A stretch of 37,001 nucleotides of DNA from NCBI GenBank assembly GCA_945898055.1, contig CAMDGV010000042.1, positions 1 to 37,001 on the forward strand, in the 5' to 3' direction. The notes under the pieces are model-generated. The model had not been told where the DNA came from. It worked only from the letters and a program-made list of their open reading frames with translations, and ran no database searches. Shown here one piece after another: positions 1 through 37,001 of this stretch (positions are counted from its first letter, which is position 1; each line of letters opens with the position of its first letter). Made by a program: the position numbers and the translations under genes. The stretch is from Akkermansia muciniphila (GTDB taxonomy: Bacteria > Verrucomicrobiota > Verrucomicrobiia > Limisphaerales > UBA9464).

Positions 1-2334
1 ATGATTGGTGAAAATCCGGACGCTCGTAACCGCTATTGGAACGGCGAAGTCGATGATCTCGCAATCTGGAATCGTCCAATCTCCGCTACAGAAATCGGCA
101 GTCTTTATGCTAATGGTTCCGGTAAACCACTCAGTGATTTGCTCGGGGCTATCGTAGGCGATGCCGATAAAGATGGAATGCCCGACGAATATGAGGTGGC
201 AAACGGATTTAATCCCAACGATGCCAGTGATGCGGCGAAGGATTTCGACAAAGACGGCGCGAGTAATCTGGACGAATACAAGGCCGGCACGGATCCCATC
301 GATGTCGCAAAACCTGCGATTGTTTCTGCTTCCGGTGACGGATCCTTCAAGACTGTGTCGATTGTTTTCACCGAAGAAATGGACCCAGTGGCAGCAACGG
401 TGCTCGCCAATTACAGCATCAGTCCTAGCCTCACAGTCACTGCGGCCACCTATAAAAAGAAGGTAGTCACTTTGACCACTGCCGCGCAGACCCCAGGTGC
501 CACGGCTTACACCGTTACGGTTAATAACCTGAAGGATCTTTCCCAAAACCCCATCGGTGCTGAAAATAAAGCAATTTTCTACTCTTATATTTTAGTGACC
601 CAAGGGGTCATGAAGATCTCAGTTTGGAAGGGAATCAATGGAACCCCAGTGCAAAATCTGTTGGATGATCCTCGCTACCCAGCAACCCCTGATTACACGG
701 CAGCACTGTTCTCATTCAATAGTCGTGATGCGCTACCCAGCGATTCCCTTGAGAATTATGGTGCCACTATGGATGCGTACCTGACCCCGACCGAATCGGG
801 TAATTACCGTTTCTTCGACTACAGCGACGACGCATCGCAGTTGTTCCTCAGCACCGACGATAAGGAAGCAAATCTGGTCCAAATCGCCGAGCAGACGGGT
901 TGCTGTACGTTCTTCACTGAACCTGACAGTGCACTCACCTCCGAACCGATTGCTTTAGTGGCAGGTAAGAAGTATTTCGTTCGCCTTATCTACAAAGAAG
1001 GCGGCGGCGGCGACTACGGCCAAGTGGCTTGGCGTAAAGAAGGTGACGCTACCCCAGCCGGTTCGTTAAAGCCCATCCCCGGTAATTTCCTATCTTCACC
1101 CGTTGGACTTGCGGCACCTCCCGAGGGGGCTTTCGCGACCCAGAGTCCTGGGGTGAATGCTAAGAATATCTCTGCTGCTGGCAAAATCGCGATCGCTCAT
1201 CGTGACGGCAAAACAGCTTGGACCGAAGCAAACGTCAGCCTCAAATTGGATGGCGTCCTCGTAAAACCGGTCGTGACCAAGAATGGAACAATTCTATCCA
1301 TTAATTATAATCCTGGAGTTTTGTTCGCGAGTGCTTCCGTTCACACAATTGAGCTTGCTCACTTGGATGCCGGCGGCAAACCAACCACCACCAGTTGGTC
1401 CTTCACCGCACAGACCTATAATGGAAATACACCCGATAAGGTTGCTGGTTATCCTGGCCTGCTCTTGGGATCGGCGAAGTTTACCGCCGACGCCTTGGGC
1501 TGGACAGGCAAAGCTGGCGATAAAGCAATCGACACAACGACTAAGGGCGGTCCAGTTGCCGTGTACTCCGACGCCTTCCTCGCGGCCGCTAATACTGCGA
1601 CCGCTGCGGATGAGTTGACTGTCTCCTTCTGGCAGAAGAAACACGACACATCGGACAGTTCTGCTTTCACCCTTGACTCGCCGAGCGCTGGTAACGGTCG
1701 CAATTTCCATGCGCACGTCCCGTGGAGCAACCAGAATGTCTACTTTGACACTGTCGGTTGCTGCGACGGCGCCACCCAGCGGATTACGGCGGACATCAAT
1801 ACCTCCGGCGACTACACCACTGGCGATCCTCGCGATAATTTGTGGTGGACCACCCAATGGCATCACTTTGTGTTCACCAAGAAAGGTTCTGCTAAGAATA
1901 TCTTCATCGACGGCAAGCTCTTCCTTTCGGGTGACAGCACCAACCCGCTGAAGACGGACAGCCAAGCTTTCTACATGGGCTCCGGTTCTGGTGGAGGCGA
2001 GCAAAGCCATGGTTTAATCGATGACTTCGCGGTCTTCGGCAAAGCCTTGACGGAAGCCGATGCACTGGCGCTCAAGAACGGTACGTTGCCCACTGCGTTG
2101 GCTGGCAAAGGTCTGATCGCCTACTGGGACTTCAATGCCGCTCCTGTCGAAGTTGTTAAGTTCACCAGCATTGTTCGCAATGCCGGAGGCTCTGTAACGA
2201 TTACTTGGACCGGCGGCGGCAAGCTGCAGGCAGCTACTTCACTCAACGGTCCTTGGGCTGATCAAACGGGTGCCACAAGCCCTGTGACAGTCCCCGCAAA
2301 TCAAGCAGCTCAATTTGCTCGAATTGTTAAATAA
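1..2334 (+). CDS. Secreted multidomain LamG / Ig-like / PA14-like protein, 5'-truncated
   Basis: The frame is open from the first base, and the first ~45 residues already look like the tail of a LamG/concanavalin domain (VDDLAIWNRPIS), so the gene begins upstream and the ATG at position 1 is probably internal. In order I see: LamG end (~1-45); an Asp-rich calcium-binding, thrombospondin-3-like stretch (GDADKDGMPDEYE and DFDKDGASNLDEY, ~52-98); an Ig-like Big_5-type domain (~103-200); a PA14-like domain with paired cysteines (~200-365); another beta domain (~370-475); a full LamG domain (~480-715, ending VDDFAVFGKALT-like: IDDFAVFGKALT); and a short C-terminal tail (ITWTGGGKLQAA...GPW) frequent in Verrucomicrobiota exported proteins. 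Role inferred: surface or exported carbohydrate-binding or adhesion protein. No catalytic residues were recognised. A strong terminator follows the stop codon. Confidence 0.85.
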   Translation: MIGENPDARNRYWNGEVDDLAIWNRPISATEIGSLYANGSGKPLSDLLGAIVGDADKDGMPDEYEVANGFNPNDASDAAKDFDKDGASNLDEYKAGTDPIDVAKPAIVSASGDGSFKTVSIVFTEEMDPVAATVLANYSISPSLTVTAATYKKKVVTLTTAAQTPGATAYTVTVNNLKDLSQNPIGAENKAIFYSYILVTQGVMKISVWKGINGTPVQNLLDDPRYPATPDYTAALFSFNSRDALPSDSLENYGATMDAYLTPTESGNYRFFDYSDDASQLFLSTDDKEANLVQIAEQTGCCTFFTEPDSALTSEPIALVAGKKYFVRLIYKEGGGGDYGQVAWRKEGDATPAGSLKPIPGNFLSSPVGLAAPPEGAFATQSPGVNAKNISAAGKIAIAHRDGKTAWTEANVSLKLDGVLVKPVVTKNGTILSINYNPGVLFASASVHTIELAHLDAGGKPTTTSWSFTAQTYNGNTPDKVAGYPGLLLGSAKFTADALGWTGKAGDKAIDTTTKGGPVAVYSDAFLAAANTATAADELTVSFWQKKHDTSDSSAFTLDSPSAGNGRNFHAHVPWSNQNVYFDTVGCCDGATQRITADINTSGDYTTGDPRDNLWWTTQWHHFVFTKKGSAKNIFIDGKLFLSGDSTNPLKTDSQAFYMGSGSGGGEQSHGLIDDFAVFGKALTEADALALKNGTLPTALAGKGLIAYWDFNAAPVEVVKFTSIVRNAGGSVTITWTGGGKLQAATSLNGPWADQTGATSPVTVPANQAAQFARIVK

Positions 2335-2356
2335 CCTAGACCCAATCTAAGTTTAC

Positions 2357-2393
2357 AAGGGGCTGAAGCTTGCTTCGGCCCCCTTTCTGTTTT
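2357..2393 (+). terminator. Rho-independent terminator
   Basis: An 11-bp stem, GGGGCTGAAGC (2359-2369) paired with GCTTCGGCCCC (2372-2382), has one G-U pair and a minimal loop that would open to about 4 nt. It is followed by a pyrimidine-rich run ending in TTTT (2383-2393). It lies 23 bp after the stop codon of the large secreted protein. Confidence 0.85.
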
Positions 2394-2734
2394 GGGGCAC
2401 TTCGCTAAAGGTGTCGCCAGAAAGGGTTCAGAGGTTAGTCAGACGCTGCACTGCGGATCGCCACCTGAATAAGCGGGCTGATCGGACCCAATTCCAAAGG
2501 CGAGGTCCGTTTGTTTCTTTAGTGATCGGATTTGAGGTTCCTTGAACCTGCGCCTCCATTTTTAACGCGTCTTCAATCTCTAGCCACCCTTCTAATCTTC
2601 GGTTTTAGCAATGAGGATCAATCCGGCCTAACTCCGAAGATGCCATCGGTTCCTCGAAGAACTTGAGAATACTCTTCACGCTTCCTTTAACCGGTTTGCT
2701 TGCATCAAAAATCACAATACTCTTTGAAGAACGT
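2394..2734. other. Intergenic region without recognised gene
   Basis: This stretch separates the terminator from the CotH-like gene. I see no conserved reading frame, RNA gene or repeat. It presumably holds the promoter of the downstream gene, but no convincing -35/-10 pair could be assigned by eye. A possible upstream start for the next gene lies at 2663. Confidence 0.5.
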
Positions 2735-4333
2735 ATGGGACGTTTCTTAACGATATTTTCCGTCTGCTTTGTGGGAATCGTCCTGCTGAGAGCGGCTGAA
2801 TTGACAAATGCACCGTCGGGAAAACACCGCAAAGACGATGCGGCTGCCTCTAACCTTTTCAATGGCCCTATCCTCCGCTTCACAATTGAACTTCCAGCCA
2901 GTAGTCTCGATTCTCTCCGCGGTGAACCCCGCAAACCGGTCCCTGCTTCGGTCACGATCGGAACACAGCGCTTCGACAAAATTACCCTCCATGTCAAAGG
3001 CGCGGCGGGCAGCACTCGGAGCATCGATGAGAACCCAGCACTAACCCTTAATTTCGATAAATTAGTTCCTGGTCGAAAGTTTAGTGGCCTCGATAAAATT
3101 CACCTCAATAACTCCGTTCAGGATCCCTCGCTACTGAGCGAGCAAATGGCTTCACGTCTTTATGATGAAGCCGGTATTCCCACCGCGCGCGCTTCCCAAG
3201 CATTTGTCACCTTGGCGGGTCGTGATCTCGGATTATATGTTCTAAAAGAGGGGTACAACAAAAGCTTTTTGCGTCGTCGCTTTCCGGATCCCTCAGGCAA
3301 TCTTTATGACGGCGGCTTTATTCGTGATATCGACCAAGATCTCGAACGCGATTCGGGTGAAGGCCCAGAGGATCGCAAGGATCTTCAACGCTTACGTGAT
3401 GCCGCCGAGACCGCCGATAAACAACTGCGTGCCACTCGGCTGGAAGCTATCCTCGACATCAAACGTTTTGTGACCTTGAGCGCCATGCAAGCACTGCTGG
3501 TGGATTGGGATGGTTATGGAAATAATCGCAACAACTACCGACTTTATTATCAGCCTCACGCAGGTCTTTTTACCTTTATTCCCCACGGTATGGACCAATT
3601 ATTAGGGTCGCGAGGTCATGGTATGGAAACGCCCAGTGCCGGACTTGTTTCCCGTCAATTGTTCGACATTCCAGCCTTCAACGACGCCTTCTACGCTGAA
3701 GCACATCGCCTCCTAGCCACCACCTTTACTTCCAACCTGCTAACAGCTCACTTTGACATCGTTGAAGCGCGACTCTTGACCGCTTTCAAGACTCTTGCGC
3801 CCGACGAACAAAAGTGGCGCATCAATACCCTGCAGGACTTCCGTAACCATGCCCTTCAACGGATCGAGTCGGCGAAAAGTCAATTGGCTTCCCGCCCCAA
3901 GCCAATCCAATTTAATACCGAAGGCATCACCACCCTCGCTCAATGGCAACCCCGCTACCAACGCGGACAGGCACAAATTGAAGTAACCCGAGTCGACGGA
4001 GTAGAATCATTGCATATCGCCGCGATCGCTCGGGAAACGGTCAGTTCATTCCGAGCAAACATCCGCTTGCCGATGGGTAAATATGCCGTCACGGGCCGGC
4101 TCAAAACCAAAGGCGTCGTCGCCTCAAAGGACGAACGTTTTCAGGGCGGAGCTGCTCTCAGGATCAGTGGAGGTGAACATCAACAACGCTTCTCTGGAGA
4201 TCATGCTTGGACTGAATTCTCTCATGAATTTCAAATCCACGATCCGCGTGAAGTCGAGATTGTCGCAGAATTGCGGGCCGACGCTGGGGAAGTCTGGTTT
4301 GATACGGCCTCACTCAAACTGATCCGTCATTGA
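2735..4333 (+). CDS. CotH kinase family secreted protein with C-terminal beta module
   Basis: I chose the ATG at 2735 because it opens a clean signal peptide (MGRFLTIF...VGIVLLRAAE); the frame also allows an ATG 72 bp upstream. The body matches the CotH kinase family (PF08757 type): the stretch KIHLNNSVQDPSLLSEQMA, then GLYVLKEGYNKSFL and GNLYDGG, and the motif LVDWDGYGNNRNNYRLYY, which resembles the family's Asp/Asn catalytic region. PHGMDQLLG follows as the DxD-like site, with one Asp. From about residue 390 of this product a separate beta-rich domain resembles a carbohydrate-binding or DUF-type jelly roll. CotH proteins in spores are atypical protein kinases, but in PVC and other environmental bacteria they are exported proteins of unknown substrate. 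No cot genes are nearby. Family call is good; substrate unknown. Confidence 0.8.
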   Translation: MGRFLTIFSVCFVGIVLLRAAELTNAPSGKHRKDDAAASNLFNGPILRFTIELPASSLDSLRGEPRKPVPASVTIGTQRFDKITLHVKGAAGSTRSIDENPALTLNFDKLVPGRKFSGLDKIHLNNSVQDPSLLSEQMASRLYDEAGIPTARASQAFVTLAGRDLGLYVLKEGYNKSFLRRRFPDPSGNLYDGGFIRDIDQDLERDSGEGPEDRKDLQRLRDAAETADKQLRATRLEAILDIKRFVTLSAMQALLVDWDGYGNNRNNYRLYYQPHAGLFTFIPHGMDQLLGSRGHGMETPSAGLVSRQLFDIPAFNDAFYAEAHRLLATTFTSNLLTAHFDIVEARLLTAFKTLAPDEQKWRINTLQDFRNHALQRIESAKSQLASRPKPIQFNTEGITTLAQWQPRYQRGQAQIEVTRVDGVESLHIAAIARETVSSFRANIRLPMGKYAVTGRLKTKGVVASKDERFQGGAALRISGGEHQQRFSGDHAWTEFSHEFQIHDPREVEIVAELRADAGEVWFDTASLKLIRH

Positions 4334-4480
4334 ACCCTCGGTGGCTTCAATCCTCTGAACGAGAAACGGGATTCCCTCGAATAAACTTGATCGAGATCAT
4401 CTTTCCAAGTTTTTACTAGTTTCCTTCAAGCCTCCTCACCCTCAAGCTTAACGGGATCATCGCCACCACTTCTTAAAACT

Positions 4481-5770
4481 ATGTCTGACTTCCTCGACCA
4501 ACATGGCATTGTGGTGTTTACAGCCTTTGTCGCTGGCCTATGGGTTAAGTGGCTCTTCGATCTTTTCTTTCTCAGACGCACTTTTTTTGACACGCGCGAA
4601 ACCTTAATCACTCGAGAACGTGAGTTAACCCAATTGCGCCACGAACAAACTCGTATTTCTGAGACCTACAAAAACCGCTTGGTCGAACTGGAAGCGGTGA
4701 CTCATGCCAAACTGAGTGCGGAAAAAAAAGCCACTCAGTGCTCACAAGAACTGGAACTGGCCACAAAGAACTCGCAGGCCGCACAAACCTCTCTCGATTT
4801 AGCGCTCGCTCGCCACTTCAGTCACACCACAGAGATGACAGGTCTTGAATCTCAATTCGAGAGTGCTACCAACGAACTTGTCGCCCTTCGATCTGAAACT
4901 CTGAACTCTAGTTTACGACTTGCTGAACTCCAGGCTGTCGTCACCGGTCAAGACCGATCTCTCACCGAACTTCACGCTCTCCGTGAATCATTAGCCTTAG
5001 CTCGTGATGAAGTCTTGGGTCGCTTCTTGGAAGTCTCCCTCCACTTAAACTCACTTCAAGCAGTTCGGATTCAATTAGAAGAAACGCTCGCTCTCCGTGA
5101 CTTATCGATCTCTGAACTCCGATCTCAACTGACTCCTCTCCAGACAAAAAAAGATCAGGGTGCACTCGCCACAAATCAGGATGAAACTCTTTCCCGTGAG
5201 CTTCTCGCCCGTACAACCGAACTCTCTACGGCACAGGCCCGCGCTCAGGAATATCTCGAAGCCTACAACGAAGCCGTCCTAGAAAACCAAACCATTACCG
5301 TCGAGAGGGACCGCCTCCTAGCCCATTCCTCAACTGCCCAAGCCCTTTTAGCCACCCGTTTGACGGAGGCGACCGCCGAAATTGAGGCACTTCGAGCTTC
5401 ACACCTTTCGGCCAGCGATACCACAGAACCCCTCTCAGGCAGACTGAATCAAGCTTTGATCGACTTGCACGAGTCCACCAGCCTACGAACCACGTTAGAA
5501 GCCGAATTGGCTGCGGTTTCAGAATCTCACGCTCGAATCGAATCCGACTTAGTCGAAAACCGATATTTGGCAAGCCGCGCCGAGGATTTAGCTGAGCATT
5601 TAGGGGTGGCGGAGGCCGAACTTTCGGCCCTGCGCACCCAGGCCAATGGCACATTACCCTCCTTGGATAACGAAATTCTTCTGATCGAACTCGAGCAAGC
5701 GAATCGGGATCGAAAGAAACTAAACGCCGAGTTGGCCTTGTTAAAGGCGAGGACCTCCGGTGAAGACTGA
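4481..5770 (+). CDS. Membrane-anchored coiled-coil protein of unknown function
   Basis: The 429-residue product has one N-terminal membrane segment (about residues 9-30, GIVVFTAFVAGLWVKWLFDLFF) followed by RR and then almost 400 residues of Leu/Glu/Ala/Gln-rich sequence with heptad character, predicted to be a long cytoplasmic coiled coil. No enzymatic motif is visible. The composition (ELxxLRxE, LELATKNSQ) resembles chromosome-segregation or cell-shape filament proteins generally but gives no family. Its 3' end overlaps the next gene by 11 bp, with that gene's GTG start inside this frame, so the two are probably translated together and may act as a complex at the inner membrane. Function unknown. 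Confidence 0.75.
   Translation: MSDFLDQHGIVVFTAFVAGLWVKWLFDLFFLRRTFFDTRETLITRERELTQLRHEQTRISETYKNRLVELEAVTHAKLSAEKKATQCSQELELATKNSQAAQTSLDLALARHFSHTTEMTGLESQFESATNELVALRSETLNSSLRLAELQAVVTGQDRSLTELHALRESLALARDEVLGRFLEVSLHLNSLQAVRIQLEETLALRDLSISELRSQLTPLQTKKDQGALATNQDETLSRELLARTTELSTAQARAQEYLEAYNEAVLENQTITVERDRLLAHSSTAQALLATRLTEATAEIEALRASHLSASDTTEPLSGRLNQALIDLHESTSLRTTLEAELAAVSESHARIESDLVENRYLASRAEDLAEHLGVAEAELSALRTQANGTLPSLDNEILLIELEQANRDRKKLNAELALLKARTSGED
5749..5752 (+). promoter_or_regulatory. Ribosome binding site GAGG for the GTG-start gene
   Basis: GAGG sits 7 nt before the GTG at 5760 and lies inside the end of the upstream coiled-coil gene. It supports the GTG start and translational coupling. 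It stands out because most starts I inspected in this window lack a Shine-Dalgarno sequence. Confidence 0.5.
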
Positions 5771-6290
5771 GGCTCCTCTCTTTGGCGACGACGGTAAACC
5801 CCGCTATTGGCTTGGGACCTACGATGCTTGGCATCTCTTATTACCCGTAGTCTTGGCCGCCTCCGTTGGTTTTCTCCTGCTCAACCTTGCCCCAACCAGC
5901 AAAAAGGTGACACCACGGTTACCGCCCCCTCTTCCCCTAGTTATTCTGGCCGGATGGAGTGCCCCAGCGCCGGGATCCCTTCTTAAAGTGAGTCAATTTA
6001 ATCGAATCCAAGGCTTTGGCTTTCCCAACGGTCAGGTGATTCTCTGGGTGAAATCAGGGACCAATCTAGAACAGAAAATTGCCGTTCAGAGGGTCCAGAC
6101 AAATGGACTCTTTACTATCGGACTCTCTGGTTTTCCCGTGGGTAACTACCGATTTCGCGCGGAGGTCATTGACCCAATAAACCGAAGGAGTTCAACCCCA
6201 GAAATACCGATTCGAATCCTTGCTGATTCGCCCCCAACCAACGCCCCGGTCAAGCCCTCTAAATCCGCGAGAAAAACCCGTCGATCCTGA
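5760..6290 (+). CDS. Small membrane-anchored beta-rich (Ig-like) protein
   Basis: The 176-residue product starts at a GTG overlapping the upstream gene. A short acidic N-terminus (APLFGDDGKPRYWLGTYDAW) leads to one membrane segment (~residues 24-44, LLLPVVLAASVGFLLLNLA), then a proline-rich linker (PRLPPPLPL). A compact beta-rich domain follows (~60-155; GQVILWVKSG, FTIGLSGFPVGNYRFRAEV) that looks like a bacterial Ig-like fold. The C-terminus is basic (KPSKSARKTRRS). No family was recognised with certainty. The overlap with the coiled-coil gene suggests one protein contributes a cytoplasmic rod and this one an extracytoplasmic domain, which is inference. Confidence 0.7.
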   Translation: MKTEAPLFGDDGKPRYWLGTYDAWHLLLPVVLAASVGFLLLNLAPTSKKVTPRLPPPLPLVILAGWSAPAPGSLLKVSQFNRIQGFGFPNGQVILWVKSGTNLEQKIAVQRVQTNGLFTIGLSGFPVGNYRFRAEVIDPINRRSSTPEIPIRILADSPPTNAPVKPSKSARKTRRS

Positions 6291-6341
6291 GGATCAACTG
6301 AGGAATTTTACCTCCAGTCTTTTCGATTAAACGGCCTAGGG

Positions 6342-7058
6342 TCAGGCTAGGTCGGTAAAGATCTGAGTCCGCTGTCTCAGAGCAAGCAAGCGCCCTAGTG
6401 GGGTCTGCAATCCAGACGATAACGAACACCTCAACGCCTCTTCCTTGCCCGCTCCAGAAGCCAGCACCCAAACTTTACGGGCCGCTGCCAAAACTCCAAA
6501 GCTCAGGGTCAATCGACGGGGGGGCGGCTTGGGACCGACCACCGCTACTACGGGTTCTCGGCTCTCCACCACGGCCGATGGGGCCTCGGGAAATAACGAG
6601 GCCACGTGCCCATCTTCACCCATCCCGAGAAGGATCAAATCGAGGATAGGCATACCCTCGGGGGTCTGGGGTAAAGAGCGACGCAACATTTCAGATGCTT
6701 TGCGCGCCGACTCCTCTGGATCCAATTCACCCTGTAATCGATGACATTGAGCTATCCCAATACCCTTCGGCCCGAGCAAGTTCTCCAAGGCTAATCGGTA
6801 GTTACTCTCACGATCATCCGGCGGGACACAACGTTCGTCACCCCAGAAAAAACGGACTTTCGACCAGTCCATCTTGGGCTCCGAGGTTGATTGCGCTGTA
6901 GCCGCCATCAAACGCCCAGCGACTCGACCTCCTGGCAGGGCGACATGGTGCACTCCGCTGGCGACAATATCTGCGCTCATCGCCGTAAGCCAGCGTTGGG
7001 AAACCGCTTGAACCAACGATTCAGAATCAGGAAACCTCAATAGCTCAGGCATCTTCAT
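6342..7058 (-). CDS. pgl: 6-phosphogluconolactonase (DevB/SOL family)
   Basis: This enzyme hydrolyses 6-phosphogluconolactone to 6-phosphogluconate, the second step of the oxidative pentose phosphate pathway, in the cytoplasm. The 238-residue length is normal. Family motifs are all present: ALPGGR (~residues 40-45), the GDER box (73-76) and GMGEDGHVASLFP (145-157), with the catalytic His in the last. It starts 21 bp after the AsmA-like gene and is the last gene of the ABC operon. Association with an envelope operon is odd, and it may simply share transcription. No glucose-6-phosphate dehydrogenase gene lies in the window, although rpe of the same pathway lies about 9 kb upstream on the same strand. 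Confidence 0.93.
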   Translation of the reverse strand: MKMPELLRFPDSESLVQAVSQRWLTAMSADIVASGVHHVALPGGRVAGRLMAATAQSTSEPKMDWSKVRFFWGDERCVPPDDRESNYRLALENLLGPKGIGIAQCHRLQGELDPEESARKASEMLRRSLPQTPEGMPILDLILLGMGEDGHVASLFPEAPSAVVESREPVVAVVGPKPPPRRLTLSFGVLAAARKVWVLASGAGKEEALRCSLSSGLQTPLGRLLALRQRTQIFTDLA

Positions 7059-7079
7059 AAAATAAAGTAAAGGCGGTTT

Positions 7080-10000
7080 TTATTGACCAATCGAAGGAAC
7101 TGGATTGACCAGAGGGGCCGCCCCTTTGGGCTCGGGCAGCAACTCCAGAAAGGTACCAATTGGGTTCAATGGAACAAAGAGAAGTGACGGAATATGCGCC
7201 GGTTGCGTTATGGGCTTTTCAAGACTACCGCCCACTTTAAATTGCAATAATTTCTCGAAAGGAATTAAGACAATCGACGCTACCGGCCCCAAAAGCGGTA
7301 CTTCTCGAAAAAGAGCCCCTTGTACAATCATATCCAGATCCCGTTCAAACCCGATCGAACCAACAAAGGCCAAGCGCATTGACGGAGATCGCAACCGAAG
7401 GTCGCGGGTCAGCAACCGTCCGGAATCGATTTTAAAATGAGCAGCGCCTTCGCTAAATCGTGTCTTGCCCATTCCCGATGAAACCCCACTCATCACCTGC
7501 GATAAGGCCCCAAACAAAGGTTGATCCCAAAGATAACCGTCCCTCAACTGGGCCGACCCAATCCCCTTCCAACTCGACATGCTTGAGGCCTCCCCCTCGG
7601 TGATTTTTAATTGCCCCGAAATCACTCCGTCCGTGCGATTTGATTGGGTCGAGAGATCTCGAATCAATGACTTCAAATTGGCGTTGGTGATTACCGTATC
7701 GATGCGAAAGGTAGTGGAAGCGCCTAAACCCAAATCAAACTCCAAGACCCCGTCTAATCGCCCACCGTGGAATCCGGCATGTAGATTGCTCACTACCAAT
7801 AACGGTCCCAAAGACAACACGCTTCCTGAGATTCCAGTTGTGACAAATTTCCACCAACGAAATTTGGGCGCCGATTCAACATCAAAGCGGATGTTGTTCA
7901 GAGTCGGATCTCCCCGAATTCCAATGACCCCATTAGCCCGAATGGTCGCCGGTTCATCAAAAATATATGGCTTCATCGTTTGCTGAACCTTTGACCCGAT
8001 CACTTGAGTCACTCGTGACGGCAAAAACGTACTGACTGCATTAGTAAAAGAAATCAGTCCTGCCTCAATGTCGTAAGCAAATCCCTCCACTGTGCAGTTT
8101 TGTTTCCCATCCAAAAAGGACGCCTGACCGACCGAAAGAAAAAGGTTGGTGTAGCCCAAGACCGCGTCTAGTCGATCCAAATGTTCCCCGCGAAAAGACA
8201 AATCGTTGACTCGGGCAGTACCGCGAATTCCGATACGTTCTGGCTCGAACCAGCGACCTCGAATCTCTGCCTGAATGGAAGGCGGTTGATTGAGTTTAAT
8301 TTCAGCAAAAACCCTCCGAATCCGGGGCTCAGGAAACAAAGGCAGAACAATCGACGGATCCATTTCTGAGCGAACGGAAAACCAATAGTCTTTGGTCCGT
8401 TCATCTCCGTCGTAATCGAGCGCAACACGGCCTGAGCCGGCAGTTGCCTGCAGATCTCTGATCCGCCAAACACGGTTCGAATAATTAAAAGTCCCTTTCA
8501 CTGTCTCACCACCGATTCCGCGGAATTGGAAAGGTCCTCCACTAAAAGATCCCGCCAAGCGCAGGGAATCCTGGAGGGTACCCTGCCAATTTTCCGGCTT
8601 ATTGACCCAAGGCGGCAGGGTCATTCTCAATCGACCTGCTATCTGCGGTGCACCCGTCTTGGTCCAATCAAATTGGCCAACCCAGCGCCGACTCGCCTCC
8701 CTTAATAACGGTTTCACTCCGGCCGGATCTGCATCAGATCGAAACTCTAAGGACACCTGTCGGGTCACAGCATCGAGGGTTCCCGACCCCTCCAACTGGC
8801 CCCCAAACAATCGCGCATCCAGTTTCTTGAGGCTAACCACTCCTCCAGACCACGCCGCTCCAACGGATACTTGGTCCATGACTAAATCCGGCATCGTCCC
8901 CCTTTCGATCACTGTCGCAACCTGCAATTCAATGGCCCCAAGCCAATCCCACATCACTGTCTCGGGCAATCCAGTCACCGACTTCAAGGCTGGATTCAGC
9001 AGCAGATCTAATCGCAGAGGTCCTGAGGTGAGTTCTCGACTTTTTAGTTCCGAAAATTTGAGGCCAACCCGTGATCGAATCCATCCCAGATGACTGTGAT
9101 CTGCCTCTAATTCAACGGTGCAACTCGGACTCGCCACGCGGTTGGTAAGCTCTAAGTCGGATACCTCCAAAACCGCACGAGACCGAAAAGCGTGGGCTGT
9201 TTCCACTTTAGGTGATGCCCCTAGTTTCCATCGCAGGGTCGCCCCAAGAGGGGCCAAAACGGCATCGCTCGAGCCCTTTAATTTTAGTGATCCTACTTTA
9301 TTTCCATCCCAGTTAAGAGATTTCGCCGACAGTTCCCAACCCCCAGTAACGAGGGTCGACCCATCCGGTACCGCCTCAAATCGTGTCTCCAAGCGGAGCG
9401 CCCCGACGCTTCCCTTTAACAAGGTTGTAGGGCCCGATTCGAAGACAACGGCTGCTTGCAATCGCTCTCTAGCGTTGCCGAAAGGATTCAATTCAGCCGA
9501 AAGAACCAAGGATTCGAAAGCGGCTTGGTCCCACTGAATATCGTCTGCTTTTAAGCGAATTGAACCCGCTGACTGGGTTAAGTCGGCGATATCGACTCGG
9601 AAGTTGGCGGTTAAACGAGGCGGTTGCCTAAAAACAGACCTTTCAACTTCCTTCATCAACCGAGCTAGTCCTCGCTTAATGGGCCGGAAATCCTTGATCG
9701 GCCGCACCGAATCAGACTTCGCCAGCACCACATTGGTCAAAGTGCCCATCGCCGTGAATCGCAGGCCTAAACAGGTTCCTTGGAGTTCCTCGAGACTCCA
9801 AAAGTGAGGCCCCATAAAACGAAGGCTCCCCTCATCAACAGTTAGCTCGAACAACCGAGCGGGCTCATTTGTTTCCCCAACCGGTAAGGTGATGCGTCCA
9901 CCATGAATCCGAACTCCCCGAAGGCCCGATTCAAATCGCAAAAGCTTTCTCCAATCTAGATCTACCTCCAATTCATCAGCGGACACTCGCTCACCCAGCG

Positions 10001-10301
10001 TCTCCCCAGATGTCTCCGAGAATCGTCCCCCAGTCACACCTTCAATCACAATTCCTCGATCCAAGCGAATCCGAGCCCTCCTAAAATCAAGGTCAAGCCC
10101 CTCGGTTCGCAGACGCCCAAGTAAGGCATCTTTAGCAAAGGGAGGGAGGCCAATCTGGTTCAAATGGTATCCGGCGTAGATCAGCGTCAGTAAAACAAAA
10201 TAACCTGTCCTACGGCTCCAACGGAAAGTGCGACGCACAAACCGAATGAAAACCCCAGCGCGCCGAGACCACGAAATTTTCTTTAGATTTTCCGTTTTCA
10301 C
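7080..10301 (-). CDS. Giant AsmA-like membrane-anchored protein
   Basis: The 1073-residue product has a basic N-terminus, one membrane anchor (~residues 34-50) and a long, repetitive beta-strand-rich periplasmic part. The last ~170 residues match the AsmA-like C-terminal region: ISGQLKITEG, GSAQLRDGYLWDQPLFGALSQ, FSEGAAHFKIDSGRL, then a hydrophobic end VPLLGPVASIVLIPFEKLLQFKVGGSL. AsmA/TamB/YhdP-type proteins form bridge-like grooves that carry phospholipids between inner and outer membranes. The start overlaps the stop of the DUF4340 gene by 4 bp (ATGA), so the two are coupled. Specific subfamily is uncertain; membership in the AsmA-like superfamily is well supported. Confidence 0.82.
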   Translation of the reverse strand: MKTENLKKISWSRRAGVFIRFVRRTFRWSRRTGYFVLLTLIYAGYHLNQIGLPPFAKDALLGRLRTEGLDLDFRRARIRLDRGIVIEGVTGGRFSETSGETLGERVSADELEVDLDWRKLLRFESGLRGVRIHGGRITLPVGETNEPARLFELTVDEGSLRFMGPHFWSLEELQGTCLGLRFTAMGTLTNVVLAKSDSVRPIKDFRPIKRGLARLMKEVERSVFRQPPRLTANFRVDIADLTQSAGSIRLKADDIQWDQAAFESLVLSAELNPFGNARERLQAAVVFESGPTTLLKGSVGALRLETRFEAVPDGSTLVTGGWELSAKSLNWDGNKVGSLKLKGSSDAVLAPLGATLRWKLGASPKVETAHAFRSRAVLEVSDLELTNRVASPSCTVELEADHSHLGWIRSRVGLKFSELKSRELTSGPLRLDLLLNPALKSVTGLPETVMWDWLGAIELQVATVIERGTMPDLVMDQVSVGAAWSGGVVSLKKLDARLFGGQLEGSGTLDAVTRQVSLEFRSDADPAGVKPLLREASRRWVGQFDWTKTGAPQIAGRLRMTLPPWVNKPENWQGTLQDSLRLAGSFSGGPFQFRGIGGETVKGTFNYSNRVWRIRDLQATAGSGRVALDYDGDERTKDYWFSVRSEMDPSIVLPLFPEPRIRRVFAEIKLNQPPSIQAEIRGRWFEPERIGIRGTARVNDLSFRGEHLDRLDAVLGYTNLFLSVGQASFLDGKQNCTVEGFAYDIEAGLISFTNAVSTFLPSRVTQVIGSKVQQTMKPYIFDEPATIRANGVIGIRGDPTLNNIRFDVESAPKFRWWKFVTTGISGSVLSLGPLLVVSNLHAGFHGGRLDGVLEFDLGLGASTTFRIDTVITNANLKSLIRDLSTQSNRTDGVISGQLKITEGEASSMSSWKGIGSAQLRDGYLWDQPLFGALSQVMSGVSSGMGKTRFSEGAAHFKIDSGRLLTRDLRLRSPSMRLAFVGSIGFERDLDMIVQGALFREVPLLGPVASIVLIPFEKLLQFKVGGSLEKPITQPAHIPSLLFVPLNPIGTFLELLPEPKGAAPLVNPVPSIGQ

Positions 10302-12124
10302 GGTGGGCTACCCGAATCAACGGCCGTCACTGCACTCAACCACGGGCCAACATACTCTTGATAAATTTGGAGAGGAAACTGAGTGAGCACACCTTCCGGT
10401 TCCTCGTCAAATCGAGCTAAGACAAACTGGTTAACCGCATTGGGCCGACCTCCAAAGTGCAGGTTAAGACTTCTAAATGGGCCTCCTTCTTTTAATACGA
10501 GAGTCAGCGAATGACCGACTTGGGCAAAGGCAAACTGTTTTAGTGCCGTGGAGTCCGGTTCCGGAAAACGACCTCCCGCCGCTCGGCTTAACCGATATAA
10601 ACACTCGTCTATCGCCGGATCAGCTAGGGTCGCCCCAATCGAGACAGAACCATCCCAATGACCCGAGGCCGTTCGATTCAAAATCCGCAATCGCCCCTGA
10701 TGACGTATTTCAATCCGAATAGTATTGGTCGGGTCAAAGGCAAAATCGCGCAACTGAGCCGCCGTGACTGGCAGGATGGAAAAGTCACCCGCTGGAACCT
10801 CATAAACGCCCGATTCATCCGAGCGCCGCGCATAAACTCGACGCCCATCGGTTGTGGGTGTCCCGAACTCGAGACGAGCAATCGAGCGTCGGGCGATTCC
10901 CCCCGTTAAAGAGCCGGTTCCATTCGCCGAAAATTCGTAGGTTCGCAGTGGATTATTCAAACCATATCGAGTCAGGTCGGTTGCTAAGTCATCGGCGAAT
11001 GTATCAATCTGTAATCCCACAAAACGCCGCAAGACATCGCGCATCACCAGCGGATCGGCAAGGAAACGCCGTGGTGCGGTTGTAACCCAATTGGTTCCCT
11101 CTCGATCGACTATAAATTGGTTCGTACCAATTCCCATAGCAATCCGAGTCACCCCAGCAACCGAGGGTAAAAATCGACGGTCACGAAAGGAAGCGAGCGG
11201 TTGACGCAAAAGATCGGTGATCGAATTAGTTACAATAACAATATTGCCCGGACCGACGCGCCGCACAAACAGTTCTCCGGGGCGGTTGCTCGAGATGCCG
11301 CCTATCTGAAGACGAATTAGTTCGTTGGTTCCCTTTTTTAAGGCCACTTGCACCGCTGGCTTTGCCAACCCGAAGTCTTCTGCAGCCGCCATCGAATCGG
11401 TTACGAAAGAAGTTACAGACAATCCTGCGAGTTCCGTCAGCATCCGATTGATTTGCTCGGAATTAGCCCGAGCTAACAAGGGTCGGATCAATGTCCAAAC
11501 CCCATTGGTTGCACGGACGGCTTCAAATCCAGTGGTCCCCGAGACCTCCAATCGATCAAAATCATCCGTTTGACCGGCCAGCAACCGGTGATCTCGCCAC
11601 CCATCAACCGTGGTTGGTATCGCCCCCAAAATGCGAGCGTCGGCAGTGAAAACCCCGTCCTCACCGACCCGTTGAAAATAGACTTGATTACCCAAAGCTG
11701 TTTTAGCTCCTATGCGAATGAGGGTTAAACCCGACCGCGAACGAAGGGTCAAAACATCGGGATTGACTAGTCCAAAGGCCTCCATCGCACCGGGTTTTGT
11801 CGCTAACTCTGCTGAACTCAAATGGGTCCGCGGCACCATTGCTCCTAAGGATTCCAAAAAGCTCTCCACCGCAGCCGACTGAGCCGGATAAAACACGGGG
11901 GCCTGAAGCCACCATTGCGCGTTCGTTCGTACCAATCGCGCTGCGGTATGCGCTCCCAGAATTTCAATTTCCAGTATCTCACGATGATCAATACGCCGGA
12001 AACGCACCTCCTGATCCCCTTTTCCGACCACAGCAATCAAAGCAGCTCGTCGGTCAGTTAGATAAATCCAACCGCCCAACAGGAGAGCTGCTATCAATAA
12101 GATGCACGTTGAACGTCCCTTCAT
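10298..12124 (-). CDS. DUF4340 domain-containing protein
   Basis: The 608-residue product has an N-terminal membrane segment (~residues 6-22, CILLIAALLLGGWIYL) and a long extracytoplasmic part made of repeated beta-rich units, each with the pattern of DUF4340: LVRTNAQWWLQAP, GVWTLIRPLLARANSEQINRML, TNWVTTAPRRFLADPLVMRD, with recurring FGLxxP phrases (AFGLVNPDV, DFGLAKPAV, YGLNNPLR). DUF4340 proteins are routinely encoded with GldG-like ABC auxiliary proteins, as here. The start lies 1 bp after the GldG-like stop and the end overlaps the AsmA-like start. It probably forms the periplasmic part of the ABC complex; its substrate is unknown. Confidence 0.85.
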   Translation of the reverse strand: MKGRSTCILLIAALLLGGWIYLTDRRAALIAVVGKGDQEVRFRRIDHREILEIEILGAHTAARLVRTNAQWWLQAPVFYPAQSAAVESFLESLGAMVPRTHLSSAELATKPGAMEAFGLVNPDVLTLRSRSGLTLIRIGAKTALGNQVYFQRVGEDGVFTADARILGAIPTTVDGWRDHRLLAGQTDDFDRLEVSGTTGFEAVRATNGVWTLIRPLLARANSEQINRMLTELAGLSVTSFVTDSMAAAEDFGLAKPAVQVALKKGTNELIRLQIGGISSNRPGELFVRRVGPGNIVIVTNSITDLLRQPLASFRDRRFLPSVAGVTRIAMGIGTNQFIVDREGTNWVTTAPRRFLADPLVMRDVLRRFVGLQIDTFADDLATDLTRYGLNNPLRTYEFSANGTGSLTGGIARRSIARLEFGTPTTDGRRVYARRSDESGVYEVPAGDFSILPVTAAQLRDFAFDPTNTIRIEIRHQGRLRILNRTASGHWDGSVSIGATLADPAIDECLYRLSRAAGGRFPEPDSTALKQFAFAQVGHSLTLVLKEGGPFRSLNLHFGGRPNAVNQFVLARFDEEPEGVLTQFPLQIYQEYVGPWLSAVTAVDSGSPP

Positions 12125-12125
12125 G

Positions 12126-13634
12126 TTATGTCCGCCTCCGTAGCCAAATCAAAAAACCAAGTCCTAACACTCCGCCCGGCAGAACTCCCAGCAAAATGAG
12201 ATTCATTAAACGCATCTGACGTGCCGTAAAGTTGAGTCTGTATTCGCTAATCACCCGCGGCCCAATCGCCAGGGCCTGCTGACGATCCAGCAACCAGTTC
12301 ACACACAGTGCCGCAAATTCTCGATTGGCCGCACTATTGATTGGGCCGTTCGCCAGAAGGGATGCGTCCCCGAGCACAATCAATCGAGAGGTTCCTCGAG
12401 CCGCATTTAATCCCAGTGCACCGCCCTTTTCTGAAGCCACCGCCATGGGAACCTCACCGCGTCGATCGCGTCCCTCCACAAAACTTAACTGTCGGCCGTC
12501 AAACTCCGACATCGTTCGCCCCTCTGGCCCTGTGGTAATCAAGGCGACTGTCTTCGGTGCGTCCGCCGACAATCGTTCCGCTGGAATAGGAACAACAACC
12601 CTCGGCGCTTGGAAGTGCACCGAAGCTTTGGCACGGGTCAAAGGTATGGTGATCGGATGAGATCCGAATCTCGTGGCAAGAACATCAAATCCCCTCAACG
12701 AATTCTCAGCGTCCGCCGCAAATTGAGAGGGCAAATAAACACCCCAAGCCTCCATTAATTCCTCTAATCCACCCCGTTTCCGAAGGGTTTCCATCGGTAA
12801 TGTCACTAACATCCGTCCTCCATTGGATAAAAAGGAAGCCATCGCCGCTGTTTCAGCCGGGTTCAAGGATTGAACAGGGCCAGCTACCACTAACAACGAG
12901 CAGTCGGCCGGAATGCCCACCGCAGCGTTGGTTAACTCGCGGGTCTCTACATTTTTTTCTCCCAGCAAACGAACCAAACGCGTGTGACCTCGTGAATCAT
13001 CCTCTGATCCGGGATCCACTTCGCCGTGACCTTGTAAAAAGTAGGCCCGCTGTAAAACCCCTTCCGCCAATCCAGCCAAAGCAGAGGTAAATAACGCTTC
13101 ACCTCGAAATGCAACCCGGCGAATCTCATCGTTTCGGCCGGACAGCATCCTCTTAACGTCCGCATTAAAGACCGACATCTCCGAATCATCCACCGTTCGG
13201 AAACGTCCTCCGCCCGCATCAAAAACTACGAGGTCTCCCACATTTTTGTTTAATCCATACTGTGTCTTAATCGCCGTGGCCAAGGCTGGATCGCGCACAT
13301 AATCGACCGTCTGAATCCGTAATCGAGGTGACCTCAAAGCATATTCACGCAAAAGGGTGTCGACGTGTCTGTACAGATCTGATTCCGGACTAAACAAGAC
13401 CACGACCTTCACCTCATTGGTCAACAGTGCCAAGGTGGATACGGTCAACGGAGAGACCTGAGGACGTCGGGAGGACAAAAGATCGTAACGCCAATGCAGT
13501 CGGGTTGCCGCCAAATAATTCACCATTAAAACCAAGGCTAACATTCCTAAAATCCCGCCGACTACGGTCAATCCAGTCCACCAAAATCGGCCGGATTCAT
13601 AGCTGCTTCGCTCCGGTTCTGGATTCATTTCCAC
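12126..13634 (-). CDS. GldG-family ABC transporter auxiliary protein
   Basis: The 502-residue product has an N-terminal membrane segment (~residues 21-45), a large extracytoplasmic domain of the ABC_transp_aux/GldG type (VKVVVLFSPESDLYRHVDTLLREYA; GDLVVFDAGGGRFRTVDD; YFLQGHGEVDPGSEDDSRG), a ThuA-like segment (LLVVAGPVQSLNPAETAAM, LSNGGRMLVTL) and a C-terminal membrane segment followed by RRRT. This is the usual layout: TM, auxiliary domain, TM. It overlaps the permease gene by 10 bp. In Bacteroidetes the homologue belongs to the GldAFG transporter linked to gliding; here only the family relation is claimed, and nothing shows gliding. Confidence 0.88.
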   Translation of the reverse strand: MEMNPEPERSSYESGRFWWTGLTVVGGILGMLALVLMVNYLAATRLHWRYDLLSSRRPQVSPLTVSTLALLTNEVKVVVLFSPESDLYRHVDTLLREYALRSPRLRIQTVDYVRDPALATAIKTQYGLNKNVGDLVVFDAGGGRFRTVDDSEMSVFNADVKRMLSGRNDEIRRVAFRGEALFTSALAGLAEGVLQRAYFLQGHGEVDPGSEDDSRGHTRLVRLLGEKNVETRELTNAAVGIPADCSLLVVAGPVQSLNPAETAAMASFLSNGGRMLVTLPMETLRKRGGLEELMEAWGVYLPSQFAADAENSLRGFDVLATRFGSHPITIPLTRAKASVHFQAPRVVVPIPAERLSADAPKTVALITTGPEGRTMSEFDGRQLSFVEGRDRRGEVPMAVASEKGGALGLNAARGTSRLIVLGDASLLANGPINSAANREFAALCVNWLLDRQQALAIGPRVISEYRLNFTARQMRLMNLILLGVLPGGVLGLGFLIWLRRRT

Positions 13635-14377
13635 CTCCTCATTTCCACCACTCGATGGGTTAAAAATAAAAAGAAAATCGTCACACTCAGGTGAAAGACC
13701 ACGGCTCGTCCATCGATCATCCCACGAGCAAAATCAACCATGTGGTGGGTGACCGAAATATGATCGAGGATCCGTCCCCACCGCTCACTCGATGCCCCGG
13801 TATCTGGTCTCAAGCTCGATGCCCAAACTCCGATCCCGATCAAGAGAGAGGTCATCGCGGCGATAATTTGGCTGCGAGTCAAGGACGAGGCAAAGAGGCC
13901 CGCCGAAAGATAGGTTCCCCCAACAAAGGCAATCCCCAGGAGAGATCCACTCAAGGCTAATGGATCCAAAAATTCGGCTTGACCGCTCACTTGCCGAAGC
14001 CCAAGCAACACCCCAAACATCGGCAACCACGAGAGAAGAAAAAACAAAAAGGCACCGGTAAACTTTGCCAACACGACTTGCCAATCTCCCACGGGTGCGG
14101 TCATTAAGGATTCATAAGTGCCCAACGCTTTTTCCGCAGCAAAGGATCGCATGGTAATGACCGGGGTCATCAAAATAAGGATCAACCAAAAAATGAGGCC
14201 CTCGGAAAAAAACATCTCTGTAATCGGGGCATCGGTGCGGTCGGAGTTCAACCGGACCATCAGATCCATCAGCCCACCCCCGGCCAGCAAGAGGCTGAAA
14301 GACACGACCACGTAACCTGTCAAAGCGTTAAAAGCGATTCCCAGTTCACGGCGTACCAAGGCAAAAAAGACTCCCAT
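13625..14377 (-). CDS. ABC-2 type transporter permease (GldF-like)
   Basis: The 250-residue membrane protein has about six transmembrane segments typical of ABC-2 permeases, beginning with the hallmark VRRELGIAFNALTGYVVVSFSLLLAGG and containing FAAEKALGTYESLMTAPVGDWQVVLAKF, the conserved ABC-2 loop near residues 75-105. It starts 1 bp after the ATPase gene stop and overlaps the GldG-like gene by 10 bp. It provides the membrane channel for the ATPase. Substrate unknown. Confidence 0.9.
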   Translation of the reverse strand: MGVFFALVRRELGIAFNALTGYVVVSFSLLLAGGGLMDLMVRLNSDRTDAPITEMFFSEGLIFWLILILMTPVITMRSFAAEKALGTYESLMTAPVGDWQVVLAKFTGAFLFFLLSWLPMFGVLLGLRQVSGQAEFLDPLALSGSLLGIAFVGGTYLSAGLFASSLTRSQIIAAMTSLLIGIGVWASSLRPDTGASSERWGRILDHISVTHHMVDFARGMIDGRAVVFHLSVTIFFLFLTHRVVEMRRWK

Positions 14378-14378
14378 A

Positions 14379-15344
14379 TCAACGCCCCTGCCCTTTCTGG
14401 CGCCGAGTTAAATGAATGAAAATATCCTCTAACGATTGGCGGGTCCGGGTTAACTCACGCAGCGCCCATCCTTGTTGTCGGGCTAACTCCCAGATTAAGG
14501 GCCTTAAATCAATCCCTCCTCTTGCACTTACTGACACGCGAAGATAATCCCCTGCTGCTGCCGAAATATCAAAAGATTCAATCTCCGGCAGATCACGCAA
14601 AGTATCCCGAACCGACTCCACGGTCGCAGCAATCTCGGCGACAACTCGACTGTCTTGGCTAAAACGATTCTCCAAATCTTCCACCCGATCGTCCGCCAGA
14701 ATCTGCCCTTGATTCAAAATTAAGACTCGTGAACAGGTCATCTCAACTTCCGACAAAATATGGGTCGATAATAAAACGGTGTGATTCTTTCCCAAATCCT
14801 TAATCAAGGCGCGAACCGCCCGAATTTGGTGAGGATCTAATCCAATGGTGGGTTCATCTAAAATAATGAGATCGGGCTCGTGTACCAAGGCATCAGCTAA
14901 TCCCACCCTCTGTTTGTATCCCTTGGATAGTTGACCAATAATTCGCTTGGAAACATCTCTCAATCCACATTGGTCGATCACACAATCGACGCGATTCCGA
15001 CTCGCCCCAAATCCGAGTCCTTTAAGTCGGGCGCGAAACTTCAAATAATCACGCACGCGCATATCTAGGTGCAACGGGTTGTTCTCCGGCATATAGCCGA
15101 TCCGACGCCGAACTTCGTCGGGTTCATGAAAAACATCGTAACCAGCAATCTTCACCGTCCCGCTGGTCGCAGGCATGAAGGAAGATAAAATCCGCATCGT
15201 GGTTGATTTACCCGCGCCGTTTGGACCCAGGAATCCAACAATCTCGCCACGACCGACCCGAAAGGAAATACCATCCACTGCAATCCGGCCGGGATAGTGC
15301 TTGGTGAGGTCTCGAACCTCGATCATAGGACTCGTATCCAACAT
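14379..15344 (-). CDS. ABC transporter ATP-binding protein (GldA-like)
   Basis: This 321-residue ATPase has Walker A GPNGAGKST (~38-46 of the product), Q-loop region YMPENNPLH, signature LSKGYKQR, Walker B LIILDEPTIGLDP and the H-loop LLSTHILSE. A ~90-residue C-terminal regulatory domain follows, as in GldA/YadG-type exporters. It is the first gene of a tight operon with permease, GldG-like, DUF4340, AsmA-like and pgl genes. I kept the ATG at 15344; the ATG at 15326 (MIEVRDLTK) is an equally good start and begins at the usual conserved sequence. Neither has an obvious Shine-Dalgarno sequence. Confidence 0.93.
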   Translation of the reverse strand: MLDTSPMIEVRDLTKHYPGRIAVDGISFRVGRGEIVGFLGPNGAGKSTTMRILSSFMPATSGTVKIAGYDVFHEPDEVRRRIGYMPENNPLHLDMRVRDYLKFRARLKGLGFGASRNRVDCVIDQCGLRDVSKRIIGQLSKGYKQRVGLADALVHEPDLIILDEPTIGLDPHQIRAVRALIKDLGKNHTVLLSTHILSEVEMTCSRVLILNQGQILADDRVEDLENRFSQDSRVVAEIAATVESVRDTLRDLPEIESFDISAAAGDYLRVSVSARGGIDLRPLIWELARQQGWALRELTRTRQSLEDIFIHLTRRQKGQGR

Positions 15345-15480
15345 CGTGTGTTTGTCTGTGAAAACTAATCACCAAACCAGCGAACAGAAACCTTAAAGTC
15401 CAAATTTTCCGACTGAATTTTCCACCCGCCATTTACCGTCCCTTTAAAATAACCGATCAAAAAGAAGACGACCGCAATCT

Positions 15481-16368
15481 TTACCGACTTCGAACGAGAG
15501 CCACCACTCCCATCACCGCCACCATCCCCCCGAGCAGGGACTGTTTGGTGGGGCGTTCACCTTCCAGCCAATAGGCGAGCGGCACAACCGCCAAGGGAGC
15601 CATCGCCACGATCGGCAGGACTTCAGCAATTGGATGATTCGCCAATGCCCACTGATAACAGACAACCCCAAAACACGGTCCCGCCACGGCATTGCCTGCC
15701 ACCCATTGCCACCCTTTCGCCAATCCTGGCCGTAGTGGCGGTAATTCTCCCTTCTTTAAGGCCACCCAGTACCAAAGGGCCGCCGCTAGAACTCCAGCGA
15801 TGGCGCGTTGAAAGGAGACCGTCAGCGGATTTGCCGGAGTCCCTTCTAGTCGCGCGAGTTCAAATCCATAACGACTCAAAACAGCCCCTCCAGCCTGTCC
15901 GCCAGCCGCGATCAAACCAAAGATCAACCCAGACCTCCCCCAAAGCAGTATCGCTGACTCCCCTCGTTTCGGTGCCAGTGCCACTGCAACACCCAGCAGA
16001 ATAATCATTCCGGCTGCTGACTGAGCCCAACCCGGTGAGTGCCCGAGCCACGCCCATTCGATCCCAACTCCAATGGGCGCCGCCAAACACTGGGTCATTA
16101 GTGAGGTCAACCTGGAACCTAAGCGCGGGAGGGCCAAAAAAACGCCGGTATCTCCCACCCCATATCCAACCACTCCACTCCAAAAAAACCAAACCAAACA
16201 CGGACCGGTCAGGCCCCCTCCCCATCCCAATGCCAAAACACATAAGAGGCTGACCGATAGAGTTTGCCTCCAGAAGTTCGCTCCGGCTGAACCCAGAAAA
16301 CTCACCGATCGACGCGCACTCACCGCCGAAACCGCGAAGAGCAGCAGTGCCAAGACAGCAGGGATCAT
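15481..16368 (-). CDS. EamA/DMT-superfamily permease
   Basis: This 295-residue, strongly hydrophobic protein has two EamA-like halves, each of about five membrane segments. The first half contains FWSGVVGYGVGDTGVFLALPRLGSR and the second contains SFQRAIAGVLAAALWYW, FGVVCYQWALANHPIAEVLPI and APLAVVPLAYWLEGERPTKQSLLGG, the typical end of DMT exporters. It probably moves a small metabolite across the inner membrane; the substrate cannot be told from sequence. It lies 55 bp after rpe on the same strand and may be co-transcribed with it. Confidence 0.85.
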   Translation of the reverse strand: MIPAVLALLLFAVSAVSARRSVSFLGSAGANFWRQTLSVSLLCVLALGWGGGLTGPCLVWFFWSGVVGYGVGDTGVFLALPRLGSRLTSLMTQCLAAPIGVGIEWAWLGHSPGWAQSAAGMIILLGVAVALAPKRGESAILLWGRSGLIFGLIAAGGQAGGAVLSRYGFELARLEGTPANPLTVSFQRAIAGVLAAALWYWVALKKGELPPLRPGLAKGWQWVAGNAVAGPCFGVVCYQWALANHPIAEVLPIVAMAPLAVVPLAYWLEGERPTKQSLLGGMVAVMGVVALVRSR

Positions 16369-16423
16369 CGGAACGAACTCCGTAAGACCTCAAAAAACAC
16401 CGTATTTGGGCTCCAAACAGGCA

Positions 16424-17095
16424 TCAGACCCCATCACCTGCTGCTCGTTTCAAGGTGGCCCTGAGTGAGCGCACAGCCTGTCCCAGATTTCGTTTCTTAA
16501 ACAAGAATGTCCCCGCAACAAAAGTATCGGCACCCACTCGAACACATTCCGCACCGGTGACGTCGTTCACCCCGCCATCAACCTCAATCCGGAACTTTAA
16601 TCCAAGTTCTCGCCGCCAAAGTGCCACTTGCTGGATCTTAGGGACACATTCCTCGATAAAAGACTGCCCGCCAAAGCCTGGATTAACCGTCATAATCAAC
16701 ACCAAATCTACCTGATGAAGGAAAGGTTTGATTGAAGCAATATTTGTCGGTGGATTGATGGCGATTCCTACTTTGCAACCCAAAGAGCGAATCTTCCAAA
16801 ACAGAGGCACCACTTGCTCACCTAATTCAACATGAATGGTCAATTGATCCGCTCCGGCTTTGCGAAATGGCTCCAGTAAAATCTCCGGCCTTGAACACAT
16901 CAGGTGCACATCGGTCACCCCTTTGAAATGGGGCCGCACAATGCGCAGCACTTCCGGACCAAATGAAATCGTGGGAACAAAATGCCCATCCATAATGTCG
17001 ACATGGAGCCACTCCGCCCCAGAACGTTGGACGCGGGCCGCCTCATGGGCGAAACGGCCAAAGTCCGAAGCAAGAAGGGACGGAGCAATAATCAT
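16424..17095 (-). CDS. rpe: Ribulose-phosphate 3-epimerase
   Basis: This enzyme interconverts ribulose-5-phosphate and xylulose-5-phosphate in the pentose phosphate pathway (cytoplasm). The 223-residue TIM barrel has normal length and all family blocks: the N-terminal APSLLASDF, HVDIMDGHFVP (~31-41, metal-binding His and Asp), DVHLM with the second metal His, MTVNPGFGGQSF (phosphate-binding loop), and IEVDGGV with the catalytic Asp. The start at 17095 gives the canonical MIIAPSLLASD. It sits 75 bp after the SGNH lipoprotein gene. Confidence 0.96.
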   Translation of the reverse strand: MIIAPSLLASDFGRFAHEAARVQRSGAEWLHVDIMDGHFVPTISFGPEVLRIVRPHFKGVTDVHLMCSRPEILLEPFRKAGADQLTIHVELGEQVVPLFWKIRSLGCKVGIAINPPTNIASIKPFLHQVDLVLIMTVNPGFGGQSFIEECVPKIQQVALWRRELGLKFRIEVDGGVNDVTGAECVRVGADTFVAGTFLFKKRNLGQAVRSLRATLKRAAGDGV

Positions 17096-17170
17096 CTAAA
17101 TGGAAATAATGTGTTGTCGACGCATTGGGGTCAAACCCTCTTAATTCTTCAAAAGGGCTTAGGGCACTCT

Positions 17171-17881
17171 TCAAGGGCGAATTGCCTGACAAAGTGTCCG
17201 CGCAATCAAACTCGCCCCCAGCGCATTGGGATGAATCTTGTCGGGGAACATTTCCGGATAACCGGTTAAGGAATCATTGAGATCTACCACCGGCACCTTC
17301 ATGGAATTGCTGACCTCCATCCAAGCGGGAATGACTCCATCCTCCAATGTCTGTGCCGTTATTCCCCATTGATCCCCGTAAATCGGGACGGGTAGGCAGA
17401 CCCAGACCCGAACCTTCACCTTAGAGTTAGTTTTCAAGCTGCTAAAGGAGTTCAGAAAATTTCGCGCCTCTTGTTCAAACGCCTTTTGTCCTTTCCAATT
17501 CTGCGGCTTGGTATCGTTGGTCCCGAGCATGATGATCACCACGTCTGGAACCCACAAAAGAGCCTCTTTGTACTCATCGGTCCCCGAGTAAGGTCGGTCC
17601 CCAGTTCGGCTTAAGGTAGCCCCGCTTAGCCCGAAATTACGAACCTCAAAGCGAGTACCTAGGAGCTCAGCTAATTGGCTGGGATAACAATTTTTCTCGC
17701 GATCTTCAACCCCTGCTCCGTAGGTAATGCTGTCTCCAACACAGGCCACCCGAATGGGCTTCCACGTTCCTTTGCCTTTCTCGTAATCTTCAATCAGCAA
17801 TAAATCGGGACTGATCCGGCGGCGGCAACCCACCGCAAGCGAAGCGGCACCTAGGGCAGTCAGAAAAAATCGGCGATTCAT
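17171..17881 (-). CDS. SGNH/GDSL-family esterase, lipoprotein
   Basis: The 236-residue product has a lipoprotein signal peptide with a twin-arginine-like start (MNRRFFLTALG) and lipobox LAVGC (Cys19). The SGNH catalytic blocks are complete: GDSITYGAG (Ser51), the Gly in NFGLSG, GTND (Asn122) and DKIHPN (Asp214, His217). The family includes esterases and carbohydrate deacetylases; the substrate here is unknown. The product should be anchored to a membrane facing the periplasm. Upstream lies a GlcD-like gene and downstream rpe, both on the same strand. Confidence 0.9.
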   Translation of the reverse strand: MNRRFFLTALGAASLAVGCRRRISPDLLLIEDYEKGKGTWKPIRVACVGDSITYGAGVEDREKNCYPSQLAELLGTRFEVRNFGLSGATLSRTGDRPYSGTDEYKEALLWVPDVVIIMLGTNDTKPQNWKGQKAFEQEARNFLNSFSSLKTNSKVKVRVWVCLPVPIYGDQWGITAQTLEDGVIPAWMEVSNSMKVPVVDLNDSLTGYPEMFPDKIHPNALGASLIARTLCQAIRP

Positions 17882-18000
17882 CCGCCCACATTAAACCTGT
17901 CTCAGTCCTTTCGGAGCAAGCCGCCTGTTGAACTTTTATCGAGATTCTTTGATTCTCTTGCCGCAATTTCAACCGTTTAAATCCTCTCAAATGACTGGTT

Positions 18001-19377
18001 TTAACCCAGAAATTTTCCCGGATTCAGGATTCCATCGGGGTCCAAGGTTGATTTGATTCGGCGATGCAACCGGTCCGCTTCGGGACTGACCGCAGCCGTC
18101 CACCATGGCTTCTTAGCCAAACCAATCCCGTGTTCTCCAGTAATACTCCCGCCTAGTTCAATGACGCCTCGAAATAAATGGTCCAAGCCCGCCTCGGCAG
18201 CCAACCGCTGTTCAGGTCGGCTCTCGTCTACCATCAAGTTGACATGAATATTACCGTCGCCCGCATGCCCAAAACAGGCAACCTGGATACCGTGACGCTT
18301 CTGAATCGCCGCTCCCAATCTAAACAAAGCCTCGAGCTTTCCTCGAGGTACAACCACATCTTCGTTTAATTTGGTCAACCCTGTGTCTCGTAACGAATAA
18401 CTGAACTCACGGCGTAAGGCCCAAAATCGCTCGCAGCCATCGGGCCCCAGTCCCTTCTGACAAAAGGTCGGGTTGAACGGCCGCAATAAACGATCTAAAT
18501 CGGTAATCTCGCCTCGGACACTTCGCTGGTGTCCATCCAATTCCACGATCATCAAGGCCCCTGCGCCACGCAAGAGTGGCGATCCAGTCCGCTTACGCGC
18601 TGCGGCGATGGTAAAGGCATCCGCCACCTCGAGCGCACTAGGGAGGAAGCCCGCCGCAAAAATGGCCCGAATGGCCTTTGCTGCGGTCTTCATATCCGCA
18701 AATCCTACCCCAAGACAGGCGCGATAGGGTGGCAATGGCAGCAGTTTCAAAGTCACCTCGGTGACCACTCCCAACATCCCTTCGCTACCCACAAAAAGCC
18801 GGTGCAAATCGAAACCTGTTTTGTTTTTATGAGTCTTGCCCCCCAAACGTACCACTTCCCCAGTCACTAAGACCACCTGAAGCCCTAAGACATAATCACG
18901 AGTCACACCGTATTTTAAACAACGAGGCCCCCCCGCATTCGTCGCAACGTTGCCCCCAATAGAACAGTCCGCTCGACTCGCTGGATCAGGGGGGTAATAC
19001 AAACCTTTTCGCTCCACTGCCGCTTGCAAGGTCGCTGTAATCACTCCCGGTTCTACCACGGCTGTGAAGTCAAGCGCGCTCACCGATCGGATCCGTTTCA
19101 TCCCCGCCAATGACAAGGCAATCCCTCCCTCGACAGGAACACAGCCTCCGACATACCCGAAGCCCGATCCACGCGGGGTCACCGGTATGCGGTGAGCCAT
19201 GGCCCAAGCCATTATTCGCGCCACAGATGCCACACTTCCCGGCCGAACGACGGCTTCTGGGGGATGACGTGCAAACCACTTGTCACCAGAGTGGGCGACA
19301 ATATCCTCCTCTGCAAAACTCAATTCGCCCGGTGCCAGTTCGCGCGACAATTGTTCCAAAAGAATCCTCCGTTTCAC
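18001..19377 (-). CDS. FAD-binding oxidoreductase, glycolate/D-lactate oxidase GlcD-like
   Basis: The 458-residue product has an N-terminal PP-loop FAD-binding domain (VTPRGSGFGYVGGCVPVEGG; ADCSIGGNVATNAGG; GSEGMLGVVTEV) and a C-terminal FAD-linked oxidase domain with GHAGDGNIHVN and GSITGEHGIGLAKKPW. This is the layout of GlcD and D-lactate dehydrogenases, oxidising 2-hydroxy acids in the cytoplasm. No GlcE/GlcF genes are adjacent, so it may act alone as a D-lactate-type dehydrogenase. The start is a GTG at 19377. Divergent to a protein kinase gene at 19495. Confidence 0.9.
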   Translation of the reverse strand: MKRRILLEQLSRELAPGELSFAEEDIVAHSGDKWFARHPPEAVVRPGSVASVARIMAWAMAHRIPVTPRGSGFGYVGGCVPVEGGIALSLAGMKRIRSVSALDFTAVVEPGVITATLQAAVERKGLYYPPDPASRADCSIGGNVATNAGGPRCLKYGVTRDYVLGLQVVLVTGEVVRLGGKTHKNKTGFDLHRLFVGSEGMLGVVTEVTLKLLPLPPYRACLGVGFADMKTAAKAIRAIFAAGFLPSALEVADAFTIAAARKRTGSPLLRGAGALMIVELDGHQRSVRGEITDLDRLLRPFNPTFCQKGLGPDGCERFWALRREFSYSLRDTGLTKLNEDVVVPRGKLEALFRLGAAIQKRHGIQVACFGHAGDGNIHVNLMVDESRPEQRLAAEAGLDHLFRGVIELGGSITGEHGIGLAKKPWWTAAVSPEADRLHRRIKSTLDPDGILNPGKFLG

Positions 19378-19494
19378 GGGGTTACGCTGGAGCGAAACCT
19401 CGCTGACGCAAATACAGAAAACGACGAAGGCGCAGAACTTTCATTTGGAGTCGACGCTTCTTTGTGGTAACTCGCCGCGTCGGTTGAAATTGTC

Positions 19495-20316
19495 ATGTCC
19501 CGTCACGGAACCAAACTAGGCACCTACACTCTCCACGAAGAGATCAATTCCGGAGGTATGTCCGAAATCTGGCTCGGGACCGACCCCTCAGGCCGTCCCG
19601 TCGCGGTGCGGATTCTTCTCAATAACTCCACTTTCGCTTTTACCGAACGTCGCCGCTTTCTAACCGGCTGTGAAACGTTGCTGGCTTGCCAAGATAATCG
19701 ACTGATTATTGGCTACATTGAGCATGGAAAATTTGACGGCGAACTCGTTCTGATTATCGAGTATGTCGAGGGCGAGAATCTCAAACTTCTTCTCACCTCT
19801 CAGGATCCTGTACTCTCTGAGGGGATTGCTCAGGTGCTGATCGACATGGCTGAATCTTTGGAACTTGTGCATGATCGCGGTTTCATGCACCTCGACTTCA
19901 AACCTGAAAACGTCCTCCTCACTCGTAATGGTAGCTTGCGGTTGATCGATTTCGATCTCGCCCGCCCGATTCCTGTCCCTCCTCGAAAACTGGATAAAAA
20001 TCCGGGGACTCCTCACTACATGTCCCCTGAACAGTTGGGCCGTGAAGCCGTCGATCAACGGGCCGATATTTGGGCTTTTGGAGTCAGTGCCTACGAACTG
20101 CTCACCTCCCGAAAACCTTTTCCCGGCGAGACAGCCGACGACGTCTATCGCGCTCAACGTGACCGTTCCGCTTTCCAAAACCCGCGCTCAATTAACCCGG
20201 CCATTCCCCTCGGCTTGGAACGAATTATCCTGCGTTGCCTCGAACTCAATCCTGATAAACGCTACGGAACGATGTCCGTGGTCGCCCACGAATTACGCAA
20301 AGAACTCTACCTTTAA
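19495..20316 (+). CDS. Serine/threonine protein kinase, atypical (VAVR in place of VAVK)
   Basis: The 273-residue product is just one kinase domain with no membrane segment or sensor domain. Present: a glycine-rich loop (NSGGMSEIW), HLDFKPEN (Asp134, Lys136, Asn139), the metal-binding Asp152 in an altered DFG (DFD), SPE for APE (177-179), and the DIWAFG helix. The usual ATP-anchoring Lys is Arg39 (VAVRIL, codon 19609-19611), and the expected helix-C Glu is not clearly in place when aligned by eye. Catalytic-loop residues survive, so it may be active with displaced ATP binding, or be a weak kinase or scaffold. It is an orphan, divergent from the glcD-like gene. Confidence 0.88.
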   Translation: MSRHGTKLGTYTLHEEINSGGMSEIWLGTDPSGRPVAVRILLNNSTFAFTERRRFLTGCETLLACQDNRLIIGYIEHGKFDGELVLIIEYVEGENLKLLLTSQDPVLSEGIAQVLIDMAESLELVHDRGFMHLDFKPENVLLTRNGSLRLIDFDLARPIPVPPRKLDKNPGTPHYMSPEQLGREAVDQRADIWAFGVSAYELLTSRKPFPGETADDVYRAQRDRSAFQNPRSINPAIPLGLERIILRCLELNPDKRYGTMSVVAHELRKELYL

Positions 20317-20387
20317 CCGTCGCTCTCTCGGAAGAGTGTCCCACTCCCGATTCACTGATTTAACTTTGAATCAATCGCTCCTTCGGC

Positions 20388-23300
20388 TTACTTCAATTGA
20401 GGGTGTAACGAAAACCACAGCTGCCCTCGGAGGCTTCCACCTGCAGCGGATTCAAGATTATAGCGGAGCTCATACTGCATCGCGGGTTTGGCATCGGCTA
20501 ACTCCAATCGAATCGCTGTCCCCTCCGGCGAGATCGTGACAGCCTTCACTACCACCTCGTCACGCCCCTCTTTCTCTGAGTTCCTTACCGACCAATCTTT
20601 GGACCCGTACTGTTCCGAATATCGGTAGTTCCAACGCTTCACCGCATAGCTTCCTAGGTCTCCCGCTGTTGCTGGATCCAACGCTTGGGCAAAACGGAAT
20701 TCCAAGGTGCTTCCAGTCTGTTTCCAAGAAATTGGAACTCGAATTGGCTTACCGGTATATCGCACCCGCTGTAGGACTCCATCTTTGATTGCGCTGGTCT
20801 GCCATCCAGTGCTGCCCGCAACATAAAGTGATCTATCCCGTGGGTTAAAGGTCGCTCGATTCGGCCCGCTTAAAAATTTCACTGGCAACGGAACCACCGC
20901 TCCCTGTGCTTGCCTACCGGTGGTGTCGCGCAACACCAACATCATCGAACTACGACCCCAGAGGAGATGCATCATCTGCCCTCCCAAGGGGCCCCATTGG
21001 CCCTCCGGTATCCACGCCTGAGATCCACTCGAATTATCCACTCCATGCGGGATCCAACAGAGTGGTAGATCGCGGCCCATCGGCGGCGTATGATCTTTTT
21101 TTGGACCTCCAAATCCATACCATCCACCCTCGACTACTTGGATAATTTCACTACTCGGTGTCCAGGTCCCTTGCTGCGGTGACACGGTCACAATCCGCCC
21201 ATCTTGACTGACTCCCATCCCATTCGGATTTCGAAATCCAGCCGCCAAAATTTCCTCGCTTCGTCCCTCCGCTCCAACTCGATGCACCCCCTTGGGATCA
21301 ACATAGTAAAAACGCCCCGCCGAATCCACTTCGAGACAGGTTACGTAGTCGTGTCCCCCGGTCGAGGTGGCGATTCCATCAAAAAAACTCTCCTGAAAGT
21401 CAGCCACTCCATCGTCGTTGTAGTCGTGCAATCGAGTGATCCGATCGCGTCCCAAGACATAGATTTCCTTGCCTCGAACCTGAAGTCCCAAGGGTTGAAA
21501 AAGACCGGTCGCATATCGCTTCCAATGCAATGCCTTTAAGCCTTCATCGACCCCAGTCACCTGCCACACATCCCCATGCATCATACTCACATAACCAGTT
21601 CCATCGGGGGTGAACGCCACTCCAGAAGCAAACAGTAAGGCCCGATCTGAATTGTCATAAGGTAAGGTGAGCGTATCAACCGCCAAGAAGTCGGTATCGA
21701 ACCCACGCTGTCCCCGGGTCAGACTCTCTGAAACGGTTTGCTTGGCATTGCTTACCTCCAGTTGAGGCCCTGGACTGGCCTCCTTAAAAAAGGCCTCAAC
21801 CGCCGGCCAGAGCCCCCTCTCCCCGCGCCAAAGGAGAACCGAAACCACGCTGACGTTCGTCGTCGCTCCAAACAACGCCGCCGCAGCTCCTGTCTTGGCG
21901 TCAACCTCAATTTGGAAGGTGGTCATCTTAGGAGCTTGACCTCCAATGACGGCAAAAGCGGATCGGATTCCTCCTAAATCAGCGTGACCTAGGATTCGAT
22001 GATCATTGGTTTTACTTCGTTGCTCCGATCCATTGACCTCATTTACCGCACTGTTTGATAGCGTCTTCTGTGTCGTATGAACCTCTGAACTGTTGCCCCG
22101 TAAATGGCCGGCTGCAATCCAGCGGAGGGGCTTCGAATGAGGTGCCACTTGCAAGATTCGCTCGTAAACACCTCCAAAGGGCGTCTTTCGAAAGGCGGCT
22201 CTCTCCAAGATTCGAACGCCATCCACTTCATGTTCAAGGAGTGGACCGTCCTTGGCAACGTGCAGCCCTCGGTAACGATAAGTACTTAAGCCATTCCCCT
22301 GCTGGACGGGCGAGGTAAAGGCTACCGCCCCGCCCGGCCGGGGAGTTCCGATCAATCCAAAACGAGTCGGATCTAATTTTAAAAATCCACCGCTCCAAGC
22401 GGCTCGAATCTCGCCTGTCGCCAAATCATAGGCCATCGCACGGTCCAAATCTCCGGCCGTACGGACTGTCAAACCTTTGGCCACCGATACCCCATCGGGA
22501 AGGACTAAATTTGAAGCCAAAAACAGACCGATATCACTCCGCTGCCATCGATCATCTAACCAATCTCGCTCCACCTGCACCCCCGGCTCTCTTCCCGAGG
22601 AAGGAGGCTCTCCCACCACCCGAGTCGGCCCGGTAACTGCCGAAGCCAGCCGTTTCAATCCAGCTAATTCTTTTCCTAACTTTACTTCGGCATCTTCTTC
22701 GGTGTGCCCAATGATTCCCACGGGTCCTTTCCATCCACTCGCGTTGACAATACGCAAGAGGGATTCTTCTTGGTCACCTGTTCCCAGTGGAATAATTTTA
22801 CGCCCAGTGCTGTCGCCGTTTCGCACCATTCCATTAAGATTTAAGGCCACCAAATGAGGCTTTAGAAGATCGAACTGTTTTTGAAAAGTATCGATGTGGG
22901 CATGCCCATGATGAAAGTTGTAGACGATGCCCACATTGGTATGCCCAGCACCCTTCAGTTTGCTCACCAGAGCCACTTGGTTCGTCGGTTCGCCAAACCA
23001 ACCTAAGTGATTATATAAAGCCACGGTGCAACCTCGGGCCGCCGCCGCTTTACAAATTGGGATGAGTGTCTCAAGGGTATTAGCCATCTTCACCCCCAAT
23101 CGATCCAGATCGGGTTCAGCTTCAGTTCCCAAAGTCACCCAGAGCTGGGGATGAATTTGCGTCCGCTCAATACAGGCGAGAATTGCCTGCGCCTCCTCAG
23201 TCAAGGTCGAAGGAAACCACCACGCCATTACTTCAATCGCGTGTCGACGCATCGCCGCCACCTCGGCATCAAAGGTCGGGATATGCTCGGAGCGCCAGTC

Positions 23301-23492
23301 GTAGGCTAAACGTCGGAGCCCCAACCGTTTTAACATCTCCGCCCGCTCCTCGGGTCCGCGCTTTCGGGTGTCAAAGGGCACAATACACCACGCAAATAAA
23401 TTAGTCTGAGAAAAGTTACCCGAAGAAGGCAAATCAGCCTGTGCCATCAGTCCAATCGAACTGAGTAGCCAAATCAAAAAGTGGGATCGCAT
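20388..23492 (-). CDS. Secreted TIM-barrel (sugar isomerase-like) / DUF6797-like / beta-propeller fusion
   Basis: I chose the ATG at 23492 because it begins a signal peptide (MRSHFLIWLLSSIGLMAQA); the frame is open 123 bp further upstream. The first ~270 residues look like a xylose-isomerase-like/AP-endonuclease-2 TIM barrel (VMAWWFPSTLT, LYNHLGWFGEP, VGIVYNFHHGHAH, VALNLNGM). Next comes a domain with GLTVRTAGDLDRAMAYDLAT and AAWSGGFL, like DUF6797 of PVC proteins. A sorbosone-dehydrogenase-like beta-propeller follows (HDYNDDGVADFQESF, GFRNPNGMGVSQDG, GGWYGFGGPKK), then an Ig-like end. No CxxCH heme site is present. Predicted periplasmic and involved in sugar breakdown; the substrate is unknown. 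Confidence 0.82.
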   Translation of the reverse strand: MRSHFLIWLLSSIGLMAQADLPSSGNFSQTNLFAWCIVPFDTRKRGPEERAEMLKRLGLRRLAYDWRSEHIPTFDAEVAAMRRHAIEVMAWWFPSTLTEEAQAILACIERTQIHPQLWVTLGTEAEPDLDRLGVKMANTLETLIPICKAAAARGCTVALYNHLGWFGEPTNQVALVSKLKGAGHTNVGIVYNFHHGHAHIDTFQKQFDLLKPHLVALNLNGMVRNGDSTGRKIIPLGTGDQEESLLRIVNASGWKGPVGIIGHTEEDAEVKLGKELAGLKRLASAVTGPTRVVGEPPSSGREPGVQVERDWLDDRWQRSDIGLFLASNLVLPDGVSVAKGLTVRTAGDLDRAMAYDLATGEIRAAWSGGFLKLDPTRFGLIGTPRPGGAVAFTSPVQQGNGLSTYRYRGLHVAKDGPLLEHEVDGVRILERAAFRKTPFGGVYERILQVAPHSKPLRWIAAGHLRGNSSEVHTTQKTLSNSAVNEVNGSEQRSKTNDHRILGHADLGGIRSAFAVIGGQAPKMTTFQIEVDAKTGAAAALFGATTNVSVVSVLLWRGERGLWPAVEAFFKEASPGPQLEVSNAKQTVSESLTRGQRGFDTDFLAVDTLTLPYDNSDRALLFASGVAFTPDGTGYVSMMHGDVWQVTGVDEGLKALHWKRYATGLFQPLGLQVRGKEIYVLGRDRITRLHDYNDDGVADFQESFFDGIATSTGGHDYVTCLEVDSAGRFYYVDPKGVHRVGAEGRSEEILAAGFRNPNGMGVSQDGRIVTVSPQQGTWTPSSEIIQVVEGGWYGFGGPKKDHTPPMGRDLPLCWIPHGVDNSSGSQAWIPEGQWGPLGGQMMHLLWGRSSMMLVLRDTTGRQAQGAVVPLPVKFLSGPNRATFNPRDRSLYVAGSTGWQTSAIKDGVLQRVRYTGKPIRVPISWKQTGSTLEFRFAQALDPATAGDLGSYAVKRWNYRYSEQYGSKDWSVRNSEKEGRDEVVVKAVTISPEGTAIRLELADAKPAMQYELRYNLESAAGGSLRGQLWFSLHPQLK

Positions 23493-23626
23493 AAAAAAGC
23501 TTAGCTCAGCACTCGATCGATTGTCACGTCCACCGTTCGAGTTACTCTTGGCCCAAGCAATGTGAACCGCGAATCCTCTGCCGTTCTTTCTTTCTTCAAT
23601 CGCCCGAACGACCACACTCCACTCGC

Positions 23627-24643
23627 ATGGCGGATCGCCCCATCAGTTCTCTTAATAAACCGGACATCACCCTCGAGACCTCCCTCCGGCCGTCCGCTTT
23701 TTCTGATTTCACCGGTCAACCCAAGGTCAAGGATCGGCTGGAAATCGCGGTGGAAGCAGCGCTCAAACGCAAGGAGCCCTTGGATCACATTTTGTTAAGT
23801 GGCCCGCCTGGCTTGGGCAAAACAACGCTGGCAAACATCCTCGCGAATGCCATGGGCGCAACGGTCAAATCTACCAGCGGTCCCACCATCGAAAAAGCCG
23901 CAGATCTCGCCGGTCTACTCACCAATCTAAGCGAAGGGGACGTCCTTTTCATCGATGAAATACATCGTCTTCAAAAAACCATTGAAGAATATTTGTACCC
24001 AGCAATGGAGGACTTCCGTTTGGATATCATTATTGATCAAGGTCCCAATGCACGGAGCGTTCGACTCACTCTCCCTCGATTTACCCTGATCGGTGCCACC
24101 ACTCGGAGCGGACTGCTCTCGTCGCCCATGCTGACCCGTTTCGGAATTCGTGAACGATTGGACTACTACACCGCCCTCCAACTCCAAGGGATTCTCTTGC
24201 GTGGAGCCCGTCTCTTAAAGGTGGAAACCGATGCCGATGGAGCGATGGAAATCGCCCGGCGTAGTCGTGGTACACCTCGAATCGCCGGCAATCTTTTGCG
24301 GCGAGTTCGCGATTATGCCCAAGTGCGCGGCGACGGTCGGATTGACGCCGCCGTTGCCGATCGGGCCCTGAGTCTTCTTGAGATTGATGCCGACGGTCTG
24401 GATGAAATGGACAAACGCCTCCTTGAAGCGGTCATGGTTAAATTTGCGGGAGGCCCCGTTGGAGTGAACTCCCTCGCGGTAGCTGTGGGTGAAGAACCCG
24501 ACACCATTGAAGAGGTTTATGAACCGTATCTAATCATGGAGGGGTACCTTAACCGAACTCCGCAAGGCCGTATTTGCACCGAAAAAGCTTATAAAAAACT
24601 TGGCTTAACTCTGAATCGCGCCGGTCAATCGCGATTACTGTAG
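23627..24643 (+). CDS. ruvB: Holliday junction branch-migration helicase RuvB
   Basis: RuvB is the ring ATPase that, with RuvA, drives branch migration of Holliday junctions during recombinational repair. The 338-residue product has normal length and all blocks: [11 protein letters not shown], Walker A GPPGLGKT (59-66), [19 protein letters not shown], Walker B FIDEIH (Asp110, Glu111), sensor 1 GATTRSG, the arginine-finger region [13 protein letters not shown], sensor 2 [21 protein letters not shown] and the C-terminal winged helix ([17 protein letters not shown]). ruvA and ruvC are not in the window. The promoter region is shared with the divergent fusion gene (134-bp gap). Confidence 0.97.
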
Positions 24644-24691
24644 GAATTCACAGGCAGGATCGTTCGTCGCCGGTTACCTCGGTTGGACAGC

Positions 24692-24723
24692 AAAAAGCCT
24701 AATGAAACCCACGGCTTTTAACT
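24692..24723 (+). terminator. Possible weak terminator after ruvB
   Basis: AAAAGCC (24693-24699) can pair with GGCTTTT (24713-24719) over a 13-nt loop, followed by only a short T/A run. The stem is 7 bp and A/T-rich, so this is marginal. Confidence 0.25.
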
Positions 24724-24813
24724 TACGATAAAGTGGGGCTCCAAAATTTCTGGCCACTCACCCAGATCCTTCCATTGAGTTTAGCCCAAACAACGTGCTT
24801 TCCTTGCTGAGCG

Positions 24814-27800
24814 ATGATTCTTCCCCGTATTTCAATCCAACGCCCCATTTTGGCCACGATGATGAATCTCGCCTTGGTGCTCTTCGGTTTAATCGGACTT
24901 ACCAAATTGCCGGTTCGCGAACTACCCGATATCGATCCTCCGATTATCTCGGTCACCACAATCTATCCCGGAGCCAATGCACAAGTAGTCGAGACCGAAA
25001 TCACCGAGCGCCTCGAAGAAGCCATTAATAACATCGAAGGGATCAAAACGCTTCGATCCGAAAGTCGAGAGGGTGTCAGTGGTATCTCCATCGAATTTGA
25101 TCTTTCGCGGAATATCGATATCGCCGCCCAAGACGTTCGAGATCGTGTCTCCCGAATTCGAGAATCTCTTCCTAATGACATCCGAGAACCCATTGTCTCC
25201 AAACAGGATTCGGATGCGAGTCCGATTCTTTGGATCGCTCTTAATAGTGATCGTTACTCGCCGCTAGAACTAACCACCCTAGCCGAGCGTCAAATCAAAC
25301 CCCGGTTCCAAGGGGTCTCCGGTGTTTCTTCGATTATAGTCGGCGGCGAAAAACGATTCGCAATGCGCCTGTGGCTCGACTCTGAAAAAATGGCCGCACG
25401 CCAAGTCACTGTCCTCGATGTTCAGCGCGCACTTCGACAACAGAATATCGAACTCCCAAGTGGTCGAATCGAAAATATGGACCGCGAAATGACCATCCAA
25501 ACGCGTGGTGAACTCAAATCTTCAAATGAATTTAATGAACTCGTTGTTCGCACTTCGACCACCAATCGAGTGCTCCTTAAAGACATCGGACGCGCCGAAG
25601 AGGGCACTCAAGATTATCGGACGATCGCCCGTTCTGCTGGAAAAAATTGCGTCTTTTTAGGCGTCGTCAAACAAGCCAAAGCCAACACGGTCGACGTTGC
25701 TAAATCTATCAAATCTGAATTGGCCGCAATCCAACCAACCCTCCCGCCTTCAGTAGAAATGCGCATTAATTTCGATTCCAGCACCTTTGTCGAAAAAGCG
25801 ATCGGCGAAGTCTGGGAAACTCTCGCGATCGCCTTTGGACTGGTCGTCCTGATTATTCTGGTCTTTCTCAGAGATTTCCGTTCCACGCTCATTCCTACTA
25901 TTGCCATCCCGATCTCGGTCATTGGCACTTTCGCAGTCATGTACCTGCTCGGGTACTCGGTTAACATCCTCACCATGCTCGCACTGGTGCTGGTCATTGG
26001 TATCGTAGTGGATGACGCCATCGTCGTTCTCGAAACCATTTATCGCCATATTGAAGACGGTATGACTCCTATGAAGGCGTCCTTTAAGGCAATGGACGAG
26101 ATCAGTTTTGCCGTGATTGCTATCACTCTTTCTTTGGTCGCTGTCTTCACCCCTCTTGCCTTTCAGAAGAGCCTGACCGGACGACTCTTTATCGAATTCG
26201 CCGTCGCCATCTCTGCTTCGGTTATCTTATCGGCTTTCGTTGCGCTCACTCTGGCTCCGGCGCTCGCGGCGCGAATCCTCAAACCAATCAGCACCAAAAA
26301 ATCAACCGGCCTTTTCGGCTTCTTTGAAAACGCTCTCACCTCTCTTACCTGTGGCTATCTTTGCTCATTACGCTGGGCACTTCGTCATCGCTTCCTCTCA
26401 GTTTTGGTTACCATCGCCACCTGCGCTCTCATGGTCCTCGCCTACCGAGATCTGGATCAGGATTTTCTTCCTCAAGAAGACAAGGGTAGAATCTTCAGCT
26501 TTATCCTAACTCCCAATGGTTCCACCAGCGAGTTCACGGATCGTCAACTGCTGAAAGCTGAAAACATTGTCGCCTCAATACCCGAGGTCGCCAGTTACGG
26601 TGCCATCGTCGCTCCAGGCTTCAGCGGTCCTGGACAAGCCTCTCAAGGCATTATTTTTGTGAGCTTTCAGGATCGCTCAAAACGGAAACGTTCCGTTCAA
26701 CAAATCGTTAATGGTCCAGGGGGTGTGGCTCAGCGTTTCTTCACCGAAGTCGAGGGCGGATTCGCTATCGCTAATTTACCGAAAGCAATCGAGGTCAGTT
26801 TTAATAGCTCCCCCTTCGAACTCGTCCTCCAAAATCAGGATCTCGATACTCTCAGTAAAACCATCCAATCACTCTCAGCTCAAATCGGGGCTCTCACCAA
26901 TGAGACCGGCCAAACTCTCCTGCGCAATATTCGGGTCAGTTACGAAGTCGATAAACCCGAACTCCAAATCTCAGTCGATCGTAGTCGTGCCGCAGCGCTC
27001 GGTGTCTCGATCGAAGATATCTCTCGTACCTTACAAATTCTTTTTGGTGGCCTTGACCTCAGCCGTCTCAAAATGGATGGCAAAGAATACGACGTGATCG
27101 CTCAGTTGGAACGGAAATCACGCCTCACTCCGCAAGATCTTGACAAGGTCTTCGTTCGCAATACTCGGGGTGAACTCATTCAACTCAGCAGCTTAATCAC
27201 TCGGAAGACGGGGACGGCCGCTAATGCTATCAGCCACTACAGACGTCTTCGCAGTGCAAGTATCACCGCTTCTCCGGGCGGTGTTCCAATCGGGATATTG
27301 GTCAAAAAAGTGGAACCGCTCCTCACCGATCTTCCCGCTGGCACTCTTTACTCTTGGGAAGGTGAAGCCAAAAATCTATCCGATTCCACCGGCGAAATCT
27401 GGTGGGTCATGGGCCTCGCCGGGATCATTGTCTACATGACTCTCGCTGCCCAGTTCGAGAGTTTCGTTCACCCGATCACTGTGATGATTGCCATTCCGCT
27501 CGCCGCTGTCGGAGCCTTCGGTCTCCTTTGGCTTCTCGCCTTTCTAGGTAAAATCGGAATGATACCCATCATCCCAGCGATGAACATTAATCTGTTCAGC
27601 CAAATCGGTCTCGTTCTCCTCGTCGGATTGGTCACCAAAAACTCTATCCTGCTGGTCGAATATGCCAATCAACAAACCTCTCTTGGAATCGATCCGCTCA
27701 ACGCAATTCTAGAGGCCGGTCGGGTCCGGTTGCGGCCAATCCTGATGACCGCTTGTTCTACCATTGTTGGCATTCTTCCCATTGCCATCGGCTTTGGTGC

Positions 27801-27993
27801 GGGTGCAGAAAGCCGTCGTCCAATGGGCATCGCCGTGATCGGAGGTATGCTCACCAGTACCTTTCTGACTCTCTTCGTCGTCCCAGTGATCTACGTTCTT
27901 CTGGATCGCCTTTTCCATCGAAAATCTACCTCGACCCCTAACTCCGCTGCCGCTCTCGACTCAGGGCTTAACGACGCTCTCCTCATCAAATGA
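24814..27993 (+). CDS. RND efflux transporter permease (AcrB/MexB family)
   Basis: The 1059-residue inner-membrane proton-driven exporter has the family's full length. The N-terminal RPILATMMN helix, periplasmic porter domains and twelve predicted membrane segments are present. Proton-relay residues are intact: Asp400-Asp401 in VVDDAIVVLE, Lys942 in GLVTKNSILL and Arg974 in RLRPI. Typical substrates are drugs, detergents or fatty acids, but metal or polyketide export cannot be excluded. Unusually, no membrane-fusion protein or outer-membrane factor gene is adjacent. Its stop overlaps the start of a beta-lactamase-fold lipoprotein gene by 4 bp. Confidence 0.95.
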   Translation: MILPRISIQRPILATMMNLALVLFGLIGLTKLPVRELPDIDPPIISVTTIYPGANAQVVETEITERLEEAINNIEGIKTLRSESREGVSGISIEFDLSRNIDIAAQDVRDRVSRIRESLPNDIREPIVSKQDSDASPILWIALNSDRYSPLELTTLAERQIKPRFQGVSGVSSIIVGGEKRFAMRLWLDSEKMAARQVTVLDVQRALRQQNIELPSGRIENMDREMTIQTRGELKSSNEFNELVVRTSTTNRVLLKDIGRAEEGTQDYRTIARSAGKNCVFLGVVKQAKANTVDVAKSIKSELAAIQPTLPPSVEMRINFDSSTFVEKAIGEVWETLAIAFGLVVLIILVFLRDFRSTLIPTIAIPISVIGTFAVMYLLGYSVNILTMLALVLVIGIVVDDAIVVLETIYRHIEDGMTPMKASFKAMDEISFAVIAITLSLVAVFTPLAFQKSLTGRLFIEFAVAISASVILSAFVALTLAPALAARILKPISTKKSTGLFGFFENALTSLTCGYLCSLRWALRHRFLSVLVTIATCALMVLAYRDLDQDFLPQEDKGRIFSFILTPNGSTSEFTDRQLLKAENIVASIPEVASYGAIVAPGFSGPGQASQGIIFVSFQDRSKRKRSVQQIVNGPGGVAQRFFTEVEGGFAIANLPKAIEVSFNSSPFELVLQNQDLDTLSKTIQSLSAQIGALTNETGQTLLRNIRVSYEVDKPELQISVDRSRAAALGVSIEDISRTLQILFGGLDLSRLKMDGKEYDVIAQLERKSRLTPQDLDKVFVRNTRGELIQLSSLITRKTGTAANAISHYRRLRSASITASPGGVPIGILVKKVEPLLTDLPAGTLYSWEGEAKNLSDSTGEIWWVMGLAGIIVYMTLAAQFESFVHPITVMIAIPLAAVGAFGLLWLLAFLGKIGMIPIIPAMNINLFSQIGLVLLVGLVTKNSILLVEYANQQTSLGIDPLNAILEAGRVRLRPILMTACSTIVGILPIAIGFGAGAESRRPMGIAVIGGMLTSTFLTLFVVPVIYVLLDRLFHRKSTSTPNSAAALDSGLNDALLIK

Positions 27994-29213
27994 GCCTCCT
28001 CCAACTCAATCCGCTCGCTTGGGTTCATCGCACCCGCTCTCGTCTCCGACTCAGCGTGGGATTGTTGACGATCACAGTGCTTTTAGCGGGTTGCCGTTCC
28101 TTTCAACAACTGCCTGCTAACCCAAGTTTCCTTCCTCACCGCCTTGCTGCTGTTAATGCGGCTATCGAAAATGCAATCGCCTCTAATCGCTGCCCAGGTG
28201 GAGTCTTTTGGTTAGAACGAAATGGATCGGTGTTTAAACGTCCCTACGGCCTCCAATCAGTTCAACCTCCTGAGTCTACCACGCTCGAAACCGTGTATGA
28301 CGCAGCCTCTCTCACCAAGGTCTTAGCGACCACACCCGCTTTGATGAAATTGATGGAAAAAGGGACCCTAGATCCAGAAGCTCCGGTGGCCCGTTACCTC
28401 CCTGACTTCGCAGTTAATGGCAAGGAAACTATCACTGTTCGCCATCTCCTCACTCACTCTTCAGGGCTACGGCCTAGTTTAAGTGGGGGCTCGTGGACCG
28501 GACGCACTGAAGCTCTTCGACGGGCTCTCGCCGAAATCCCCACTCAGCCGCCCGGCCAAAAACATGTCTACTCCGACATCAATTTCATTCTCCTCGGATA
28601 TCTCATCGAGACAATTTCAGGGACCCCTCTCGACCTCTTCTGCCAAAAAGAAATCTTCGAACCTTTAGGGATGACCAACACTGGATACCGTCCACTTTCA
28701 CGCCTCTCTCTCGCTCGGATTGCGCCAACGGAAAAACAACCTGATGGCACTTTTCTACGCGGGACAGTCCATGATCCGACCGCAAAAAAAATGGGAGGGA
28801 TCGCGGGTCACGCCGGACTCTTCACCACAGCGGGTGACACAGCCCTCTTTTGCCGTATGTTACTCAACGAAGGTAAACTAGGCTCCGTCCGCCTTTTCCA
28901 ACCCACTACTGTTCGTCAAATGACTTCCGTCCAATCACCTGAAGGTCTCCCCAAACGAGGCTTCGGTTGGGATATAGACAGTCCCTATGCTGGGCCACGC
29001 GGGGCCATTTTCCCTCTCGGTTCCTACGGTCACACCGGTTGGACTGGAACCTCACTCTGGATTGACCCCAGTTCATCCACTTTCGTTCTTTTCTTTAGTA
29101 ATCGAAATCATCCCACAGAAGCGGGCAGTGTCATTGCCCTTCGCCGCCAATTAGGAACCCTCGCCGCAGAAGCGGTCGGACTCAGTCCCACCTCGACCCA
29201 ACCTAGCCGATAG
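27990..29213 (+). CDS. Serine hydrolase lipoprotein, beta-lactamase/class C PBP family
   Basis: The 407-residue product starts within the RND stop (ATGA overlap). A basic N-terminus and hydrophobic stretch end in lipobox LLAGC (Cys35). Catalytic motifs of the beta-lactamase/transpeptidase fold are present: SLTK (Ser107, Lys110), YSDIN (Tyr194) and HTG (in YGHTGWTG, about residue 345), plus LLTHSSGL. This family includes class C beta-lactamases, esterases and D-aminopeptidases; nothing here proves beta-lactamase activity. Coupling to an efflux pump suggests a shared role in dealing with an envelope-active compound, which is inference. Confidence 0.9.
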   Translation: MSLLQLNPLAWVHRTRSRLRLSVGLLTITVLLAGCRSFQQLPANPSFLPHRLAAVNAAIENAIASNRCPGGVFWLERNGSVFKRPYGLQSVQPPESTTLETVYDAASLTKVLATTPALMKLMEKGTLDPEAPVARYLPDFAVNGKETITVRHLLTHSSGLRPSLSGGSWTGRTEALRRALAEIPTQPPGQKHVYSDINFILLGYLIETISGTPLDLFCQKEIFEPLGMTNTGYRPLSRLSLARIAPTEKQPDGTFLRGTVHDPTAKKMGGIAGHAGLFTTAGDTALFCRMLLNEGKLGSVRLFQPTTVRQMTSVQSPEGLPKRGFGWDIDSPYAGPRGAIFPLGSYGHTGWTGTSLWIDPSSSTFVLFFSNRNHPTEAGSVIALRRQLGTLAAEAVGLSPTSTQPSR

Positions 29214-29300
29214 TAAACATCCCTTCTCCTTAACTATTTCCCGCTCAGCCCCTCGATTTTCGCCTTAAATTCAACCACCCTTTTAGATCGTTTCTATCTG

Positions 29301-29933
29301 ATGAAAACTTTTGCCCTCCTACTGACGCCTCTGTTGGCTCTGGCTTACACCGTTTATGGAGATTCTAAACCTCTCTTTAGCGAAGATTTTACCCATCGAC
29401 CACCGGGGGATCTTCCTGAGTCTTTTATGATCCTCGACGGACAATTTTCAGTAAAGGAAGCCGGAGGAAATCGGTTTATGGAATTGCCAGGCTCACCCCT
29501 TGAATCTTTTGGAGTCCTCTTCGGCTCCAACGAGGCCACTGGAGTCCAAGTGACCGCCCGTATCTTCGCGACCAAATCCGGTCGTAAATTCCCCACCTTC
29601 GCTACCGGACTCAATGGGGTCGGTGGCTATAAACTGCGAGTCTCGCCCGCTAAAGGAGTTGTCGAGCTTGTGCGTGGCGATGATATCAAAGGATCCGCAC
29701 CCTTCAAATGGAACAGTGGTGACTGGACCCATCTCAAATTGTCGATCACCCCGCAGGGAAATGGGGTCCGCATCACCGCCAAAGCATGGCAAGTTGGCCC
29801 TGAACCCGAAGCTTGGCTCCTGACTTTCGACGAGGCCGACAAACTTCCAGCAGGCAAAGCCGGAGTATGGGGTATGCCCTTCAGCGGGACGTCGATTCAG
29901 TTTGATGATCTCTCGGTTTCAAAAGTGCCTTAA
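29301..29933 (+). CDS. Small secreted concanavalin-like (DUF1080-like) protein
   Basis: The 210-residue product has a signal peptide (MKTFALLLTPLLALAYTVYG) and then a single beta-sandwich-like domain (~25-205): FSEDFTHRPPGDLPESF, NRFMELPGSP, GYKLRVSPAKGVVELV, WTHLKLSITPQGNGVRI and a final FDDLSVSKV, which resembles LamG or 3-keto-disaccharide-hydrolase (DUF1080) domains. It is shorter than full DUF1080 enzymes and no catalytic residue was identified. Exported; probably sugar- or polymer-binding. Confidence 0.7.
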   Translation: MKTFALLLTPLLALAYTVYGDSKPLFSEDFTHRPPGDLPESFMILDGQFSVKEAGGNRFMELPGSPLESFGVLFGSNEATGVQVTARIFATKSGRKFPTFATGLNGVGGYKLRVSPAKGVVELVRGDDIKGSAPFKWNSGDWTHLKLSITPQGNGVRITAKAWQVGPEPEAWLLTFDEADKLPAGKAGVWGMPFSGTSIQFDDLSVSKVP

Positions 29934-29969
29934 TAGCGGCCTTAGCGCCTCTTCTTGGAACCAAAAACC

Positions 29970-30266
29970 ATGAGTAATGATGACTCCTTCCGACCTCCGG
30001 GGCCCTGCCCTCTCTGCGGGGTCGCGGTTCCACGAAAAGCGCAAGCCTGCGGCGGTTGTGGTGCATCACATGACTCTGGCTGGAACGAAGAAGCCGCGGT
30101 CTCCGGTCTCAATCTGCCCGATGATTCCTTCGATTATGAGGCGTTTATTGAAGACGAATTTGGCGAACGTCGTAAACCTATTCCAAAGCGGTCCCGAATC
30201 TGGTCTGCCGTCGCCGTCCTGCTTCTCCTCGCCCTGATTAGCGGTTGGATGATTTCCTTAGTTTAA
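29970..30266 (+). CDS. Zinc-ribbon membrane-anchored small protein
   Basis: About 98 residues from the ATG at 29970; a TTG at 29955 would add five residues, and I prefer the ATG. The N-terminus holds a zinc ribbon CPLCGV...CGGCGASH, followed by an acidic segment (LPDDSFDYEAFIEDEFGE), a basic stretch (RRKPIPKRSR) and one C-terminal membrane helix (VAVLLLLALISGWMISLV). Small proteins of this layout occur in Verrucomicrobiota; function unknown. It starts 36 bp after the upstream gene stop. Confidence 0.72.
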   Translation: MSNDDSFRPPGPCPLCGVAVPRKAQACGGCGASHDSGWNEEAAVSGLNLPDDSFDYEAFIEDEFGERRKPIPKRSRIWSAVAVLLLLALISGWMISLV

Positions 30267-30320
30267 TTCCGCCCCTCACCTTCAGAGTGTGATCTCTAGG
30301 AAATCAGTTTTTAAACTCTA

Positions 30321-30353
30321 ACTGATAGGAAATTGCATTTTTGACGCGGAGGG
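30321..30353 (-). repeat. Dispersed 33-bp repeat, copy 1 (inverted)
   Basis: Its reverse complement matches 36332-36364 at 30 of 33 positions, including 16 identical bases at the CCCTCCGCGTCAAAAA end and a 12-base run CAATTTCCTATC. It lies between the zinc-ribbon gene and the 'cacgaat' palindrome. Confidence 0.85.
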
Positions 30354-30359
30354 GAAAAG

Positions 30360-30456
30360 GCCCACGAATTTCACGAATAAACACGAAGACGAAACAACTG
30401 AAAAAGGCGTGATCTCTGCCTCATTTTATTCGTGGAGATTCGTGCGATTCGTGGGC
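30360..30456. repeat. Imperfect palindrome of 'cacgaat' type
   Basis: Arms 30360-30387 and 30429-30456 are inverted repeats matching at 23 of 28 positions and built from CACGAA modules. A 41-nt spacer separates them. The element resembles the 'cacgaat' dispersed repeats often seen in PVC genomes; it would form a long hairpin in RNA or single-stranded DNA. Confidence 0.75.
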
Positions 30457-30491
30457 AAACCCTATTGAAGGGCGGATGAGGTCTCACGCAA

Positions 30492-30571
30492 AGACGCGGA
30501 GACGCAAAGGGGAGAACAGAATTCGGAGAGGTATTTCATGGCTTTCTCGAATCCTTGGCGTCTTAGCGTCT
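30492..30571. repeat. Imperfect palindrome of 'agacgc' type
   Basis: Arms 30492-30510 and 30553-30571 are inverted repeats matching at 16 of 19 positions and containing doubled AGACGC modules. The spacer includes a short frame translating to SPLCVSASLRE, a well-known artefact of such repeats. Together with the preceding palindrome it fills the gap before the small membrane-protein gene. Confidence 0.7.
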
Positions 30572-30624
30572 GGAGCGAAGCGGGGGTCACGTTAGAGTGA
30601 CAGGTTCGGAGTCTTTGCCTCTGC

Positions 30625-31197
30625 TCATTTCTGGGGCACCGTTGGCGCCGCAATCGATACCTGATCGCGAAGAGGCAAATTACAGTCTGACTTCACCAAG
30701 CCTGTCACCTGAAGATTGGCTAGTCGCTGGTCGATCTGCTCCAGGCTTTCGTTGACCTGTCGAAGGCTTACACGTCGGTGCCAAAGGACAAGGGTGAGAG
30801 TGACCAGTGTCCCCCCACTTAAAAGCGCGACCGCGGCGGCGATGAGGGCGATGCAGAATGCCATTGCAATTGTGTTGCCCGCGGAAATCTCGAGCGGAAT
30901 GAGGCGCCGCTTAAGGGCTTTTTCGGTCACCAATTCCTCTCCGGATTCGGTCTTTACAGCGTCGGCTTGCTCGCTTGCCCGCCATTCCGCGAAAATCGCC
31001 CTTTCCTTCGGTCGATAGACGACGAAATAGGATGCGACGACCGCCAGACTGGCGACGATGGAAAGGAATCCGAAGGACAGCGCGACTAGGGTCAGAAGTC
31101 GGCTTCTCCACCGAATGGCGGTCACGGCGGTCAGAATACGGGCATTCAGGTCAGGTGTTTCCGGAGTGCCAATCGATGGGGTCGGGGATGGATTCAT
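30625..31197 (-). CDS. Small membrane protein downstream of ECF sigma factor (candidate anti-sigma)
   Basis: The 190-residue product has two to three membrane segments (~residues 33-60 and ~108-135), an N-terminal Pro/Thr-rich cytoplasmic tail (MNPSPTPSIGTPETPDLNARILTAV) and a C-terminal helical portion (RQVNESLEQIDQRLANLQVTG) that looks coiled-coil. No zinc-anti-sigma HxxxCxxC motif is visible. It overlaps the sigma-factor gene by 47 bp, strongly suggesting coupling; by context it may bind or regulate that sigma factor, which is not shown by sequence. Confidence 0.65.
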   Translation of the reverse strand: MNPSPTPSIGTPETPDLNARILTAVTAIRWRSRLLTLVALSFGFLSIVASLAVVASYFVVYRPKERAIFAEWRASEQADAVKTESGEELVTEKALKRRLIPLEISAGNTIAMAFCIALIAAAVALLSGGTLVTLTLVLWHRRVSLRQVNESLEQIDQRLANLQVTGLVKSDCNLPLRDQVSIAAPTVPQK

Positions 31198-31744
31198 TCA
31201 GTGGGTTTTCCAAGGCACGCCGTAGAGCGCGCTTTCCATCGTAGATGCGAGAGCGGACCGTTCCCAAGGCACAGCGGGTGACGCGGGAAATTTCCTCGTA
31301 GGAAAGGTCTTCGAAGAAGTGAAGGACGATGACTTCGCGATGTTCTGGCGATAGAGAGCCCAGCCCAGCATGAAGAACCTCGCGATCTAGGAACGGTTCA
31401 TCCGGAGCCTCTCCAGCGAGTTGCTCGAGTTCGTCCGAATCCACGCCTTGCGCGAGAGGTCTGCGACGACGGTGCTCGCGGTAAACTCGGTCGCGGGCAA
31501 TGCGAAAGGACCACGGACGAAACTTGGCGGTGTCCCGTAAGGAGGGAAGTCCGCGAAAGATGGCCACCCAGATCTCCTGGGCGAGATCCTCAATCCGGTC
31601 CGGTGCCGCCGACATCATCTGGCGTACAAAGAAAAGCAGCCGTGGTCCGTGGACTCGCAGCAATTCACCAAACGCGCGTTCGTCGCCCAGTTGGCTGCGA
31701 ACGACCAGCATCGTTTCATGAGATTGTCCGATGGGGTCATCCAT
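31151..31744 (-). CDS. ECF-type RNA polymerase sigma factor
   Basis: The 197-residue product has region 2 (DERAFGELLRVHGPRLLFFVRQM, then DRIEDLAQEIWVAIFRGL, then FRPWSFRIARDRVYREHRRR) and region 4.2 (LSPEHREVIVLHFFEDLSYEEI and TRCALGTVRSRIYDGKRALR, a helix-turn-helix). Length and layout are typical of extracytoplasmic-function sigma factors that redirect RNA polymerase to stress or surface genes. An alternative start at 31711 exists. The downstream overlapping membrane protein is the likely partner. Confidence 0.93.
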   Translation of the reverse strand: MDDPIGQSHETMLVVRSQLGDERAFGELLRVHGPRLLFFVRQMMSAAPDRIEDLAQEIWVAIFRGLPSLRDTAKFRPWSFRIARDRVYREHRRRRPLAQGVDSDELEQLAGEAPDEPFLDREVLHAGLGSLSPEHREVIVLHFFEDLSYEEISRVTRCALGTVRSRIYDGKRALRRALENPLNESIPDPIDWHSGNT

Positions 31745-32203
31745 TTGCTTCGATGAGTATGTTGCCGGTCCTGCTAAGAAAGTTCACTGGCAGCAATGAA
31801 ATTCTGGTGAGCCAGTGCTCATTGTTGGTCCTCGAGGCTTGTTTAGCACCGCGCCGTCGGGGATTTCACGTAGATGAGCACCCAATTGAGTGTGGAAACA
31901 ACTCATTAACCCACCCGAATTTGAATACTGATCGCGGAGCGTCAAAAAGCAAATTCCTGTCAATTGAGCCGTCCTTATACACAGATTGTGCCGACCGCCA
32001 GTGGCTATGCGAAGACGGCAGCCCATCGGCTGACTTAGCATCTTCGCAACGGCTCGAAACTAAGCGTGGTGAGGCAGCACGCGCTACTTGACGACAAAGA
32101 TTTATTTGGTGCCGGACTTCATCAATCAACTAGCGGTTCTTCTCTTAATGTTCGTCTAGACTATAAGTTTCACCCACTAAAAATATCACAGACGATTGAA
32201 TAG
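31745..32203. other. Non-coding region spanning the host-to-island compositional change
   Basis: Upstream of the sigma factor I see no conserved protein-coding frame in about 460 bp; several open frames exist but overlap each other and look random. The region contains repeat copy 2 (31939-31961), a 12-base string CAATTGAGCCGT (31961-31972) repeated at 36278-36289, and a small hairpin CACTGGC...GCCAGTG near 31790-31822. Sequence is host-like until about 32130 and strongly AT-rich afterwards. Confidence 0.5.
31939..31961 (+). repeat. Dispersed repeat, copy 2
   Basis: GCGTCAAAAAG followed by CAAATTCCTGTC matches the core of the repeat at 36332-36364 with one gap and two substitutions. It lies in host-like sequence about 180 bp before the AT-rich island begins. 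Confidence 0.65.
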
Positions 32204-32362
32204 TTTTGTATAAATGAAAAAAGATTAGAAAGACGAATACGAAGGGCATTTCGAACTTATGGATTTGTCCAACAAACAGAAAATATTATTGGCAAATATC
32301 CATCAAGTACAGTGCTGGCAAACAGTTTAGCACTTCGAAAACGCCAACTTTCTAAACCCTAA
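32204..32362 (+). pseudogene. Protein-like remnant at the left end of the AT-rich island
   Basis: The frame is open for about 52 codons without a conventional start codon. It reads like a real C-terminus: INEKRLERRIRRAFRTYG, then FVQQTENIIGKYPSSTVLAN, then SLALRKRQLSKP before a TAA. An ATG at 32214 belongs to another, immediately closed frame. It could be the 3' fragment of a gene cut by island insertion. No family recognised. Confidence 0.35.
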
Positions 32363-32465
32363 AAACGTTAGAGTTCATTGGTAGAAGACAGACAAAAATA
32401 GTAAATTTGTAGATTGAAAATAAAATGACAAAAATTATTTTACAAGCTTTTATAATTAAACATCT

Positions 32466-32491
32466 GCGTCAAAAAAGGAAATTCCTATCGG
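32466..32491 (+). repeat. Dispersed repeat, copy 3
   Basis: GCGTCAAAAA, a 6-8 nt variable middle, then TTCCTATCGG, in the same orientation and spacing as the copy at 36332-36364 (24 of 30 aligned positions identical over a slightly longer window). It lies immediately beyond the stop codon of the FeS photolyase gene, inside the AT-rich island. Confidence 0.6.
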
Positions 32492-32492
32492 C

Positions 32493-34031
32493 TCATAATT
32501 CATTGACATTTTCCAAATAATAATTTGCTTGTGCTAAAATTTCCGCTCTTGCCTCTGGTTGCATTTTTCGCCAGACATTATACATCATTCCAATTCGTGC
32601 ATTCTTTGCTAATTTGTCTTCATTCTTATCAAAGAAATTCCAATATAAACTATTAAAAGGACAAGACTTCTCTCCCGTTTTTAATCCTTTATTGTAAAAG
32701 CAACTACCACAATAATCACTCATTTTATCTATATAAGACGCCGAACTGACATAAGGTTTGGTACCGACAATACCGCCATCAGCAAACTGACTCATCCCAC
32801 GTGTATTTGTAATCTCTACCCATTCGATCGCATCGATATAAATTCCGAGATACCAAGAATCTACTGCATCTGGATGAGTCCCAGCTAACAAAGCGAAATT
32901 ACCCGTAATCATCAATCGCTGAATGTGATGCGCATACGCATATTCCAAAGATTGATTGATAGTATCTCTTAAGCAATTCATTTTTGTTTTACCAGTCCAA
33001 AACCAAACAGGTAATTTCTTTTGATTATTAAAGAAATTCATATTCGCATATTCAGGCATTCTCGCCCAATAAATCCCGCGCATGTATTCCCGCCAACCGA
33101 TGATCTGCCGCACAAAACCTTCCAATTGATTGAACTCAATTTTATTGGGAATCTTACGCCATTCCTTAATTGCTTTATCGATTACTTCCTGCGGAGAAAT
33201 CAATTTCAAATTCATAGAAAATGAAAGTCTAGAATGATACAACGACCATTCATTGGGTGACATCGCATCTTGATAACTGCCAAAAAGAGGCAAACATTCG
33301 GTCACAAAAAAATCTAATAACTGCAATGATTGTGCTCTGCTAATTGGCCAAAAAAAATTGATCGGATTAAAAGTACCAATCGTTTTAATATCGGTACTTT
33401 TTATTTCTTGAAAAATAGATGAAACGTCATTTTTAAAAACTAGCGGAGCAATCGGTTTATGGTTTTTAGGCAATTTCCTTCTATTCTCGCCATCATAATT
33501 CCATTTTCCGCTCAGCGGTTGATCACCCTCCATCAAAACTCCATGCTTTCTTCTTAGTGCTCTGTAAAAGCTCTCCAATAAAAACGTTTTCTTTCCATTA
33601 AAAAAATGACCCAATTCGTCACGTGTGGTAAAAAAATGTTCCGAATCAACCGCAGAACTTGGAATTCCAATGGATTGACAAATATTTTTTAGTTGTTGAT
33701 CCAAGCGGTATTCATCTGGCCATTGATACTCAAAATGAGTAAACTTATTCTGGAGAACTATCTGCCTTATATTACTTTGAAAAGACTGCAGATTATCTTC
33801 ATCGTTAAGCTTAATGTAAATAACTTGATGATTTTTAGCTATCAATTCAAAAGCAAACGAGCGCATCGCAGCAAAAAAACCGACCACTTTTTGAATGTGA
33901 TGTGTGGCGTAATCTGTTTCTGTTCGGATTTCCATTACAACATAGGTAATAGTATCATCCACAACTGAAAACCAAGAATGGTTTATATTCAACTGGTCAC
34001 CAAGTACTAGTCTCAGAGTTTTTGTAGGCAT
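32493..34031 (-). CDS. FeS-cluster photolyase/cryptochrome (FeS-BCP, PhrB/CryB type)
   Basis: The 512-residue product starts at the ATG at 34031 (MPTKTLRLVLGDQLN); a longer frame to 34058 is less likely because the ATG has AGGAAA 4 nt upstream (34036-34041). Family signatures: an N-terminal Rossmann-type domain beginning LRLVLGDQLN, QIIGWREYMRGIYW in the FAD domain, and the Cys set Cys353, Cys441, Cys444, Cys457 (YCGSC...SCPFN). That spacing equals the four [4Fe-4S] ligands of Agrobacterium PhrB, shifted by 3. These proteins repair (6-4) photoproducts using FAD and light. Very AT-rich, Bacteroidetes-like; coupled to the DUF2256 gene. Confidence 0.93.
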   Translation of the reverse strand: MPTKTLRLVLGDQLNINHSWFSVVDDTITYVVMEIRTETDYATHHIQKVVGFFAAMRSFAFELIAKNHQVIYIKLNDEDNLQSFQSNIRQIVLQNKFTHFEYQWPDEYRLDQQLKNICQSIGIPSSAVDSEHFFTTRDELGHFFNGKKTFLLESFYRALRRKHGVLMEGDQPLSGKWNYDGENRRKLPKNHKPIAPLVFKNDVSSIFQEIKSTDIKTIGTFNPINFFWPISRAQSLQLLDFFVTECLPLFGSYQDAMSPNEWSLYHSRLSFSMNLKLISPQEVIDKAIKEWRKIPNKIEFNQLEGFVRQIIGWREYMRGIYWARMPEYANMNFFNNQKKLPVWFWTGKTKMNCLRDTINQSLEYAYAHHIQRLMITGNFALLAGTHPDAVDSWYLGIYIDAIEWVEITNTRGMSQFADGGIVGTKPYVSSASYIDKMSDYCGSCFYNKGLKTGEKSCPFNSLYWNFFDKNEDKLAKNARIGMMYNVWRKMQPEARAEILAQANYYLENVNEL

Positions 34032-34032
34032 T

Positions 34033-34170
34033 TTATTTCCTAATTCTGCATTGATCACTGCAATATTTTACTTCATTCCAAACTTTCTCCCATTTCTTTC
34101 TCCATAAAAATGGTCTATTACACACGATACATATTTTGGATGGTAAATGTTGTTTTTTAACCCCTTTCAT
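34033..34170 (-). CDS. DUF2256 domain-containing small protein
   Basis: A 45-codon gene ending 1 bp before the FeS photolyase start. The product reads [20 protein letters not shown], then [21 protein letters not shown], then RIRK. This is the DUF2256 signature: CxxC...WRKKWE..W..VKYCS..C, a four-Cys zinc-ribbon-like fold. A Shine-Dalgarno AGGA (34178-34181) sits 7 nt before the ATG. In many genomes DUF2256 genes are found next to photolyase/cryptochrome genes, and this arrangement is the same. Function unknown; a role with the photolyase or its Fe-S cluster is inference. Confidence 0.92.
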
Positions 34171-34417
34171 GAGTAAATCCTGGTTGTGTTTGCTTCCACT
34201 CTACTTCTACAGAGGAGCCTTTCGCTAAAAGGACCGCCGTGGGTTTTATTTTATTTAAAACGGCCAAAGCTTCACCCTACATGGCATAAAAATCGCATCG
34301 AATATCATAACTAGATATGGGACTGGTATTCCAACTGGAATGTTTTAAACAATACTCTTCAGTACAATCTTCGTTAAGCTTCGTGTAACCCTAATAATGC
34401 TAATTTATAAATTCTTT
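34157..34417 (-). pseudogene. Decayed reading frame overlapping the DUF2256 start
   Basis: Read on the minus strand, a frame running GYTKLNEDCTEEYCLKHSS...YDIRCDFYAM is broken by an in-frame TAG at 34277-34279 and continues as GEALAVLNKIKPTAVLLAKG, then [19 protein letters not shown] to a TAA at 34157-34159. Both halves look like protein, so a single stop mutation in a formerly functional gene is plausible. No family was recognised. Confidence 0.45.
34178..34181 (-). promoter_or_regulatory. Ribosome binding site AGGA of the DUF2256 gene
   Basis: AGGA on the minus strand, 7 nt before the ATG at 34170. It supports the small gene and its start. Confidence 0.5.
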
Positions 34418-34680
34418 GAAAGAACCTGGAATTCTCCTGCAGGCAATACCAGTCTTGACCAATCTATGATTCCATTCTTATCCAAAACCTATTCAAACTT
34501 CACTTGTTGCCTTCCTCTCATTTGATGAATAAAATATCAAATTAGAACAACCGTAGAATGTTCTTTGTATAAGTTGTTTTTCATCCACGCCACGAGTCGA
34601 TGTGGAATGGATTGATTTCTTCAAGCGTTCCTAAATGCGGAATTGAAACTCCGAATCTTTTTGTATTTTAAACATAAATC
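34418..34680 (-). pseudogene. Decayed reading frame between the photolyase genes
   Basis: On the minus strand protein-like stretches appear in different frames: FKIQKDSEFQFRI, then LGTLEEINPFHIDSWRG, then MKNNLYKEHSTVVLI, YFIHQMRGRQQVKFE and VLDKNGIIDWSRLVLPAGEF, each cut by frameshifts or stop codons. Together they suggest a gene of about 85 codons broken by at least two frameshifts and two stops. It could be one gene with the next remnant. Not recognised. Confidence 0.4.
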
Positions 34681-34700
34681 GAACTAAACTTACAACTGAT

Positions 34701-36224
34701 TTACCTTCCTACAGATCGAGTGTCGCCATTATTTTTAACATAATCTCGTTTAGGTTTCCGAGCGGAATGACTTACATGTTTTTTTAGAATTCTAATTCCT
34801 TCGGTTTTCACTTCGTCTTTTTTGCGAAAACCCCAAACCAAATCACTGGCATATTTTCGAGTTACTTCAATATCGACAATGGGTTCTGGATAGTCTTTCC
34901 CAATTTTGCAAAGGTAGAATTGTTGCTCAATCGGATTCAATTTCCATGGTTCATGAATTAGATTCACAGGGATTTCTGCCAACTCTGGAACCCAGTGTTT
35001 GATGAAAATTCCTTCAGGATCGTGTTCTTCTGAATTCTTAATCGGACTGTAAATTCTAATGGTATTAATGCCAGTTGTCCCCGATTGCATTTGCAATTGT
35101 GGGTAGTGAATTCCGGGTTCATAATCTAAGAACTGACGCGCCAAAAAATGCAATTCGCGCCAGTCTTGCCACAAATTGAAAGTAAAAAACGAAACGACCA
35201 TAGCCCTCATTCTAAAATTGAGATAACCCGTCGCGACAACACATCGCATGCAAGCATCAATGATAGGAATTCCAGTTTTTCCTTCTTGCCATGCTTTGAT
35301 GTAAGCTTCGTTTTTGGGCTTTATTAAGGAGTCGTATGCACGGTTGACATTTTCACATTCCATTCGGCATTCGTCTTCAAATTTTTGAATAAAGTGACAA
35401 TGCCAATGTAATCTTGATACAAAACTGAGTATGGCTCGTTTGTTTTTGGAATTTTCATAATGTTGATTCGTATATTGATAAACCATCCGCATACTGATAT
35501 TACCGTAAGTCAAATACGGTGACAATCGACTGCAACCTCTTCGGCTTAACCAAGGCTTTGAAATATGTTCGCTATAGTTGACGTGTCGCTCTTTGACGAA
35601 ACTATCGAGGTAGCGCCAAGCCCAGTATTCGCCGCCTTGCTGGAAGTTTTTGTATCGCGTTGTGATTTGATTATTTAAAGTCTCCCCTTTCAGCGCATCA
35701 TAAAATCCTTGGTTCAGATTTTCAAATTCGAAAGCAGTGAGATCAATTAATTTAGGGTTATTACGCATAACATTCTCCCATCTTTTGTCCCAATTACTTC
35801 TCGATTTTAATCTTCGAATCACACCGTGCATTTGAAATTCCTTCCATTGAATATTATTTTCTTGGAGGAAAAGCTGCATCGCACTGTCTCGAGCGTACGT
35901 GATATTATTACCTATTTCTTGATGAGAAAAAACGGTTTTAATGTCATATAGATGTCCTAATTCTTTAAAAACATTTTTAACTTCGTTATGAAAAAAATAA
36001 ACTTTTGTACCCATTGAATTCAGTTTAGAATTCATGTCCTGCAGTGACTCATAAATAAACCGCCAATGACGGACATCTGAATCATCATAGCTCATGACAG
36101 ATGGCTCGAAGAAATAAACTAATAGAACTGGAACGTTTTCTTGTTGCGCCATAAAAAGCGGTTCATGGTCCGTCAGTCGCAGATCTCGTTTGAACCAAAC
36201 GATATTAATGGCAGTTCTTATCAA
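34701..36224 (-). CDS. Divergent cryptochrome/photolyase family flavoprotein
   Basis: The 507-residue product begins [18 protein letters not shown], the canonical photolyase N-terminus (antenna domain ~1-135), and has a FAD-binding domain with [40 protein letters not shown] and WVPEL. It departs from standard CPD photolyases in the FAD pocket: [13 protein letters not shown] replaces the LIWRDFY-type helix, and [20 protein letters not shown] replaces the DxxANNGGWQW region, so the Asn that contacts flavin N5 in CPD photolyases may be absent. The start is TTG at 36224; no ATG exists between the upstream stop and the conserved core. Substrate uncertain. Confidence 0.88.
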
Positions 36225-36428
36225 TTGATTGAGATTAATGTTAGTTCCGTATCAGGTTTAGCATAACTCAGTATATCCAATTGAGCCGTTTTGTAATAAC
36301 CGTCTAAACCAGAACAAGTGATGGTGTTTTACCCTCCGCGTCAAAAAGTCAATTTCCTATCGGTAATCCAAGGCCAGCGGACTCTTGCCCCGCCCTCCAG
36401 ACAGGCGATCCCATCGACAAAACTGGGG
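36225..36428. other. Island right border, non-coding
   Basis: The first part is AT-rich, the rest from about 36331 GC-richer. It holds the 12-base string CAATTGAGCCGT (36278-36289), an inverted pair GGTTTAG/CTAAACC (36255-36261 and 36304-36310), and repeat copy 4. It contains the presumed promoter of the divergent photolyase gene; no recognisable promoter could be assigned. Confidence 0.45.
36332..36364 (+). repeat. Dispersed 33-bp repeat, copy 4, at the island edge
   Basis: CCCTCCGCGTCAAAAA, GT, CAATTTCCTATC, GGT; matches the inverted copy at 30321-30353 at 30 of 33 positions. It lies exactly where base composition returns from the AT-rich island to host-like sequence. Confidence 0.85.
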
Positions 36429-37001
36429 TCACGGGGCTTGGATCCGGCCGGCCAACTCGGCCTTGGCTCCGGCCCAACCTCGCCGCCACTGAGCGGTTAA
36501 TTCCTCGACCCGTGCTCGTTGGAAGGGTTCACCGGCGACATTGCTGTTCTCCTGCGGATCGGAGCGATGGTCGTAGAGCTCAATGTCCTCAATCTGGGAA
36601 GGGGCCTCGCGATCCACCCAAACGGTGAAGCGATACCGGTCGGTCCGCATCGAATAGCCCATCAATGGACCCGTGCCCGACCGACGACCCGGCCTCGGAT
36701 ATTGGCTGAAGGCCGCGGACTTCCATCGGCGTTTCGGATCATCGAGCAACGGCTTGAAACTACTGCCTTCGAGGTGCTGAGGGAGTGGGAGGCCTGCCAA
36801 CTCGGACAAAGTCGGATAGATGTCCACGAATTCCACCAGGGCCTCGGTCCGAACGCCGACCCGCTTCATTCCCGGAACCGACAGCAACAGGGGTGCGCGC
36901 GTATCATTTTCGGTGTTGGAGTGTTTACACCAGGCGTCGTGCTCCCCGAGCTTCCATCCGTGATCACCCCACAAGATGACGATGGTGTTTTTGCGTAAAT
37001 C
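36429..37001 (-). CDS. Sulfatase, C-terminal part (truncated by window end)
   Basis: The frame runs off the end of the window at its 5' side; 191 codons are seen. The visible portion starts NTIVILWGDHGWKLGEH, with the Asp-His pair of the sulfatase metal/sulfate site, and continues APLLLSVPGM, VEFVDIYPTLSELAGLPLPQHLEG and ELYDHRSDPQENSNVA. This matches the type I sulfatase family (choline- or iduronate-2-sulfatase-like). The catalytic Cys/Ser that becomes formylglycine lies outside the window. The enzyme likely removes sulfate from polysaccharides; PVC genomes commonly carry many such genes. Confidence 0.9.
   Translation of the reverse strand, partial: DLRKNTIVILWGDHGWKLGEHDAWCKHSNTENDTRAPLLLSVPGMKRVGVRTEALVEFVDIYPTLSELAGLPLPQHLEGSSFKPLLDDPKRRWKSAAFSQYPRPGRRSGTGPLMGYSMRTDRYRFTVWVDREAPSQIEDIELYDHRSDPQENSNVAGEPFQRARVEELTAQWRRGWAGAKAELAGRIQAP

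Follow-up and report, generated by a model that had tools for sequence, protein, structure and literature searches.

We consider the right-hand end of a stretch of DNA of 37,001 nucleotides, referred to as the window, where a block of genes and repeat copies runs from 30318 to the last base (Table 1). As had been predicted, two photolyase genes and a DUF2256 gene lie together on one strand; Pfam finds all three, intact, on the minus strand. The decayed frames of the same prediction are also real, since the DUF2071 remnant has stops in every frame (7, 14 and 14 in its three frames) and the flavin reductase is reduced to 34 residues. The Pfam scan of the block covered the sigma gene, the island genes and the ORF that follows the sigma gene, and from its position this ORF may perhaps encode an anti-sigma factor. 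Among 18 same-genus genomes, the best match of the sigma gene reaches only E 5.7e-17. No RNA family is found at the gathering threshold in 30000-37001, and no transposase was seen on reading the ORF list for 30318-36364.

Table 1. Features of the block at the right-hand end of the window. R is a dispersed repeat with one fixed end.
Feature	Position	Strand	Remarks
Copy of repeat R	30318-30361	-	fixed end (reverse complement of CTATCA..) faces left; match to genome G008 ends at 30312
ORF after sigma gene	30625-31197	-	no Pfam family
ECF sigma factor gene	31151-31744	-	GC 0.586
Degenerate R copy	31939-31965	+	lacks one base and carries one substitution; read by eye
R copy	32464-32491	+	fixed end CTATCGGC abuts flavobacterial DNA
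FeS-type bacterial (6-4) photolyase	32493-34031	-	PF04244 (DPRP), 512 aa, intact
DUF2256 protein	34033-34170	-	PF10013, 45 aa, intact
DUF2071 pseudogene	34160-34747	-	start gone, stops in all frames, frame changes
Photolyase/cryptochrome-family protein	34701-36224	-	PF00875 and PF03441, 507 aa, TTG start, intact
Flavin reductase remnant	36224-36325	-	final 34 residues (181-214), gene cut by border
R copy, right border	36327-36363	+	inner end abuts flavobacterial DNA; fixed end toward right flank
Right flank	36365-37001		93% identity to same-genus G001 and G014, starting at 36365
Sulfatase gene, 3' part	36429-37001	-	in right flank

The composition of the DNA changes sharply here, and a 400-bp scan of the window finds a single low-GC block (32091-36305). 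The G+C content is 0.361 over 32140-36331, against 0.525 over 1-32140 and 0.599 over 36331-37001. While the AT-rich block of the original prediction is real, the values quoted with it (28% inside, 65% in ruvB) are too extreme: the island has 36% and ruvB 53.7%, and only some 100-bp stretches inside the island come down to 24-28%. Codon usage agrees, with GC3 at 0.30-0.36 in the three intact island genes versus 0.50-0.63 in six other genes of the window (the sulfatase gene is left out). Within the extent first given to the island, 32140-36331, the recognisably flavobacterial DNA starts at 32493 and runs to about 36325 (~3.8 kb). The AT-rich piece outside this part (32140-32463) has no blastn match among the collected loci except its own contig.

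The DNA of a Flavobacteriaceae operon (L021) is collinear with the island, with the same gene order and the DUF2256 gene at the same place, and the identity is 75.4% over 32493-34608 and 77.4% over 34774-36322. The flavobacterial-type set consists of the best 80 of 230 confirmed loci, and 77 of these 80 name Bacteroidota in their titles. The remaining three, named Bifidobacterium (L027), Nitrotoga (L028) and Rhizobium (L056), are grouped with Bacteroidota because they fall in the flavobacterial clade, the first two in both trees and L056 in the photolyase tree (it was thinned from the FeS tree). Both trees are quick searches, and the program warned of long branches and of unlike composition between groups; the FeS tree holds 92 of 128 rows after thinning of the flavobacterial-type rows, and the photolyase tree 59 of 104 after thinning and removal of rows under 250 bits. 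The window copies join the flavobacterial-type loci in Flavobacteriaceae-dominated clades with an SH-aLRT of 99% (FeS) and 100% (photolyase), and the top identity to these loci is 80% for each photolyase, which bears out the impression that both products read as flavobacterial. Neither protein falls within the host phylum: the window copies stand apart from 48 host-phylum FeS rows and 17 host-phylum photolyase rows. This check covers the two photolyases.

Could the genes have been inherited vertically, or have gone the other way with flavobacteria as the recipients? The FeS family does occur in the recipient's phylum, where 75 of 387 genomes (counting G000) have a match, and two of these, G421 and G702 (46-47% identical), branch beside the flavobacterial clade, but outside it. 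The window copy, however, branches within a broad flavobacterial-type clade, where the gene is part of a longer operon, the GC3 of the island is flavobacterial, and the best full-length FeS match in the host phylum is 47% identical (387 genomes, G000 included), so that we regard either course as extremely improbable. For the second photolyase the best full-length host-phylum match is 43% (59 genomes, G000 included). Short matches in relatives are closer and count against the transfer: 51% over 158 residues and 54% over 61 residues for the FeS protein, and 49% over 210 residues for the photolyase. One genome (G004) has its own two photolyase versions, 23 kb apart.

Both types of photolyase repair DNA through light-driven electron transfer from reduced FAD. 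The FeS-type enzyme has a PF04244 score of 244.1 bits (cut-off 22.1), matches no NCBIfam model, and has as its best PDB match the 6-4 photolyase FeS-BCP (7ykn, 569.5 bits). It keeps the four cluster cysteines, the active-site His and the conserved Trp/Tyr. Nine key residues of PhrB are kept, namely W342, C350, H366, W390, Y424, Y430, C438, C441 and C454; the positions were counted by hand along the alignment to 4dja and the letters checked. From its family we presume the enzyme to repair (6-4) photoproducts. The second photolyase scores 216.2 bits with PF03441 (cut-off 27) and 79.2 bits with PF00875 (cut-off 26.6) and reaches no NCBIfam subtype (best 149.6 bits versus a cut-off of 506); cyclobutane dimers are the probable substrate of this FAD_binding_7 enzyme. 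The first eight of the PhrB residues are named in the PhrB study (PMC4619345). The island FeS protein shares with FeS-BCP and PhrB the family and the nine residues, while its sequence sits in the flavobacterial branch. The sequence shows constraint, with a dN of 0.13 against L021, like two flavobacteria compared, and third-position change is dominant. The photolyases may be active, expressed and of benefit in the recipient. Neither has another match in its own genome, and the two are apparently the only photolyases of the recipient.

The Flavobacterium operon (L021, L023, L031) shares with the island the order flavin reductase, photolyase, DUF2071, DUF2256, FeS photolyase. Upstream it has a DUF2805 gene and a 132-aa ORF, both absent from the island, and a whole flavin reductase, most of which the island lacks; the DASH cryptochrome gene on its downstream side (above the TIGR02765 cut-off) is absent too. 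The DUF2071 gene is broken in the island. We consider it very probable that the island is a fragment of a flavobacterial light-repair operon that came by an ordinary transfer between phyla and lodged in a repeat-bounded block. A fragment of ~3.8 kb would have entered the recipient lineage (PVC by the call of the original prediction) and become fixed there, in an accessory block with copies of the recipient's own dispersed repeat at its borders; the two photolyases and DUF2256 would then have been retained, while DUF2071 fell into decay and the border truncated the flavin reductase. The predicted transfer from Bacteroidetes with partial decay is supported by the collinear DNA, the clade placement and the broken DUF2071. 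It would be a clean example of the passage of a light-repair operon from one phylum to another, with the repair genes selectively kept and a neighbour decayed. In Synechococcus PCC 7335, two photolyase genes stand in one operon, for which UV-B induction is shown and for which the authors consider horizontal acquisition from proteobacteria possible (PMC9649867). That operon has two photolyase genes like the island, but the genes and the donor are different.

On the left side of the island, G008 is 92-93% identical to the window and syntenic over 2634-30312, and because of this synteny the contig belongs to the recipient. G008 leaves the synteny at 30312, and this genome (86% complete) has no match to either photolyase. 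On the right side, G001 and G014 hold the flank without the island, and in G001 an epimerase gene (PF01370) adjoins the flank sequence where the island stands here. An empty site, with the left and right flanks directly joined, was not seen in any relative compared. Since the right flank is 93% identical to G001 and G014, against only 71-73% for ruvB and acrB, this flank may itself be imported or mis-joined. That difference, the end of the contig 637 bp beyond the island, and a second contig (C40) with Bacteroidota-like DNA between two R copies near its end would all fit a chimera of assembly or binning, in which flavobacterial and sulfatase pieces are falsely joined to the recipient contig at short repeats. 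We nevertheless consider such a chimera quite unlikely. R is not found in the 80 flavobacterial-type loci (957,560 bases), so they offer no matching contig end, although the real donor is outside this sample; the bordering R copies are distinct (31 of 50 bases alike), which makes k-mer bridging unlikely; the piece has a decayed gene, although the decay could predate the transfer; and the right side also joins same-genus DNA, so that one bad join would not remove the island from the lineage.

The repeat R, of ~38 bp, has 103 near-matches in its own genome and 1 in the reversed control. Copies of R abut both ends of the flavobacterial island, a new observation, and the right-flank match to G001 and G014 and the synteny with G008 both end at R copies as well. 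The R copies at the two borders resemble each other no more closely than do copies from separate contigs (mean 31.6 of 50 bases), and therefore give no sign of recent duplication. R might be merely an ordinary intergenic repeat whose position at the border is incidental: more than 100 copies exist, there is no significant link to start codons (within 20 bp in 13 of 66 copies; control rate 0.157), 17 of 19 scanned stretches, nearly all picked for R copies, hold no AT-rich block, and four of six internal synteny breakpoints with G008 lie elsewhere. The other two breakpoints are at an R copy (6 and 2 bp off), though most of these stretches were picked as R-bearing and the fraction is biased. With 103 copies in 4.63 Mb, simple arithmetic puts two chance contacts within 10 bp near 1 in a million, and we find an incidental position rather improbable. 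With the operon fragment taken as transferred DNA, the R copies may have taken part in its integration.

Integron cassette arrays resemble the island in that direct repeats with one fixed end enclose foreign DNA. An integron array is rejected, however, for want of an integrase over cut-off and of clear inverted symmetry: the integrase model TIGR02249 reaches at best 80.6 bits in the own genome (cut-off 265), and 14 control genomes also match it, none over cut-off. An inverted partner of the R end (within 200 bp, inner side) occurs in 2 and 4 of 67 copies at 1 and 2 mismatches (controls 1 and 2 of 62), and at 3 mismatches in 19 of 67 versus 9 of 62, a weak excess. The R-bounded segments, moreover, cut inside genes, the flavin reductase here and gltX on C40. 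The outermost R copies of the block, at 30318(-) and 36363(+), face outward, but only one further close outward-facing pair (L169) is seen in the scanned stretches, and a transposon with terminal inverted repeats is not favoured. Nor does the block have the transposase of a classical transposon or composite IS, by the reading of the ORF list. Carriage on a plasmid is rejected since the matches in 42 plasmid records are confined to short pieces of photolyase (best 13% of the query); there are no phage matches, plasmids give no match to a longer R variant, and an R pattern has no exact match in viral contigs. The missing part of purD beside the repeat in G022 was not found in the 19.8 kb searched. 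We put forward, as a doubtful proposal, that R is one end of a mobile or capture element of the lineage, distinct from classical integrons and from any recognised IS, that deposits community DNA in random fragments (some from Bacteroidota) between direct R copies, the photolyase island being one captured, useful fragment. If R marks entry points, the genome would show the entry of foreign chromosomal DNA without plasmid, phage or known integrase. The inner sides of the R copies form sub-families by homology, in which no shared autonomous element is recognised, and near two copies lies a decayed stretch that we take to be transposase-like. A role of R as promoter or 5' leader finds no support in the start-codon count. 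A looser count, of frames open for at least 100 codons on the fixed-end side (20 of 66, versus 7-10 of 63-66 in the other three readings), had hinted at such a role.

Over positions 32140-36331 of the window, the G+C content falls from 0.525 to 0.361; the sharp drop of the original prediction is real, but its figures of 28% and 65% were overstated. Two photolyase-family genes, a DUF2256 gene and decayed frames had been read in this island on one strand, and we locate all of them there, on the minus strand. The codon composition of the three intact island genes agrees with the proposed foreign origin, their GC3 (0.30-0.36) being close to that of the flavobacterial-type locus L021 (0.32-0.33), compared with 0.50-0.63 in six other genes of the window. 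The window makes up all of contig C42 (37,001 bp) in a genome (G000) that is assembled to 4.63 Mb in 136 contigs, with 95.2% completeness and 0.49% contamination.

Features of the island and its borders (window coordinates; R, dispersed repeat)
Feature	Positions	Strand or orientation
R copy	30318-30361	
R copy	31939-31965	
AT-rich stretch beyond the flavobacterial match, without a long ORF	32140-32463	
R copy, left of island	32464-32491	direct relative to right copy
FeS-type (6-4) photolyase	32493-34031	-
DUF2256	34033-34170	-
DUF2071 remnant	34160-34747	-
Second photolyase	34701-36224	-
Flavin reductase, final 34 residues only	36224-36325	-
R copy, right of island	36327-36363	direct relative to left copy

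The island aligns collinearly with loci of flavobacteria. The two main pieces of L021 match it at 75.4% and 77.4%, the other first-listed loci mostly at 72-78%, with values as low as about 64% in more distant loci, and in the closest loci the match spans 32493 to 36322-36329. In order, the genes of the L021 operon are DUF2805, a 132-aa ORF, flavin reductase, photolyase, DUF2071, DUF2256, FeS photolyase and DASH cryptochrome. The island's left border coincides with the FeS photolyase stop codon, after which L021 continues directly into the DASH gene, and the right border cuts within the flavin reductase. Among the best 80 of 230 confirmed loci, 77 carry Bacteroidota titles, in a search that is biased to close kin because its patterns derive from the query; the trees compare its loci with independently found host-phylum sequences. 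Five public MAG records (L022, L027, L028, L054 and L056), titled Sphingobacterium, Bifidobacterium, Nitrotoga or Rhizobium, have contigs of flavobacterial type, and these titles look unreliable; L022 is nearly identical to L021.

Both photolyase trees are quick searches, with tool warnings of long branches between groups and unlike composition. The FeS protein falls within a 44-row clade whose other rows are all flavobacterial-type loci (99% SH-aLRT), with L021, L022 and L024 nearest (87%) and a top identity of 80%; two host-phylum rows, G421 and G702 (46-47% identical), adjoin this clade from outside, and the remaining 46 are placed apart. The second photolyase falls within a 42-row clade (100%) with L021 and L022 nearest (92%) and a top identity of 80% (L023), and 17 host-phylum rows are placed apart. 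The flavobacterial character ascribed to both proteins is thereby upheld: both clades are mainly Flavobacteriaceae, with rows titled Chitinophagaceae and others also inside and host-phylum rows outside. Searched against 387 host-phylum genomes (G000 included), the FeS protein finds matches in 75, the best full-length one at 47%; the best for the photolyase in 59 relatives (G000 included) is 43%. Short pieces in relatives score higher, at 51% over 158 residues and 54% over 61 for FeS, and 49% over 210 for the photolyase. Among the papers listed in literature searches, none treats this transfer and none holds DUF2256 or DUF2805.

Between the window and L021, dN is 0.128 for the FeS photolyase and 0.130 for the photolyase; the third codon positions differ by 0.43 and 0.42, respectively, and dS is saturated. 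Between L021 and L023, dN is 0.117 and 0.139. The retained genes look as constrained as the donor ones, though part of this history precedes the transfer. In DUF2071 the start is missing and every frame is interrupted by stops, a decay that could be older than the transfer. DUF2256 is presumably an accessory, encoded beside the photolyases. Nine PhrB residues, all but C454 of them named in PMC4619345, are conserved in the FeS photolyase, the cluster cysteines and His366 among them. In the mechanism that we propose, a flavobacterial DNA fragment would have entered the recipient and been joined at R, and the photolyases, driven by blue light that reduces and excites their FAD, would split UV lesions. 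Because the donor promoter is gone, expression is predicted to need read-through from the upstream same-strand sulfatase gene, or a local promoter.

Is this a replacement or a gain? Neither photolyase has a second match in G000. The photolyase query has matches in 15 of the 18 same-genus genomes, 13 of them over the full length at 40-43%, and the FeS query also has matches in 15; G002, G006 and G008, the last being the closest relative by sequence match, match neither. A history in which older photolyases were lost and new ones acquired afterwards would fit these matches; G000 is 95% complete and G008 86%.

The repeat R (about 38 bp, consensus TTTACCCTCCGCGTCAAAAAAGCAAWTTCCTATCA) is dispersed throughout G000, with one fixed end and a varying inner sequence. 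Its 21-base form, at two mismatches or fewer, has 103 matches in G000 against 1 in the reversed control, and a longer form is present in 4 of the 320 order-level genomes (40 times in G000, 5 in G022, 3 in G008, once in G092). A search of flavobacterial-type loci totalling 957,560 bases finds no copy, viral contigs give none by exact pattern, and plasmids give no match to a longer R variant; among the integron papers listed in a search for such repeats, no lead was taken up. With 31 of 50 bases alike, the two bordering copies resemble each other no more closely than do copies from separate contigs (mean 31.6), and thus do not point to a recent insertion-linked duplication. Eight of 27 neighbouring same-direction pairs have 8-73 further inner-side bases in common, and none has more than 3 in common past the fixed end. 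Left of the R copies in L263 and L211 lie two decayed stretches, 89% identical, that look like a transposase with a DUF4338-like part.

A second segment bounded by R is found on contig C40 (3.2 kb, G+C 0.40), its two copies having 101 bp in common up to the fixed end. It holds a 3' part of gltX, an alpha/beta hydrolase and a thioredoxin-like gene. The best PDB matches of the gltX fragment are 6brl and 6b1z at 358 bits (next 181), presumably from Elizabethkingia, a member of the Bacteroidota; the other C40 genes are Bacteroidota-like as judged by eye. C40 is an example and gives no rate, because it was picked for its many R copies. Of 19 stretches scanned, 17 hold no AT-rich block. Near the contig end (L250, C40 1-8286), an S9 peptidase, GDSL lipase, gltX 3' fragment, thioredoxin-like gene and beta-lactamase family gene, Bacteroidota-like by eye, lie among direct R copies.

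We turn to the breaks in synteny. G008, on two contigs, is collinear with window positions 2634-30312 at 92-93%. The collinearity ends 6 bp away from the R copy at 30318, on its fixed-end side, a breakpoint free of R-based selection; on contig C11 its collinearity likewise ends 2 bp from an R copy. When 369 kb of G000 are compared with 735 kb of G008, two of the six internal breakpoints lie at R and four elsewhere, a share that is biased because most G000 stretches, including C11, were chosen for R. Of 68 flanked R copies, 11 have any G008 match in the stretches compared; three of these matches start just past the fixed end and none spans R. The right flank (36365-37001), which is not among the G008 matches listed, is 93% identical to G001 and G014 from immediately past R, and since identity to these genomes is only 71-73% in ruvB and acrB, it may be a further imported piece. 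In the relative G022 (L167, contig C31, 15106-16068 and 7954-8458), a purD-like gene and another gene, both named by eye, enter an R copy and look truncated.
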